NCBI RefSeq assembly: GCF_005403045.1
Contig: NZ_BJCL01000009.1
Location: forward strand, 186,001 to 250,000
From: Pseudaquabacterium pictum
GTDB taxonomy: Bacteria > Pseudomonadota > Gammaproteobacteria > Burkholderiales > Burkholderiaceae_C
Length of the DNA: 64,000 nt
Direction: 5' to 3'
Part shown: positions 1 to 64,000 of the stretch, one piece after another
Position numbering within the stretch: position 1 is the first letter of the stretch
Layout: the number at the start of each line of letters is the position of its first letter
Notes under the pieces: model-generated
What the model was told of the DNA's origin: nothing
Database searches by the model: none
The model's input: the letters and a program-made list of their open reading frames with translations, nothing else
Program-made: the position numbers and the translations under genes

Positions 1-440
1 CTGGCCAGCCACATGCGCGCATGGTTGTGCAGCCAGCCGGTGGCATACAGCGCACGCACCGCCTGGTCGATGGCCGGCACGCCGGTGCGGGCCTGGCGCA
101 CATCGTCGGGCAGCGCCGGGTCGTAGTCGGCCTCGGGGCGCGGGCCGGCATGCAGGCTCTGCAGGATGTCCTCGCCCCGGTGCCGGGCCACATGGTGGAA
201 GAAGGCGCGCCAGCCCAGCTCCTGCACCAGCTTGTGGGTCAGCGGCAGGGCATGGCGTTCGGCCACGCCGGCGGCCACCTGGGTCAGGCTGACGATGCCG
301 TGCGCCAGGTAGGGCGACAGCCGGGTGACGGCCCCGCCCAGGTGGTTGCGGCTGCGGGCATAGGCCGCGGGGTCGATGGCGGCGATGCGCAGCTGCGCGG
401 CGGCCAGGGTGGGCGGGAACAGCTCGCTGGGCATGGGCAT
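1..440 (-). CDS. Photolyase/cryptochrome-like FAD-binding protein (3' end outside window)
   Basis: The first 146 residues are visible and the rest runs off the left edge. They match the C-terminal FAD-binding domain of DNA photolyases and cryptochromes: RLSPYLAHGIVS near residue 40, the QELGWRAFFHHVARHRG helix near 70, and TGVPAIDRAVRAL followed by TGWLHNHARMW near 115-145. There is no room for an N-terminal antenna-binding domain in front, so it is either a stand-alone FAD-binding protein or a shortened photolyase. The ATG at 440 overlaps the stop of the upstream photolyase as TGATG, which implies translational coupling. Family is known; lesion type or signalling role is not. Confidence 0.8.
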   Translation of the reverse strand, partial: MPMPSELFPPTLAAAQLRIAAIDPAAYARSRNHLGGAVTRLSPYLAHGIVSLTQVAAGVAERHALPLTHKLVQELGWRAFFHHVARHRGEDILQSLHAGPRPEADYDPALPDDVRQARTGVPAIDQAVRALYATGWLHNHARMWLA

Positions 441-1987
441 CAGGTGGCCAGGGCACCGGCACGGATGGCATCGGCCCGCGCGGCAATGGCGCTGCGCTGG
501 TCGGCCGACAGCCGGGCCAGGTTCTTCACCTGCAGCGCCATGCGCGGGTTGGCGGCCAGCCGCGCTTCATGCCGGCCCAGGAAGTCCCAGTACAGCGTGG
601 TGAAGGGGCAGGCCTTGTCGCCGGTGGATTGCGCCGGGTCGAAGCGGCAGCCGCTGCAGTGGTTGCCCATGCGCTGGATGTACTTGCCGGTGGCGGCGTA
701 GGGCTTGCTGGCCATCACGCCGCCATCGGCGAACAGCGCCATGCCCAGCACGTTGGGCAGCTCCACCCATTCCACCGCGTCCACGTAGACGCCCAGGTAC
801 CAGGCATGCACCTGCTGCGGCTGCACGCCCAGCAGCAGGGTGTACAGGCCGGTGACCATCAGCCGCTGGATGTGGTGGGCATAGCCATGCTGCAAGGTCT
901 GGCCGATGGCGTCGCGCAGGCAGGCCATCGGCGTGTCGCCCGTCCAGAAGAAGGCCGGCAGCGGCTGCTGTGCGTCCAGCGCGTTGTGCTCGGCGTAGCC
1001 AGGCATCATCGTCCAGTAGATGCCGCGCACGTACTCGCGCCAGCCCAGGATCTGGCGGATGAAACCCTCCACCGCCGGCAGCGGCGCCTGGCCCGCACGG
1101 TACGCGGCCTCGGCACGGGCCACCACCTCGCGCGGGTTGAGCAGCTTGAGGTTGAGCGCCGCACCGAGGTGGGCGTGGTACAGCCAGGGCTCGCCGGCCC
1201 ACATCGCGTCCTGCCAGGTGCCGAAGTGCGGCAGGCGGTGGGTGATGAAGTCGTCCAGCGCCTGCAGGGCCTGGGCGCGGGTGACCGGCCAGCCGAAGGG
1301 CCGGGCCTGGCCGGGATGGCCGGCGAAGCGCTGCGCCACCAGCGTGATCACCGCCTCGGTGGTGGCATCGGGCGCCACGCGGGTGGGTGGCGGCAGCAGG
1401 CCGGGGCCGTCGCGGCCGAAGGCCTGGCGGTTGTCGGCGTCGAAGTTCCACTGCCCGCCGCAGGGCTGGTCGCCATCCATCAGGATGCGGTGGCGCTGGC
1501 GCATTGCCCGGTAGAAGTACTCCATGCGCAGCTGCTTGCGGCCGCTGGCATGGTCGGCGAAGTCACGCACGGTGCTGAAGAAGTGGCGGTCGTCGCGCAG
1601 GTCCAGCGGCAGGCCGTGCTGGCGGGCCACGCCGCGCAGCGCCTGCAGCACCCGCCAGTCGCCAGGGGCCGTCAGCACCAGCCCGGCGGGGCGCAGGCGG
1701 GTGATGGCGGCGTCCAGCTCGGCAGCCAGGCTGTGCTGGTTGGCGGGGTCGTCCAACTGGCGGTGGTGCAGCGGGATGCCGTCGCGGCGCAGGTCGTGCG
1801 CGAAGTGCCGCATCGCCGACAGGAACAGCACGGTGCGCTGCTTGGAGGACGGGATGTGGGTCGATTCCTCGGCCACCTCGGCCATCCACACCGCGTCCTG
1901 CGCGGCGTCGAAGCCGTCGAAGGCGCTGCTGCTGCGGTCGAGCTGGTCGCCCAGCACCAGCACCAGGTGGCGCAACGGTTCAGGCAC
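440..1987 (-). CDS. Iron-sulfur photolyase/cryptochrome (PhrB/CryB type, DPRP family)
   Basis: Deoxyribodipyrimidine-photolyase-related protein of about 515 residues with a GTG start. The N-terminal Rossmann part begins LVLVLGDQLDR and the helical FAD domain follows. Four cysteines are placed as in the Fe-S bacterial cryptochromes/(6-4) photolyases: one in MACLRDAIGQ and three in CSGCRFDPAQSTGDKACPF near the C-terminus, expected to bind a [4Fe-4S] cluster. Characterised relatives repair (6-4) photoproducts or act as blue-light sensors; which applies here cannot be read from sequence. It starts inside the end of the DUF2256 gene and overlaps a second photolyase-like gene downstream, so the three probably form one transcript. 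Confidence 0.9.
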   Translation of the reverse strand: MPEPLRHLVLVLGDQLDRSSSAFDGFDAAQDAVWMAEVAEESTHIPSSKQRTVLFLSAMRHFAHDLRRDGIPLHHRQLDDPANQHSLAAELDAAITRLRPAGLVLTAPGDWRVLQALRGVARQHGLPLDLRDDRHFFSTVRDFADHASGRKQLRMEYFYRAMRQRHRILMDGDQPCGGQWNFDADNRQAFGRDGPGLLPPPTRVAPDATTEAVITLVAQRFAGHPGQARPFGWPVTRAQALQALDDFITHRLPHFGTWQDAMWAGEPWLYHAHLGAALNLKLLNPREVVARAEAAYRAGQAPLPAVEGFIRQILGWREYVRGIYWTMMPGYAEHNALDAQQPLPAFFWTGDTPMACLRDAIGQTLQHGYAHHIQRLMVTGLYTLLLGVQPQQVHAWYLGVYVDAVEWVELPNVLGMALFADGGVMASKPYAATGKYIQRMGNHCSGCRFDPAQSTGDKACPFTTLYWDFLGRHEARLAANPRMALQVKNLARLSADQRSAIAARADAIRAGALAT

Positions 1988-2156
1988 GCTGCACTCCCCC
2001 GCGCGGCGTGCCGCGGCGGCAAGCGTCGGAGCAGTGCCTGACCTCGGCCCAGTTCTTGGCCCAGGCCTTGCGCCAGGTCATCGCCCGGCCGCACACCGTG
2101 CAGGGCTTGCTGGGCAGGGACTGCTTGTTGCCCTTGAAGTCTTGGTTGGCACGCAT
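1980..2156 (-). CDS. DUF2256 small zinc-ribbon-like protein
   Basis: A 58-residue protein with the DUF2256 signature: cysteines 19 and 22 in KPCTVCGRAMTWRKAWAKNW and 42 and 46 in HCSDAC, which probably bind a metal. Members of this family are often found beside or fused to Fe-S photolyases, as here, where the 3' end overlaps the photolyase start by 8 bp. Function is unknown; a role in cluster supply or as a partner of the photolyase is inference from context only. Confidence 0.85.
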   Translation of the reverse strand: MRANQDFKGNKQSLPSKPCTVCGRAMTWRKAWAKNWAEVRHCSDACRRGTPRGGVQRA

Positions 2157-2298
2157 GGCGCATTGTCGGCAGGCGCCGGCTGCGCCGGCCGGCCTCGGTC
2201 GACCCGATGCAAACCGGCGACAGGCTGCTGCCATGCCGTTGTCAGCAGGCCCGGCGCAGCATCCAGGCCTGGACCCACCCCGACGACGAGGACAGCCC

Positions 2299-2820
2299 AT
2301 GCCCGCCCCCCTGCTGAACCTGGCCGATGTGCCCCTGCTGCCCCGCCCGGCCGACTGGGCACCACCGCCCGCCATCGCGCAGCGCATCGCCATGCGCGCC
2401 GGCCGCATCGGCAGCACGCTGGGGCTGACCCACCTGGGCTGCAGCCTGGTGGCGGTGCCGCCGGGCAGGCAGGCCTTCCCGTTCCACAGCCACCGCCACA
2501 ACGACGAGCTGTTCGTGGTGCTGGCCGGCACCGGCGAGCTGCGCCACGGCAGGCGCCGCCATCCGCTGCGCGAAGGCGATGTGGTGGGTTGCCCCGCCGG
2601 CGGGCCGGAGACGGCGCATGCCATCACCAACACCGGATCCACCGAGCTGCGCTACCTGGCCTTCAGCAGCCAGCACACACCCGAGATCTGCGACTACCCC
2701 GACAGCGGCAAGACCGGCTGGTTCGACGCCCGGCCCGGCACCACGCCGGGGGACGCGCCGCAGACCGACCATGTGCTGGTGCGCAACGGCCAGGTGGTCG
2801 ACTACTGGGACGGCGAGTAG
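2299..2820 (+). CDS. Cupin-domain protein
   Basis: A 173-residue single-domain cupin. The metal-binding motif 1 is visible as FPFHSHRHNDELFVVLAGTG near residues 64-83 (two His and a Glu), and motif 2 as GDVVGCPAGGPETAHAITN around 100-118. The conserved barrel is followed by a tail typical of cupins acting on small organic substrates (YWDGE at the end). The ATG at 2299 is chosen because it begins just before the conserved region. It lies 9 bp upstream of a WYL regulator gene on the same strand. Substrate is unknown. Confidence 0.75.
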   Translation: MPAPLLNLADVPLLPRPADWAPPPAIAQRIAMRAGRIGSTLGLTHLGCSLVAVPPGRQAFPFHSHRHNDELFVVLAGTGELRHGRRRHPLREGDVVGCPAGGPETAHAITNTGSTELRYLAFSSQHTPEICDYPDSGKTGWFDARPGTTPGDAPQTDHVLVRNGQVVDYWDGE

Positions 2821-2829
2821 GCTTGCAAC

Positions 2830-3519
2830 ATGCGCCGCGCCGACCGCCTGTTCCAGACCGTGCAGCTGATCCGCGGCCGGCGGCTCAGCACCGCCCAGTG
2901 GCTGGCCGGGCGGCTGCAGGTGTCCACCCGCACCGTCTACCGCGACGTGGCCGACCTGCAGGGCCAGGGCGTGCCGATCGAGGGCGAGGCCGGCGTGGGC
3001 TACCGCATGCGCGCCGGCTTCGACCTGCCGCCGCTGATGTTCACCGCCGGCGAGGCCCAGGCCCTGGTGGCTGCCATCCGCCTGGCCCAGCCGCGGCTGG
3101 ACGGGCCGCTGGCGGCCCAGGCCGAGGCCGCGCTGTCGAAGATGCTGGCGGTGCTGCCGCCGGCCACCCGCGCCGCCGCCGAGAGCCTGGCCGTCTACGC
3201 GCCGCCGGTGGGGCCCGATGCCGACACCCGTGCCCGGCTGGAGACGCTGCGCCTGGCCACCGAGGCCCGCCGCAAGCTGCAGCTGCGTTACCTGGACCTG
3301 AAGGGCCAGGCCAGCACGCGCACCGTGCGGCCGCTGGGCAGCTTCTTCTGGGGCCAGGTATGGACGCTGGCCGCCTGGTGCGAGACCCGGCAGGACTTCC
3401 GCAGCTTCCGTGTCGACCGCATCGCCGCCATCACCGTGCTGGACGAACGCTTCCGCGACGAGCCCGGCCGCAGCCTGGCCGATCTGCTGCGGCTGCAGGG
3501 GGATCCGGCGGCCTGCTGA
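2830..3519 (+). CDS. HTH/WYL-domain transcriptional regulator (YafY type)
   Basis: A 229-residue regulator with an N-terminal DeoR-type winged helix (LSTAQWLAGRLQVSTRTVYR, residues about 19-38) followed by a WYL-type sensor domain (RTVRPLGSFFWGQVWTLAAW and the FRSFRVDRI strand near 195). WYL domains are thought to sense nucleic-acid or nucleotide ligands. The gene follows the cupin gene by 9 bp and probably shares its transcript, so it may control it; target and ligand are unknown. Confidence 0.85.
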   Translation: MRRADRLFQTVQLIRGRRLSTAQWLAGRLQVSTRTVYRDVADLQGQGVPIEGEAGVGYRMRAGFDLPPLMFTAGEAQALVAAIRLAQPRLDGPLAAQAEAALSKMLAVLPPATRAAAESLAVYAPPVGPDADTRARLETLRLATEARRKLQLRYLDLKGQASTRTVRPLGSFFWGQVWTLAAWCETRQDFRSFRVDRIAAITVLDERFRDEPGRSLADLLRLQGDPAAC

Positions 3520-3531
3520 GCCGGCCCGCCC

Positions 3532-4674
3532 TCAAGCCGGCTGCAGCCCGTCGCCGGCCGGCTTCTTGGCCTGGCGGAAGTTCCACCACGGCAGCGCCTG
3601 GGTCAGCGACAGCACCTGGCCGCCGCTGGACGGCGCGTAGCCCGGCAGGGCCTGCAGCGCTTGCTGCCAGGCGGTGCTGGCCAGCGCCTCGCGCAGCTTC
3701 AGCACCGCGGGGTGCTCGAGTGCATCCTTCAGGCACACCAGGAAATAGTCTTCCTCGATCAGCGGCAGGAAGCCCAGGCCGAAGGCCCGGGCCGCCGCCT
3801 CGATGCCCGGGCCGGCATCGGCCCCGCCGCTGGCCAGCGCGGCGGCGACGGCCAGGTGGCTGTCCTCGGGCGGCTGGAACCAGCCGGGGATGGCCTCGGG
3901 CGCCAGGCCCTGCTCGGCCAGCAGGTGGTCCATCAGCAGCCGCGTGCCCGAGCCGCTCTGCCGGTTGAGGAATCGCGGCGTGCGGCCATTGCGCGGCACC
4001 AGGTCGGCCAGACCCTGCAGGCCCAGCGGGTTGCCGGGCTGCACCATCAGGCCCTGGGTGCGGCGCACGCAGCCGATCAGCTTGTGCAGGCCGGGCTTGA
4101 GCAGCGGCTTCATCGCCGCGGCGAACTGGCGCGAGCCGCCCGGCAGCGCCGGCACGTGGAAGCCGGCCACCCGGCAGCGGCCCTGCGACAAGGCCGCCAG
4201 CGCATCCACACTGCCGGCAAAGCGCAGGTCGATGTGCAGACCGTGGTCGCGGTTGGCCAGGTCGCGCAGCATCGGCAGCGCCAGGTCGTGGCTGGCGAAG
4301 ACGGTCAGCACATGCTGGCTGCCGTCCAGCGCCTCGGCCAGCACCCGCTCCAGCTCGGCGCGCAGCGCCTCGATGTGCGGCGTCAGGCGGGCGCGGGCCC
4401 GCTTTTCGGCCCACAGCAGGCGGTCGGCAAAGGGCGTCAGCCGCGCCGGCTGGCCCTGGGACCAGGTGACCAGCGGCTCGCCCAGCGTGGCTTCCCAGCG
4501 CTTGAGCGCACCCCAGATGTGGCGGTAGCTGGCGCCCAGGTGCTTGGCCGCATGCTGGATCGAGCCGTGCTCATGCACGGCCTGCAGTAACTCGAACAGC
4601 GGGTTGTGCAGCGCAGCGCCGCGCTGGCCGGTGGACTCGAAGCTGTACTGGAGATGGACACCGCGGGATTGCAT
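3532..4674 (-). CDS. ModE-like HTH regulator with periplasmic-binding-protein-like sensor domain
   Basis: A 380-residue one-component regulator. Residues about 26-75 form a ModE/LysR-type winged helix (HGSIQHAAKHLGASYRHIWG), and the remainder from about 110 is a PBP-like domain of the kind attached to molybdate/tungstate-linked regulators (FASHDLALPMLRDL; NRQSGSGTRLLMDHLL). It is the last gene of the cox cluster, 28 bp after coxG, with GGAG 10 nt before the ATG. It probably senses molybdate, tungstate or a pterin-related ligand. It is the only ModE-type DNA-binding domain in the window and therefore a candidate reader of the inverted repeats upstream of aorA and tupB; that link is inference. 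Confidence 0.75.
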   Translation of the reverse strand: MQSRGVHLQYSFESTGQRGAALHNPLFELLQAVHEHGSIQHAAKHLGASYRHIWGALKRWEATLGEPLVTWSQGQPARLTPFADRLLWAEKRARARLTPHIEALRAELERVLAEALDGSQHVLTVFASHDLALPMLRDLANRDHGLHIDLRFAGSVDALAALSQGRCRVAGFHVPALPGGSRQFAAAMKPLLKPGLHKLIGCVRRTQGLMVQPGNPLGLQGLADLVPRNGRTPRFLNRQSGSGTRLLMDHLLAEQGLAPEAIPGWFQPPEDSHLAVAAALASGGADAGPGIEAAARAFGLGFLPLIEEDYFLVCLKDALEHPAVLKLREALASTAWQQALQALPGYAPSSGGQVLSLTQALPWWNFRQAKKPAGDGLQPA

Positions 4675-4702
4675 GGCGGTGATTCTCCGCGCCGGGGCCG
4701 TG

Positions 4703-5248
4703 TCAGCCGCCGAACAGGCGCTTCAACCACGCCAGCAGCTTTGCAACCAGACCTTGCGGCGCTGGTGCCACCACCGCCGGCAACGGCTCGGGCGCCACCT
4801 GGTAGCGCGCCTGCAGCTTGGTGTTGAAGGTGTCGAAGAACTCGGTGGCCATCTTCTGCGCCGCCATGTCGACCAGGCGCGAGCCCAGCTGGGCGATCTT
4901 GCCGCCTACGGTGGCCTTGGCGGTGTAGTGCAGCACGGTGCTGCGCGGGCCGGCGCTTTCGAGCCTGACCTCGGCGGTGCCCTTGCCGTGGCCGGCCGCA
5001 CCACCCTGGCCTTCGAAGCGCAGGGTGTAGCTGTTGGGCGGCTGCAGGTTCTCCAGTTGCAGCTTGCCCTTGAACTTGGCCTTCACCGGGCCGATGGCGG
5101 CGGTGATCAGCACCTCGTACAGGTTCTCGCCGGTGGCGGTGATGCCGTCGCAGCCGGGAATGCATTCCTTGAGCAGGCTGATGTCGTTGAGCGCCTCCCA
5201 GGCCTGGGCCTGGGCAACGGGCAATGTCTGTTGGCTGGTGAGTTCCAT
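4703..5248 (-). CDS. coxG: CoxG-like SRPBCC protein
   Basis: A 181-residue SRPBCC-fold protein of the CO dehydrogenase subunit G family (PF06240): the N-terminus carries VAQAQAWEALNDISLLKECIPG and the body GPVKAKFKGKLQLENL. The C-terminus ends in a hydrophobic/basic helix (LVAKLLAWLKRLF) that fits the membrane-anchoring role proposed for CoxG, which recruits the enzyme to the membrane and may bind quinone. It follows coxE by 31 bp in the same operon. Confidence 0.9.
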   Translation of the reverse strand: MELTSQQTLPVAQAQAWEALNDISLLKECIPGCDGITATGENLYEVLITAAIGPVKAKFKGKLQLENLQPPNSYTLRFEGQGGAAGHGKGTAEVRLESAGPRSTVLHYTAKATVGGKIAQLGSRLVDMAAQKMATEFFDTFNTKLQARYQVAPEPLPAVVAPAPQGLVAKLLAWLKRLFGG

Positions 5249-5279
5249 GGTGGATCCGGAAGGGGAGAAATGAGAGGGT

Positions 5280-6482
5280 TCAGTGCGGGCGGCGGGGCGT
5301 TGCGTCAGGCGCGGACAGCACGCCCACCAGATCGGCCAGGCTCTGCAGGTTGTGTGCCGGCAGGAACTTGTCGCAGTGCGGCAGCATGGCTTGGATGCCG
5401 GCGGCACGCGGCTCGAACTTGGCGAAGCGCAGCAGCGGGTTCAGCCACACCAGGCGGCGGCAGCGCTTGTGCAGGCGCTCCATCTCGAAAGACAGCTGCT
5501 TCGTGTCGCCATGCTCCAGGCCGTCGGAGATCAGCAGCACCGTGGTGCGGCCGGTCAGCACCCGGCGCGCCCAGTGCTGGTTGAAATCATGCAGGCTGGT
5601 GGTGATGCGGGTGCCGCCCGACCAGTCGGCCACCGCGCGCACCACTTGGCCCACGGCGATGTCGGGGTCGCGGCTCTTCAGCAGGCGGGTGGTGCGGGTG
5701 AGCCGGGTGCCGAAGACGAAGCTCTCGACCTTGGCATCGGCATGGCCGAGGGCATGGGCGAAGTGCAGCAGCATGCGCGAGTAGCGGCTCATCGAGCCAC
5801 TGATGTCGGCCAGCACCAGCAGCGGCGCGGGCTGGATGCGCGGCGCACGCCAGCGGGTGTCCCACAGCTCGCCGCCATGGCGGGCCATGGCCGCCAGCGT
5901 GGCGCGCCAGTCGGCGGTGCCGGGGCGGGTGGCGCGCCGGGTGCGGCGGGTGGGCAGCGGCTCGAACACCAGCTGCAGCTGCCGAAGCAGGCGCTGGGCC
6001 TCGCGCCACTCGTCGGCCGTCATGGTGTCGAAATCGGCCTGGCGCAGCACCTCGCGGTCGTTCCAGGTCAGCTCGGCATGGATCTCCACCTGCTCCTGCT
6101 CGGGCTCGTCGGGCGGGCGGTTGGGCTGGTGCGGGAACAGCGCATCGCCCAGGCGGCGGTTCTCGGGCGGCGGCGGCTGGGCGCCCTCCTTCAGGTTGAC
6201 CTTGGGCAGCAGCAGCGCGCGCATGCGGCCCATCAGGTCCGGATCGCGCCAGAACAGCACGAAGGCCTGGTCGAACAGCTCGCGGTGCTCGATGCGGTCG
6301 ATCAGGCAGGCCGACAGCACGGCGTGGAAATCCCGCTTGCTCTCCAGCCCCGCCACCTGCAGCGCCGCCAGCGCGGTGTGCACCCGGTCGCTGCCCACCG
6401 GCATGCCGGCGGTGCGCAGCACGCGGGCAAAGTGCATCACGTTCTCGGCCAGGTGGCCGGGGGAGTTCTTGCTGAACAGCAT
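5280..6482 (-). CDS. coxE: CoxE-like VWA-domain maturation protein
   Basis: A 400-residue protein of the CoxE/YeaD family. The C-terminal half is a von Willebrand A domain whose MIDAS begins DISGSM near residue 226 and includes the later Thr/Asp residues (SGGTRITTSL; LLISDGLEHGD). It is encoded 19 bp after the MoxR-type ATPase coxD. In Oligotropha CoxD and CoxE act together to build the metal centre of CO dehydrogenase; the same chaperone role is inferred here. Confidence 0.92.
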   Translation of the reverse strand: MLFSKNSPGHLAENVMHFARVLRTAGMPVGSDRVHTALAALQVAGLESKRDFHAVLSACLIDRIEHRELFDQAFVLFWRDPDLMGRMRALLLPKVNLKEGAQPPPPENRRLGDALFPHQPNRPPDEPEQEQVEIHAELTWNDREVLRQADFDTMTADEWREAQRLLRQLQLVFEPLPTRRTRRATRPGTADWRATLAAMARHGGELWDTRWRAPRIQPAPLLVLADISGSMSRYSRMLLHFAHALGHADAKVESFVFGTRLTRTTRLLKSRDPDIAVGQVVRAVADWSGGTRITTSLHDFNQHWARRVLTGRTTVLLISDGLEHGDTKQLSFEMERLHKRCRRLVWLNPLLRFAKFEPRAAGIQAMLPHCDKFLPAHNLQSLADLVGVLSAPDATPRRPH

Positions 6483-6501
6483 GGCAGCAGGTCAGCCCCG
6501 G

Positions 6502-7434
6502 TCAGCCTCCGGCGACGCGGGCTTCCTCTCGCACCTGGTCGAGCAGGCGGGCGGCCTCGCTGCCCTGCATGCGGGCGATGTCGTCCTGGTACTTCAGCAG
6601 CACGCCCAGCGTGTGCTGGATCACCTCGGGATCGAGCACCATCGCATCCAGCTCCATCAGCGCACGGGTCCATTCGATGGTCTCGGCGATGCCGGGCAGC
6701 TTGGTCAGCTCCAGGCTGCGCAGTTTCTGGATGAAGGCGACGATCTGCGCCGCCAGCGCCGGGCCGATGCCGGGCACGCGGCGCTGCAGGATGTCCAGCT
6801 CGCGCTTGGCATCCGGGAAGTCGACCCAGTGGTACAGGCAGCGGCGCTTGACCGCGTCATGGATCTCGCGCGTGCGGTTGCTGGTGAGGATGACGATCGG
6901 CGGCTGGCTGGCCTTCACCGTGCCCAGCTCGGGGATGGTGATCTGGTAGTCGGCCAGCACCTCCAGCAGGAAGGCCTCGAAGGGCTCGTCGGCGCGGTCG
7001 AGCTCGTCGATCAGCAGCACCGGCGGCACCGGATTGGCCGGGTCGATGGCCTGCAGCAAGGCGCGCTTGGTGAGGAAGCGCTCACTGAACAGCTCGTTGG
7101 CCAGGGCGTCGCGGCTCTCCTTGGCGCCACCACCGGTGGCCTCTGCGAGCCGGATTTCCATCATCTGGCGGCCATAGTTCCACTCGTACGCCGCGCCAGC
7201 CAGGTCCAGCCCCTCGTAACACTGCAGCCGGATCAGCGGCCGGCCCAGCATCGTTGCCAGGGTGCGCGCGATCTCGGTCTTGCCGGTGCCGGGCTCGCCC
7301 TCCAGGAACAGCGGGCGCTGCAGCTTCAGCGCCAGGTAGACGCACGTGGCCAGCTGGCGGTCGGCCACATAGTCCAGCGCCGACAGGCGGGCCAGGGTGT
7401 CGTCGATGCTGGTGGGCAGGGCGGTGTCGGACAA
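6502..7434 (-). CDS. coxD: CoxD-like MoxR-family AAA+ ATPase
   Basis: MoxR-type AAA+ chaperone, 310 residues from the start chosen here. It shows Walker A (GEPGTGKTEIA), Walker B (VLLIDELDRAD), the sensor region (ILTSNRTREIHDA) and the conserved RRCLYHWVDFP. Its usual role is insertion or remodelling of the active-site metal of the cox hydroxylase, with CoxE. A GTG at 7479 would give 15 more residues, but those codons are a perfect terminator hairpin. The TTG at 7434 has GGAG at 7445-7442 with 7-nt spacing and fits the family's N-terminus, so it is preferred. Confidence 0.85.
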   Translation of the reverse strand: MSDTALPTSIDDTLARLSALDYVADRQLATCVYLALKLQRPLFLEGEPGTGKTEIARTLATMLGRPLIRLQCYEGLDLAGAAYEWNYGRQMMEIRLAEATGGGAKESRDALANELFSERFLTKRALLQAIDPANPVPPVLLIDELDRADEPFEAFLLEVLADYQITIPELGTVKASQPPIVILTSNRTREIHDAVKRRCLYHWVDFPDAKRELDILQRRVPGIGPALAAQIVAFIQKLRSLELTKLPGIAETIEWTRALMELDAMVLDPEVIQHTLGVLLKYQDDIARMQGSEAARLLDQVREEARVAGG

Positions 7435-7449
7435 GTCGAGGCTCCAAGA

Positions 7450-7476
7450 AAAACGCCGCACCGGGTGCGGCGTTTT
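7450..7476 (-). terminator. Rho-independent terminator between coxM and coxD
   Basis: A perfect 13-bp inverted repeat (AAAACGCCGCACC / GGTGCGGCGTTTT) with a single unpaired centre base lies 20 bp beyond the coxM stop. On the minus strand it is followed by a T-run (GTTTTTCTT). It would separate coxSLM from coxDEG transcripts or attenuate the downstream genes. Because the flanking A/T runs are symmetrical it could work in both directions. Confidence 0.8.
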
Positions 7477-7495
7477 CACAGGCGGGACGGAAGGC

Positions 7496-8278
7496 TCAGG
7501 CGACAGCGCGGCCGGCCAGCACCGGGATCAGCGCGGCCCGGTACTCTGCCGAGCCGTGCAGGTCGCTGTTCAGGCCCTCGGCGCTGACGGTGGCGCCGTT
7601 CAGCGCGGCGGCCGACCAGTTGGCGGCCAGCTTGGTTTCCAGATCCGACGCGCGGAACACACCCGAACCAGCACCGGTGACCGCCACGCGCACGCCTTGC
7701 GGGCCCTTGCTGACGAACACGCCCACGATCGAGAAGCGCGATGCCGGCTGCTTGAACTTCTGCCAGCCGGCCTTCTCGGGGATGGGGAAGCTCACCGCGG
7801 TGATGACTTCGCCTTCGTTCAGGGCGGTGGAGAACATGCCGGTGAAGAAGTCATCGGCGGCGATGCTGCGGGTGTTGGTGTGCACCGTGGCGCCCAGGCC
7901 CAGCACCGCTGCCGGGTAGCAGGCGGCCGGGTCGTTGTTGGCCAGGCTGCCGCCGATGGTGCCGCGGTTGCGCACCTGGCGATCACCGATGTTGCCGGCC
8001 AGGTGGGCCAGCGCCGGGATGGCCTTCTGCACGTCGGCACTGGCGGCCACCGCGGCGTGGGTGGTCATGGCGCCGATCTTGACGGTGCCACCGGACACGG
8101 TGATGCCCTTCAGGTCGGCAATGGCGCCGAGGTCGACCAGCGCCTCGGGCGCGGCCAGGCCCAGCTTCATCGACGACAGCAGCGTCTGGCCGCCGGCGAT
8201 GAACTTGGCGCCGTCGGCGGCACCGGCACGGGCGGCATCGGCCACCGAGGCGGGATTGGAGTAGGCGAAAGCTTGCAT
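7496..8278 (-). CDS. coxM: Molybdenum hydroxylase FAD subunit (CoxM-like)
   Basis: A 260-residue subunit of the xanthine dehydrogenase/CO dehydrogenase family medium (FAD) subunit. The FAD-binding motifs are present: AGGQTLLSSMKLGL near residues 28-41 and RNRGTIGGSLANNDPA near 103-118. The C-terminal CO-dehydrogenase flavoprotein domain is complete. It transfers electrons from the Fe-S subunit to the acceptor. The ATG at 8278 has AGGAG about 10 nt upstream and lies 21 bp after coxL. Confidence 0.93.
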   Translation of the reverse strand: MQAFAYSNPASVADAARAGAADGAKFIAGGQTLLSSMKLGLAAPEALVDLGAIADLKGITVSGGTVKIGAMTTHAAVAASADVQKAIPALAHLAGNIGDRQVRNRGTIGGSLANNDPAACYPAAVLGLGATVHTNTRSIAADDFFTGMFSTALNEGEVITAVSFPIPEKAGWQKFKQPASRFSIVGVFVSKGPQGVRVAVTGAGSGVFRASDLETKLAANWSAAALNGATVSAEGLNSDLHGSAEYRAALIPVLAGRAVA

Positions 8279-8299
8279 GGTCTTGTGTCTCCTGGCGGA

Positions 8300-10651
<2,352 letters not shown>

Positions 10652-10667
10652 GGTGTTGCGCTCCGGT

Positions 10668-11141
<474 letters not shown>

Positions 11142-11256
11142 GGAAGCGTCTCCTGGAGGTTGGTGTGCGGTGTCTGAAGCCGTGGCGCCCGGGGCGGGCC
11201 TCGGCAGGCCGGGCGGATGCTAGGCAGATCGGCATGGCGGCGCATCGATTCGGTTT

Positions 11257-11282
11257 CCCTTATGAAGCCGCCGACATAAGGG
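11257..11282. promoter_or_regulatory. Inverted repeat in the coxS/xdhC divergent promoter region
   Basis: CCCTTATG and CATAAGGG form a perfect 8-bp inverted repeat with a 10-nt spacer, in the 263-bp gap between divergent coxS and xdhC. The T-N-A-type dyad with ATG/CAT ends looks like an operator for a dimeric regulator (LysR-like spacing). It is 116 bp from the coxS start and 123 bp from the xdhC start, so it could serve both. The regulator is unknown. Confidence 0.55.
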
Positions 11283-11404
11283 TTGGCCCCGCGCCAGGCG
11301 ACGCCGTATGCTGTGCGCTTCCTAGGGGAATGCGCGGCATCGCCGGGCAGGCCGGCAGCCGTTAGGTTCCACTGCCTCCCCCGCGCTCTTGAAGCCAGAC
11401 CACC

Positions 11405-12409
11405 ATGGACAACGTCGATCTGAATGTGCTGCGCCAGGCCACCACCTGGCTGGCCCAAGGGCACCGAGTGGTGCTCGGCACCATCACCCGCACCTGGGGC
11501 TCGGCCCCGCGCCCGCCAGGCAGCAGCGTGGCGCTGCGCGACGACGGCCTGGTGGCCGGCAGCGTGTCGGGCGGCTGCATCGAAGACGACCTGGTCGACA
11601 AGGCCCGCGCCGGCGCGCTGACCACCGGCCTGCCGCAGGTGGTGCGCTACGGCATCGACACCGACACCGCCCAGCGCTTCGGCCTGCCCTGCGGCGGCCT
11701 GATCGAACTGGTGCTGGAGCCGGTGCAGCCACGCACTCGGCTCGATGACCTGCTGGCCAGGCTGGACCGCGGCGAGCGGGTGCGCCGGGTGCTGACCATT
11801 GCCAGTGGCGAGGTCGACCTGCAGCCCGGCAACACCACCGACGAGCTGGCGCTCGACGACACCACCCTGGTCACCCACCACGGCCCGCGCTGGCGGCTGC
11901 TGCTGATCGGCGCCGGCCAGATGACGCAGTACCTGGCGCAGATGGCCACCGCGCTGGACTACCAGGTGCTGGTCTGCGACCCGCGCGAGGAATACGCCAC
12001 CGGTTTCGAGGTGCCCGGCGCCACGCTGCTGCGCAGCATGCCCGACGACACCGTGGTCGAGATGAAGCCCGACGGCCACACCGCGATCATCGCGCTGACG
12101 CACGACCCGAAGATGGACGACCTGGCGCTGATGGAGGCGGTCAACAGCCCGGCGTTCTACATCGGCGCCATCGGCTCGCGCGCCAACCAGGCCAAGCGCA
12201 AGGCGCGGCTGAAGGAACACTTCGGCATCACCGACGACCAGCTGGCGCGCATCCACGGCCCGGTGGGGCTGAAGAACGGCGCACGCACCCCGCCGGAAAT
12301 CGCCATCAGCATCCTGGCCGAGCTGACGGCCGTGCGCTACGGCTACCGCGTGCCCGAGCCGGTGCCGGTGAAGCCGCAGGCCGCGGTGGAAGCCGGCTGC
12401 GCCACCTGA
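11405..12409 (+). CDS. xdhC: XdhC-family molybdenum hydroxylase maturation protein
   Basis: A 334-residue XdhC/CoxI-type protein: the N-terminal XdhC domain has TWGSAPRPPGSSVALRDDG and GSVSGGCIEDD (about residues 35-63), and the C-terminal Rossmann domain carries LLIGAGQMTQYLAQMA near 163 and YIGAIGSRANQAKR near 252. XdhC proteins bind the molybdenum cofactor, help its sulfuration and insert it into hydroxylases. It is divergent from coxS, across a shared regulatory region, so its client is most likely that enzyme. Confidence 0.9.
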   Translation: MDNVDLNVLRQATTWLAQGHRVVLGTITRTWGSAPRPPGSSVALRDDGLVAGSVSGGCIEDDLVDKARAGALTTGLPQVVRYGIDTDTAQRFGLPCGGLIELVLEPVQPRTRLDDLLARLDRGERVRRVLTIASGEVDLQPGNTTDELALDDTTLVTHHGPRWRLLLIGAGQMTQYLAQMATALDYQVLVCDPREEYATGFEVPGATLLRSMPDDTVVEMKPDGHTAIIALTHDPKMDDLALMEAVNSPAFYIGAIGSRANQAKRKARLKEHFGITDDQLARIHGPVGLKNGARTPPEIAISILAELTAVRYGYRVPEPVPVKPQAAVEAGCAT

Positions 12410-12416
12410 GGCGCGC

Positions 12417-13094
12417 TCAGCCGGGCGGTGGCCCGGCACGCCCGACATCGTCGGACAAGCGTGCGGCCACCAGGCCGATCAGGTGGAAGCCGAAGGCCGG
12501 GTTCTCGACGTACAGCTGGCGCACCGTGTCCTCGTGGATCTGCAGCACGGTGCAGGCGGTCAGGCAGACGGCGGTGTGGGTGCGTCGCTTGGACGGCGAG
12601 AACAGCGCGATCTCGCCGAACACCCGGCCCGGCGCGATCGCCTGGCCGATCTCCTGCAACTGCAGCTGGCCGTCGGCCAGCAGGTAGAGCCGCGTGGCGG
12701 CATCGCCGCGGCGGAACAGCACCGCGCCGGCGGCCAGCTTGCGCGGCTTCATGTACGGCCGCAGCCACAGGCCGGCCAGGTCGCTGCGGCTGGTGGCGGC
12801 CTGCACCTGGCGGGTGAGGCGCAGGATCTCGCGCAGCCGGTACAGGTTGATCGGCAGCAGCACCGCCGCCACCACCAGCGTGGTGGGCGACGGGAACAGC
12901 GCGCCGAAGGCCAGGAACCCCAGGTTGCTGCCCACCGCCAGCCAGCGCAGCGGAGTCATGGTGCGCACCAGCGCGCCGGCCGCCGCAAAGGCCACGGCCA
13001 GCCCGCCGGCGGCATAGGCCAGCAGGTGCTGCGGCGTGAAGCTCAGGGCAGCCCCGTGGGCGGCGAGCCAGGCGCTCAACTCCGATGGCGTCAT
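12417..13094 (-). CDS. Membrane protein with C-terminal cyclic-nucleotide-binding domain
   Basis: A 225-residue protein with three predicted membrane helices in the first 90 residues (LLAYAAGGLAVAFAAAGALV; LAVGSNLGFLAFGALF; TLVVAAVLLPINLYRL) followed by a cNMP-binding domain (LFRRGDAATRLYLLADGQLQ; RVFGEIALFSPSKRRTHTA). The phosphate-binding cassette keeps the Gly-Glu and an Arg. There is no HTH domain, so this is not a Crp-type regulator; the three-helix plus cNMP layout recalls Popeye-domain proteins. The ATG at 13094 has GGGGAG upstream. It ends 8 bp from the convergent xdhC end. Function is unknown. Confidence 0.75.
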   Translation of the reverse strand: MTPSELSAWLAAHGAALSFTPQHLLAYAAGGLAVAFAAAGALVRTMTPLRWLAVGSNLGFLAFGALFPSPTTLVVAAVLLPINLYRLREILRLTRQVQAATSRSDLAGLWLRPYMKPRKLAAGAVLFRRGDAATRLYLLADGQLQLQEIGQAIAPGRVFGEIALFSPSKRRTHTAVCLTACTVLQIHEDTVRQLYVENPAFGFHLIGLVAARLSDDVGRAGPPPG

Positions 13095-13228
13095 CCCGGG
13101 CTCCCCAAGCACGGACGCGGTGCCGCGGGCTGCGGCAGACGGGGCGGATTCTGCAGCAGCCCTGGCAGCGCCGGCCAGGCACGGACAATGGGGTCTGCGC
13201 AGCGCCACAAGGCCGGTGTTTCCACCCC

Positions 13229-13558
13229 ATGTCCGACGACTCCCAGATCCACATCCCGCCGTCCTTCGAGGCGGTGCACCGCGATGCCCGTGGCCGCCTC
13301 ACCCTGCCGCGCGACGACTTCCGTGCCCGCTACGAGCTGTGCGAGGACATGGCGCAGATGCTGGTCGAGCCTTGCCAGGCCCGCCTGCATGACCAGGGCC
13401 TGAGCGAGGACCTGGTGCTCGAACGCACCGAGGCCGGCCTGGCGGCCGACGGCAGCGGCTTCAGTGCGGCCGAGGCCACCTGGGTGGTGACGCGGCTGGC
13501 CGAACTGCTGGGCTGGCCGCATGCGGGTCTGACCCCGCCGCCCCCACGGCCTCACTGA
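13229..13558 (+). CDS. Small hypothetical protein
   Basis: A 109-residue acidic protein beginning MSDDSQIHIPPSFEAVHRDA, with no signal peptide and no membrane helix. The middle is helical (FRARYELCEDMAQMLVEPC) and the C-terminus is proline-rich. No family was recognised. Coding is supported by normal GC-rich codon use, divergence from the neighbouring gene at 13094, and a strong hairpin directly after the stop. Confidence 0.6.
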   Translation: MSDDSQIHIPPSFEAVHRDARGRLTLPRDDFRARYELCEDMAQMLVEPCQARLHDQGLSEDLVLERTEAGLAADGSGFSAAEATWVVTRLAELLGWPHAGLTPPPPRPH

Positions 13559-13577
13559 GCGCGGCCGGTTCGCCAGG

Positions 13578-13604
13578 CACCAACCGTCCTCGGGACGGTT
13601 GGTG
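13578..13604. terminator. Bidirectional hairpin between convergent genes
   Basis: A perfect 12-bp stem (core ACCAACCGTCC / GGACGGTTGGT) with a TCG loop sits between the 3' ends of the small hypothetical gene and the aor operon. There is no clear T-run on either strand, so it may be a transcript-end or stability structure rather than a classic intrinsic terminator. Confidence 0.7.
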
Positions 13605-13611
13605 TCCGGGC

Positions 13612-13914
13612 TCACCCACCGCCCCGCTGGGTGTAGAGGTCGAAGAACTTCATGAAGGCCTGGCGGTCGGCCTCGGCCACGCCGTCGAAGCGGTAGTGGG
13701 TGGCCAGCACCGGCATGCGCATCAGCGCAATCTGCCGCGGCGGCCGCACCTGCCAGGCCAGTTGCAGCGTGCCGGCGCCGATCTGCACCGTGGCCCGGCC
13801 GGGGCCGGTGATGGCCAGCGGGCAGCCACGCACCGCCCCGGGCAGGCAGGTCAGCCAGTCGGCCTCGGTGAAGCCCTGCTCACGGTGGAACTCCGCCGGG
13901 TAGTGGCCCTGCAC
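13612..13914 (-). CDS. Small conserved protein of the aor operon (AorE position)
   Basis: About 100 residues from a GTG at 13914, five bases inside the end of the MoaD-like gene's stop region. The sequence (HYPAEFHREQGFTEADW; CLPGAVRGCPLAITGPGRAT) has no recognised domain. It is the fifth gene of the operon after aorA, aorB, aorC and the MoaD-like gene, the position of aorE in aor operons of denitrifying betaproteobacteria. A role in tungsten cofactor delivery is inference. The start is uncertain because no Shine-Dalgarno sequence is clear. Confidence 0.55.
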   Translation of the reverse strand: MQGHYPAEFHREQGFTEADWLTCLPGAVRGCPLAITGPGRATVQIGAGTLQLAWQVRPPRQIALMRMPVLATHYRFDGVAEADRQAFMKFFDLYTQRGGG

Positions 13915-13918
13915 GCCA

Positions 13919-14173
13919 TCACCCGCCGGCAATCGGCGGCCAGATGGCCAGCACATCGCCATCGACGAAGGTGCGCGTGGCCCGTTCTTCCGGCGGGATG
14001 TAGACGCCGTTGACCAGCACCAGGTGCACCAGCTTCGGCGGCATGCCCAGCGGCTCGATGATCTGGGCGATGGTGGCGCCGGCCGCCACCTCCATCTCGA
14101 TGCGGTTGTCGCGCCGGGCCGCAGGCGGCAGGTACTCGGTGAGGCTGGCGTAGAGCTTGAAGGTGATCTTCAT
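13919..14173 (-). CDS. MoaD/ThiS-like small sulfur-carrier protein (AorD position)
   Basis: An 84-residue beta-grasp protein: KITFKLYASLTEYLPP at the start, HLVLVNGVYIPPEERATRTF in the middle, and a C-terminal Gly-Gly (IAGG) as needed for adenylation and thiocarboxylation. MoaD proteins supply sulfur to the pterin dithiolene. A dedicated copy in the aor operon suggests it serves the tungsten-pterin cofactor. ATG at 14173 is preferred over a TTG nine bases upstream. It starts 18 bp after aorC. Confidence 0.8.
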   Translation of the reverse strand: MKITFKLYASLTEYLPPAARRDNRIEMEVAAGATIAQIIEPLGMPPKLVHLVLVNGVYIPPEERATRTFVDGDVLAIWPPIAGG

Positions 14174-14191
14174 CGGCGGCAACCAGCCCGG

Positions 14192-15637
14192 TCAGCGCTG
14201 GCGCACCAGGGCCATGTCGGCCTGCGCCTGGGCATTGGCCAGGTAGGCCTCCATCAACAGCGTGGGGTCGTGCATCAGGCGCTGCTTCCACTCGTCGGTC
14301 AGCTGCACCTGGCCTTCGACCAGACCGCGCATCACGCCCACATGCTCGGTCCAGCCGACCGAGTTGCAGCCGATCAGCTGGTTGCCGCTGAACTGCAGGC
14401 TCAGCAGCTTGCCGGCCTCGCGGTCGGTCAGCTCCACCTGCTCGCCGCCAGGCACGCCATCCCACTTGCCGAAGCTGGCGGAGATCATGCCCAGGGTGTC
14501 GAGCACGTTGATCTGGGTCACGCCCTTCAGCTCGGCCAGCGGCGTGGGGCCGCGGTGCGCCATGTTGAGGGCGGCCACCCGCGCCTGCTCGGCCGCATTG
14601 GGCTGGATGGCGCTGACGATGGTCTGGCCGCTGACCTTGTCGAAGGCCTCGGCACAGTCGCCCGCCGCGTAGATGCCGGGCACGTTGGTCTGCAGGTGCT
14701 CGTCGGTCAGCACGCCGACCAGGCAGCGCACGCCGGAGTGCTCGAGGAAGCCGATGTTGGGCCGCACGCCGGTGGCGCTGATGACCAGATCGGCCTCCAG
14801 CACCTGGCCGGTGGACAGGCGCACCTGCATCGGGCCGGCGGCAGGCGTTGCGGGTTCGGGCTTGGGCCAGGGCGCCGGCGGCGGTGGCGCGGGGATGTGC
14901 ACCACGCCGATGGCATTGCCCAGCTTCTGCAGCAGCGTGGGCTTGACGGCCGGCTCGGGCGACGGGCGCATCGACGGCCGCGGCGCGGCCGGTGCCGGTG
15001 CGGGCCGCTCGATGGCCTCGACCCGGGCGCCGGTGTACACCGCCACGCCCTTGCGCTCGCACCAAGCCTTGATCATGCCGCCGGCCGTGGGGCCCATCAT
15101 GCGCGGCACCATGCGGTCGCCCATCTCCACCACGCTGAGCTTCACGCCGCGCATCGCCAGGGCTTCCATGATGATGCAGCCGATGAAGCCGGCGCCCATC
15201 TGCAGCACCTTCGCGCCCGGCTTGGCCAGGGCCATGATGGCGCGGGCGTCGGCCAGGGTCCAGCAGGGATGCACGCCCGGGCCGTCGATGCCCGGGATCG
15301 GCGGCGAGGCGGGCGAGGAGCCGGTGGCGATCAGCAGCTTGTCGAACGGCACCGACTCGCCGCCCTGCAGCACCACGCAGCGCTTGTCCACATCCACCGT
15401 CTGCGCCCGCGCCTGGCGCACGTCGATGCGCAGGGCCGCGAAATGGCCTGGCGTGTGGCGCAGGTGGGTGCCCTCCTCGCCCACCTTGCCGATCAGCAGG
15501 TAGGGGATGGCCATGCGGGAGTACGGCGCCTCGGGCTCGTCACCGATCAGGGTGATGTCGTCGTGCGGGGCATGCTTGCGCAGGGTCTCGGCGGCGATCA
15601 CGCCGGCCGGGCCCGCGCCCAAGATCACGTGCTTCAT
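14192..15637 (-). CDS. aorC: AorC-like FAD/NAD(P)-dependent oxidoreductase subunit
   Basis: A 481-residue pyridine-nucleotide-disulfide oxidoreductase fold with FAD motif GAGPAGVIAAETL at residue 6, NAD motif QMGAGFIGCIIMEAL near 145-160 and the second FAD motif GIYAAGDCAEAFD near 335. In three-subunit aldehyde oxidoreductases this subunit transfers electrons to NAD+ or another acceptor. Unusual: residues about 211-266 form a proline/alanine-rich insertion between the NAD domain and the rest, which typical family members lack. ATG at 15637 has GAGAG 7 nt upstream. Confidence 0.88.
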   Translation of the reverse strand: MKHVILGAGPAGVIAAETLRKHAPHDDITLIGDEPEAPYSRMAIPYLLIGKVGEEGTHLRHTPGHFAALRIDVRQARAQTVDVDKRCVVLQGGESVPFDKLLIATGSSPASPPIPGIDGPGVHPCWTLADARAIMALAKPGAKVLQMGAGFIGCIIMEALAMRGVKLSVVEMGDRMVPRMMGPTAGGMIKAWCERKGVAVYTGARVEAIERPAPAPAAPRPSMRPSPEPAVKPTLLQKLGNAIGVVHIPAPPPPAPWPKPEPATPAAGPMQVRLSTGQVLEADLVISATGVRPNIGFLEHSGVRCLVGVLTDEHLQTNVPGIYAAGDCAEAFDKVSGQTIVSAIQPNAAEQARVAALNMAHRGPTPLAELKGVTQINVLDTLGMISASFGKWDGVPGGEQVELTDREAGKLLSLQFSGNQLIGCNSVGWTEHVGVMRGLVEGQVQLTDEWKQRLMHDPTLLMEAYLANAQAQADMALVRQR

Positions 15638-15661
15638 GGGGAAACTCTCTTCGGAAATGAA

Positions 15662-15685
15662 CAAGGCGGTCCGAGAACCGCCTTG
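15662..15685 (-). promoter_or_regulatory. Intra-operon hairpin between aorB and aorC
   Basis: CAAGGCGGT and ACCGCCTTG form a perfect 9-bp stem with a 6-nt loop in the 71-bp aorB-aorC gap, followed on the minus strand by only a short T-containing stretch. It may stabilise the 3' end of the aorAB message or attenuate aorC, giving more W-subunit than reductase. Confidence 0.55.
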
Positions 15686-15708
15686 CTGTCAGCACCAGCC
15701 GGGCTGGA

Positions 15709-17556
15709 TCAGAGACCGAGCTTGGCGCGGGTCTCGGCCTTCAGGTTGCCACCGGCATCCCAGCCACGGATCTCGTAGTACTTGGGCAGCATCTCGGGCA
15801 GCTTGCTCACCAGGCCCTTGGCCGGGCCGGTCTTCACCGCCTCGTTCATCAGGCGCTTGGGCAGGTTGTCGTCGGCGGCAGTGAAGCCGGCGCGGTTGTT
15901 GAAGTCGCGCTCCATGTTCCAGATGCGCTCGCCGATCAGCGACAGGTTCTCCAGCGTGAACTCGTCGCCGCAGGCGGCGGCCACTTGCGGCTGCACGTCG
16001 GCCAGGCCCCAGGCGAAGCTGGTGAAGATGCAGATGCCGGCGGAGTCGAACGCGGCGGTGGCGTCCTGGAAGGCCATCACCAGCTCGGGCTTGCCTTCGG
16101 ACACCAGCGGATCGGTCTTGACCGGGATGCCCAGCACTTCAGACGCGACGGTGTAGCCGCGCAGGTGGCAGGCGCCACGGTTGCTGGTGGCGTAGGCCAG
16201 GCCCATGCCCTGGATGCCACGGCCGTCGTAGGCCGGAAATTCCTGGCCCTTGACGCTCATGCTCAGGTCGGGGTGGCCGTACTTCGCGGTCAGCCGCTTG
16301 CTGCCCTGGGCGATCTCCTTGCCGAAGCCCACGCCGTTGGCGGTCATGTCGGCCAGCTCGCACAGCGCCTTGGCGCTGCCGAACGGGGCGTCCAAGCCCA
16401 GCATGTCCTTGGTGATCACGCCCATCTCGTAGAGCTCCATCACCGCGCCGATGGTGGCACCGAAGGTGATCGGGTCCATGCCCTGCTCGTTGCAGATGGT
16501 GTTGGCGTACTGCAGCGCTTCCAGGTCGTTGACGCCGTTGGCGGCACCCAGGGCCCAGGCCGCCTCGTATTCCAGGCCGCCGGTGGCGCCCCAGTACTGC
16601 GGCTTGTTGACCACGCTGAAGTGCGTGGGGTCGATCTTGGAGATCCGGCCACAGGCGATGGTGCAGCCGAAGCAGGCCTGGTTGGTGACCAGCTGCTTCT
16701 TGCCGTCGCTCTCGCGCGGGGTGGCCATGGCTTCGGCGGAGATGTCCTTGGCGCCTTCGAACTGGCTGTCGCGGTGGTTGCGGGTGGGCAGCGCGCCGAT
16801 CTCGTTGATCACGTTCATCAGCACCTGGGTGCCGTAAGTCGGCAGGCCCTGGCCGGTGACGGCGTTGTCGGCGAGGATCTTCTTCTTCTCGAAGGTGACC
16901 TTCATGAACTCCTTGGGGTTGGCGATGTTGCCCACGCCCTTGGTGCCGCGCACCGCGATGGCCTTCAGGTTCTTGCTGCCCATCACCGCGCCCACGCCCG
17001 AGCGGCCGGCCGCGCGGTGCAGGTCGTTCACCACGGCGGCGTACAGCACCTGGTTCTCACCGGCCAGGCCGATGGAGCTGACGCGCACCTGCGGGTCTTG
17101 CGCGGCCTTCTTCAGGATCTCTTCGGTCTCCCAGACGCTCTTGCCCCACAGGTGGCTGGCGTCCTTCAGCTCGGCGTGGTCGTCCTGGATGCTCAGGTAG
17201 ACCGGCTTGGGCGACTTGCCTTCGAAGATGACCATGTCCCAGCCGGCCATCTTCAGCTCGGCGCCCCAGTAGCCGCCCGAGTTGCTGCAGGCGATCGCCC
17301 CGGTCAGCGGGCCCTTGGTGACGACGGTGTAGCGGCCGCCGGTGGAGGCCATGGTGCCGGTCAGCGGGCCGGTGGCCCAGATGATCTTGTTGTCGGCCGA
17401 CAGCGGGTCGGTCTTGGCGTCCATCTCTTCCACCAGGTACTTGGTGGCCAGACCACGCGAGCCGAGGTACTGCTTGGCCCAGGTCATGTTGAGCGGCTCG
17501 GACGTGACGGTGCCGGCGCTGAGGTTGACGCGGAGGATTTTTCCTGCCCAGGACAT
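15709..17556 (-). CDS. aorB: Tungsten-dependent aldehyde ferredoxin oxidoreductase large subunit
   Basis: A 615-residue catalytic subunit of the AOR family. The N-terminal AFOR_N domain (KILRVNLSAGTV; YLGSRGLATKYLVEE; TGTMASTGGRYTVVTKGPLTG) binds the bis-tungstopterin, and the C-terminal helical domain carries CxxCxxxC in ACFGCTIACGR near residue 295 for the [4Fe-4S] cluster, with the last ligand probably in a later Cys. It oxidises aldehydes to acids (or the reverse at low potential). A strong AAGGAG precedes the ATG by 7 nt. Neighbouring aorA, aorC and a tungstate transporter support W over Mo. Confidence 0.95.
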   Translation of the reverse strand: MSWAGKILRVNLSAGTVTSEPLNMTWAKQYLGSRGLATKYLVEEMDAKTDPLSADNKIIWATGPLTGTMASTGGRYTVVTKGPLTGAIACSNSGGYWGAELKMAGWDMVIFEGKSPKPVYLSIQDDHAELKDASHLWGKSVWETEEILKKAAQDPQVRVSSIGLAGENQVLYAAVVNDLHRAAGRSGVGAVMGSKNLKAIAVRGTKGVGNIANPKEFMKVTFEKKKILADNAVTGQGLPTYGTQVLMNVINEIGALPTRNHRDSQFEGAKDISAEAMATPRESDGKKQLVTNQACFGCTIACGRISKIDPTHFSVVNKPQYWGATGGLEYEAAWALGAANGVNDLEALQYANTICNEQGMDPITFGATIGAVMELYEMGVITKDMLGLDAPFGSAKALCELADMTANGVGFGKEIAQGSKRLTAKYGHPDLSMSVKGQEFPAYDGRGIQGMGLAYATSNRGACHLRGYTVASEVLGIPVKTDPLVSEGKPELVMAFQDATAAFDSAGICIFTSFAWGLADVQPQVAAACGDEFTLENLSLIGERIWNMERDFNNRAGFTAADDNLPKRLMNEAVKTGPAKGLVSKLPEMLPKYYEIRGWDAGGNLKAETRAKLGL

Positions 17557-17581
17557 GTGTGTGCTCCTTGAAGCTTGAAGA

Positions 17582-18055
17582 TCAGACGCCGGGCTGGTTG
17601 CCGAGCTTGTCGGCCCAGGCGGCCATCTTGTTCAGGCCGGTCCAGTTGGCGTCGATGTAGGTGATGGCGCCGGTGGGGCAGGCCTCGGCGCAGGCGGGCT
17701 CGCCGCCGCAGAGGTCGCACTTCTGCACCTTGCCGGTTTCCTGCACATAGTTCACCGTGCCGAACGGGCAGGCGATGGTGCAGACCTTGCAGCCCACGCA
17801 GGTGGATTCACTGACCACCTTGGCGCCGGTGGCCTTGTCGACCGTGATGGCCTCCACCGGGCAGGCGTGCAGGCACCAGGCCTCGTCGCACTGGGTGCAG
17901 GTGTAGGGCACCTTGCGGCCGGTGTGGTGGAAGTCGAACACCTTGATGCGCGACTTGGCCGGCGCGTAGGTGCCGTAGTTCTCGTAGGAACAGGCCATCT
18001 CGCATTGCAGGCAACCGGTGCATTTCTCCGGGTTGATGTGCAGGCTCTTCTGCAT
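17582..18055 (-). CDS. aorA: Four-cluster ferredoxin-like subunit of aldehyde oxidoreductase
   Basis: A 157-residue polyferredoxin with sixteen cysteines in four groups: CTGCLQCEMAC (residues about 12-22), CTQCDEAWCLHAC, CVGCKVCTIAC and CDLCGGEPACAEAC, with the usual following prolines (ACP) exchanged between groups. It should hold four [4Fe-4S] clusters and wire the W subunit to the FAD subunit. It is the first gene of the aor operon; a TATGCA inverted repeat lies about 70 bp upstream of its ATG. Confidence 0.93.
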   Translation of the reverse strand: MQKSLHINPEKCTGCLQCEMACSYENYGTYAPAKSRIKVFDFHHTGRKVPYTCTQCDEAWCLHACPVEAITVDKATGAKVVSESTCVGCKVCTIACPFGTVNYVQETGKVQKCDLCGGEPACAEACPTGAITYIDANWTGLNKMAAWADKLGNQPGV

Positions 18056-18125
18056 GGTGTTCTTCTCCGCAGGGGCTGGGTGGAGGTTGAGGCGCCCGCC
18101 CGCGCGCCATGCGCAGACGTCGGCT

Positions 18126-18143
18126 TATGCAATGATCTGCATA
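18126..18143. promoter_or_regulatory. TATGCA-N6-TGCATA operator upstream of aorA
   Basis: A perfect 6-bp inverted repeat with a 6-nt spacer; with one bulged base it extends to CGGCT...AGCCG on both sides (18121-18147). The same motif and spacing occur upstream of tupB (22402-22423), and the hexamer pair was found nowhere else in the window. It lies 71 bp from the aorA ATG. A ModE-type regulator is the natural candidate reader. Confidence 0.7.
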
Positions 18144-18278
18144 GCCGGCTGCGGCAGGTACCTGGGCGAAACCCTAGTTCAGCCGCGGAAAACCGGCCGG
18201 CTGTCCCAGCCTGAGACGTCCGACCGGTGGCGATGAGAATGGTTTGCGTTCGCCGGCCTGGGCGGCCTGTGCGAACCG

Positions 18279-18713
18279 TCATCCCGTGCGGCGGCGGGCC
18301 GGCTTCGGGGCGCCTGGCGCCTCGCCGTCGGGCAGGTTCCAGTGCTGGCGCGCGGCACGCATGACCAGGGTCTCGCCGTCGGCCAGGCGGCCATCGGCAC
18401 GTGCGGTGGCCAGCGCCAGCCGCAACACCGTCTGCTGGAGCGCGGGGTCGGAGACCTCCGCCATCAGCCGGGCCAGGGCGCCGTCATCGATGTGGTCCAG
18501 GTAGGCGCCGACCTGCGCGCCGCCCGCCAGCAGTTCCTCGCTCAGCGTGTAGACGATGTGCGGCAGCAGGTGCGGCTCCAGCCCGAGGGCTCGTTCGGCG
18601 CCCAGCGCCCGCAGCACGGCGACCTCGGCACTGCACATCTGGCCGTCGGCGATGAGGACCAGCGCGACGATGCGTGCGGCCGCTTCCGGGCTGTTGCGGG
18701 GGTAGCTGCGCAT
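18279..18713 (-). CDS. TerB-like small helical protein
   Basis: A 144-residue alpha-helical protein resembling the TerB/DjlA N-terminal fold: two repeats of the acidic turn, IADGQMCSAEVAVLRALG near residues 22-39 and ARADGRLADGETLVMRAA near 107-124, typical of metal-binding TerB-like domains. The tail is basic (PARRRTG). The ATG at 18713 is chosen over one 45 bp upstream because the fold starts there; no clear ribosome site was seen. The role is unknown; TerB-like domains occur in stress and phage-resistance contexts. Confidence 0.65.
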   Translation of the reverse strand: MRSYPRNSPEAAARIVALVLIADGQMCSAEVAVLRALGAERALGLEPHLLPHIVYTLSEELLAGGAQVGAYLDHIDDGALARLMAEVSDPALQQTVLRLALATARADGRLADGETLVMRAARQHWNLPDGEAPGAPKPARRRTG

Positions 18714-18830
18714 GGTGGGGTGCGGGTGGCGAGGGGTTGAGGAGGGCGGCAAAACCAACGACTGTGCCGCCGCCTCGCCATCGGAAGAAGCTGCCGTTTC
18801 AAGACGGACACTTCCGGAAAGCCGAAGCGT

Positions 18831-19919
18831 TCAGTCGCGCCGCAGCAGGTCGCCGAAGACGGCGTGCGCGCCGTCCCGGCGGTCGGCGCCCGGTGCGTCG
18901 TAGAGCACCAGCCATTGCGTCTTGCCGCCGGGCAGGCCGGGCGGCAGCTGGCAGATGGCTTCCGCCCGGTTGGTGCCGCGCCCGTGCGGCAGGGGCACCG
19001 AGGTGACCAGGGCGTCCTCGAAGCGCACCGGCTCGAGGTTGGCGGCCAGGGCCTGCCGGGCGGCCGGCCACTTGAAGAGCCGGATGTCGCCGTTGAGCAC
19101 CATCGTCGGGCCGGCCAGGATGAACAGGTCGTCGCCGGCAAAGTGCAGGTCACGCACGCCCAGGCCATCGAGCTGCAGGAAGTGCTTGCGCACCAGCGTG
19201 CCCTTGCCGTCCAGCGGCACCAGGCGCAAGCCACCGTCATGCGCCTCGACTTCGATCTCGAGCACCGCGGACCAGCCCCGCAGCACCGGGCCGCGCAGGC
19301 CCAGCAGCAGCCGGCGGCCATCGACGGCCAGGCCCTCGATGTCGAAGCCGTTGTCCTTGCCCGGGATCGCCATGTAGGGGCCGATGTGGGGATCGTCCGC
19401 CAGGGCGCGGGTCAGCAGGTTGTGGCGGGCGTCGCCCGCCAGGCGCAGCGCCTGGCGGCCGTCCTGGGCGCGCCGCACCAGGCAGGGTTGGCCCTGGGCG
19501 TCCAGCTCGATCGGCAGGCAGGCCAGCAGGCGGCGGTTGCTGTCCAGCGCTGTCTTGGCCAGCCGCTTGGCGTTGTCGGCATGGCTGCGGTCGGGCTTGG
19601 CGTTCTTGCGCTTCAGCCCGTGGGAGCCGACCACCCACAGGTACCCGTCGGCCACGGCCATGCCTTCCAGATCGGCTTCCTCGCCGTCCTCGCCCGGCAG
19701 GTCCAGCAGACCGTGCAGCGGGAAGTCGCGCACCTCGCCGAAGCGCAGTGTTTCCGCGCCGACGGGGTCGAGCCGGCGCAGGCGGTCCAGGCCGCAGGCT
19801 TCATCGCCGGCCACCCAGAGCCAGTCGCCGGTGAAGGCCGCCCCGGAGAGGTTGGACTGCACCAGGGAATCGGCCGCGAACTCCAGGCGGACAGCGTTTG
19901 CGGAGCGGGCTTGGGGCAT
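18831..19919 (-). CDS. DUF3616 domain protein
   Basis: A 362-residue protein of the DUF3616 family. It shows repeated beta-propeller-like blades (LSGAAFTGDWLWVAGDEA; DLEGMAVADGYLWVVGSHG; DIEGLAVDGRRLLLGLRG; DLHFAGDDLFILAG) that suggest a secreted-type propeller fold, but no signal peptide is visible at the chosen start. ATG at 19919 has GGAG 7 nt upstream. Function is unknown. It follows tupA downstream on the same strand after 75 bp that contain 7-bp tandem repeats. Confidence 0.8.
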   Translation of the reverse strand: MPQARSANAVRLEFAADSLVQSNLSGAAFTGDWLWVAGDEACGLDRLRRLDPVGAETLRFGEVRDFPLHGLLDLPGEDGEEADLEGMAVADGYLWVVGSHGLKRKNAKPDRSHADNAKRLAKTALDSNRRLLACLPIELDAQGQPCLVRRAQDGRQALRLAGDARHNLLTRALADDPHIGPYMAIPGKDNGFDIEGLAVDGRRLLLGLRGPVLRGWSAVLEIEVEAHDGGLRLVPLDGKGTLVRKHFLQLDGLGVRDLHFAGDDLFILAGPTMVLNGDIRLFKWPAARQALAANLEPVRFEDALVTSVPLPHGRGTNRAEAICQLPPGLPGGKTQWLVLYDAPGADRRDGAHAVFGDLLRRD

Positions 19920-19965
19920 GGCAGGTCTCCAGACAGGTGACCCAGGATACGCCGGCCCGCCACGC

Positions 19966-19993
19966 GTCAACCGTCAACCGTCAACCATCAACC
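19966..19993. repeat. Tandem 7-bp repeat, four copies
   Basis: Three exact GTCAACC units followed by ATCAACC, then a partial copy running into the tupA stop codon at 19995. Copy number could vary by slippage and change the 3' end spacing of tupA. Confidence 0.9.
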
Positions 19994-19994
19994 G

Positions 19995-20843
19995 TCACTT
20001 GCCCGCGTTGGGAAAGAACAGCTGCTCGCCGCCGATCTTGTAGCCGGCGATGCTGGCCTGGCCGGCCGGCGACACCACCCAGTCGGCAAAGCCCTGGGCC
20101 AGCGCCTGCTTCACATGCGGGTGCTTCGCCGGGTTGACCACCATCACACCGTACTGGTTGAACAGCCGGGTGTCGCCCTCGACCAGGATGGCCAGGTCGG
20201 CGCGGTTCTTGAAGTTCAGCCAGGTGCCGCGGTCGGCCAGCACATAGGCGCCGGTGGAGGCGGCGATGTTCAGCGCCGGGCCCATGCCGCAGCCGCATTC
20301 CTTGTAGCCTGCGGGCTTGGTGGCGGCGATGTCGGTGCCGGCAGCCTTCCAGTAACGCAGCTCGGCGGCGTGGGTGCCGCTCTTGTCGCCACGGCTGACA
20401 AACGCCGCGCCGCTGGTGCCCACCTTCTGCAGCGCGGCGGTGATGTCCTTGCCGCGCGTCTTGGCCGGGTCGGCGGCCGGGCCGATCAGCACGAAATCGT
20501 TGTACATCACCGGCAGGCGCTTCAGGCCGAAGCCATCGGCGACAAACTTCTCCTCGGCGGCCTGGTCGTGCACGAAGACGATGTCGGCATCGCCGCGGCG
20601 GGCGGTGTCCAGCGCCTGGCCGGTGCCCAGGGCCACCACCCGCACATCGGTGCCAGTGGCGGCCTTGAAGGCCGGCAGCAGGTGGGCGAACAGGCCCGAC
20701 TGCTCGGTGCTGGTGGTCGAGGCCATCACGATGAAGTTGCCCTGCGCCAGCGCCGGGCCGGCCAGCGCGGCCAGCGTGGCATTCACCAGCAGGGCCAGGG
20801 CAGTGCGGCGCAGCAGGCGGGCGGGGTTGGTCATCAGGTCCAT
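19995..20843 (-). CDS. tupA: Tungstate ABC transporter substrate-binding protein TupA
   Basis: A 282-residue periplasmic binding protein. A signal peptide (LLRRTALALLVNATLAALAGPALAQ without the basic part being long) precedes the TupA hallmark ASTTSTEQSGLF at about residue 40, which binds the oxyanion through Ser/Thr residues; RGDKSGTHAAELRYWK near 150 is also typical. TupA-type proteins bind tungstate with much higher affinity than molybdate. ATG at 20843 has GGAG 7 nt upstream and lies just inside the end of tupC. Its location beside a W-dependent aor operon supports tungstate as ligand. Confidence 0.92.
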   Translation of the reverse strand: MDLMTNPARLLRRTALALLVNATLAALAGPALAQGNFIVMASTTSTEQSGLFAHLLPAFKAATGTDVRVVALGTGQALDTARRGDADIVFVHDQAAEEKFVADGFGLKRLPVMYNDFVLIGPAADPAKTRGKDITAALQKVGTSGAAFVSRGDKSGTHAAELRYWKAAGTDIAATKPAGYKECGCGMGPALNIAASTGAYVLADRGTWLNFKNRADLAILVEGDTRLFNQYGVMVVNPAKHPHVKQALAQGFADWVVSPAGQASIAGYKIGGEQLFFPNAGK

Positions 20844-21616
20844 GGCAGTTCTCCCTTGAGGAATTGCGCCGCCTCGGGCGGCAGATCGGTGCGGTGGAAG
20901 AAGTCGTCCACCGGCAGGTCGGCCAGCAGGCGGCCGGCGTCCAGGTACAGCATGCGGTTGGCCAGGCGCTTGGCCTGACCCAGGTTGTGGGTGCTCATCA
21001 CCAGGGCCATGCCGGCCTGGCCGAAGGCGTCGATCAGCTGCTCCACCTCGCGCTTGGCCGACGGGTCCAGGCTGGCGGTGGGCTCGTCGAGGAACAGGAT
21101 GTCGGGCTGCACCGCCCAGGCCCGCGCCAGCGCCAGGCGCTGCTGCTGGCCGCCCGACAGGCTGCGCGCCGGCTGGTCGGCTTTGGCCTGCAGGCCCACG
21201 CGCTGCAGCGCGCCGTCCACCCGCGCCGCCCGCTCGGCCGCCGGCACGCCGGCCAGCCACAGCGCCAGCTGCAGGTTGCGCCGCACGCTGAAGTGCAGCA
21301 GGAAGGGCCGCTGGAACAGCATGGCGGTGACCGGCGGCCGCCCGCCGACACGGCCACCATCGCCGAGCTGGCGTTGCCCGCTGCTGGGCGGCAGCAGGCC
21401 GTTGAGCAGGCGCAGCAGCGTGGTCTTGCCCGAGCCGTTGGCGCCCACCAGGGCGATGCGGTCGCCGCGGTGCACCTGCAGCGTGATGTCGCGCAGGGCC
21501 ACCTGCGCACCGAAGCAGACGCCAGCCTGGCGCAGCGCCAGCAGCAGCGGAGCGGCAGGCGCTGGCGCGGCGGCGCCGGACAGGCCCGGCGCCATGCGCG
21601 GTGGCAGGCCGGTCAC
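20834..21616 (-). CDS. tupC: Tungstate ABC transporter ATPase TupC
   Basis: A 260-residue ATPase from a GTG that overlaps the tupB stop (GTGA); an internal ATG seven codons later is an alternative. Walker A GANGSGKTTLL, Q-loop FQRPFLL, signature LSGGQQQRLALARA and Walker B ILFLDEPTASLD are intact, followed by the switch His in STHNLG. It energises TupB-mediated tungstate import. Confidence 0.92.
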   Translation of the reverse strand: MTGLPPRMAPGLSGAAAPAPAAPLLLALRQAGVCFGAQVALRDITLQVHRGDRIALVGANGSGKTTLLRLLNGLLPPSSGQRQLGDGGRVGGRPPVTAMLFQRPFLLHFSVRRNLQLALWLAGVPAAERAARVDGALQRVGLQAKADQPARSLSGGQQQRLALARAWAVQPDILFLDEPTASLDPSAKREVEQLIDAFGQAGMALVMSTHNLGQAKRLANRMLYLDAGRLLADLPVDDFFHRTDLPPEAAQFLKGELPWT

Positions 21617-22338
21617 GCCGGCGCCCCGGCGGCCACCGGCAGCGCCGCCGCGCCGCGCCGCTGCAGCAGCCCGGCGGCCAGGTTGATCACCGCCACCACG
21701 CCCAGCAGCACCAGGCCCAGGGCCAGGGCCAGCGGCAGATCGCCCTTGCTGGTCTCCAGCGCGATGGCGGTGGTCATCACCCGGGTGACACCGGCGATGT
21801 TGCCGCCGACGATCATCACCGCGCCCACCTCGGCCACCGCACGGCCGAAGGCGGTCAGCAGCACGGTGCCCACCGCCAGCCGCGCATGGGCCAGCAGCAG
21901 CAGGGCCGACAGCAGCTTGCCGGCGCCCATGGCAGCCAGTTCGTCGCCGCCTTCGCGCAGCGCATCGGCCACCAGCTGACGGGCCAGCGCGGCGATCAGC
22001 GGCACCACCAGGATGCTCTGCGCGATGACCATGGCGGTGGGGGTGAACAGGATGCCCCAGCTGCCCAGCGGGCCCGAGCGCGACAGCAGCAGGTAGACGA
22101 CCAGCCCGACCACCACCGACGGCAGCGCCAGCAGCGTGTTCAACACCCCCACCACCGCCGCATGGCCGGGGAAACGGGCCACCGCCAGCCAGGCCCCCAG
22201 CAGCAGGCCGAAGCCCGCGCCCAGGGCGCAGGCGGTGGCGCTGACACGCAACGACAAGGCGACGATCTGCCACAGCGTGGCGTCGGCCTGGGTGATGAGC
22301 CCCAGCGCAACGCTGAAGCTGTCGGAAAACGCATTCAT
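21613..22338 (-). CDS. tupB: Tungstate ABC transporter permease TupB
   Basis: A 241-residue inner-membrane permease with five to six hydrophobic helices and the EAA loop near residues 130-165 (EGGDELAAMGAGKLLSALL). GRAVAEVGAVMIVGGNIAG is characteristic of the tungstate/molybdate permease family. It is the first gene of tupBCA, so the order differs from the more usual tupABC. No strong ribosome site is visible before the ATG; the operator-like repeat lies 64-85 bp upstream. Confidence 0.92.
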   Translation of the reverse strand: MNAFSDSFSVALGLITQADATLWQIVALSLRVSATACALGAGFGLLLGAWLAVARFPGHAAVVGVLNTLLALPSVVVGLVVYLLLSRSGPLGSWGILFTPTAMVIAQSILVVPLIAALARQLVADALREGGDELAAMGAGKLLSALLLLAHARLAVGTVLLTAFGRAVAEVGAVMIVGGNIAGVTRVMTTAIALETSKGDLPLALALGLVLLGVVAVINLAAGLLQRRGAAALPVAAGAPA

Positions 22339-22401
22339 CAGGAAGGGAAGCTCGGGTGCGGGTGGCCGGCCGCGATTCTTGCCGCTACCGGCACGGGCCG
22401 C

Positions 22402-22423
22402 GATATGCATGCACCTGCATATC
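22402..22423. promoter_or_regulatory. GATATGCA-N6-TGCATATC operator upstream of tupB
   Basis: A perfect 8-bp inverted repeat with a 6-nt spacer that contains the TATGCA-N6-TGCATA core seen upstream of aorA. It is 64 bp from the tupB ATG and 63 bp from the divergent GST start. Repression of tup by a W/Mo-sensing regulator is the likely role. Confidence 0.75.
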
Positions 22424-22485
22424 CACCGCGGCAGACCGGGGCGCACGGCATGATGGCGGGCATCCACCACCCAACCGGACGACCG

Positions 22486-23160
22486 ATGCTCGACCTGCAC
22501 TACGCCCCCGGCAACGCCAACCTGGCGCCCCACATGCTGCTGCACGCGCTGGACCTGCCGCACCGACTGGTGCTGGTGGACCGCGGCAGCGATGCCCACA
22601 AGGGCCCGGCCTACCTGGCACTGAACCCCAACGGCCTGATCCCGGTGCTGGTGGACGGCGACCTGGTGCTGTACGAGACGGCGGCCATCTGCCTGCACCT
22701 GGCCGACCAGCGGCCCGGGCATGGCCTGCTGCCCGCGCCGGGCACCGCCGCCCGCGGCGAGGCCGTGAAGTGGCTGGTGTGGATGGCCACCACGCTGCAG
22801 ACCACCCTGATGCACCACTTCTACCCGGCGCGGGTGCTGGGCGACGCCTACCTGGCCGACCACCCCGACGTGACCGCGCATGTGTCGGCCCACGCGCAGC
22901 AGCAGGTGGGCATGCTGCTGGGCCAGATCGAGGCGCAGCTGGCGCGCCACGGCGGCGACTGGCTGCTGCCTGGCGCCGGCCCCACCGTGCCCGACTACTA
23001 CGGCCTGATGCTCTGCCGCTGGACCCGCGGCTTCCAAGGCGATGCCTCGCCGCCGGCGCGCACCCGGCCGGGGCTGGCGCCCTGGTTGCAGCGCCTGCTG
23101 GCGCGGCCCGAAGTGCAGCGCACCTGGGCGGCCGAGGGGCTGCAGGCGCCGTTCATCTGA
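22486..23160 (+). CDS. Glutathione S-transferase family protein
   Basis: A 224-residue GST. The thioredoxin-like N-terminal domain (LDLHYAPGNANLAPHMLLHA; the cis-Pro/substrate loop NPNGLIPVLVDGDLVLYETA with the glutathione-binding Glu-Thr) is followed by an all-helical C-terminal domain. The catalytic Ser/Cys position after the first strand is an Asn-rich APGNAN loop, as in beta/theta-like members. It is transcribed away from tupB. Substrate is unknown. Confidence 0.88.
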   Translation: MLDLHYAPGNANLAPHMLLHALDLPHRLVLVDRGSDAHKGPAYLALNPNGLIPVLVDGDLVLYETAAICLHLADQRPGHGLLPAPGTAARGEAVKWLVWMATTLQTTLMHHFYPARVLGDAYLADHPDVTAHVSAHAQQQVGMLLGQIEAQLARHGGDWLLPGAGPTVPDYYGLMLCRWTRGFQGDASPPARTRPGLAPWLQRLLARPEVQRTWAAEGLQAPFI

Positions 23161-23172
23161 CCGCGGGCGCCG

Positions 23173-24498
23173 TCACCAGCCGATGGCCTTGGGCAGCCAC
23201 AGCGCGATCTGCGGGTAGAAGAACACCAGGGCCAGCGTCAGCGCCTGCATCGCGATGAACGGCACCACGCCCTTGTAGATGTCGCGGATGGTCACCTCCG
23301 GCGGCGCCACGCCCTTCAGGTAGAACAGCGCCCAGCCGAACGGCGGCGTGAGAAAGCTGCTCTGCAGGTTGACGGTGATCAGCATCGCCAGCCACACCGG
23401 ATCCACGCCCTGGTTGATCAGCACCGGCAGGAACAGCGGCACCGCGATGTAGCTGATCTCGATCCACTCGATGAAGAAGCCGAGCACGAAGATCAGCGCC
23501 ATCATGAACCAGATGTCGCTGTTCACGCCGCCGGGCAGCCACTCGAACATCCGCACGATCAGGTCTTCGCCATGCAGGCCGCGGAAGGCCAGCGCAAACA
23601 CCTGCGCCATCATCAGGATGAACATCATGATGGCGGTGATCTTGCTGGTCTCCAGCGCCACCTCCTTCAGCACCTGCCACTTGAAGCGGCCCGCGCCGAT
23701 GGTGATCAGGATGGCGCCCACCGCGCCCATCGACGCGGCTTCCGTCGGCGCGGCGATGCCGCCCACGATGCTGCCCAGCACCGCCACCACCAGCATGATC
23801 GGCGGCACCACCACCTTCCAGAAGCGCACCCACAGCTGCTTGCGGCTGACGGCATCGCGCTCGGCCTGCGGCAGCGGCGGCATCAGGTCGGGCTTGAGCA
23901 TGCCCAGCACCAGCAGGAAGATGATGTAGACACCGGCCAGCAGCAGCCCTGGGCCGACGGCGGCGGCGAACAGCGTCCCCACCGACAGCTGCATGATGTC
24001 GGACAGCAGGATCAGGATCAGGCTGGGCGGGATGATCTGGCCCAGCGTGCCGCTGGCGCAGATCGCACCGCAGGCGATGGACTTGTCGTAGCCGCGGCGG
24101 ATCAGCGTGGGCAGGGTCAGCAGGCCCAGGGTGATGATGGTGGCGCCGACGATGCCGGTGGTGGCGCCCATCAGCACGCCGAACAGGATGATGCCCACGC
24201 CCATGCCGCCGCGCACGCCGCCGGCGATGTGGCCCATCACGTCCAGCAGGTCGTCGGCCAGGCGGGATTTCTCCAGCATCACGCCCATGAAGACGAACAG
24301 CGGGATGGCCATCCACTGGTAGCCCGCCACCACGCCGTAGATGCGCGCAGGCAGCAGGTTGAACAGGCTGTCGCCGAAGCCCAGATAGCCGAACAGGAAG
24401 CCCACCGTGGCCAGCGTGGTGGCCACCGGCACCCCCAGCATCAGCAGCACGAAGAAGCCGACCAGCATCAGGATGGCGTAGGTCTGCGGCTCAAACAT
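23173..24498 (-). CDS. dctM: TRAP transporter large permease (DctM)
   Basis: A 441-residue polytopic membrane protein of the TRAP large-subunit family, with about twelve helices and the characteristic motifs GGMGVGIILFGVLMGATTGI and ICASGTLGQIIPPSLILILL near residues 97-180. It drives Na+-coupled uptake together with DctQ and DctP. It overlaps dctQ by 8 bp and is the last gene of the seven-gene operon that begins at 29761. Confidence 0.94.
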   Translation of the reverse strand: MFEPQTYAILMLVGFFVLLMLGVPVATTLATVGFLFGYLGFGDSLFNLLPARIYGVVAGYQWMAIPLFVFMGVMLEKSRLADDLLDVMGHIAGGVRGGMGVGIILFGVLMGATTGIVGATIITLGLLTLPTLIRRGYDKSIACGAICASGTLGQIIPPSLILILLSDIMQLSVGTLFAAAVGPGLLLAGVYIIFLLVLGMLKPDLMPPLPQAERDAVSRKQLWVRFWKVVVPPIMLVVAVLGSIVGGIAAPTEAASMGAVGAILITIGAGRFKWQVLKEVALETSKITAIMMFILMMAQVFALAFRGLHGEDLIVRMFEWLPGGVNSDIWFMMALIFVLGFFIEWIEISYIAVPLFLPVLINQGVDPVWLAMLITVNLQSSFLTPPFGWALFYLKGVAPPEVTIRDIYKGVVPFIAMQALTLALVFFYPQIALWLPKAIGW

Positions 24499-25015
24499 GG
24501 CCCGCCCCCAGGCGCTGCTTCTCGACCAGCACCAGCTTCAGCAAGGCGCCCACCGTCTGCAGCGCCAGCAGGCCGAAGCCGACCGGGATCAAGCCCTTCA
24601 CCGCCCAGCGGAACGGGATGCCGCCAGGGTCGGCCGATGTCTCGTTGATGGCGTACGACTGCGCCACGTAACCCAGCGACAGCTTGATGAACAGCAGCGC
24701 AATCAACAGCAACAGCCCCAGGGACACGAGGTTGACGACGAACTTGGCGCGCGGTGAAAAGTCGGCGTAGAACACATCGACCCGCACGTTGTCGCCGCGC
24801 TGGATGGCATGGCTCATGCCCAGCAGGATGACGGCGGCCAGCAGGTGCCATTCCAGCTCCTGCGACCACACCGAGCCGAAGCTCAGGCTGTAGCGCAGCA
24901 GCACGTTGACGGCCACCAGGCCGATCATGGCCAGACAGAGGTACAGGGTGGCGCGGCCCACCGCATCGATCAAACCCTCGATGCGGCGGACCACGGCGGC
25001 AGCCGCGGTGTTCAT
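24491..25015 (-). CDS. dctQ: TRAP transporter small permease (DctQ)
   Basis: A 174-residue membrane protein with four hydrophobic helices, in keeping with DctQ subunits; the second helix region carries the conserved RYSLSFGSVWSQELEWHL near residues 41-58. It lies between dctP (16 bp away) and dctM (overlap). Confidence 0.92.
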   Translation of the reverse strand: MNTAAAAVVRRIEGLIDAVGRATLYLCLAMIGLVAVNVLLRYSLSFGSVWSQELEWHLLAAVILLGMSHAIQRGDNVRVDVFYADFSPRAKFVVNLVSLGLLLLIALLFIKLSLGYVAQSYAINETSADPGGIPFRWAVKGLIPVGFGLLALQTVGALLKLVLVEKQRLGAGHV

Positions 25016-25031
25016 GGACAGTCCGCCGGGT

Positions 25032-26114
25032 TCAGCCGCGCACCTTGATGTGGTACGCCTCTTCGCTCACCTCGCTCCAGCGGTCGTACTTGGCCTTGAA
25101 GGCCATGTAGGAGTCGTGCACCTTCTTGGTCAGCGGGTCCTTGGCGGCGGCCTCGGCCAGCACCTTGTCGGTCTCGGTGCGCAGGGCCTTGATCACCGAA
25201 TCGGGCAGCGGCCGGGCGATCACGCCCTGGTTCTTGATCAGGTCGTCCATGGCCTCGCTGTTGTGCTTCTGGCACCAGGCCTCGCCGATCACGTTGCAGG
25301 CCGCGGCGGCGTTCTGCACGATGGCCTTCAGGTCGGCGGGCAGCTTGTCCCAGGCGGCCTTGTTGATCAGCAGCTCGCTCACCGTGGCCGACTCGTGCCA
25401 GCCGGTGGTGTAGTAGTACTTGGCCGCCTTGTGCAGGCCCAGGCGCCGGTCCTGGAAGGGGCCGACGAACTCGGCCGCGTCGATCACGCCGCGCTCCAGC
25501 GCCGGGAAGATCTCGCCGCCCGGCAGCACCTTCACGTCCACGCCCAGGCTGGCGTACACCTTGCCGGCCAGGCCGGGGATGCGCATCTTCAGGCCCTTGA
25601 GATCGGCGACATCCTTGATCTCCTTCTTGAACCAGCCGGTCATCTGCACGCCGGTGTTGCCGCAGGCCATGGCCACCATGCCGAAGGGCGCGTAGACCTC
25701 GTTCCACAGCTCCTGGCCGCCGCCGTCGTACAGCCAGCCGTTGATGCCCTGGAAGTTCAGGCCGAAGGGCACGGCGGTGAAGTACTGCGCCGCCGCGCTC
25801 TTGCCGGTCCAGAAGTAGCTGTTGGCATGGTTCATCTCCACCGTGCCGGCACGCACCGCGTCGAAGCCCTCGAAGGCGGGGATCAACTCACCCGCGCCGA
25901 AGACCTGGATGTTCAGCCGGCCGTTGGACATCTCGCGGATGCGCTTGGCCAGGTCGGTGGCCGAACCGGGGCCATCCATGTAGAACGGCGAGCCCTTGCC
26001 ATAGGCCGAGGTCATCTTCCAGTTGAAGGTGGTCTGGGCCGAGACGATGGCCGGGGCGGCCAGGGCGGCACCGGCGATGCCGGCCTTCAGTGCAGTGCGG
26101 CGGGTGTTGTGCAT
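25032..26114 (-). CDS. dctP: TRAP transporter substrate-binding protein (DctP), Tat-exported
   Basis: A 360-residue periplasmic binding protein with a Tat-type leader (NTRRTALKAGIAGAALAAPA). The family's ligand-salt-bridge region follows the LKGLKMRIPGLAGKVY block near residue 165. It resembles TakP-like members that bind alpha-keto or other organic acids; the ligand is not predictable. It begins 9 bp after cynS, which makes co-transcription with the cyanate genes almost certain. Confidence 0.92.
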   Translation of the reverse strand: MHNTRRTALKAGIAGAALAAPAIVSAQTTFNWKMTSAYGKGSPFYMDGPGSATDLAKRIREMSNGRLNIQVFGAGELIPAFEGFDAVRAGTVEMNHANSYFWTGKSAAAQYFTAVPFGLNFQGINGWLYDGGGQELWNEVYAPFGMVAMACGNTGVQMTGWFKKEIKDVADLKGLKMRIPGLAGKVYASLGVDVKVLPGGEIFPALERGVIDAAEFVGPFQDRRLGLHKAAKYYYTTGWHESATVSELLINKAAWDKLPADLKAIVQNAAAACNVIGEAWCQKHNSEAMDDLIKNQGVIARPLPDSVIKALRTETDKVLAEAAAKDPLTKKVHDSYMAFKAKYDRWSEVSEEAYHIKVRG

Positions 26115-26123
26115 GGCGCTGGC

Positions 26124-26567
26124 TCAGTACGTCTTGTAGGGCAGGAACTTGCCGCTCATCGTGATGGCCACGCGGTCGCCCATCGGGTTGGCCTCGCGCT
26201 GCAGGTCCATCTTGAAGTCGATGGCGCTCATGATCCCGTCGCCGAACTCTTCATGGATCAGTTCCTTGAAGGTGGTGCCGTAGACGCTGATCAGCTCGTA
26301 GAAGCGGTAGATCAGCGGATCGGTGGGCACGCTGGTGGGCAGGCTGCCCTTGTAGGGCACCACCATCAGCCACTTCTTCTCGTCGTCGGTCAGGCTGAAG
26401 ATCTCGGCCAGCACGCCGGCCTGCTCGGCATTGAAGGTCATCTGGCCCAGGCAGCCGGCGGTGACCCACTCCTTGCTGAGGCCGACCTTGGCGGCGATGT
26501 CGGACCACTTCAGGCCCTTGGCGACCTTGGTGGTGATGATCTTTTCGGTGACGTCGAGACGGGACAT
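26124..26567 (-). CDS. cynS: Cyanase (cyanate hydratase)
   Basis: A 147-residue cyanase that converts cyanate plus bicarbonate to ammonia and carbon dioxide. The catalytic triad known from the E. coli enzyme is present as Arg88 and Glu91 (IYRFYELI) and Ser114 (GIMSAIDFKM), and the C-terminus KFLPYKTY is typical. The N-terminal domain is an HTH-like helical bundle, as in all cyanases. It sits between a nitrate/cyanate-type ABC transporter and TRAP genes, 3 bp after the ATPase gene. Confidence 0.97.
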   Translation of the reverse strand: MSRLDVTEKIITTKVAKGLKWSDIAAKVGLSKEWVTAGCLGQMTFNAEQAGVLAEIFSLTDDEKKWLMVVPYKGSLPTSVPTDPLIYRFYELISVYGTTFKELIHEEFGDGIMSAIDFKMDLQREANPMGDRVAITMSGKFLPYKTY

Positions 26568-26570
26568 GGT

Positions 26571-27473
26571 TCAGGCCTTTCGTTGCATGGGCAGCACGTT
26601 GGGTGCGGTGGGGGAGAAGTCGGGCGGCTCGGTGGCGCCGTCCAGGCCGGGGCACACCTCGGGCGGGTGGGCCGGGGCGCGGCCGTGGCTCAGGTCCTTG
26701 GAGCGCGCCACCAGGAAGTCGACCAGGTGGTTGCGGATGCGGTAGTACTGCGGATCGTGGTGCAGCGTGGCGCGTTGGCGGTCGCGCGGCATGGTGTTGC
26801 GCACGATCTCGGCCACGCGCGCCTGCGGGCCGTTGCTCATCAGCAGGATGCGGTCGGCCAGCAGGATGGATTCATCCACGTCGTGGGTGATCATGAACAC
26901 CGTCTGCCGCGTCTCGGCGCAGATGCGCAGCAGCTCGTCCTGGATGGTGCCGCGCGTGAGCGCATCCAGCGCGCCGAAGGGCTCGTCCAGCAGCAGCATG
27001 CGCGGCTGGATGGCGAAGGCGCGGGCGATGCCCACCCGCTGCTTCATGCCACCGCTCAGTGCGCTGGGCTTCTTGTCGATGGCGCCTTGCAGCCCGACCA
27101 TGGCCACGTACTTCTCGACATGGGCATCCACCCGGTCGGCCGGCCAGTCGGGCCACTTGCTGCGCACCGCGAAGGCGATGTTCTTGCGCACCGTCAGCCA
27201 GGGCATCAGCGCATGGCCCTGGAACACCACGCCGCGCTCCAGCCCGGGGCCGGCCACCTCGCGGCGGTCCATGAACACATGGCCTTCGCTGGCTGTCTCC
27301 AGCCCGGCCAGCACGTTCAGGATGGTGGTCTTGCCGCAGCCGCTGTGGCCGATGATGCAGACGAACTCGCCCTCGTGCATGCCGAAGTTGACACTGTCGA
27401 ACACCGGCTCGCTGGCGCCGGGGTAGGTCTTGGCGAGACCTTCGACGGTCAGGAAGACATCATCAGTCCGCAT
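26571..27473 (-). CDS. Nitrate/cyanate-type ABC transporter ATPase
   Basis: A 300-residue ATPase of the NrtD/SsuB/TauB group: Walker A GHSGCGKTTILN, signature LSGGMKQRVGIARA, Walker B MLLLDEPFGALD, then a C-terminal extension of about 60 residues (ending PNVLPMQRKA) of NrtD type. With cynS immediately downstream it probably imports cyanate, although nitrate or nitrite cannot be excluded. It overlaps the permease gene by 11 bp. Confidence 0.92.
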   Translation of the reverse strand: MRTDDVFLTVEGLAKTYPGASEPVFDSVNFGMHEGEFVCIIGHSGCGKTTILNVLAGLETASEGHVFMDRREVAGPGLERGVVFQGHALMPWLTVRKNIAFAVRSKWPDWPADRVDAHVEKYVAMVGLQGAIDKKPSALSGGMKQRVGIARAFAIQPRMLLLDEPFGALDALTRGTIQDELLRICAETRQTVFMITHDVDESILLADRILLMSNGPQARVAEIVRNTMPRDRQRATLHHDPQYYRIRNHLVDFLVARSKDLSHGRAPAHPPEVCPGLDGATEPPDFSPTAPNVLPMQRKA

Positions 27474-28359
27474 AGGTCACCGCCTTCTGCAGCCGCGCGA
27501 ACATCAGGTCCAGCAGCATGCCCACCACACCGATCACCAGGATCGCGAAGATCACGTTGGGCAGGCTCAGGTTGTTCCACTCGTTCCACACGAAGTAGCC
27601 GATGCCGGTGCCGCCCACCAGCATCTCGGCGGCCACGATCACCAGCCAGGCGATGCCCATGCTGATGCGCATGCCGGTCAGGATGGTGGGCGCCGCGGCG
27701 GGCAGGATCACCTCGAAGGCGCGGCGGATCGGCTTGACCTCCAGGGTGCGCGCCACGTTCAACCACTCGCGCCGCACACCGGCCACGCCGAAGGCGGTGT
27801 TGATCAGCATCGGCCACACGCTGCAGATGAAGATCACGAAGATGCCGCTGATGGCCGAGTCCTTGATCGTGTACAGCGCCAGCGGCATCCAGGCCAGCGG
27901 GCTGATGGGCTTCAGCACCTGGATGAACGGGTCCAGCGCCTTGTAGGCCAGCGGGCTCATGCCGATCAGGAAGCCCAGCGGGATGGCCACCGCCATCGCG
28001 AGCAGGAAGCCCAGGCCCACCCGGCCCAGGCTGTGGGCCAGCTGCACGCCCAGGCCCTTGTCGTTGGGGCCGTTGTCGTAGAACGGGCGCGACAGGTTGG
28101 CCACCGCCGCGTCGGCCATCTGGCCCAGCGTGGGGAAGCCGCTCTTGCTGGCTGCTGGGGCGGCGCCGGCCGTCGGGTCCTTGCCCATCAGCTTGGCGTA
28201 CTCGATCTGCTCGGGCGTCAGCGTGGTGGCCGGGCCGGCCACCGCCGCCGGACGCAGCGTGGCCAGGTGCCAGATGCCCAGCAGCAGGCCCAGGATCAGC
28301 AGCGACAGCAGGCTGGCCTTGGCCCGGTCGCCCAGGCCGGTGGCGCGGGTGGCTGCCAT
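27463..28359 (-). CDS. Nitrate/cyanate-type ABC transporter permease
   Basis: A 298-residue NtrB-type permease. The helices include SLLSLLILGLLLGIWHLATL at the N-terminus and the BPD-type EAA loop (EVILPAAAPTILTGMRISMG near residues 215-234). A periplasmic insert of about 70 residues between the first and second helices is typical of the nitrate family. It starts one base after the binding-protein stop. Confidence 0.92.
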   Translation of the reverse strand: MAATRATGLGDRAKASLLSLLILGLLLGIWHLATLRPAAVAGPATTLTPEQIEYAKLMGKDPTAGAAPAASKSGFPTLGQMADAAVANLSRPFYDNGPNDKGLGVQLAHSLGRVGLGFLLAMAVAIPLGFLIGMSPLAYKALDPFIQVLKPISPLAWMPLALYTIKDSAISGIFVIFICSVWPMLINTAFGVAGVRREWLNVARTLEVKPIRRAFEVILPAAAPTILTGMRISMGIAWLVIVAAEMLVGGTGIGYFVWNEWNNLSLPNVIFAILVIGVVGMLLDLMFARLQKAVTYAD

Positions 28360-28360
28360 G

Positions 28361-29761
28361 TCAGGCCGCCTTGCTGATCGGGAAGCTCTTCAGGTAGGCA
28401 TCGGGCTGCGCCGGGTCGAACTCCTTGCCCATCACCTTGAACTTCTTGTAGGCGCCGTCGGGCACCGCCTGGCCCAGGGCCTTCATCTGCTTCTTGGCGT
28501 CGGTCAGCAGGAACACCTTCTCGGCCACCTGCTTGTAGTTGACGTCGCCCTTGAGGTAGCCCCAGCGCTTCATCTGGGTGAGCATCCACACGGCCATGCT
28601 CTGCCAGGGCACGGGGTCGAAATCGGCACGCTCGGGCACGTTGCGCACATTGCCCAGGCCGTCGGCGAACTTGCCGGTCAGCACCTGGGTGAGCACCGCC
28701 TCGGGCTGGTTGAGGTACTGCGCCGGGCTGATCACCTTGGCGATCAGCTCGCGGTTCTTGGCCTCGCGGGCCATGGCCGCGGCGGTGAGCACGCTGCGGA
28801 ACAGCGCGGCGAAGGTGTTGGGGTTCTGCTCGATGAAGGCGGTGGGCACGCCGAAGGCGCAGCAGGGGTGGCCGTCCCAGATCTCGCGGCTCAAGATGTG
28901 GATGAAGCCCACCTCCTCGAACACCGCGCGCTGGTTGAACGGATCGGGGCCGAGGAAGCCGTCGATGTTGCCGGCGCGCAGGTTGGCCACCATCTCGGCC
29001 GGCGGCGTCACCCGCAGCTGCACATCGGTGTCGGGGTTGATGCCGGCCTCGGCCAGGTAGTAGCGCAGCAGGAAGTTGTGGATGCTGTAGTCGAACGGGA
29101 TGGCGAACTTGAAGCCCTTCCAGTTCTTCGGATCCCGGTTGGTCTTGTGCTTGTTGGCCAGCACGATGGCCTGGCCGTTGATGTTCTGGATCGTCGCCAC
29201 ATTCATCGGCATCGCGGCCGAGCCCAGACCCAGGCTGATGGCCACCGGCATCGGGCTCAGGAAGTGCGTGGCGTCGTACTCCTTGTTCATGATCTTGTCG
29301 CGGATCAGCGCCCAGCCCGCCGTCTTCTGCAGCGACACGGTCAGCCCCTGCTGGCGGTAGAAGCCCAGCGGGTCGGCCATGATCAGCGGGCTGGCGCAGG
29401 TGATGGGGATGAAGCCGATCTTCAGGTCCTTCTTCTCCAGCGCGCCCTTCTCCTGGGCCATGGCCTGCAGGCTGGTGAGTGCACCGGCAGGCAGGGCGGC
29501 GGCGATGGCGGCCATCGCGCTACGGCGGCCCACCGCCTTCAGGAAGGCACGGCGCACCGGCTCCTGCGGGAAGATGGCCTTGATCAGGCTGGCCTCCATG
29601 AACTGGCGGCCCATGGTCTCGGTGTCGGGCAGCGTGGCGGCGCCGTGCTCGGTGGGCGCGTGGTCGGCGCCGCAGCTGCAGCGCAGCATCAGCGGGCGGT
29701 CGGCGTCGTAGGGGTCGTAGGCGCTGGCAGCGGTGGCGGGCGGGGTGGTGTCGTCGCGCAT
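28361..29761 (-). CDS. Nitrate/cyanate-type ABC transporter substrate-binding protein
   Basis: A 466-residue NrtA/CynA-like binding protein with a Tat signal that begins only at about residue 68 ([17 protein letters not shown]). Before it lies an unusual extension with a Cys-Ser-Cys pair ([17 protein letters not shown]). The ligand domain has [20 protein letters not shown] and the [18 protein letters not shown] region. ATG at 29761 has AGGAG 7 nt upstream. It is the first gene of the operon and is divergent from a sigma-54 activator. Confidence 0.9.
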
Positions 29762-29857
29762 GGGCAGGCTCCTGGATCTGGTGACCATGCTAGGAAGCAG
29801 GAAGCATGCGCACCATCGCGGGCCCGGTGGTTCTGTTGTGGGGCCGGCGTGGCGGCG

Positions 29858-29875
29858 TGTAGGGCTGGCCCTACA
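29858..29875. promoter_or_regulatory. TGTAGGGC-TG-GCCCTACA palindrome between cyanate operon and activator
   Basis: An 18-bp nearly perfect palindrome (8-bp arms, 2-bp centre; TGT-N12-ACA) in the 166-bp gap between the divergent binding-protein gene and the sigma-54 activator gene. Its position and TGT/ACA ends suit an upstream activating sequence for that activator. No convincing -24/-12 element was found on the minus strand. Confidence 0.6.
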
Positions 29876-29927
29876 AGGGATGCGGGTGGCACCGGATGGC
29901 CGGCTTCTTGCTGCCTGCCCCAGCGCC

Positions 29928-31547
<1,620 letters not shown>

Positions 31548-31595
31548 GACGCGGAGCCAAAGCAGTGCCAGGCAGGGCGGCTGTTGGACAGAGGG

Positions 31596-31925
31596 TCAAG
31601 CTCCACTGGCGAGCTTGGCGCTGACCAGGCGGTTCAGGCTGACGCCCTGCTCGCTGGCTTCGATGGCCAGGCGGCGGTGCTGCTCCGGCGGGATGCGCAC
31701 CTTGAACTCGCCGCTGTAGCGGCGGTCCGCCAAAGGCACGGGCACCGGCTCGCCATGGGCGGACATGTCGCGCACGCAGTCGGCCACGACGCTGCGAATG
31801 CCGGCCAGGGCTTCAGCGGGTGTGGCGGCCAGCCAGGACAGCGACGGGAACTCGGCGCACAGGCCCACATGCTCGGCATCCTCGGCAGACCAGGTGACGC
31901 GGTAGGTGTAGTGGTCAGAGTTCAT
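31596..31925 (-). CDS. hicB: HicB-family antitoxin
   Basis: A 109-residue HicB: the N-terminal partial RNase-H-like fold (YRVTWSAEDAEHVGLCAEFP, then ATPAEALAGIRSVVADCV) and a C-terminal ribbon-helix-helix (FKVRIPPEQHRRLAIEASEQ; SLNRLVSAKL). It should bind and neutralise the upstream HicA and repress the operon. Its start overlaps the hicA stop by 11 bp. Confidence 0.88.
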   Translation of the reverse strand: MNSDHYTYRVTWSAEDAEHVGLCAEFPSLSWLAATPAEALAGIRSVVADCVRDMSAHGEPVPVPLADRRYSGEFKVRIPPEQHRRLAIEASEQGVSLNRLVSAKLASGA

Positions 31926-32172
31926 TGCCTTGCCCTTTCAACTTGGCGATCGCCTGCAGCACTTGCCGCACCTGGTAGGCCTTGGCCTTCCCCTTGTCGT
32001 TCTGGATGTTGACCCGGGGGTCGCCGGCCCATGGTGTCTTGAAGACCGCGTGGCTGGAGCCGGACTGCCTGGCTGCGCCAAAGAAGTGTTCACACACGCT
32101 GACAAGGTCAGCAAAGCGCACACCGCCCGGCGACGACTCCATCTGCGCGAGGACCTTGACGATGTTCGCCAT
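31915..32172 (-). CDS. hicA: HicA-family mRNA interferase toxin
   Basis: An 85-residue HicA-like dsRBD-fold protein. The catalytic histidine is His41 in RQSGSSHAVFK, the family's GSxH motif. The N-terminal part (VRFADLVSVCEHFFG) is a little longer than in minimal HicA proteins. Toxin first, antitoxin second is the standard HicAB order. The gene is preceded at 8 bp by a strong inverted repeat. Confidence 0.85.
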   Translation of the reverse strand: MANIVKVLAQMESSPGGVRFADLVSVCEHFFGAARQSGSSHAVFKTPWAGDPRVNIQNDKGKAKAYQVRQVLQAIAKLKGQGNEL

Positions 32173-32180
32173 GGCTGAAA

Positions 32181-32200
32181 TGGTGTCACTATTGACACCA
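32181..32200. promoter_or_regulatory. Operator-like inverted repeat before hicA
   Basis: TGGTGTCA-CTAT-TGACACCA, a perfect 8-bp inverted repeat with a 4-nt centre, directly upstream of the hicA ATG. A TTGACG hexamer on the minus strand at 32208-32203 could be a -35 element, so the repeat would overlap the promoter. Autorepression by HicB or HicAB is the likely function. Confidence 0.7.
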
Positions 32201-32261
32201 ATCGTCAATGCTCCGGCGCGCAAGGCAAGGCCCGCACCGCCGCGCAAGCCGCCAAGCTTTG

Positions 32262-32288
32262 TCGACATTGATCGACAGATTGTTGACA
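32262..32288. repeat. Three phased (T)YGACA repeats
   Basis: TCGACA at 32262 and 32272 and TTGACA at 32283 repeat at 10 and 11 bp, one helical turn each. They stand between hicA and the sulfurtransferase gene. Binding by a regulator on one DNA face is possible; the last copy is also a consensus -35 hexamer on the plus strand. Confidence 0.4.
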
Positions 32289-32439
32289 TTCTGAAAGCCC
32301 ATCCAGGCGTCAGTCGTATCCGCCTTCCGCCAAAACCCCAACCACGACAAGCACTTGGCTGCGCACCAGCCCGCCGCTGCACCCTGGCACAGCCATTGCG
32401 CTGCATCAAGCACCCACCCCCACCCAGGAGCTTGCTGCG

Positions 32440-33321
32440 ATGACCCCCTCTCCCGTCCTGATCAGCCCCGCCGACCTGCAGAGCCTGATGGCCGCCGAGC
32501 CCACGGTGCTCATCGACACCCGCGATGCCGACACCTACGCCGCCGGCCACCTGCCGGGCGCCGTCAACATGCGCGAGATCTTCACCTTCCTGGCCAGCAG
32601 CACCGCCGAGGGACTGGAGGCGCTGAAGTCCAGCTTCGTCCAGGCCTTCGGCGCTGCCGGCCTGAGCGGCGCAGAGACCGCGGTGTTCTACGAAGACGCG
32701 CTGAACACCGGCTACGGCCAGAGCTGCCGCGGCTACTACCTGCTGACCTGGCTGGGCTACCCCAAGGTCAAGGTGCTGGCCGGCGGCTTCCCGGGCTGGA
32801 AGGCCGCGGGCGGCGAGGTGAGTACGGCCCCCGCCACGCCGGTGGCCGCCACGTTCCCCAGCATGCCGACCGCCGACGTGATGCTGACCAAGGACCAGAT
32901 GCTGGCCGCCCTGGGCCGGCCCGACATCACCCTGCTCGACGTGCGCGACATCGATGAATGGACCGGCGAGAGCAGCAGCCCCTACGGCAAGGACTTTGCG
33001 CCGCGCAAGGGCCGCCTGCCGGGCGCCAAGTGGATCGAGTGGTACCGCTTCATGAAGCCCACCGGCGCCGGCCCGGTGATGAAGAGCCCGCTGGAGGTGC
33101 AGGCCGAATGCGCCACCGCCGGCATCGCGCCCACTGACACCGTCTACCTCTACTGCTTCAAGGGCGCCCGCGCGTCCAACACCTTCCTGGCGCTGAAGCA
33201 GGCCGGCTTCAGCGACGTGCGCATGTACTTCGGCTCGTGGAACGAGTGGTCGCGTGACCCCGCGCTGCCGATCGACGACAGCCTGCCGCTGGCCGGCAGC
33301 GCGCTGAAGAAGGCCGCCTGA
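32440..33321 (+). CDS. Two-domain sulfurtransferase (rhodanese family)
   Basis: A 293-residue protein with two rhodanese domains. The first (IDTRDADTYAAGHLPGAVN) lacks an active-site Cys; the second (LDVRDIDEWTGE; HLPGA-like RLPGAKWIEW) carries the loop LYCFKGARASNT with the catalytic Cys at about residue 239. Such enzymes move sulfane sulfur from thiosulfate or mercaptopyruvate to cyanide or other acceptors. It starts an operon with OsmC, acyl-CoA-dehydrogenase-like and rubredoxin-reductase genes. Confidence 0.9.
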   Translation: MTPSPVLISPADLQSLMAAEPTVLIDTRDADTYAAGHLPGAVNMREIFTFLASSTAEGLEALKSSFVQAFGAAGLSGAETAVFYEDALNTGYGQSCRGYYLLTWLGYPKVKVLAGGFPGWKAAGGEVSTAPATPVAATFPSMPTADVMLTKDQMLAALGRPDITLLDVRDIDEWTGESSSPYGKDFAPRKGRLPGAKWIEWYRFMKPTGAGPVMKSPLEVQAECATAGIAPTDTVYLYCFKGARASNTFLALKQAGFSDVRMYFGSWNEWSRDPALPIDDSLPLAGSALKKAA

Positions 33322-33364
33322 GCCGCCACCCAATCCATTCCAACACCCCCTGGAGACCTGCCTG

Positions 33365-33913
33365 ATGTCCGCCGTGATCGAACCCACCACCGTGAAGACC
33401 CACCTGCGCCCCATCGACCGTGACGGCCTGATGGCCTTTGCCGCCGCCGGCCGCGGCAACCCCGCCAAGCGCGGCACCAACAAGGTCAAGACGGTGATGG
33501 AAGGCCAGTACCGCTCACTCAGCTACGTGGGCGACCACGCGCCGGTGGTGGTGGACGAGCCGCTGCACCTGTTCGGCGAGAACACCGCGCCCGCGCCCGG
33601 CGAGATCGTGCTGTCGGCGCTGGGCGGCTGCCTGGCGGTGGGCATCACCGCGGTGGCCACCTGGAAGCAGGTGCCGCTGTCGAAGCTGGAGCTGTTCTTG
33701 GAAGGCGACATCGGCAACCCCGCGGCCTGGGGCGCGGGTGGTGCCGAGATGCTGCCGCCGCAGATGGGCTTCCAGGCCATCCGGGTGAAGGTGGTGATCG
33801 AGGGTGACGCGCCGCGCGAGGTGCTGGACGAGATCGTGAAGCACGCCAACTTCTATTCGCCGGTGGCCAACAGCATGCGCAACCCGATCGCCTTCGACAT
33901 CGGCCTGGCCTGA
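33365..33913 (+). CDS. OsmC/Ohr-family protein
   Basis: A 182-residue OsmC-like protein. The first conserved cysteine lies in LSALGGCLAVGITAVATWK near residue 88; the second position usually seen in peroxidase members is not evident in the C-terminal half (HANFYSPVANSMRNPI), so it may act in sulfur-compound handling rather than as a classic hydroperoxidase. It is 43 bp after the sulfurtransferase gene and 15 bp before the dehydrogenase gene. Confidence 0.85.
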   Translation: MSAVIEPTTVKTHLRPIDRDGLMAFAAAGRGNPAKRGTNKVKTVMEGQYRSLSYVGDHAPVVVDEPLHLFGENTAPAPGEIVLSALGGCLAVGITAVATWKQVPLSKLELFLEGDIGNPAAWGAGGAEMLPPQMGFQAIRVKVVIEGDAPREVLDEIVKHANFYSPVANSMRNPIAFDIGLA

Positions 33914-33928
33914 CAGGGAGACGGCACC

Positions 33929-35050
33929 ATGGGCGCGCCTGAACAACTGCCGCTGCCGCTGGTGGAGGCCGTGCGCGTCATCGCGCAGGGCCCGCTGGCC
34001 GACGCTGCCGAAGCCATCGACCGCGGCAGCTACCCGCGCCACATCCTGCAGGCGCTGGGCGCGGCCGGGGCCTTCAGCGCCCACCTGGGGCCGGGCATGG
34101 CGGCGGGCGACTTTGCCGCCGCCATCCGCGCCAGTGCGGCGGTGTCGCAGGTGTGCGGCGCCACCGGCTTCATGGTGTGGTGCCAGCAAGTCTGCGGCTT
34201 CTATCTGCAGCAGGCCGCCAGCCCCACGCTGCAGCGTGAGCTGCTGCCGCTGCATGCCACCGGCGCCCGCCTGGGCGGCACCGGCATGAGCAACCCGATG
34301 AAGGCCTATGCCGGCATCGAGCCGCTGCTGCTGAAGGCCCGCCGGGTGGACGGCGGCTGGTGCATCAACGGCACCCTGCCCTGGGTCAGCAACCTGGGGC
34401 CCGACCACTATGCCGGCGTGCTGGCGGGGGTGGATGGCGAGGCGGGCGCCGCGCCCACCGAGGTGATGTTCCTGCTGCGCTGCGACGCGCCCGGCGTGGA
34501 GCTGCGCACCTGCCCCAGCTTCAGCGCGATGGAGGGCACCAACACCTGGGCGCTGCGCTGCACCGACCTGTTCGTGCCCGATGCGGATGTGATCGCCCAC
34601 CCGGCCAAGCCGCTGATCGGCCGCATCCGCGCCGGCTTCATCCTGCTGCAGTGCGGCTTTGGCCTGGGCGTGACCCAGGGCGCCATCGACGCGATGTGGC
34701 AGGTGGAGCCCGCGCTGGGCCATGTGAACTGCTTCCTGGAAGACCGGCCCGACAGCCTGCAGACCGAGCTGGACGCGCTGTGGGCCCGGGTGGAGACCCT
34801 GGCCGCCACGCCCTTCGACACCAGCACCGACTACTTCATCAACGTGCTCGACGCCCGCGCCCATGCCAGCGAGCTGGCGCTGCGCGCCGCGCAATCCAGC
34901 CTGCTGCATTCAGGCGCGCGGGGCTACCTGCTGTCCAACGGCGTGCAGCGCCGGGTGCGGGAATCGCACTTCGTCGCCATCGTCTCGCCGGCCATCAAGC
35001 ACCTGCGCAAGGAGATTGCGCGCTTGTCGGCCGCGGAGATGCCGGCATGA
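33929..35050 (+). CDS. Acyl-CoA-dehydrogenase-fold flavoprotein
   Basis: A 373-residue protein of the acyl-CoA dehydrogenase superfamily: N-terminal helical domain with AGAFSAHLGPGMAAGDF, middle beta-domain with GGTGMSNPMKAYAGIEPLLL and TLPWVSNLGPDHY, and a C-terminal helical bundle (SSLLHSGARGYLLSNGVQRR). It resembles the DszC/SfnB flavin monooxygenase-like branch as much as true CoA dehydrogenases. With a rhodanese and a rubredoxin reductase in the operon, an organosulfur substrate is plausible but not shown. Confidence 0.82.
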   Translation: MGAPEQLPLPLVEAVRVIAQGPLADAAEAIDRGSYPRHILQALGAAGAFSAHLGPGMAAGDFAAAIRASAAVSQVCGATGFMVWCQQVCGFYLQQAASPTLQRELLPLHATGARLGGTGMSNPMKAYAGIEPLLLKARRVDGGWCINGTLPWVSNLGPDHYAGVLAGVDGEAGAAPTEVMFLLRCDAPGVELRTCPSFSAMEGTNTWALRCTDLFVPDADVIAHPAKPLIGRIRAGFILLQCGFGLGVTQGAIDAMWQVEPALGHVNCFLEDRPDSLQTELDALWARVETLAATPFDTSTDYFINVLDARAHASELALRAAQSSLLHSGARGYLLSNGVQRRVRESHFVAIVSPAIKHLRKEIARLSAAEMPA

Positions 35051-36462
35051 CGGACGCGCTGCAGGCCCTGCCGTGGCGGCAGTTCATCTGCCGCGTGTGT
35101 GGATTGATCTACGACGAGCGGCTGGGTGATGCCGACAGCGGCCTGGCCGCCGGCACCCGCTTCAACGACATCCCCGACGACTGGGCCTGCCCGATCTGCG
35201 GCGTGGGCAAGGCGGATTTCGAGCCGCACGAGCCCGTGGCCATGGCCCGTGCCGCCAGCGCGCCGGCGGTGGCCATCGCCCCGCGCCAGGCCGGCATCGT
35301 GGTGGTGGGCGCCGGCCGCGCCGGCTGGCAGGTGGTGCAGGCGCTGCGGGCGCAGGGCTGCACCGCCCCCATCAGCATGGTGGCCGCCTGCAGCGGCGAT
35401 GTGTACGACAAGCCGCAGCTCAGCGTGGCCATGGCCCGGGCGCTGCCGCTGGCCGGCCTGGTGCGTGAGACGGCCGCCGCCGCCGCCCGGCGCCTGGGCG
35501 TGCACCTGTTGGCCGACACCCATGCGGTGGCGGTGGACCTGCCCGGCCGCCGCCTGCGCACCACCCGCGGCACTCTGCGCTGGCAGGCCCTGGTGCTGGC
35601 CCACGGCGCGGCACCGGCGCTGCCACCCGAACTGCCCGCCGCCCAGGTGTGGCGGGTGAACGACCTGGCGGCCTACCGCCGGCTGCGCGCCGCGCTGGAC
35701 GGCGGCCCGCAGCGCCTGGCCATCGTCGGCGCCGGCCTGGTGGGCTGCGAGCTGGCCAATGACCTGGCGCTGGCCGGCCACCAGATCCACCTGCTGGATG
35801 TGCAGGCCCAGCCGCTGGCGGCGCAGCTGCCACCGGCCGCCGGCCAGCGCCTGCTGGCCGCCTGGGCCGGGCTGCCGATCCAGTTCATCGGCGGCGCGCG
35901 GGTGACCGGCATGGCCGCCGCCGACGGCCCCGGCCCGCGCTGGCAGCTGACGCTGGCCGGCCAGGCCGAGCCGCTGCAGACCGGCCAGGTGCTGCGCGTG
36001 GACCAGGTGCTGTGCGCCACCGGCCTGCGCACACCCGGCCGGCTGGCCGCCAGCGCCGGCCTGGCCTTCGACACGGCCGCCGGCGGCATCACCGTGGATG
36101 GCCGCAGTGGCGCCACCAGCCAGCCGGGCATCTATGCGCTGGGGGATTGCGCGGTGGTGGATGGGCGCGCCAGCCGGTACATCGAGCCTATTGCGCGGCA
36201 GGCCGCCGCCATCTCGGCGCATATCCTGGGACTGCCGCTGCCGGACGGTGCCCCGCCGCCGATGCCGCTGCTCCGTGTCAAGACCTCGGCGCTGCCGATC
36301 ACGCTGAAGTGGCACGGCAGCGGCGCCGGCACTTGGCAGACCACCGTAGACACTGCCGACGAGTTGCGCCTGCTGCAGCATGACGCGCGGGGCGCCCTGC
36401 TGGCTACGCTGCTGGCACGTCGACCTGGCGGCGAAATCGGTAACCTAGGCACCGTCGTCTGA
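35047..36462 (+). CDS. Rubredoxin-rubredoxin reductase fusion protein
   Basis: A 471-residue fusion. Residues about 12-60 are a rubredoxin with both Cys pairs (CRVCGLIYDE and CPICGVGKADF) and the rest is a FAD/NAD(P)H reductase (VVVGAGRAGWQVVQAL; NAD motif IVGAGLVGCELANDLAL; FAD motif GIYALGDCAVV). The polypeptide would pass electrons from NAD(P)H via FAD to its own Fe centre and on to a partner oxygenase or oxidase. Start overlaps the previous stop (ATGA). It is the last gene before the AT-rich island. Confidence 0.9.
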   Translation: MTDALQALPWRQFICRVCGLIYDERLGDADSGLAAGTRFNDIPDDWACPICGVGKADFEPHEPVAMARAASAPAVAIAPRQAGIVVVGAGRAGWQVVQALRAQGCTAPISMVAACSGDVYDKPQLSVAMARALPLAGLVRETAAAAARRLGVHLLADTHAVAVDLPGRRLRTTRGTLRWQALVLAHGAAPALPPELPAAQVWRVNDLAAYRRLRAALDGGPQRLAIVGAGLVGCELANDLALAGHQIHLLDVQAQPLAAQLPPAAGQRLLAAWAGLPIQFIGGARVTGMAAADGPGPRWQLTLAGQAEPLQTGQVLRVDQVLCATGLRTPGRLAASAGLAFDTAAGGITVDGRSGATSQPGIYALGDCAVVDGRASRYIEPIARQAAAISAHILGLPLPDGAPPPMPLLRVKTSALPITLKWHGSGAGTWQTTVDTADELRLLQHDARGALLATLLARRPGGEIGNLGTVV

Positions 36463-36767
36463 CCATGTAGGTAAGGCTGGCTTTCGGCCTAACACTACGC
36501 GGCAAGCACTATGCGCTACGCGGTGCCAGCCGCCCCCGGCTGCCTTGATACTGGCGGCAAACTCGCGGCTATCGTGCGCTGCATGCTCACAGCGACAGGG
36601 CAGCTGGCGAGCGAGCATCGAGGAGATTTAAGGCAATTCGCTCGACTTGCCCAAGGTCCCGTCTTCCAATCAGTTTGACCCGCCTCGAAAACCGCGGCAA
36701 ATCCGCCTGCCGTTGGCGCACCGCCTGAGTGTGGGGTTCGTCATCGCTCGCTCGAAATGGATGCATG
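36463..36767. other. Non-coding gap with recombination core-like site at 36487-36493
   Basis: These 305 bp hold no convincing gene. GCCTAAC at 36487-36493 (GTTAGGC on the minus strand) exactly fits the GTTRRRY core of integron sites and lies 24 bp from the end of the rubredoxin-reductase gene. A CAGCCG/CGGCTG hairpin (36527-36542) follows. A minus-strand reading ending at 36587 looks weakly protein-like (PRFSRRVKLIGRRDLGQV) and could be a gene remnant, but no family was recognised. Confidence 0.5.
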
Positions 36768-38450
36768 CTATTTGATGGCCCACACTGTGTCGTAGGCGTA
36801 CTCCGCGAGTTCTTGCGTACGTTTCTCAACTTCTGCGTGTGTCCATGCCGTGGCAGCGAGAACATGCGAGTCAAGGGCGTAACCGCCAGCGGTCAGCAGG
36901 ACCTTCTTGTCGACGAACGATTTTGACCCAAGCTTGTCGCCATTGAACTTTATTGGTACCAAGAGGAGGTTGCCAATATAATGAGTCCAATAGTTGTGAT
37001 TTGCTTGCGGTGAAAGATGCTCCAAGGAACTTGAAGCCCGATCAATGTCTACAGCAGCGTTTCGTGACTTATCAATGTTCCACAACGTGTACCTCAGTAC
37101 ATCTCGTTGGCGAGTGTTTAGATAGTTGAGTTGCTTGAACTTACTTATGAAGACGTCTCTCGCGGGAACTTTGTCTTTGACCTTTTTCTTGAAGTCAGTG
37201 ATGCAGATTCCCAGCGCGTTCGAATCTGCTGCATTCGCGAAATCTCTCGCGTGTGCGGCATACATGAGACTCACGCCTCCTGAAGAGGGAAGAGCGCAAA
37301 TAGTTGTGTAGGTGTAGTGGTATCTCTCCACTAGGCTAAAGACTTCGCGGACCTGTCCGTCCTTCAACTTCTTGGCGTTATAAAGTCGCAGTACCGACAG
37401 CAGCAGTGGATTCGCAATTTGAATATTCAGTATGTTCGAAATGCAGTAGAGTGAGTCCTTAACATCTGCTGTTGTTCGAGTCCAGAAATCTAGTACTTCT
37501 GGCTCCGATATTCCGCGGTAGAGAGTGCTGTCCGAGCGCAGTTCCGCAACGATATCTTTGACATTTAACGCATTCACAGTGTCTCGGATCGCTCGGAAAA
37601 GTTGCTTCTCCGTAGTGAACGGGTGCTTTGAAAGCCAGTAGTGGTGAAGAAAGGTTCTTAGTTGAATTGGCTTCTGCGCGTGCTCCAGTTCCGTCTGCAT
37701 TTCGAGCCAGTGGTCCTTCGGCCTATCGATTGCCTTTCCCTTGGCCGGGAGCAGACGTAGGAAGTGGTTCTTCGCCAAGTCCGCTGCCGTTAGGTCTTTG
37801 CCCCGGGTATTGAGTGTCTCGAAAATCGTATAGGCGTCATCTTGATTATCTAGCGTGATTGATATTACCTTCAATGCGAGAATCTTGTCTCGTATCTGAT
37901 CCAACCACCTCTTTGTTGCAGCCTTCGCTTTGGCTGCGTCAAGGCTGGCTATGCGATCAACTCCAGACTTGATAAATCCATTTATTGTCTCGTACGCCGC
38001 TCCGATTGCGCGCTCCTCATCGCCCGCATTAATAACCTCCTCCTCCTTTTCGAAGCTTTGGATCTTTGCCTGCAAAAACGGATATGAGGTTTCAGCGCGA
38101 AGAACGAATTGCGCTTGATCGTTTAGGTCTCTGGTCTCGATTAGTCGATGAACGCCTTTTGCCGCTGCTGTGTGCCCAAGTTCCAAGTACTTGTCGCGAA
38201 TGGCGCAGAGAGTAATGGTAATGGTTGTGAGTCGCTGTTGGCCGTCGACTATCCCGTAGGAAGAGCTCGATATATTATATGTGACGAAGGCGCCGATGAA
38301 ATAGTCTTTCTTTACGTCCGAAGTACTATCGCCCCAGAACTCTTCTACATTTTCTCGATCCCAGGAAAAAGGTCTCTGGAATCTAGGAATGACGTATGTG
38401 CCGGACTCTAGGATCTGGCGAACATCGCGGTCGACGCACTGAATCTTCAT
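36768..38450 (-). CDS. DUF262-DUF1524 (GmrSD-like) predicted nuclease
   Basis: A 560-residue protein with the two-domain layout of GmrSD-type modification-dependent nucleases. The N-terminal DUF262 domain has YVIPRFQRPFSWDRENVEEF (residues about 19-38) and the DGQQR motif at 69-73, expected to bind and hydrolyse NTP. The C-terminal DUF1524 domain has LEHLSPQ with His478 and NYWTHYIGNLLL, an HNH-type site. Relatives cut modified phage DNA, or DNA under other triggers. G+C is low: one counted line (37081-37140) is 27/60. ATG at 38450 is chosen at the domain start, 31 bp after an attC-like element. Confidence 0.88.
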   Translation of the reverse strand: MKIQCVDRDVRQILESGTYVIPRFQRPFSWDRENVEEFWGDSTSDVKKDYFIGAFVTYNISSSSYGIVDGQQRLTTITITLCAIRDKYLELGHTAAAKGVHRLIETRDLNDQAQFVLRAETSYPFLQAKIQSFEKEEEVINAGDEERAIGAAYETINGFIKSGVDRIASLDAAKAKAATKRWLDQIRDKILALKVISITLDNQDDAYTIFETLNTRGKDLTAADLAKNHFLRLLPAKGKAIDRPKDHWLEMQTELEHAQKPIQLRTFLHHYWLSKHPFTTEKQLFRAIRDTVNALNVKDIVAELRSDSTLYRGISEPEVLDFWTRTTADVKDSLYCISNILNIQIANPLLLSVLRLYNAKKLKDGQVREVFSLVERYHYTYTTICALPSSGGVSLMYAAHARDFANAADSNALGICITDFKKKVKDKVPARDVFISKFKQLNYLNTRQRDVLRYTLWNIDKSRNAAVDIDRASSSLEHLSPQANHNYWTHYIGNLLLVPIKFNGDKLGSKSFVDKKVLLTAGGYALDSHVLAATAWTHAEVEKRTQELAEYAYDTVWAIK

Positions 38451-38480
38451 GCGGGGAGTCCAAGTAGAGGTGACTGTGAT

Positions 38481-38609
38481 GGCTAACGTTCGAATCAAGC
38501 CGCCCGTGGTGGCAGGCAGCGTAAGCCTGGGCTGATACGATGCACCAAGTGCCTCAGCCTAGATTTACGCCGCCCGCCGTAGCGAGTCGGCTTGATCGAG
38601 GGGTTGGGC
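38481..38609 (-). repeat. attC-like (59-base-element) recombination site
   Basis: A 129-bp element that folds on itself almost throughout. Outer core sites are GGCTAAC (38481-38487) and GTTGGGC (38603-38609). A 12-bp stem follows, 38490-38502 with 38588-38599, with one bulged A at 38494. Nested pairs are GCGTAA/TTACGC (38519, 38565), GGCTGA/TCAGCC (38530, 38554) and a GCAC-CAA-GTGC tip (38542-38552). Core, spacer, stem and single extrahelical base match integron attC architecture, and the length lies in the known range. Read on the minus strand it starts 38 bp after the P-loop gene and ends 31 bp before the DUF262 gene, as expected at a cassette junction. Confidence 0.65.
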
Positions 38610-38647
38610 GATAGCTCGCGGCCGCTCCCTTGAAATGCCTCTGCTTC

Positions 38648-39802
38648 CTAACTCTGGGGCACTTGCTTTCGCAAAATGCGACGTAGGTCTTCAAGGGTTG
38701 ACTTGAGCTTAGCGGACTCCACAGCCCCCAGTTCTTTCGTCGACAGAGCATCGACTATTGCCCGAAGCCGATCGACTAGAGGTTGAGCGCTTTGAGCAGC
38801 GTTCGCTCGGGACAGGCAACTTTCAAGTGCCTTGTTGCGATTAAGAGGCGGACTTGGCGCAGGAGTGTCAAAGACGACTATGCGCGCTAGGCGGCGGCGC
38901 GCGTAGTCGGCTACTGCCGCCGGCTCTTCTGTTCCCGATAGGAAACCTTCTGTCTTCAGCACTTGTCGGCATGTGAAGAGGAACTTTGTATCGGTGAGCA
39001 TCTTGGCGACAGACTCAGCACCATGACCAGAGTGATAGAGAAGATGAAGCTGACTGTCGAGGTAGCCTGACGATAAAGCGCTCAAGACTCGCGTTTGGCT
39101 CAGATACTTGATCAAGACACTGGTCTTGCCCTGGCCGCGTTCGCCAAGAATAAAGTATGAGTTGCTCCGTTGAACGTCAAGTTTCGCCTGTTCGCAGGCC
39201 CAAATCGTCGGCTTGGACGTCAAAGACCGCAACCTTGCCGTGTCACTTTCCTGATCGATCAAGTTCGTCCAGCGGGCCATGCTATGGCACAAGGCGGCTG
39301 AGTCCAGCAATGCCGCGGCTGGGGACAGGCCAACAACTGTCGCCCGCAGATACCGGGCAAGTGAAGTGTGGCGCTCGAAATAGCGACTATCCATCTTAGT
39401 CACTGCCGTAGCCGTGCGCAGCAATGAAATAAGCGACGACGTGTGCGACGTGGACTCGTCGAACGCCTCAACAAACCGCGACAGCAGAAGGCGGTCATGT
39501 GCAGGCAGTGCAAAGGCGTCCAGTAGCGCCTGCACGGCAGCCGTGGTAATTCCGAACGATGAGAGAACTGCTTTTCCCAAGTCCGTCAGGCGGAAGCGAT
39601 CAGCGGGCGCAAGCTCTAGAAGGCTTGCCCGGAACAACTGATCTACCTTCTTTCGTGCGTCGAACGCATCGGTCGAGATTTGATCCTGCAACTCGCCTTC
39701 CGAAAGAGCGCCCGAGCGCAAGAAGGAGGAGAGCACAATTGTGCCAAGCCTATCGCTAGCCAATGGATGGCGATAGTTGTCAAGTATTTCGACGGCTTGC
39801 AT
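38648..39802 (-). CDS. Winged-helix protein with P-loop, unknown family
   Basis: A 384-residue protein. The N-terminal third looks like winged helices (GALSEGELQDQISTDAFDAR; RFRLTDLGKAVLSSFG). A Walker A motif GERGQGKTS stands at about residues 220-228, preceded by a hydrophobic strand (SYFIL); ARIVVFDT near 317 may be Walker B. No STAND, AAA or ABC family was recognised, and the P-loop domain is short. The C-terminus is helical. Its ATG overlaps the stop of the upstream 175-residue gene (TGATG), so the two are translationally coupled. Base composition is unlike the flanks. Confidence 0.7.
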   Translation of the reverse strand: MQAVEILDNYRHPLASDRLGTIVLSSFLRSGALSEGELQDQISTDAFDARKKVDQLFRASLLELAPADRFRLTDLGKAVLSSFGITTAAVQALLDAFALPAHDRLLLSRFVEAFDESTSHTSSLISLLRTATAVTKMDSRYFERHTSLARYLRATVVGLSPAAALLDSAALCHSMARWTNLIDQESDTARLRSLTSKPTIWACEQAKLDVQRSNSYFILGERGQGKTSVLIKYLSQTRVLSALSSGYLDSQLHLLYHSGHGAESVAKMLTDTKFLFTCRQVLKTEGFLSGTEEPAAVADYARRRLARIVVFDTPAPSPPLNRNKALESCLSRANAAQSAQPLVDRLRAIVDALSTKELGAVESAKLKSTLEDLRRILRKQVPQS

Positions 39803-40329
39803 CAGTAACGCCTCCCGTTGAGGTAGTAGTACTCCTGAAGTCGCCGCACCATCTCAAGCGCTGAAGTCAATATGCAACCGGGCAAATCAGACGCCTTGTA
39901 GAGCTGAATCTTGCAGGTCGCTACTGACTGCATCTGAATCAGGCTCTGGTTTGCGTACCCGGAGTTCCAGTCTGCATTGAGGTAGGCTACGATTTTGTGA
40001 GATAACTGCGGGATTCGCGCGAAATCGTGTATTTCTGCAATAGAGCCAGGCGAGTCCGGAATCGAGAAGACGACGTCGAAAGCTTCTGCTTGCGACATCT
40101 GCTGAGCCACTACAGACATGGTGCTCTTGGGATCAACTAGGTCTTCGCTAAACCGCGCGTGATGTCCGTTGGAGTTCAGTTGATCCTTCAGCTGCCCCCG
40201 GGCGCTTGCGACCGGAGTTGAAGCGGTTGGAGCTGGGCCCCAGATCAACGCTGCAACTGGCACCCTTTGGATGCGCTGTAGCGCCTCCATGCGGAGACGC
40301 TCAATGTGCGCTTCAAACGGTGTGGGCAT
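39802..40329 (-). CDS. Small nucleotide-metabolite-binding protein (TIR/deoxyribosyltransferase/SLOG-like)
   Basis: A 175-residue single-domain protein. It has an initial strand (VAALIWGPA near 26), a DxxxFDVVFSIPDS strand near 90, and SPGSIAEIHDFA with Glu99, followed by a strand (KIVAYLN) near 113. The order strand-helix-strand with S-G-S/T-xx-E recalls nucleoside deoxyribosyltransferases, TIR NADases and SLOG proteins, where the Glu is catalytic or binds a ribosyl ligand. Such domains are effectors in several anti-phage systems. Family assignment is by pattern only. It is the first gene of the AT-rich pair. Confidence 0.55.
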   Translation of the reverse strand: MPTPFEAHIERLRMEALQRIQRVPVAALIWGPAPTASTPVASARGQLKDQLNSNGHHARFSEDLVDPKSTMSVVAQQMSQAEAFDVVFSIPDSPGSIAEIHDFARIPQLSHKIVAYLNADWNSGYANQSLIQMQSVATCKIQLYKASDLPGCILTSALEMVRRLQEYYYLNGRRY

Positions 40330-40379
40330 CGTGCTCCTCTCTGCTGGCTTTTGGACTGAATGGTACTCGGAGGGTGGTG

Positions 40380-40425
40380 GCTGACGCTTAACGTGATCCA
40401 GACGTCAGCGCTACAAATCTGACGT
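40380..40425. promoter_or_regulatory. Inverted repeats and core-like site upstream of the island genes
   Basis: GCTTAAC at 40386-40392 (GTTAAGC on the minus strand) fits the integron GTTRRRY core and lies 57 bp before the first island gene. It is followed by ACGTCAG (40402-40408) and CTGACGT (40419-40425), a 7-bp inverted repeat with a 10-nt spacer, and a further CTGACG copy stands at 40381. The set could be a degenerate attC, an attI-like site, or an operator. No second outer core was found. Confidence 0.45.
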
Positions 40426-40618
40426 GACCGAATAGTAGTGATTTCATCAGCTTTCGACCATTATTCCCACCCAGAAAAGTCAAAGATCCGACCCCAGCTT
40501 TCGGGTGAACACTCAAGTGAAAATGCGCGCCCCTACAAACTTGGGATGGTGCATGGCGGCCGATACCCACGCGTGCGGCACACGGCGATGGCCAACACCG
40601 CGCCCACCATCCACCCAG

Positions 40619-41263
40619 CTATAACCCCTCCCGCACCGCGTACAACGCCAGCTCCACATCATTGCGCACGCCGGTCTTCTCCAGGATCCGCGCCCGGTAG
40701 GTGCTGACGGTGTTCGACGACAGCACCAGCTGCTCGGCGATCTCGCCCACGCTGCGGCCGGCGGCCAGCAGGCGGAAGACCTGGTACTCGCGGTGCGACA
40801 GCCGCTCGTGCAGCGGCGCCTCGGGCGCGCTGCTGCGGCTGCCGGCGGGCACCAGCTGCTCGGCCATGAGCTCGGCCACGCCGGGGGTGATGAACAGCTT
40901 GCCCTGGGCCACCCGGCGGATGGCGTCGATCAGCTGCTCGCTGTCGGCGCTCTTGTTCAGGTAGCCGGCGGCGCCCAGCTTCAGGCTGCGCACTGCGTAC
41001 TGGCGGTCGGGGTAGGTGCTCAGCATCAGCACCGGCAGGCGCGGCGCCTCGGCCTTCAGCGCCTTCAGCACGTCCAGCCCGTCGCGCTGCGGCATGGCGA
41101 TGTCGAGCAGCACCACGTCGATGCCGCCGCGGCGCACCTGGGCCAGCGCGTCGGGGCCGTCGGCGGCCTCGCCGGCCACGGCGATGTCGGCCGCATCGGC
41201 CAGGATCTGCTTGATGCCCTGGCGCACGATCAGGTGGTCGTCACACACCAGCACGCGGATCAT
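40619..41263 (-). CDS. NarL/FixJ-family response regulator
   Basis: A 214-residue regulator: receiver domain with Asp8, Asp9 and phospho-acceptor Asp54 (VVLLDIAMPQRDGL), and a LuxR-type HTH near residues 150-200 (LSHREYQVFRLLAAGRSVGE; SSNTVSTYRARILEKTG). It overlaps the histidine kinase gene by 4 bp (ATGA), forming a two-component pair. Targets are unknown. Confidence 0.95.
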   Translation of the reverse strand: MIRVLVCDDHLIVRQGIKQILADAADIAVAGEAADGPDALAQVRRGGIDVVLLDIAMPQRDGLDVLKALKAEAPRLPVLMLSTYPDRQYAVRSLKLGAAGYLNKSADSEQLIDAIRRVAQGKLFITPGVAELMAEQLVPAGSRSSAPEAPLHERLSHREYQVFRLLAAGRSVGEIAEQLVLSSNTVSTYRARILEKTGVRNDVELALYAVREGL

Positions 41264-42510
41264 GGCGCCGCCCCCGCCGCCGTTGTGCCCGGCGGGTTGT
41301 TCGGCAGATGCAGCGGCATCACCAGCCGCACCCGCGTGCCCTGGCCTGGCGCGCTGTCGATGTGCAGCTGGCCGCCAAAGTGGCCGGCCCGCTCGCGCAT
41401 GCCCATCACGCCGTAGCTGCGCGCATCGGCCAGCGCCTGCGGCGGCGCGCCCACGCCGTCGTCACGCACGCTGAGGTACAGCACCGGGTCGGGCGGGTCG
41501 TCCACCCACAGCCGCACCTGCACATGGCGGGCGCGGGCATGGCGGGCCACGTTGCTCAGCATCTCCTGGAAGATGCGGAAGATGGCGATGGCCTGGCCGC
41601 CCTCGGGCGGCGGCACGCCGGCGGCCACGGTGATCTGCAGGTCGGCCTGCAGCTCGGCATGGCCCTCCGCGGACACATCCGCGCTGTGGGCAAAGAACTC
41701 CTGCGCCTGCCATTCCAGCGCCGCCCACAGGCCCTGGTGGTCCAGGATGCTGGGCCGCAGGTCGGTGATGATGCGGCCCAGGTTGTCCACCGCGCTGTCG
41801 ATCAGCCGGCCCATGCTGTGGCACTTGCACTGCAGTGGCGGCCGGTCGTCCAGCCGCTTGGCCAGCCAGTTGACGTCCATCTTCAGCGCCACCAGCAGCG
41901 ATCCCAGCTCGTCATGGATCTCGCGGGCGATGCGGGTGCGCTCCTGCTCGCGCACCGTCTCGCCGTGGTTTGCCAGCTCGCGCAGCCGCGCGGCGCTGGC
42001 CTGCAGCTCGGCGGTGCGCTCGGCCACGCGGCTTTCCAGCAGCTCATTCGTGCGGCGCAGCAGGGCCTGCGCCTCGCGGCGCTGGGTGATGTCGACCAGC
42101 GTCACCACCGCGCCCTGCACCACGCCGTGCTCCACGATCGGGTGGCTGGTGTACTCGGCATCGAAGGCGCTGCCGTCGGCGCGCCAGAACACCTCGTCGT
42201 CGATGCGGCAGGGCAGGCCCTGGCGGAAGGCCTTGAAGATCGGGCAGTCACACTCCGGGTAGTGGCGGCCGTCGGCATGGGTGTGGTGGATCAGCTCATG
42301 CATGTTGCGGCCGATGATGGCGTCGGCCGGCCAGCCCAGCATCTGCGCCGCGCTGCGGTTGACGAACACGCAGCAGCCGGCCATGTCGATGCCGAAGATG
42401 CCCTCGCCGGTCGATTCCAGCAGCAGGCTGAGCCGTTCACGCCAGACGTCGGCCACCTGGCCGGCGCCAGCGGTGGCAGGGGTGGGTGCAACAGCAGTGG
42501 AGGTGGCCAT
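41260..42510 (-). CDS. PAS-domain sensor histidine kinase (NarX/DegS type)
   Basis: A 416-residue cytoplasmic kinase without membrane segments from the start used here. A PAS domain covers about residues 25-150 and carries CDCPIFKAFRQGLPC, a cysteine-bearing loop that may hold a redox or metal sensor. A coiled coil follows, then the HisKA_3 H-box with His199 (RIAREIHDELGSLL) and an HATPase_c domain (NVARHARA; VRDDGVGAP; YGVMGMRERAGHFGG). It phosphorylates the response regulator encoded next to it. Confidence 0.93.
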   Translation of the reverse strand: MATSTAVAPTPATAGAGQVADVWRERLSLLLESTGEGIFGIDMAGCCVFVNRSAAQMLGWPADAIIGRNMHELIHHTHADGRHYPECDCPIFKAFRQGLPCRIDDEVFWRADGSAFDAEYTSHPIVEHGVVQGAVVTLVDITQRREAQALLRRTNELLESRVAERTAELQASAARLRELANHGETVREQERTRIAREIHDELGSLLVALKMDVNWLAKRLDDRPPLQCKCHSMGRLIDSAVDNLGRIITDLRPSILDHQGLWAALEWQAQEFFAHSADVSAEGHAELQADLQITVAAGVPPPEGGQAIAIFRIFQEMLSNVARHARARHVQVRLWVDDPPDPVLYLSVRDDGVGAPPQALADARSYGVMGMRERAGHFGGQLHIDSAPGQGTRVRLVMPLHLPNNPPGTTAAGAAP

Positions 42511-42656
42511 GCACCGGAACAGCAATCGCCATGCCGCGCCACGGGGCAGCAACCGGCACCGGCAGCGCACCAAAGCGGCGCCTGGCACCGCCACGGTGCG
42601 CATCGGCTTGCCCCCGGGCGCCACCGGCCGGCATGCCGCTGCTAGGCTGCGCGCCG

Positions 42657-43262
42657 ATGAGTCCCCGGCCCAGCCCGCCCGCCCCAGCCCCTGATGCGCA
42701 ACACCGGCGCCCGCGCCGGCGGGCGTTGTGGGTGCTGGCTGCCGCCGCGCCGTTGCTGCTGCTGGCCTCGCTGGTGCAGCTGCGGGCGCAAGACCAGGGC
42801 CTGCTGCTCGACCTGGCCGGCCGGCCGGTGGATGCAGCGGGTGCGCTGCAGGCGCAATGGCACCGCCTGGTGCGTGATTGCAGCGCGCTGCAGCGCCCGG
42901 CGGCCGGATCCACGGCCTGGGCGGAAGCGCAGCAGGTGCTGGCCGCGCACAGCCCGCCGGCATCGCACGGCGCGCGGCCGCTGCAGCTGCTGCAGACCGC
43001 CAGCGGCGACTGGCTGCTGGCCGAGGTGGTGTGGGATGGCGCCGGCGCGCAGCCGGTGAACGCGCCGCTGGACCCGGCCATCGTGCCGCTGCACCGGGTG
43101 GGCGGCGTGCTGCAGGTGCAGACCACCGGCGTGTGGAGCGGCGACACCGGCCCCTGGACGGCGCCGGTGTTCATCCGCCGCTGGCTGCAGCGCCAGCTGC
43201 CGGCGATGCCGGCCGACCTGGCGCTGTGCCTGGATCCGCAGTGGCCGGCGTTCGCTGGTTAG
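42657..43262 (+). CDS. Hypothetical membrane-anchored protein
   Basis: A 201-residue protein with a basic N-terminus (RRPRRRALW), one hydrophobic helix (LWVLAAAAPLLLLASLVQL, residues about 25-43) and a probably periplasmic domain rich in Ala, Gln and Trp (AQWHRLVRDCSALQRP; VQTTGVWSGDTGPW). No family was recognised. It is divergent from the histidine kinase gene, so it could supply or sense the kinase's signal; that is speculative. Confidence 0.6.
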   Translation: MSPRPSPPAPAPDAQHRRPRRRALWVLAAAAPLLLLASLVQLRAQDQGLLLDLAGRPVDAAGALQAQWHRLVRDCSALQRPAAGSTAWAEAQQVLAAHSPPASHGARPLQLLQTASGDWLLAEVVWDGAGAQPVNAPLDPAIVPLHRVGGVLQVQTTGVWSGDTGPWTAPVFIRRWLQRQLPAMPADLALCLDPQWPAFAG

Positions 43263-43281
43263 CGCGCCGGCCAGGCCACGG

Positions 43282-46035
43282 TCACTTGAAGGTGTAGGTG
43301 GCGCTCAGGTAGAAGCGCCGGCCGCGCGGATCGGTGTAGCTCGGGTCGTAGCCCGACAGGTAGGTGTCGGCCTGGTTGGAGAACGGCGGCGCGGTGTTCA
43401 GCAGGTTCAGCACGCCGCCGCGCACCGTCAGCCCGGGCAGGGCCTGCCAGCTGCCGGTCAGGTCCCACAGCGAGTAGGCCTTGACGCGGTTGGGCTGCAC
43501 ATAGGTGCCGGTCACCGGGTCGGGGGCGTTGTTCTGGTCGTTGTAGCTGCTGAGGTAGGTGTTGCTCAGCGTCAGGCCCAACGGGCCGCGCTCCCAGTCC
43601 ACCGACACGGTGTGGCGCCAGCGCTGCACCACCTTGTCGTCGACGAACTTGCCCAGGTTGCTGATGAACGGGTCGCCGTTGCCGCTCTGCTCCTTCGACT
43701 TGAGCGTCAGCGTGCCGTTGACCCGCAGCGCGAAGGTGCCCACCGGGCTGCGCAGATCACGCAGCGCGGCCGACACATCCAGGCCGCTGGCCTTCTGGTT
43801 GCCGCGGTTGGCCTTGCGCAGCTCGATGAAGCAGATCCCGCTGTCGTCCGGGTCGTAGTCGCACAGGCCCTCGTCCTCGTTGTAGCGGTGCACCAGGCTC
43901 TCGTACTTGGCCGGGTTGGCCAGGATCACCTCGGCGCCGATCTTGCTGATCAAGTTGCGCTTCTCGATGTGCCAGAAGTCCAGGCTGAAGCTGGTGCCCT
44001 TGGCCGGCTCGAACACGCCGCCCAGGCTGAACTGGCGGGATTTCTCGGGCTTCAGGTTCGGGGTGGAGAAGTTGCGCACCCGCCAGGCGTCCACGCAGTC
44101 GTTGACCGAGCCGCCATCGGCCAGGCAGACCGGGTCGGCCAGCAGCGGGCCGTCGAACTCGGTGACCGGGCGGTACAGGTCGGTCATCGATGGCGCGCGG
44201 AAGCCCGCACCCACCGAGCCGCGCAGCAGCCAGGCCTTGTCGGGCTGCCAGCGCAGGCCCAGCTTGGGGCTGACCGCGCTGCCGGTGCGCTGGTAGCGCT
44301 CGTAGCGCAGGGCCGCCTGCATCTCCAGCCCCTTGGCCAGCGGCACGGCCAGCTCGCTCCAGACGGCGCTGACGTTGCGCTTGTAGCTGAAGTCGGCGTC
44401 CGGCCCCTGCGAGGTCTGGCCCAGGATCAGGTCGTCGGCCAGCGCCTGCGACTGGTGGAACTTCTGCGTCTCGCGGCGCAGCTCACCGCCGGCGGCCAGG
44501 TTCAGCTCGCCGGCCGGCAGCTTCATCAGCGGGCGCGAGAAGCGGAAGTCCAGCGCATCCATCGTGCCGGTGGCGCGGCGCACCTCGCCGCGGATCTGCG
44601 CCTGCGCGATCAGCGCCACGCCGGCAGCGCTGGATGGTGCGAAGGGATTGATCCGCCCGTCGGCCAAGCCTTCGTCGATCATCGCCTCGTTCAGGAAGCC
44701 GCCATAGGCCCGGTCGGACACGGTGTTGCGGCTGTGGTTCAGCGCCACCTCGTAGTCCCAGGCGCCCAGCATGCCGTTGGTGCCCAGCACCAGGCGGCTG
44801 CCCGAGGACACCAGCTCGCTGTCCTGCCGGCCGGCCTCGGTGAAGCGCAGGCGGGCGGTGATCACCGGGTCGCTGAAGGTCTCCAGGCCCGAGCCGGTGA
44901 GGCCGGCCACCGGTGTCACCGACAGGTCGATGTCGGGCGTGAACGGCGCCGGCAGCGCCACGTAGTGGGTGCGGGCACGGCTGAGCGACAGCTCGGCAAA
45001 GCCGGTGTGGCCGCCGCCCAGGTTCAGCGTGCCGCGGGTCAGCAGCGACTGCTTGTCGCTCTCGGGGGACAGCTCCACATCCTGCATGAAGTTGTAGGTG
45101 CAGCCCTGCGGGCCGCCGATGCCGCCAGGCAGGTTCAGGTTGGCCGGCGGGTTGCAGTTGGGCCACGACAGGTTGAAGCGGCGCTCGGTCAGCAGCGTGC
45201 CATCGGGCAGCTTGAAGCCCTGGGCCCTCAGGAAGGCGAGCTGGGCGCGGCCGATGTCGATGTTGGCCGGGAAAGTGCGGCTGAGCAGCAGGTGCGGCAG
45301 CCGGCCCGGCACGTCGAGATCGGTGATGAACTGGCGCTGCGACGAGGCCAGGCGGTCGGTCTTCTGCAGATCGAGCACGGCCATCAGGTTGAAGCCGTCG
45401 CGCGCAAAGTCGCCGACGCCGGCGGCCACGGATGCAGTGCGCTTGCCGGCACCGCCTTCCTGCGTGCCCATCAGCGAGGCACTGACCTCCACGCCGCGGT
45501 AATCCCGCCGGGTGATGAAGTTGATGACACCGGCCACCGCATCGCTGCCGTACAGCGCCGAGGCGCCGTCCAGCAGCACCTCCACCCGCTCGATGGCCGC
45601 GGCCGGGATGTTGTTCAGGTCGACGCCGCTGTCATCGCCCGGCGAGGCGAAGTTGGCCATGCGCCGGCCGTTGAGCAGCACCAGCGTGGACGATACGCCG
45701 ATGCCGCGCAGGTTGGCGGCGTTGAAGCCCATCTGGTCGCGGTAGCCGCCGGCCGAGATGCTGATGCCGTCGGTCAGGTTGCCGGCGGCCGTGCCCAGGC
45801 GGCTGATGATCTCGGACGCCGTGGTGGCACCCAGCTTGGTGATCTCGTCGCGGGTGATCACCTGCACCGGCAGCGCGCCTTCGCCGTCGATGCGCTTGAT
45901 GGCCGAACCGGTGATCTCCACCCGCTGCGGCGTGCCGCTCTGGGCCAGGGCGGGCAGTGCCGACCCGACGGCGGTGGCCAGCAGGGCGGCCCGGGCAACC
46001 GCCTTCAACAGACAACGGGGGAAACGTGGGGGCAT
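43282..46035 (-). CDS. TonB-dependent outer-membrane receptor
   Basis: A 917-residue receptor with a signal peptide (AALLATAVGSALPALAQ), a plug domain (VEITGSAIKRIDGEGALPVQ to GVINFITRRDYRGVEVSASL, about residues 35-180) and a large beta-barrel ending with the aromatic C-terminal signature (GRRFYLSATYTFK). It belongs to the peptide/large-substrate branch with ITRDE plug and NAANLRGIG motifs. It is divergent from a cyanophycinase-like gene across 216 bp, which suggests uptake of peptide products. Confidence 0.93.
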   Translation of the reverse strand: MPPRFPRCLLKAVARAALLATAVGSALPALAQSGTPQRVEITGSAIKRIDGEGALPVQVITRDEITKLGATTASEIISRLGTAAGNLTDGISISAGGYRDQMGFNAANLRGIGVSSTLVLLNGRRMANFASPGDDSGVDLNNIPAAAIERVEVLLDGASALYGSDAVAGVINFITRRDYRGVEVSASLMGTQEGGAGKRTASVAAGVGDFARDGFNLMAVLDLQKTDRLASSQRQFITDLDVPGRLPHLLLSRTFPANIDIGRAQLAFLRAQGFKLPDGTLLTERRFNLSWPNCNPPANLNLPGGIGGPQGCTYNFMQDVELSPESDKQSLLTRGTLNLGGGHTGFAELSLSRARTHYVALPAPFTPDIDLSVTPVAGLTGSGLETFSDPVITARLRFTEAGRQDSELVSSGSRLVLGTNGMLGAWDYEVALNHSRNTVSDRAYGGFLNEAMIDEGLADGRINPFAPSSAAGVALIAQAQIRGEVRRATGTMDALDFRFSRPLMKLPAGELNLAAGGELRRETQKFHQSQALADDLILGQTSQGPDADFSYKRNVSAVWSELAVPLAKGLEMQAALRYERYQRTGSAVSPKLGLRWQPDKAWLLRGSVGAGFRAPSMTDLYRPVTEFDGPLLADPVCLADGGSVNDCVDAWRVRNFSTPNLKPEKSRQFSLGGVFEPAKGTSFSLDFWHIEKRNLISKIGAEVILANPAKYESLVHRYNEDEGLCDYDPDDSGICFIELRKANRGNQKASGLDVSAALRDLRSPVGTFALRVNGTLTLKSKEQSGNGDPFISNLGKFVDDKVVQRWRHTVSVDWERGPLGLTLSNTYLSSYNDQNNAPDPVTGTYVQPNRVKAYSLWDLTGSWQALPGLTVRGGVLNLLNTAPPFSNQADTYLSGYDPSYTDPRGRRFYLSATYTFK

Positions 46036-46251
46036 GGCAGGGGCTTTCCGGCGGAGTTGGGGCAGATGTGGGGTGCGGCCCAGTCTAGGAAGCCCTTCAC
46101 ATGCCGGACACGGGCCGGCAACCGGCCGGTCGCACCAGCGCAACTCGGGGTCGCATCAGCGCAAGCGGCTGTGGCCGATTCCGCCACATCCGGTGGCAGC
46201 ATCCCGCCTCACCGCTCCCTTGCCCGCCGGTTGCCCGGCCCGGCCGCCCCC

Positions 46252-47520
46252 ATGCTGCACCGCCTGCTCCACCCCGCCACGCTGTTCGCCGCCGTGGCCA
46301 CCGTCCTGTTCAGCCTGGCCGCGCAGGCCCAGGGCGTGATCGATCCCAACCAGCGCGGCCAGGGCACGGCGGTGGCCATCGGCGGCGGGCTCAAGAGCGA
46401 CAACGACGAAATCTACAACCGGCTGATCGCCGCCGCGGGCGGCAAGTCGGCGCGCTGGGTGGTGTTCGGCACCGGGTCGGAGAACCCCACCGGCAGTGCC
46501 GATGGCGTGGTGCAGCAGTTCCGCCAGCGTGGCGTCACCGCGGTGGCGCTGCCAGTCTCGCCGCTGCTGAAGGACAAGCCGGTGGCCGACGCGGTGCGCG
46601 ACCCGGCCCTGGTGGCCCAGGTGCAGGCGGCCCAGGGCGTGTACTTCACCGGCGGGGCGCAGGCCCGCATCGTCGATGCCTTCCAGCCCGGCGGCCAGGC
46701 CACGCCGCTGCTGCAGGCGATCTGGGCGGTGTACCGCGCCGGCGGCGTGGTGGCCGGCACCTCGGCCGGCGCGGCGATCATGAGCACCACCATGTTCCGC
46801 GATGCGCCCGACGTGCTGGGCGCGATGAAGGGCAAGCTGCGCGACGGCCAGGAGGTCGACCGCGGCCTGGGCTTCATGGGCCCGGCGCTGTTCGTCGACC
46901 AGCACTTCCTCAAGCGCGGGCGCATCGGCCGCATGCTGCCGCTGCTGCAGGCCAAGGGCTACACCCTGGGCCTGGGCGTGGAGGAGAACAGCGCCGCGGT
47001 ACTGCACGGCGACACGGTGGAGGTGATCGGCCGCGCCCTGCTGGTCAACCTGGCCGAGGCCCGCAGCGATGCCGGCCTGGGCGCCTTCAATGTGAGCAAC
47101 GTGCGGGTGAGCCTGCTCGACACCGGCGACAGCCTGCGCCTGCCCGGCGGCCAGATGACGCCATCGGCGGCCAAGCTGAAGGGCCAGGTGCTGGACCCGG
47201 CCGCCGCCGGCTACAAGCCCTACTACAGCGAGCCGCCGTTCTACGTGGACATGCTGGGCGACAACGTGATCGGCACCGCGATGGGCCTGCTGATCGACGG
47301 CAGCTTTGCCGATGTGCGCGGCATCGCCTTCCACCCGCGCCCGCCGGCCAGCGACGCACAGGGCGCGCTGGGCTTCGAGTTCCTGCTCAGCAAGGGCCCG
47401 GGCAGCATGGGCTGGACGACCGAGGCCGGCGGCGGCGAGGACTACACCGTGCGCGACCTGCGCCTGGCGGTGCGGCCGATCCGCATGGCCCAGCCGATGT
47501 ACACCCCCTGGGCGCGGTAA
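46252..47520 (+). CDS. Secreted cyanophycinase-like S51 peptidase
   Basis: A 422-residue protein with a signal peptide (LFAAVATVLFSLAAQAQ). It has the class I glutamine-amidotransferase-like S51 core: nucleophile Ser171 in AGTSAGAAIMS, VDQHFLKRGRIGRML with a conserved His, and GLGVEENSAAVL. Extracellular cyanophycinases (CphE type) cut cyanophycin to beta-Asp-Arg dipeptides. It is longer than cytosolic CphB because of a C-terminal domain. A basic-amino-acid ABC transporter follows directly. Confidence 0.88.
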   Translation: MLHRLLHPATLFAAVATVLFSLAAQAQGVIDPNQRGQGTAVAIGGGLKSDNDEIYNRLIAAAGGKSARWVVFGTGSENPTGSADGVVQQFRQRGVTAVALPVSPLLKDKPVADAVRDPALVAQVQAAQGVYFTGGAQARIVDAFQPGGQATPLLQAIWAVYRAGGVVAGTSAGAAIMSTTMFRDAPDVLGAMKGKLRDGQEVDRGLGFMGPALFVDQHFLKRGRIGRMLPLLQAKGYTLGLGVEENSAAVLHGDTVEVIGRALLVNLAEARSDAGLGAFNVSNVRVSLLDTGDSLRLPGGQMTPSAAKLKGQVLDPAAAGYKPYYSEPPFYVDMLGDNVIGTAMGLLIDGSFADVRGIAFHPRPPASDAQGALGFEFLLSKGPGSMGWTTEAGGGEDYTVRDLRLAVRPIRMAQPMYTPWAR

Positions 47521-47556
47521 CCTCGCCATTCTGTCCGTCCACGCACCCTGACCACC

Positions 47557-48342
47557 ATGCAACGTCGCCTCCTCGCCCTTGCCCTGCCCCTGGTCCTGGC
47601 CTTCGGGGCCGCCACCGCCCACGCCCAGGCGCCCGACTGGAAGAAGATCCGCATCGGCGTCGAAGGCGCCTACCCCCCGTTCAGCGAGGTGGGCCCCGAC
47701 GGCAAGTTGAAGGGCTTCGACATCGACATCGCGATGGCGCTGTGCGCCGAAATGAAGGCCGAATGCACCCTGGTGCAGCAGGAGTGGGACGGCATCATCC
47801 CGGCGCTGCAGTCGCGCAAGTTCGACGCCATCATCGCGTCGATGGCCATCACCGAAGAGCGGCTGAAGGTCGTCAACTTCACCGCCAAGTACTACAACAC
47901 CCCCAGCCGCCTGGTGGCCAAGGCCGATGCCAAGCTGGAGGCCAGCGCCGCCGGCCTGAAGGGCAAGCGCATCGGCGTGCAGCGCAGCACCATCCAGGAC
48001 CGCTTCGTCACCGCCACCTTCACCCAGAGCGAGATCGTGCGCTACGCCAAGGCCGACGAGGTCTACCTGGATCTCGCCGCCGGCCGGGTGGACGTGGTGT
48101 TCTCCGACACCCTGGCGGTGGACGGCGGCTTCCTGAAGAAGCCGCAGGGCAAGGGCTTCGCCTTCTTCGGCCCGGCCTACGACGACCCCAAGTTCTTCGG
48201 CACCGGCTCGGGCATCGCGGTGCGCAAGGCCGACACCGCGCTGCAGGCCAAGTTCAACGCCGCCATCCCGGCCATCCGGGCCAACGGCGTCTACAAGAAG
48301 ATCAACGACAAGTACTTCGACTTCGACGTCTACGGAAAGTGA
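47557..48342 (+). CDS. Basic amino acid ABC transporter substrate-binding protein
   Basis: A 261-residue periplasmic binding protein of the lysine/arginine/ornithine family: signal peptide ending AHAQ, then IRIGVEGAYPPFSEVGPDG, CTLVQQEWDGIIPALQSRKF and IASMAITEERLKVVNFT as in ArgT/HisJ. Arginine or ornithine is the likely ligand, fitting products of cyanophycin breakdown. It follows the cyanophycinase-like gene by 36 bp. Confidence 0.92.
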   Translation: MQRRLLALALPLVLAFGAATAHAQAPDWKKIRIGVEGAYPPFSEVGPDGKLKGFDIDIAMALCAEMKAECTLVQQEWDGIIPALQSRKFDAIIASMAITEERLKVVNFTAKYYNTPSRLVAKADAKLEASAAGLKGKRIGVQRSTIQDRFVTATFTQSEIVRYAKADEVYLDLAAGRVDVVFSDTLAVDGGFLKKPQGKGFAFFGPAYDDPKFFGTGSGIAVRKADTALQAKFNAAIPAIRANGVYKKINDKYFDFDVYGK

Positions 48343-48346
48343 CGCG

Positions 48347-49033
48347 GTGCTGCACGGCTATGCGCTGAGCCTGCTGGAAGGCGCCGCCCTGACGCTGTCG
48401 GTGGCGGTGCTGTCGCTGGGCATCGCGCTGGTCCTGGGCCTCGCCGGCGCGGTGGCCAAGCTGTCGCGCTCGCGGCTGGCGCAGGGCGTGGCCCAGGTCT
48501 ACACCACCGTCATCCGCGCCGTGCCCGATCTGGTGCTGATGCTGCTGGTGTTCTACGGCGGCCAGATGGCGATCAACAGCCTGGGTGAGCGGCTGGGCTG
48601 GGCCTATATCGACATCGACCCCTGGGCCGCCGGCGTCCTGACCATCGGCTTCATCTTCGGCGCCTACTTCACCGAGGTGCTGCGCGGCGCCTTCCTGGCC
48701 GTGCCGGCCGGGCAGAAGGAGGCCGCGGTGGCCTGCGGCTTCACGCCGTGGCAGGTGCTGTGGCGCATCGTCGGCCCGCAGATGCTGCGCCATGCGCTGC
48801 CAGGGCTGAGCAACAACTGGCTGGTGATGATCAAGGCCACGGCCATCGTCTCGGTGATCGGCCTGTCGGACCTGATGAACCGCGCCGCCCAGGCCGCCGG
48901 CACCACCCGCGAGCCCTTCCTGTTCTACGGTGCGGCGGCGCTGCTGTACCTGGCCTTCACCACGCTGTCGGAGCTGGGTTTCGCCTGGCTGTCGCGGCGG
49001 CTGGCCATCGGCACGCGGAAGGCGGCGCTGTGA
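48347..49033 (+). CDS. Amino acid ABC transporter permease (HisQ type)
   Basis: A 228-residue permease starting with GTG four bases after the binding-protein stop. It has five hydrophobic helices and the EAA-like loop GQKEAAVACGFTPWQVLWRIVGPQ (residues about 123-146), plus IRAVPDLVLMLLVFYGGQ typical of HisQ/ArtQ. Its end overlaps the next permease gene as GTGA. Confidence 0.92.
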   Translation: MLHGYALSLLEGAALTLSVAVLSLGIALVLGLAGAVAKLSRSRLAQGVAQVYTTVIRAVPDLVLMLLVFYGGQMAINSLGERLGWAYIDIDPWAAGVLTIGFIFGAYFTEVLRGAFLAVPAGQKEAAVACGFTPWQVLWRIVGPQMLRHALPGLSNNWLVMIKATAIVSVIGLSDLMNRAAQAAGTTREPFLFYGAAALLYLAFTTLSELGFAWLSRRLAIGTRKAAL

Positions 49034-49719
49034 ACCTGCAGGTGATGTGGGACAGCCTGCCGATGTACGCGGCCGGCGCCGGCACCACGCTGCAGCTGCT
49101 GCTGCTGGCGCTGGCCATCGGCGGGGCGCTGGCGCTGCCGCTGTCGGTGCTGCGCAGCCTGCCGTCGGCCTGGGCCTGGCGGCCGGTGTGGCTGTTCACC
49201 TACGTGATCCGCGGCACGCCGCTGCTGGTGCAGCTGTTCCTGCTGTACTACGGCCTGGCGCAGTTCGACGCGGTGCGCGACAGCCTGCTGTGGCCCTGGC
49301 TCAAGTCGGCCTGGTTCTGCGCGGTGACGGCCTTCGCCATCAACACCTGCGCCTACACCACCGAGATCCTGCACGGCGCGATCAAGGCCGTGCCGGCCGG
49401 CGAGGTGGAGGCCGCGCGCGCGCTGGGCATGGGCCGCTGGATGGCCTTCCGCCGCATCGTGCTGCCGTCGGCCATGCGGCGCAGCCTGCCGGCCTACAGC
49501 AACGAGGTGGTGCTGATGCTGCACGGCACCGCCCTGGCCAGCGTGGTCACGCTGCACGACCTGACCGGCGTGGCGCGCGAGGTCAACTCCATCCACTACC
49601 TGCCGTTCGAGGCCTTCATCACCGCAGCGCTGTGCTACCTGGCCATCACCGTGCTGCTGGTCGGCGGCTTCCAGCTGGCCGAGCGGCGCTGGCTGCGGCC
49701 GTTCGCAGCCCGCGGGTGA
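49030..49719 (+). CDS. Amino acid ABC transporter permease (HisM type)
   Basis: A 229-residue permease with GTG start, helices beginning TLQLLLLALAIGGALALPL, the conserved VIRGTPLLVQLFLLYYGLAQ and the EAA loop VEAARALGMGRWMAFRRIVL. It pairs with the preceding HisQ-like permease. No ATPase gene follows: the next gene is an aminotransferase, so the ATPase must come from elsewhere in the genome. Confidence 0.92.
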   Translation: MNLQVMWDSLPMYAAGAGTTLQLLLLALAIGGALALPLSVLRSLPSAWAWRPVWLFTYVIRGTPLLVQLFLLYYGLAQFDAVRDSLLWPWLKSAWFCAVTAFAINTCAYTTEILHGAIKAVPAGEVEAARALGMGRWMAFRRIVLPSAMRRSLPAYSNEVVLMLHGTALASVVTLHDLTGVAREVNSIHYLPFEAFITAALCYLAITVLLVGGFQLAERRWLRPFAARG

Positions 49720-49776
49720 CAGCGCGCGGCTGGCGCTGCGCTTAGCATCCGCCATCCCCGTCTGCCGCACTTGCCC

Positions 49777-50973
49777 ATGTCTGATTCCACCCGCATCCCC
49801 GGCCGCCGCTTCCTGCAGTCACCCGGCCCGTCGCCGGTGCCCGACGAGGTGCTGCATGCGATGGCCCGCCAGCCGATGGACATGGGCGACCCGCGGCTGG
49901 ACGCCACCATCGCCGCCTGCGAAGCCGGGCTGCGCAAGCTGCTGCATGCGCCAGAAGCCGAGGTGTTCTTCTACGCCACCAACGGCCATGGCGCCTGGGA
50001 GGTGGCGGTGGAGAACCTGCTGCCGCCGGGCGGCGAGGTGCTGATCCCCGGCACGGGGCATTTCAGCGAGAGCTGGGCAGTGCAGACCGAGGCCCTGGGC
50101 CGGCGCGTGGTGCGCACGCCCTGGCGCCCGGGCTGGCCGATCGACGCGGCCGACGTGGCCCAGGCGCTGCGCGACGACCCGCAGCATGCCATCGTGGCCG
50201 TGTTCGCGGTGCACACCGACACCGCCAGCGGCATCACCAGCGACATGGCCGCGCTGCGCCAGGCCATCGATGCCACCGGCCACCCGGCGCTGCTGGTGGT
50301 GGACGCGGTGGCCTCGGCCGGCTGCACCCGGGTGGCGATGGCCGAGCTGGGCGCCAACGTGGTGCTGGGCGCCAGCCAAAAGGGCCTGATGACGCCGCCG
50401 GGCATCGGCTGGCTGGCCGCTGATGAGCGGGCACTGGCCGTGGCCGAACGCAACCCGGCGCCGCGCTTCTACTGGGATTGGCGGCTGCGCCGCAGTCCGC
50501 TGAGCTACCGCAAGTTCTGCGGCACGCCGCCGCAGACCCTGCTGGCCGGCCTGGCCGCCGCCTTCGATCTGATCGACCGTGAAGGCGAGGACGAGGTGCT
50601 GGCCCGCCACCGCCGTCTGGCCGGCGCGGTGCAGGCGGCCGTGGCCGGCTGGGCTGAAGCTGGTGCACTGGGCTTCTTCGCCCAGGTGCCGGACAGCCGG
50701 TCGGTGTCGGTCACCTGCATCACCGTGCCCGAGGGGACCGACATCGACGCGCTGCGCACCGTGGCCCGCGACCGCTTCGGCGTGGCCATGGCTGGCGCGC
50801 TGGGCCCGCTGCAGGGCAAGGCCTTCCGCATCGGCCACCTGGGCGACAGCAATGCCGCCACCATCCTGGGCTGCCTGGGCGCGGTGCAAGCGGCCCTGCA
50901 GGTGCAGGGCATTCCGGTGGGCAATGGCGCGCTGGACCGGGCGGTGGCCAGCCTGGTGGCGGCTGGCGGCTGA
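49777..50973 (+). CDS. Class V aminotransferase (alanine-glyoxylate aminotransferase-like)
   Basis: A 398-residue PLP enzyme of the serine/alanine-glyoxylate/pyridoxamine-pyruvate aminotransferase group. The PLP Lys is Lys202 in LGASQKGLMTPPG, and the phosphate-binding ATNGHGAWE and DAVASAGCTRV segments are present, as is the substrate Arg region near the C-terminus (KAFRIGHLGD). It starts at ATG 49777. It follows the amino acid transporter by 57 bp and could process the imported compound. Substrate is unassigned. Confidence 0.9.
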   Translation: MSDSTRIPGRRFLQSPGPSPVPDEVLHAMARQPMDMGDPRLDATIAACEAGLRKLLHAPEAEVFFYATNGHGAWEVAVENLLPPGGEVLIPGTGHFSESWAVQTEALGRRVVRTPWRPGWPIDAADVAQALRDDPQHAIVAVFAVHTDTASGITSDMAALRQAIDATGHPALLVVDAVASAGCTRVAMAELGANVVLGASQKGLMTPPGIGWLAADERALAVAERNPAPRFYWDWRLRRSPLSYRKFCGTPPQTLLAGLAAAFDLIDREGEDEVLARHRRLAGAVQAAVAGWAEAGALGFFAQVPDSRSVSVTCITVPEGTDIDALRTVARDRFGVAMAGALGPLQGKAFRIGHLGDSNAATILGCLGAVQAALQVQGIPVGNGALDRAVASLVAAGG

Positions 50974-51084
50974 CGCGGCTGCGTTGGGCGCGCTGTGGAC
51001 AAGCCTTGATCGGCGCAGGTCCGAGGCCGGCGGGCAACCGGCGGATCCATGTCCGCCGCCCGCCTCGTCCATCCACAACTGCCG

Positions 51085-53751
51085 CTACACACGCCTGGCG
51101 GTGCAGGTGGTGTCGTACCAGCCCTGCATGCCCACCAGCGGCGACGGGTAGATGGGCAGGATGGCGTTGATGTTGTAGCCTGAACCGAGTCCGTTGCCTG
51201 CACCTGTCAGGCGCGACCACAGGCCCTGGCCGCTGCCCCACCACATGTCCTCCGACAAGTCCTGGTCTTCGGCGATCACCGCGTCATCGAAGCCGGGAAA
51301 GTCGCCACGTGGCCCGCGCCGGCCGTTGGCCGCCCGCCCATGCGCGAAGTTGCCCAGGCTGTTGGACATGGCGATCACCCGCGGGTGGATGCCCTCGGTC
51401 ACGAACACCGGTACCACCGCCTTGCCCACCACGTCACCCGGCTTGCCGGTGACATGCTTGTAGGCATGGGCGGCGCCACGCCAGGTGGTCAGTTCCACCA
51501 GATCACCGGTCTTCAGCCCCCGCGCCGCTGCTGCCGTGGGGTGCATCCACAACGGGTTGTGGTGCACGATCTCGCTGAGGTACTTCTGCGAGGCCGTGCG
51601 GCCCTGGGTGTGCACGTTCCACTTGAAGGTGACCAGGTGCAGGTGGTCCGGACCCATGGCGGCGATCGACGGCACCGCAAAGTACCCCGGCATGCCCGCG
51701 CCATAGGGCTCGGCAAAGGCCTGGGCCTTGGCCGCGTCGGCCACGTCCTGGCTGAACACCTGGAAACGCCTGGACGGCGTGGCGAAGCCGCGCCGGGCCT
51801 GTCCGCCGCGCACCAGGCCCACCGCGGTTTCACGCCCGTCAGCCGCCTGCCGCCACACCACCTGGGTGACGGGGTCCACCCGGGTGCCCTTCAACTGCTC
51901 GGGTGTCAGCGCCCAGTTGTACAGGCCGTAGTACTTGGGCTTGCTCAGGTCCTGCCAGACGCCGTGCTTCTTCATGTAGGCGAAGCCGTCCTCACCCACC
52001 CGGGCCGTCAGGCCGGCACAGCGCTGGCGCATCCAGTCCTCGTGGTCCTTGAAGTTGAAGTACTGCGCCGTCTTGGGCGAGATGCGCTGGCCCAGGGCGA
52101 TCATCACGTCCACGAAGCTGCGGCACTCCCCCGGCGGCGCCACCAGCGGCTGGCGCAGGGTGACGTAGTCGCGCAACTCCATGTTGTTGCGGGTGTCGAA
52201 GCCCCAGCGCTCCATGTAGGTGGCGTCGGGCAGGATCAGATCGGCGTAATGCGCGGTCTCGCTGTAGACCACGTCGCTGCACACATGGAAGGGGATCAGC
52301 GACTCGTTCTTCAGCACCTCCACCGCCAGGCTGCGGCCTTCGGGCCAGGTCTGCGGCGCGGCCAGGGTGTAGCTGATGTAGACCTGCAGCCTGGCGCGGC
52401 CCTGCTTCAGGTGGTCGAAGACGATCTGCCCCACCTTCATGCGCTGCCACTTGTTGGCCAGCGGCCACTCGGGCGGGTTCTCGATGGCGCTCTTGGCCGT
52501 GGGCGCGGGCGGGCGCGGCGTGGGCTGCGGAAACACCCGCGGCGGCACCCGTGTGGGCTCTTCGCCATAGCAGTAGCCGCCGGGCTGGCCGATGCTGCCG
52601 ACGATGGCGTTGAGCAGGATGACCGCCCGGTCGTTGTTGAAGCCGTTGTAGTGCGCCGACGATCCCCGGTTGGTGAAGGCCACGCAGGCCGGACGCACCG
52701 CCGCGAATTCCAGCGCCATGCGCGTGATGTCCGCCGCCGGAATGCCCGACAACTGCGCACCCCATTGCGGCGTGTACGGCTTCAGCCAGGCCTGCAGTTC
52801 GGCCGCACCCACGTTGCACCAGTCGTCCAGGAAGGCGCGGTCGGCCAGGCCCGCTTCCATGATGGCGTGGGCCATGGCCAGGGCGATGGCGCCCTCGCTG
52901 CCCGGGTTGGGCGCCCACCACTCGTCACTGCGGCCCGCGGTGTTGGACAGGCGCACGTCGAACGTCACCAGCTTGGCGCCGTTGTCGAAGCGGCCCTTGA
53001 TCACCCGCTTGGCCACATGGATGGCGCCCTGGTGTGCCTCGTAGAAGTTGGCGCCGAAGTTCAGGATGTACTTGGTGTGCTCGGCGTCGGGGGTCTCCCA
53101 GTCGGTCTCGCCCAGGCTGACGTAGTTGGCCGCCCGCTTGTTGCTGGAGCACAGCGCCCGGTGGTTGAACAGCGACGGCGAGCCGATGGCATTGAGAAAG
53201 CGCGTCATCTCCTCGCCGATGCGCGAGCGGCCGATGTGGATGGCGGTCTCTTCGGGATGGCCGTCATCGATGGTCTTGCGGATGCGGCTGGCCACGCGGT
53301 CCAGCGCCTCGTCCCAGCCGATGCGCCGCCACTGGCCGCTGCCGCGCGGGCCCACCCGTTCCAGCGGGTAGAGCAGGCGGTCGGCGTAGGTGTTGATTTC
53401 GGGGCCGCTCTGGCCCTTGGCGCACAGGCTCATGCCGTTGTTCGGATCCTCGGGGTTGCCGCTCACCTTCACCAGCTTGCCGTCGATCACATGGCCCTGG
53501 ATGCCGCACACCGTGCTGCAGTTCAGGCACACGCTCTTGACGGTGGTGGCGCGGCTGTAGTCGTTCTTCAGGCGGCCATTGCCGTTGGCGCGGCGCTTGG
53601 CCTGGCGCTGCCCCACCAGCTTGCGGCTGGAGGCGGCGTTGGCCGCACCCGGCGCCAGGGCGATGGTCTCGCCGAGGGCCAGCGTGGACAGCGCACCCAG
53701 GCCACCCTGCAGCAGGCCACGGCGTGATGGTTTGGTCGGTGCGGTGCTCAT
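51085..53751 (-). CDS. Tat-exported DMSO-reductase-family molybdopterin oxidoreductase
   Basis: An 888-residue catalytic subunit with a Tat signal (SRRGLLQGGLGALSTLAL). The [4Fe-4S] motif is C-x2-C-x3-C-x27-C (CLNCSTVC ... SLC), as in arsenate, polysulfide/thiosulfate reductases and related enzymes. The Mo-ligand region is NHRALCSSNKRAANY, suggesting a Cys ligand. The molybdopterin-binding C-terminal domain (FVTEGIHPRVIAMSNSLGNF) is complete. Substrate is uncertain: sulfur oxyanions, polysulfide or arsenate are the main options. It overlaps its Fe-S partner by 4 bp. Confidence 0.88.
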   Translation of the reverse strand: MSTAPTKPSRRGLLQGGLGALSTLALGETIALAPGAANAASSRKLVGQRQAKRRANGNGRLKNDYSRATTVKSVCLNCSTVCGIQGHVIDGKLVKVSGNPEDPNNGMSLCAKGQSGPEINTYADRLLYPLERVGPRGSGQWRRIGWDEALDRVASRIRKTIDDGHPEETAIHIGRSRIGEEMTRFLNAIGSPSLFNHRALCSSNKRAANYVSLGETDWETPDAEHTKYILNFGANFYEAHQGAIHVAKRVIKGRFDNGAKLVTFDVRLSNTAGRSDEWWAPNPGSEGAIALAMAHAIMEAGLADRAFLDDWCNVGAAELQAWLKPYTPQWGAQLSGIPAADITRMALEFAAVRPACVAFTNRGSSAHYNGFNNDRAVILLNAIVGSIGQPGGYCYGEEPTRVPPRVFPQPTPRPPAPTAKSAIENPPEWPLANKWQRMKVGQIVFDHLKQGRARLQVYISYTLAAPQTWPEGRSLAVEVLKNESLIPFHVCSDVVYSETAHYADLILPDATYMERWGFDTRNNMELRDYVTLRQPLVAPPGECRSFVDVMIALGQRISPKTAQYFNFKDHEDWMRQRCAGLTARVGEDGFAYMKKHGVWQDLSKPKYYGLYNWALTPEQLKGTRVDPVTQVVWRQAADGRETAVGLVRGGQARRGFATPSRRFQVFSQDVADAAKAQAFAEPYGAGMPGYFAVPSIAAMGPDHLHLVTFKWNVHTQGRTASQKYLSEIVHHNPLWMHPTAAAARGLKTGDLVELTTWRGAAHAYKHVTGKPGDVVGKAVVPVFVTEGIHPRVIAMSNSLGNFAHGRAANGRRGPRGDFPGFDDAVIAEDQDLSEDMWWGSGQGLWSRLTGAGNGLGSGYNINAILPIYPSPLVGMQGWYDTTCTARRV

Positions 53752-54482
53752 GCGCCCTCCCCGTTGCGGGCGGGCTTCATCCAGACCACGCGCTGCGCCT
53801 GCGGCACCTTGGGCTGCAACGAGGTCCAGGTCTCGATCTCGTAGGAATGCGGGTCGTGCACATGGCCCTTGGGCACCTTGGCCTCCATCGGCACATGGTG
53901 GCCGCGGTAGCTGACCCGGGGCTGGGTGCGCTCTTCCGGCTTCAGCACCTTCAGATCGGCGCCCTTGGCTGCCACGAAGCGCGCATACGGCGAGGCCGGA
54001 TCGTTGGCATCACCGAAGTGGAACACCTCGCCGGGGCAGGTCTCGACGCAGGCCGGCTCCATGCCGGCGTCCAGCCGGTGCGAGCAGAAGTCGCATTTGT
54101 CGGCGATGTCGTTGTCGTCGCAGCCGATGGCGCCATACGGGCAGGCGGTTTCGCAGGCGCCCACATGTTCGCAGCGGTCGGGGTCGACACGCACGATGCC
54201 GTCGGCGCCCTTGACGATGGCGGTGCGGTCGCAGGCCTTGAGGCAGGGTGTGTCGTCGCACTGCATGCACAGCGTGGGCAGGAAGTGGCGCTTGACCTTG
54301 GGAAAGGTTCCTTCGTCCAGGTAGTAGACCTTGGTGCGGAAGCGCCCCAAGGGCACGCTGTTCTCGACCTTGCAGGCCACGCTGCAGGCATGGCAGCCGA
54401 TGCAGCGCTCGATGTCCAGGGCCATGCGCCAATTGGCGGGCCGCCCGGTCCTGGGGTTGGGGCGGGTGTCAGACACGGCCAT
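53748..54482 (-). CDS. Four-cluster Fe-S electron-transfer subunit of the molybdoenzyme
   Basis: A 244-residue DmsB/PsrB/SoeB-type protein with four cysteine groups: CIGCHACSVACKVEN near residue 27, CMQCDDTPCLKACD, CEHVGACETACPYGAI and CDFCSHRLDAGMEPACVETC. It takes electrons to or from the Mo subunit. GGAGG lies 7 nt before the ATG at 54482. No membrane-anchor subunit gene is next to it on either side, which is unusual for this enzyme class. Confidence 0.92.
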   Translation of the reverse strand: MAVSDTRPNPRTGRPANWRMALDIERCIGCHACSVACKVENSVPLGRFRTKVYYLDEGTFPKVKRHFLPTLCMQCDDTPCLKACDRTAIVKGADGIVRVDPDRCEHVGACETACPYGAIGCDDNDIADKCDFCSHRLDAGMEPACVETCPGEVFHFGDANDPASPYARFVAAKGADLKVLKPEERTQPRVSYRGHHVPMEAKVPKGHVHDPHSYEIETWTSLQPKVPQAQRVVWMKPARNGEGA

Positions 54483-54570
54483 GGCAGGCCTCCGACGCCG
54501 GGTGGCTGCGGTCAAGCGCCATGAAGCCGACGACGACGCGCCGGGTGCGGGAACAGGACGGGATCAACAT
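54469..54570 (-). CDS. Possible 33-codon leader ORF before the Fe-S subunit gene
   Basis: An ATG at 54570 with GGAG six bases upstream opens a 33-residue reading frame (starting MLIPSCSRTRRVVVGFMALD) that ends at 54469, inside the start of the Fe-S subunit gene. The good ribosome site and the overlap suggest a translated leader that couples to the next gene. No homolog was recognised, and chance is possible. Confidence 0.35.
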   Translation of the reverse strand: MLIPSCSRTRRVVVGFMALDRSHPASEACHGRV

Positions 54571-54645
54571 GCGGTTCTCCTGGTGCGCCGGCGGCCGGCC
54601 TTGCAATGTAGCCAGGCCCCAGGCTGCTGCCACAGGAGACCTTGC

Positions 54646-55494
54646 TCAGCGGCTGGCGATGTACGCGGCCAGCGCGTCCAGCAGTGCCATCAGGTCGGCC
54701 TGCAGCCGCCCGAACCCGGCGTGCTTCTGCAACCGGCCCTGGTCCATGTAGAGCCGCTTGTTCACCTCCAGCTGCAGGCTGTGGAAGCCGGCGGCCGGGT
54801 TGGCGTAGGCGCGCACCAGCTCCACACCCTTGAACGGGTCGTTCACCTTCACGTCGTAGCCCCGGGCCGCCAGGGTGTCGCGCACGAAGGCGGTGAATGC
54901 AGGCGCGCAGGTGGTGCCATCACGGTCGCCCAGCACCATGTCGGCGCGTGGCTGGCCGGCGCCGCCTTCGCCCATGGCGCCGCTGACCGCATTCATCGAG
55001 TGGCAGTTGATGTGGAACACCTGGCCATGCCGCGCATGGGCCGCCTGCAGCAGGTCCTGCAGGGCCTGGTGGTAGGGCGCGTGGCAGCGCGCGATGCGCT
55101 GGCGCAGTTCCTGCACTGTCAGCTTGCGGTTGTAGATCGGCCGTCCGTCATCCAGCGTGCGCCACACCAGCGACTTGCCGATGCGCGCCTTGCCACTGGG
55201 CACCAGTGCATCGGGCCAGGGCGCGTCTAGCAGGTCGGTGTCGATGTCGCCGGCATGGCGGTTGGGGTCGAGGTAGGTGCGTGGAAATTGCGCCGCCAGC
55301 AGCGGGATGCCCCGCTCGGTGGCTGGAAGGTAGAGCTCGTCGATGAAACAGTCTTCACCATCGCGCAGGTCGGATTCGGGCAACGCTGCCCCGAAGTCGG
55401 CCGGCATGCGGGTGCCCGAATGGGGGGAATCCAGCACCAGCGGCAGCGCCGCCTCGCGGGGCCCGTGGATGCGCAGCACGTCGTCGTTGCTCAT
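54646..55494 (-). CDS. N-formylglutamate amidohydrolase-like protein
   Basis: A 282-residue member of the N-formylglutamate amidohydrolase family (HutG-type): LVLDSPHSGTRMPADF near the N-terminus, DGEDCFIDELY, RTYLDPNRHAGDID with conserved Arg and Asp, and FHINCHSMNAVSG near residue 155 with metal-binding His. It hydrolyses N-formyl- or similar N-acyl-glutamate to glutamate in histidine or related degradation. No other hut genes are in the window, so the acyl substrate is open. Confidence 0.9.
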   Translation of the reverse strand: MSNDDVLRIHGPREAALPLVLDSPHSGTRMPADFGAALPESDLRDGEDCFIDELYLPATERGIPLLAAQFPRTYLDPNRHAGDIDTDLLDAPWPDALVPSGKARIGKSLVWRTLDDGRPIYNRKLTVQELRQRIARCHAPYHQALQDLLQAAHARHGQVFHINCHSMNAVSGAMGEGGAGQPRADMVLGDRDGTTCAPAFTAFVRDTLAARGYDVKVNDPFKGVELVRAYANPAAGFHSLQLEVNKRLYMDQGRLQKHAGFGRLQADLMALLDALAAYIASR

Positions 55495-55644
55495 GGCCTG
55501 CAGTATCCGCCCCGGCGCCCCCGCAGGCATGCACCTGTTCGGGGCGACCCGTATAGCCTGACCCTTTGCAACCGATAGCATGTCGCACCCGGCGGGCCCC
55601 TTGCCCGCCATCCAGACTTCAGCCCCTGCCCTTTTGGAGCCCCC

Positions 55645-57441
55645 ATGGACAAGCATGAACGCCAACTTCGCCAGCTGATCAACGAGGTGCGTGACGGCCA
55701 ACTGCCGCGCCGCAACTTCATCTCGCAGATGGTCGGCCTCGGGCTCACCGCGCCGATGGCCGGCATGCTGCTGATGCACGCCGGCGTGGCCCAGGCGCAG
55801 ACCACCATCCCCTACAAGGGCACCAAGCGCGGCGGTGGCGGCACGCTCAAGCTGATCTACTGGCAGGCGGCCGTGCACCTGAACCCGCACTTCGCCGGCG
55901 GCACGAAAGACCAGGACGCCAGCCGCATCTTCTACGAGCCGCTGGCCGGCTGGGACACCGAAGGCAACCTGGTGCCCGCGCTGGCCGCCGAGATCCCGTC
56001 GAAGGAAAACGGTGGCGTGGCCGCCGACGGCAAGTCGGTCACCTGGAAGCTGAAGAAGGGCGTCACCTGGCACGACGGCAAGCCGTTCACCGCCGACGAC
56101 GTGGTCTTCACCGCCCAGTACGTCGGCGACCCGGCCACCAGCACCGTGACCGTGGCCACCTACAAGGACCTGAAGGTCGAGAAGATCGACTCGCACACCG
56201 TCAAGGTCACCTACCCCAAGGCCACGCCCTTCTGGGCCGAGGCGCTGACCGGCATCGTCGGCTGCATCCTGCCCAAGCATGTGTTCGAAAGCTTCACCGG
56301 CGCCAAGTCGCGCGAGGCGACTGCCAACACCAAGCCGGTGGGCACCGGCCCGTACAAGATCGTCGACTTCAAGCCGGGTGACAGCCTGGTGGCCGAAGCC
56401 AACATGGCCTACCACGTGCCCAACCAGCCGTTCTTCGACCGGCTGGAGATCAAGGGCGGCGGCGACGCGCTGAGCGCTGCCCGCGCCGTGCTGCAGACCG
56501 CCGAATACGACCTGGCCTGGAACCTGGCCGTGGAAGATGAACTGCTCAAGCGCCTGGAAGCCGCCGGCAAGGGCCGCATGGAGTTCTATGCCGGCAGCGA
56601 CATCGAGTTCGTCAGCCTGAACGTGACCGACCCCTGGAAGGAAGTGGACGGCGAGCGCGCCAGTGCCAAGAGCAAGCACCCCGCCTTCACCGACAAGGCG
56701 GTGCGCGAGGCGATGAGCATGCTGATCGACCGCAAGAACATCGGCGAGCAGATCTACGGCCGCGGTGCGGTGGTCACCAGCAACTTCCTGAACAACCCGC
56801 CCCGCTTCCGCAGCCCGAACACCAAGTACGAGTTCAACATCGAGAAGGCCAACCAGGTGCTGGAGGCCGCCGGCTGGAAGAAGGGCGCCGACGGCATCCG
56901 CGCCAAGGGCGACGTGAAGCTGAAGTTCGTGTTCCAGACCTCGGTGAGCGGCCCGCGCCAGAAGTGCCAGGCCATCATCAAGGACGCCTGCACCAAGGCC
57001 GGCATCGACCTGGAGCTGAAGAGCGTGGTGGCCGCGGTGTTCTTCGGCAGCGATGCCGCGAACCCCGACACGTACCAGAAGTTCTGGGCCGACATGCAGA
57101 TGTTCACCACCACCATGGGCAGCCCCGACCCGCAGGTGTTCATGGAGCAGTTCACCACCGACCAGTTGTCCCAGAAGGTCAACAAGTGGAGCAGCCGCAA
57201 CCTGGCCCGCTGGTCTAACGCCGAGTTCGACGCCGCCCACAAGGCTGCACAGGTCGAGTTCGACCCGGTCAAGCGTGCTGCGCTGTTCATCAAGATGAAC
57301 GACCTGGTGGTCAACGACAAGCACATCATCCCGCTGTTCGCCCGCCCGCGGCCGTTCGGCATCCTGACCAAGCTGCGCCCGGTGCTGTCGGCCTGGGACA
57401 ACACCACCTGGTCCATCGGCTACTGGACCCGCGACGCGTAA
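55645..57441 (+). CDS. Peptide ABC transporter substrate-binding protein
   Basis: A 598-residue SBP_bac_5 family protein with a Tat-like leader (LPRRNFISQMVGLGLTAPMA). The family pattern begins GGTLKLIYWQAAVHLNPHF and includes VTWHDGKPFTADDVVFTAQY and the NTKPVGTGPYKIVDFKPGDS block. It is larger than usual DppA (about 535). GGAG lies 5 nt before the ATG. It begins an operon with two permeases and two ATPases; the ligand is probably a di- or oligopeptide. Confidence 0.92.
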   Translation: MDKHERQLRQLINEVRDGQLPRRNFISQMVGLGLTAPMAGMLLMHAGVAQAQTTIPYKGTKRGGGGTLKLIYWQAAVHLNPHFAGGTKDQDASRIFYEPLAGWDTEGNLVPALAAEIPSKENGGVAADGKSVTWKLKKGVTWHDGKPFTADDVVFTAQYVGDPATSTVTVATYKDLKVEKIDSHTVKVTYPKATPFWAEALTGIVGCILPKHVFESFTGAKSREATANTKPVGTGPYKIVDFKPGDSLVAEANMAYHVPNQPFFDRLEIKGGGDALSAARAVLQTAEYDLAWNLAVEDELLKRLEAAGKGRMEFYAGSDIEFVSLNVTDPWKEVDGERASAKSKHPAFTDKAVREAMSMLIDRKNIGEQIYGRGAVVTSNFLNNPPRFRSPNTKYEFNIEKANQVLEAAGWKKGADGIRAKGDVKLKFVFQTSVSGPRQKCQAIIKDACTKAGIDLELKSVVAAVFFGSDAANPDTYQKFWADMQMFTTTMGSPDPQVFMEQFTTDQLSQKVNKWSSRNLARWSNAEFDAAHKAAQVEFDPVKRAALFIKMNDLVVNDKHIIPLFARPRPFGILTKLRPVLSAWDNTTWSIGYWTRDA

Positions 57442-57443
57442 AG

Positions 57444-57510
57444 GCCCACCCCCGAAGCGGCTTCGCCGCTCCCCCTCAAGGGGGCGCCGCCAGCGGCCCG
57501 GCAAAGCCGG
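57444..57510. repeat. REP-like GC-rich hairpin element after the binding-protein gene
   Basis: Two small hairpins follow the stop: AGCGGC-TTC-GCCGCT (57456-57470) and CCCCC-TCAA-GGGGG (57471-57484), then a GC-rich run with GGCCCGGC/GCCGG repeats. Elements of this form are widely dispersed between genes in Comamonadaceae-type genomes, from general recollection. Here it separates the highly expressed binding-protein gene from the permeases and may stop or stabilise transcripts. Confidence 0.65.
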
Positions 57511-57586
57511 TTCCGCGGCGGCCGCTTGGTTCCGGCGTGACCTTCGCTGAAACGCTGCCGCCCTCCACTCCCAGACGCTTGCGCCC

Positions 57587-58546
57587 TTGTTCAACTACAT
57601 CATCCGCCGCCTGCTGATCGCGCTGCCCAGCCTGCTGGGCATCAGCCTGGTGCTGTTCACCGTGCTGGCGCTGGCACCTGGCGACCCGTTCGAGGAACTG
57701 GCCAACAACCCCAACGTGCCGCCCGAGGTGCGCATGGCGTTGCGGGCGCAGTTCGGGTTGGACGACCCGATCTGGCAGCGCTACATCAGCTGGCTCTCCA
57801 GCATGCTGCAGGGCGACTGGGGCTTCTCGTTCGTCAGCCGCATCGACGTCGACACGCTGATCGGCCAGCGCATCGGCGTCACCATCGCGGTGATCGGCAT
57901 GTCGCAGGTCGTCGCCCTGCTGGTGGCGCTGCCGGTGGGCGTGCTGGCCGCCGTCAAGCCCTACAGCTGGTTCGACCGCATCGCCAGCACGGTGGCCTTC
58001 ATCGGCTTCTCGCTGCCCACCTTCTTCACCGGGGTGCTGTTCATCCTGCTGTTCTCGGTGCAGCTGGGATGGCTGCCCTTCGTCTACCGGGCTGATCTCT
58101 CGTCCACCGGCTGGCAGTGGTGGGTCGACCAGTTCAAGCAGTCAATCATGCCGATCATGGTGCTGGGGCTGTTCCAGGCGGCCAGCTGGATGCGCTACGT
58201 GCGCTCGGCCGTGCTGGACGTGATCCGGCTCGACTACGTGACCACCGCCCGCAGCAAAGGCCTGGGTGAACGCGCGGTGATCAACAAGCATGTGGTGCGC
58301 AATGCGCTGATACCGGTGGTCACACTGGTGGCGCTGCAGATGCCGGCGGTGTTCGGCGGCGCCATCGTCACCGAGCAGATCTTCCGCATCCCCGGCATCG
58401 GCAGCCTGCTGATCGATGCCATCCTGCGCAACGACACGCCGGTGATCATGGCGGTCACCTTCGTCTTCAGTTGTCTCGTGATCTTCTTCAACCTGGTTGC
58501 CGACGTGCTCTATGGCTGGCTCGACCCCCGCATCAGCTACCGCTAA
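57587..58546 (+). CDS. Peptide ABC transporter permease (DppB type)
   Basis: A 319-residue permease with TTG start; no ATG is available near the conserved N-terminus FNYIIRRLLIALPSLLGISL. The DppB signature DPFEELANNPNVPPEVRMAL and the EAA loop ARSKGLGERAVINKHVVRNA near residues 220-240 are present. It lies 145 bp after the binding-protein gene and overlaps the next permease. Confidence 0.9.
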   Translation: MFNYIIRRLLIALPSLLGISLVLFTVLALAPGDPFEELANNPNVPPEVRMALRAQFGLDDPIWQRYISWLSSMLQGDWGFSFVSRIDVDTLIGQRIGVTIAVIGMSQVVALLVALPVGVLAAVKPYSWFDRIASTVAFIGFSLPTFFTGVLFILLFSVQLGWLPFVYRADLSSTGWQWWVDQFKQSIMPIMVLGLFQAASWMRYVRSAVLDVIRLDYVTTARSKGLGERAVINKHVVRNALIPVVTLVALQMPAVFGGAIVTEQIFRIPGIGSLLIDAILRNDTPVIMAVTFVFSCLVIFFNLVADVLYGWLDPRISYR

Positions 58547-59446
58547 CGCGGTGGCACCCCGGCCGCCCCAGAGCGCGTCTCTCTGGAGCGAGGCCTGGAA
58601 GCGCTTCAAGCGCCACCGGCTGGCCTACTGGAGCCTGTGGCTGCTGGGCGCACTGGTGGCCGCCGTGCTGCTCGGCCCGCTGTTCTACAAGGTGGGCATC
58701 AACGAGGTCGACTTCAGCTCGAAGTTGGCATCGCCGTCTTGGCAGCACCCGATGGGCACCGACGACCTGGGCCGCGACATCCTGGCGCGTGTGCTGTACG
58801 GTGGCCGCATCTCGCTGGCGGTGGGCCTGGCGGCCATGCTGATGGCGGTGACGGTGGGCGTGTTCATCGGTGCGGTGGCCGGCATGGCGCGTGGCTGGGT
58901 GGATGCGGCGCTGATGTGGGTGACGGATCTCTTCCTCAGCCTGCCGCAGCTGCCGCTGCTGCTGCTGCTGATCTTCCTGTTCCGCGAGCCGCTGAAGGCG
59001 GCCTTCGGCCTGGAGATCGGCATCTTCATCCTGATCGTGGTGGTGATCGGCGGCTTCCGCTGGATGCCCGTGGCACGGCTGGTGCGGGCGCAGTTCTTCA
59101 GCCTGCGCGAGAAGGAATTCGTCGAAGCGGCGCGCGCGCTCGGCGCGAGCACGCCCCGCCAGGTGGTGCGCCACATCCTGCCCAACAGCCTGGGGCCGGT
59201 GATCGTGGCGGGCACCATCGACATCGCCGCGGCCATCATCGCCGAGAGCACGCTCAGCTTCCTGGGCCTGGGCTTCCCGCCCGACGTGCCGACCTGGGGC
59301 CGCATCCTGTATGACGGGCGTGACTACATGGATCTCGCCATGCACTGGGCGCTGTTCCCCGGCATCGCCATCTTCCTCACCGTGCTGACCATCAACTTCA
59401 TCGGCGACGGGCTGCGCGACGCGCTTGACCCCAGAAGAGTCCTCTG

Positions 59447-59447
<1 letters not shown>
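58512..59447 (+). CDS. Peptide ABC transporter permease (DppC type)
   Basis: A 311-residue permease. DppC features are a cytosolic N-terminus (SEAWKRFKRHRLAYWSLWLL), HPMGTDDLGRDILARVLYGG and the EAA loop EFVEAARALGASTPRQVVRH. ATG at 58512 is preferred over a GTG five codons earlier; both lie within the end of the DppB gene. Its stop overlaps the next start (TGATG). Confidence 0.92.
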
Positions 59448-61407
<1,960 letters not shown>

Positions 61408-63273
61408 TCAGCGCAGCAGCTGCTCCACCTCGTCCATCACCCGGTTCATCGACTGCACCAGCACCCGGTAGGGCGCTGGACTGGTGAGGTCGAGGCCGGC
61501 GCGCTGCAGCAGCGCATGCGGTGGCATGGACCCGCCCGCCTTCAGCACGCCCAGGTAGGCCTCGCGCGCGCCCGGTTCGCCAGCCAGGATGCGTTCGCCG
61601 AAGAACTGCGCCGCCGTGGCGCTGGTGGCATAGGCGTACACATAGAACGGCCGGTGGAAGTGCGGGATGTAGGCCCACTCGGCGCAGACCACCGGGTCGA
61701 TGGTCATCACGCCCGCATCGGCGCCGTGGTACTTGCGCAGCAGGCCGCAGTACATCTCGGTGAACTTCTTGCCCGACAGCGCCTCGCCGCGCTGCTGCGC
61801 ATCGTGCGCGGCCAGCTCGAACTCGGCAAACATGGTCTGGCGGAAGAACGAGGCACGCAGCCGCTCCAGCATCTGGGTGAGCACGAAGATGCGCTCCTCG
61901 GGCGTGGCCGCGGCCTTGCGCATGTGGTCGGTCAGCAGCACCTCGTTGGTGGTCGACGCGATCTCGGCCAGGAACAGCGGGTAGCCCGCCGTCTCCGGCG
62001 GCTGGTTGCGCTGCGACAGCACGTTGTGCATGCCGTGGCCCCACTCGTGCGCGAAGGTGACCAGGCTCTCGAAGTTGTCGGTGTGGTTCAGGAAGATGAA
62101 CGGCGGCTGGCCGTACACGCCCGTGGCAAACGCCCCGCTGCGCTTGCCCGGCGCCGGCCGCACGTGCATGGTGCGGGCCTGCAGGGCCAGCTGCAGCTCG
62201 GCCTGGTAGTCGTCACCCAGGGGCCGCATGGCGGCCAGCGTCAGGGCGGATGCCACGTCGACCGGGTAGGTCTGGCTGGTCGTCACCAGGTCCGGGTAGA
62301 TGTCGTGGTAGTGCAGGTCGGGCAGCTTCAGCATGCGCTGGCGCAGCTTGAAGTAGCGGTGCAGCGACGGCAGGGCGTTGTTGACCTCGGCCACCAGGGT
62401 GCGCAGCACCGCCTCGGGCACCTCCGTCGCCGACAGTGACGCCGCTGCCGCGCTGGGGTACTGCCGCAGCCGCGCGTGGATGACGCCCTGCTGCACCCGC
62501 TGCGCGAGCAGCGCGCCCAGCGTGTTCTCGAAGCGGCCGTAGCTGCCCCAGAAGGCGTCGAAGCCCTGCTTGCGCACGGCGCGGTCGGGGTGGCGGCGCA
62601 GTGCGTCGTAGCCGGTGTCGTTGACGGTGACCGGCTTGCCGTCCACCGTGAGCACCGGCCAGGTGATGTCGGCGTGGATCAGCAGCTCCCGGGTGCTGGA
62701 GAAGCTGCCCAGCACCGGGTTGTAGGCTGCCAGTGCGGCCTCCACGTCGGGCGACAGGGTGTGCGGCGCCTGGCGCAACGCATCGCGGATGCGCTTGGCA
62801 TGCGGCTTCAGGCCCGGTTCGGCCGCCTGGAAGGCGGCCAGCTTCTCGGCGCCGATGGCCTGCAGCTCCGGGTCGACCCAGGCCAGGCCGCTGGCGTAGC
62901 GGCCGTAGAGGCTGCCCACCAGGCTGGTGCGCTCCTGGTTGCGGCGGTTGCCGTTGTCGGTGCTGACCTGCGTGCTGGCATAGACCCACAGCCGCCTCAG
63001 GCGCTGGTCGGCCGCCGAGATGCGGTCGAGTGCCGTGCGCAGGCTGGCGGCGTCGCGGCCCAGCGTGCCGCGCAGGGCCACGAGCGGCGGCAGCCCGTCG
63101 GCGAAGGCCTGGCGCTCGGCATCCCAGGCGGCTTCATTGGGGAACAGGCGCGTCAGGTCCCAGACCAGGCGGGCATCGGCGCTGCCGGGCGGCGGCGTCT
63201 GGGCCGGGGCGGTGGTCGCGGCCAGGGCCAGGACGGCCGCGGCAAACAGGTGGGAGACAGGCTTGTGGCGCAT
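61408..63273 (-). CDS. Secreted M3 oligoendopeptidase (PepF type)
   Basis: A 621-residue zinc peptidase of the M3B family with a signal peptide (FAAAVLALAATTAPAQ), so it probably works in the periplasm. The HExxH zinc motif is HEWGH at residues 409-413 (TFAHEWGHGMHN), and the third ligand Glu lies in LAEIASTTNE downstream. It cuts short peptides; lying tail-to-tail with a peptide ABC transporter fits joint peptide scavenging. Cytosolic PepF proteins lack the signal seen here. Confidence 0.9.
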   Translation of the reverse strand: MRHKPVSHLFAAAVLALAATTAPAQTPPPGSADARLVWDLTRLFPNEAAWDAERQAFADGLPPLVALRGTLGRDAASLRTALDRISAADQRLRRLWVYASTQVSTDNGNRRNQERTSLVGSLYGRYASGLAWVDPELQAIGAEKLAAFQAAEPGLKPHAKRIRDALRQAPHTLSPDVEAALAAYNPVLGSFSSTRELLIHADITWPVLTVDGKPVTVNDTGYDALRRHPDRAVRKQGFDAFWGSYGRFENTLGALLAQRVQQGVIHARLRQYPSAAAASLSATEVPEAVLRTLVAEVNNALPSLHRYFKLRQRMLKLPDLHYHDIYPDLVTTSQTYPVDVASALTLAAMRPLGDDYQAELQLALQARTMHVRPAPGKRSGAFATGVYGQPPFIFLNHTDNFESLVTFAHEWGHGMHNVLSQRNQPPETAGYPLFLAEIASTTNEVLLTDHMRKAAATPEERIFVLTQMLERLRASFFRQTMFAEFELAAHDAQQRGEALSGKKFTEMYCGLLRKYHGADAGVMTIDPVVCAEWAYIPHFHRPFYVYAYATSATAAQFFGERILAGEPGAREAYLGVLKAGGSMPPHALLQRAGLDLTSPAPYRVLVQSMNRVMDEVEQLLR

Positions 63274-63407
63274 GGCGGGCGGCTCGGTCGAGCGACTGGA
63301 GGGTGGGCGTGCAGGCCGGGGGTGTGACGCTGCGCGGGCAGTTTAGGCGGGCGGGCCGGCCACCAGCGACATGGTGAACCCGCTGACACAGCCGGCAAAA
63401 TGGCCCG

Positions 63408-64000
63408 ATGGCGAAAGACTTCGACACCATGGAAGACAGCAACCGCAGCGCCAATCTGCCGTTGCAGGCGGTCTCCGATCCGACGCGCCGGGTGTGGCTG
63501 CAGGGCGGGCTGGGCGCTGCGCTGGCCGCCGCCTTCGGGCCGCTGGCGGCGGGTCTGTCGGGCTGCGCCACGCCGGCCGGCACGGGGCCGAAGCTGGGCT
63601 TCACCGCGGTGCCGCCCTCCCGCGCCGACACCGTGGTGGTGCCGCCCGGCTACACCGTCCAGGTCATCGCGCCCTGGGGTGATCCGGTGGGCATCGCCGG
63701 CGCCATGCCGGCCTGGCGGCCGGATGCGTCCAACAGCGCGGCCGACCAGGCGGTGCAGCTGGGCATGCACCATGACGGCCTGCACTTCTATCCGCTGGGC
63801 AGCGGCGCCGACGGAAGCCGCCGCGGCCTGCTGGTGATGAACCACGAGTACACCGACGATGGCCTGCTGCACCCCGGCGGCCTGGCCGACTGGTCGGCCG
63901 AGAAGGTGCGCAAGGCGCAGGCCGCGCATGGCGTGTCGGTGATCGAGGTGGCGCAGGGGCCGGATGGCTGGCAGCTGGTGCGGCCGTCGCGCCATGCGCG
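63408..64000 (+). CDS. PhoX-family phosphatase-like protein (3' end outside window)
   Basis: The first 197 residues are visible. A Tat-type N-terminus (DPTRRVWLQGGLGAALAAAF) ends at a cysteine that could be lipidated (LSGCATP). The mature part has PPGYTVQVIAPWGDPVG and the PhoX/DUF839 marker GLLVMNHEYTDDGLLHP, with acidic Ca/Fe-binding residues. PhoX phosphatases release phosphate from monoesters in the periplasm. The gene is cut at the right edge, so the catalytic C-terminal part cannot be checked. Confidence 0.85.
   Translation, partial: MAKDFDTMEDSNRSANLPLQAVSDPTRRVWLQGGLGAALAAAFGPLAAGLSGCATPAGTGPKLGFTAVPPSRADTVVVPPGYTVQVIAPWGDPVGIAGAMPAWRPDASNSAADQAVQLGMHHDGLHFYPLGSGADGSRRGLLVMNHEYTDDGLLHPGGLADWSAEKVRKAQAAHGVSVIEVAQGPDGWQLVRPSRHA

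Follow-up and report, generated by a model that had tools for sequence, protein, structure and literature searches.

A structurally degenerate attC site among defence-like genes, away from the chromosomal integron of Pseudaquabacterium pictum

Clusters of attC sites lacking an adjacent integron integrase gene (CALINs) are a described class of element; IntegronFinder 2 by default needs two attCs and drops CALINs with a single attC, which can nevertheless be true positives (PMC9024848). In Xanthomonas, CALINs located away from the integron are reported in about half of the genomes (PMC12444791). The cassettes of sedentary chromosomal integrons include defence genes, type IV restriction systems among them, as outlined in a review (PMC12409362), and in class 1 integrons, cassettes that became fused through partial loss of an attC, leaving a truncated attC after the gene, are described in PMC4670013. 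Here we analyze an island of three genes of P. pictum that resembles these systems in part and departs from each of them; below, "the window" denotes the whole stretch of DNA under study (64,000 nucleotides).

The island contains one complete attC, attC1, and the original prediction of such a site at a minus-strand gene junction was borne out. Nearly all of its 129 bp form an imperfect palindrome, whose outer cores on the minus strand, the sense strand of the genes, are GCCCAAC...GTTAGCC; the stop codon of one gene (38648) and the ATG of the next (38448-38450) flank the element. Folding is stronger than in shuffled sequences for both strands, with -33.6 kcal/mol for the minus strand (none of 200 shuffles as good; z -4.76) and -30.9 kcal/mol for the plus strand, the bottom strand of the site (1 of 200; z -2.73). 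In attC sites, the core consensus is RYYYAAC for R'' and GTTRRRY for R'; the R'' of attC1 fits this consensus and the R' deviates at one base, with the same GTTAGCC forming the 3' end of 2 of the 37 attCs used for the covariance model described next.

The family sample comprised 150 genomes, that of P. pictum included, of which 57 encode an integron integrase scoring over the TIGR02249 cut-off. From 40 integron regions and the array of P. pictum itself, 137 candidate attCs were collected by core and stem rules, and 37 diverse sites of canonical polarity out of 96 filtered ones (two from the P. pictum array, the window being excluded) were used to train the model, denoted R1 (69 positions, 15 pairs). 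In the window, R1 matched exactly the 129 bp of attC1 on the minus strand with 52.6 bits (E 4.7e-10), and the next-best place scored 13 bits (E 0.54); run unfiltered, the model gave the plus strand of attC1 12 bits. When compared with 254 attCs (sets A2 and A3; at E<=0.001, R1 yields 186 attCs from the 40 regions, its training rows counted, and the best 150 of these were taken into A2), attC1 was closest to 129-bp sites of arrays within its own family and genus, namely, L089:6906-7034 from a family member (96 identical bases, 74.4%), L115:2026-2154 from a congener (96 identical bases, 73.8%) and attCs of the congeneric loci L112 and L114 (71.3%). The sole plasmid match to 38449-38650, a weak one (40 nt, 85%, E 0.05), falls within the array of a class 1 integron and is oriented as the genes are. 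The element is a genuine attC, the orientation of which follows that of the genes.

The original prediction envisaged cassettes in the absence of an integrase, and in this respect the genome proved otherwise. Contig C3 carries an uninterrupted integron integrase gene (C3:307300-308244; TIGR02249, 460.8 bits, over the cut-off) beside an array of 59 attCs (C3:269392-306182, all on the minus strand), together a sedentary integron (C3:269392-308244) with an attC spacing of 375-1350 bp; in one scan of named genomes, the nearest IntI, 95% identical to that of the host, was from an Aquabacterium MAG (L129). The genome-wide R1 search scored the best 150 of 15,048 first-look candidates, so that weaker further attCs could be missed, and within this scope yielded 60 attCs at E<=1, the 59 of the array and attC1 (E 4.5e-8, rank 52), the only one reported outside the C3 array. 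The attCs of the host array are mainly 111-112 bp long, unlike the 129-bp attC1. Given that the island is located on contig C9 and intI on C3, the adjacency of intI and cassettes that characterizes an integron is lacking, and given that 30 kb separate attC1 from the closer end of its 255-kb contig, the island does not represent an assembly break of the C3 array.

Among relatives, attCs were detected by R1 (E<=1e-4) in at least 43 of 60 genomes, that of P. pictum counted, with at most 69 first-look candidates scored. In 17 congeners, with at most 150 first-look candidates scored, at least 11 contigs contain a single attC (E<=0.001), and 9 of these 11 sites lie no further than 2 kb from the end of their contig, the other two being G013:C159:2310 and G014:C180:32595-32691; lone attCs deep inside contigs are thus uncommon in this sample, not unique. 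The 97-bp G014 site directly follows a HigBA-like pair (L222:4981-5692), 6.4 kb from the contig end, and possibly belongs to a solo toxin-antitoxin cassette. A cassette in the array of another congener, G012 (L112:10697-11578), has a product that resembles TIR-type defence effectors (PADLOC, 2.1e-45).

Table 1. Features of the island and its flanks (positions in the window)
Feature	Position	Strand	Remarks
Rubredoxin-flavoprotein oxidoreductase gene, resident flank	35050..36462	+	Pfam; start approximate
GTTAGGC, left core proposed originally, not a cassette border	36487..36493	-	within sequence aligned to congener G010
attC2, truncated: 5' part only (R'', spacer, L''), 126-129-bp class	36705..36742	-	first 38 nt
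560-aa GmrSD-type (DUF262-like) protein resembling type IV restriction enzymes; probably the second cassette	36768..38450	-	start placed by homologues
attC1, complete 129-bp attC, structurally degenerate	38481..38609	-	R'' 38603-38609, R' 38481-38487
384-aa protein with Walker A-like motif GERGQGKTS (by eye), P-loop-like; first cassette	38648..39802	-	
175-aa protein resembling the retron Ec86 effector (a ribosyltransferase); first cassette	39802..40329	-	
GTTAAGC, possible 5' edge of first cassette	40386..40392	-	no more than a 7-mer; R1 score about 4 bits
Response regulator gene, resident flank	40619..41263	-	Pfam; aligned in congeners

The island genes are likely to share a defence (anti-phage) theme, judging from database matches of their predicted products. 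The 560-aa protein is classified as a GmrSD-type restriction enzyme by both of its domains (Pfam GmrSD_N, 8.4e-37, and GmrSD_C, 6.5e-11) and matches the PADLOC models Orf5 (7.6e-113) and HEC-06 (8.6e-88), with no NCBIfam match at E<=1. The 175-aa protein, whose gene overlaps that for the 384-aa protein by one base, matches PADLOC NDT_II-A (4.9e-6), the structure 7v9x in PDB (9.3e-4) and, below the cut-off, the NCBIfam retron St85 effector (0.0014); it has no Pfam match at 0.001 and a single distant match (27%, E 3e-4) among 397 other genomes of the phylum. A retron would have a reverse transcriptase and an msr-msd RNA next to its effector; no match to a reverse transcriptase family was found in any of the three island open reading frames, and none to Rfam at the gathering score anywhere in the window. 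For the 384-aa protein, a weak match to an anti-phage protein was obtained below the cut-off (E 0.003); it has relatives in 0 of 59 other relatives, none in plasmids, and no close relatives among the genome and viral contigs, in searches sensitive to close relatives only. Sharing of cassette genes with the collected integron arrays was not supported: a tblastn search with the three island proteins against 217 of 225 records (8 copies of the locus itself excluded) retrieved GmrSD homologues, from records that had been chosen for their GmrSD homology, and one weak place for the 175-aa protein only. The AlphaFold protein models from single sequences had mean pLDDT values of 37 and 40.

The GC content of the island genes (0.529) is close to that of the integron array (0.549), the flanks being far richer (0.727 and 0.716). 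The distance from attC1 to the downstream ATG is 30 nt, compared to a median of 35 across 58 cassettes of the host array, and the two stop-to-attC distances are 38 and 25 nt, compared to a median of 11.5 and an upper quartile of 67.5; in these distances, the geometry of the island fits cassettes. Elsewhere in the window, positions 31596-31925 contain a gene for a HicB-family protein.

The second site, attC2, is strongly indicated by sequence comparison to be a truncated attC. The whole window, with attC1 masked, was compared to 313 attCs (the 254 mentioned above and the 59 of P. pictum, the latter cut to 112 nt), and the best match was at 36705-36738, on the minus strand, with 30 of 34 bases identical to attC positions 5-38 (E 1.6e-4), followed by a place with E 0.013. 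Including its R'', attC2 starts 25 nt past the GmrSD stop codon. A DNA search with 36480-36780 in 21 genomes of the genus produced six matches in G012, all within the attC2 stretch, of which the best (39/47, E 1.8e-6) falls in an attC that is seemingly interrupted by an IS630-like insertion (family assigned by eye) and the remaining five correspond to attCs also found by R1; a match in G008 (25 nt, E 0.008) is within an R1 attC as well. In the G012 array, the attC at L112:14842-16043 seems, by eye, to be interrupted by an IS630-like transposase gene. Adjoining attC2, the stretch 36676-36706 has a 31-nt match (27/31, E 0.002) in the congeners G014 and G019. Given the attC remnant at the 3' end of the GmrSD gene, the island probably holds two cassettes, as originally proposed, but with borders other than those first drawn, the left one being attC2 and the right one undefined.

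The borders had been placed at two outer cores, and the 7-mers are indeed present but do not score as attCs: with R1 unfiltered, the left one reached 6.1 bits with a 256-bp span (36487) and the right one about 4 bits (40379-40410), and attCs at both places were rejected on these scores. Congener G010 aligns to the window through 36534 (91.6% over 34838-36534), which places the left core in ancestral sequence. The GTTAAGC on the right is a possible border of the island, with a GTTRRRY 7-mer estimated to occur by chance about once per four stretches of such size; no recognisable attC remnant was seen at this border in the comparison to the 313 attCs, and a DNA search produced short GC-rich matches only. 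The G010 alignment resumes at 40614, and the 1658 bp of other sequence in between (L040:1677-3334) encode two pairs, a ParE-like toxin plus an antitoxin-like protein and a PIN-domain protein plus a DUF6364-like one (the last below the cut-off), with no attC, whereas congener G012 has a short gap only, so the locus is variable. Because the congeners examined differ across the intergenic region, neither border is fixed by alignment, and no precise empty site, which for an attG insertion would have its junction at G/TT, was found among them.

Taken together, we consider it probable that the island is a fossil two-cassette integron fragment, CALIN-like, that was moved or left outside the integron and whose sites have decayed. 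On the minus strand, the layout would be the 175-aa effector-like and 384-aa P-loop-like genes, attC1, the GmrSD gene and the truncated attC2. Several points weigh against this reading, namely, that neither border is fixed by alignment, that the right one shows no recognisable attC remnant, that a clean secondary-site insertion would leave a complete 3' attC, whereas attC2 is truncated, and that attC2 is only 38 nt long, with 36707-36742 ranking second in the island but only eighth in the window by a half-site matrix. The main alternative, which we regard as rather unlikely, is that a single cassette (the 175-aa and 384-aa genes with attC1) was inserted at an attG-type secondary site immediately upstream of a resident GmrSD gene, the attC likeness at 36705-36742 being due to chance. 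The uninterrupted IntI of the genome and the completeness of attC1 speak for such an event, and attG insertion is a published process, as cited in PMC12444791 and PMC12901181. Furthermore, no attC occurs in the 6 kb or more examined on each side of the two nearest GmrSD homologues (72.9 and 66.7% identical), so the GmrSD gene could be resident beside an attC-like stretch. Against this alternative, attC2 gives the strongest attC match of the window once attC1 is masked, with the right place and orientation, and attC1 is worn and not of the main 111-112-bp type of the host array, which misfits a recent event.

The wear of attC1 is apparent in its structure. The single extrahelical base that was originally thought to orient the site exists as a bulged base, but it is located on the L' arm, shared by two neighbouring bases, opposite to the usual L'', and so the site is not oriented by it as attCs usually are. 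Among 311 of the 313 attCs (two of less than 55 nt were left out of the bulge and strand-energy comparisons), the better fit of a single-base bulge is on the L'' arm in 268, on the L' arm in 11 and on neither in 32; attC1 has the strongest L'-arm fit of all sites (31, the next being 25), with an L''-arm fit of 23.5. On the bottom strand of attC1, the extrahelical base at L'' position 16 is unpaired with a probability of 0.003, compared to a minimum of 0.18 at the same fixed index in 70 attCs of 124-131 bp, 60 of which exceed 0.5. The bottom strand is less stable than the top strand by 2.7 kcal/mol, a difference (bottom minus top) reached in 0 of the 70 size-class attCs and 3 of the 311, and the bottom-strand hairpin is weaker than those of all 70 (-43.2 to -64.5 kcal/mol). 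The arrangement of a functional attC, with the extrahelical base on the L'' arm and the bottom strand favoured, is thus missing: attC1 descends from an attC but is devoid of the usual strand-selecting feature. The natural inversion of the bulge is an unusual feature of an otherwise ordinary kind; a limited literature search, including parts of PMC8946536 and PMC2727003, returned no description of an attC whose extrahelical base is inverted in nature.

When the single extrahelical G of the VCR attC was inverted in the laboratory, recombination of the bottom strand fell 50-fold and that of the top strand rose 4.3-fold, with the exchange point shifted to R'' (PMC2727003). With the extrahelical base buried and the bulge on the opposite arm, normal recombination of attC1 should be much reduced, and we infer that the site is now a poor recombination substrate. 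The VCR result also bears on another explanation, that attC1 still functions, but with its polarity inverted, the top strand being preferred and the cassette moving in inverted orientation; the record L'-arm bulge, the better folding of the top strand and, in VCR, the bottom-strand loss and shifted exchange point agree with this, but the top-strand gain in the VCR test was only 4.3-fold and the attC1 hairpin is weak for its size on both strands, which makes the proposal very improbable. The remaining possibility, a transcription terminator, structured RNA or MITE that merely resembles an attC, has negligible probability: a strong intergenic hairpin is indeed present, but the base-level homology to attCs of real arrays extends along all 129 bp and already contradicts it, a MITE is ruled out by the single full match in the 6.14-Mb assembly (21 other places are short, with E 0.2 or worse) and a structured RNA by the lack of Rfam matches in the window. 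None of the outcomes named originally as fatal to an attC (lack of a model match, dispersed copies or a conserved RNA) was encountered.

Under the preferred reading of a decayed two-cassette fragment, the simplest route of arrival would be placement of a cassette or a two-cassette circle by an integron integrase, the host's own or that of a relative, at a non-attI chromosomal site. Subsequently, attC2 would have lost its 3' part, and substitutions in attC1 would have paired the strand-selecting extrahelical base and weakened the bottom-strand hairpin. Through the decay of both sites, the island genes would now be close to immobile, with their reading frames still open. Compared to attCs ending in CGGCTTAGCTCG (for example, in L116), three adjacent bases of the attC1 L' are changed from AGC to GAT, which matches the complement of L'' (ATC), so that the strand-choosing base is paired and the bulge shifted to the other arm. 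Quasi-palindrome correction of attC1, by which the cassette would have been naturally 'locked', is conceivable but unlikely; should such template-switch repair recur, it would be a simple route for fixing escaped cassettes, in this case with defence-like content, as chromosomal genes. In general, the island can serve as a worked example of integron cargo located outside an array in a bacterium whose genome retains an integron, and the wear of attC1 can be followed base by base. Single-attC remnants, which the default mode of IntegronFinder 2 drops (PMC9024848), can mark candidate defence genes, and the 384-aa protein exemplifies a candidate marked in this way with no close relative in the collections searched.

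A topic search of the literature produced no report on a single attC outside integrons. The closest counterparts are the systems introduced above. At the level of the site, these are the 126-129-bp Burkholderiaceae-type chromosomal attCs (L089:6906-7034, L115:2026-2154 and L112:3279-3407), which are 71-74% identical to attC1 and share with it the length, the R''/R' cores, the CCCTCG spacer, the CGCTACGGC block and the CGAACGTTAG 3' end. Unlike them, attC1 is alone, has R''/R' mismatches, a paired extrahelical base and the bulge on the other arm, and its bottom-strand hairpin is 12-34 kcal/mol weaker than those of the 70 size-class sites. At the level of the locus, the island resembles the CALINs of IntegronFinder in that attC-bounded genes are located away from any intI, and differs in that it has one complete and one truncated attC while intI is present elsewhere in the genome. 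With the anti-phage cassettes of sedentary integrons, it shares defence-like genes, including one of the type IV restriction type, in cassettes; it differs by lying outside the array, by one cassette having two genes (about 1.9 kb, measured from the gene start to the end of the attC) and by its function being predicted. Finally, a truncated attC after a gene is common to the island and the fused cassettes of class 1 integrons, but in the latter the truncated site is located between two cassettes, whereas in the island it forms the outer edge of the fragment, adjoining other DNA.
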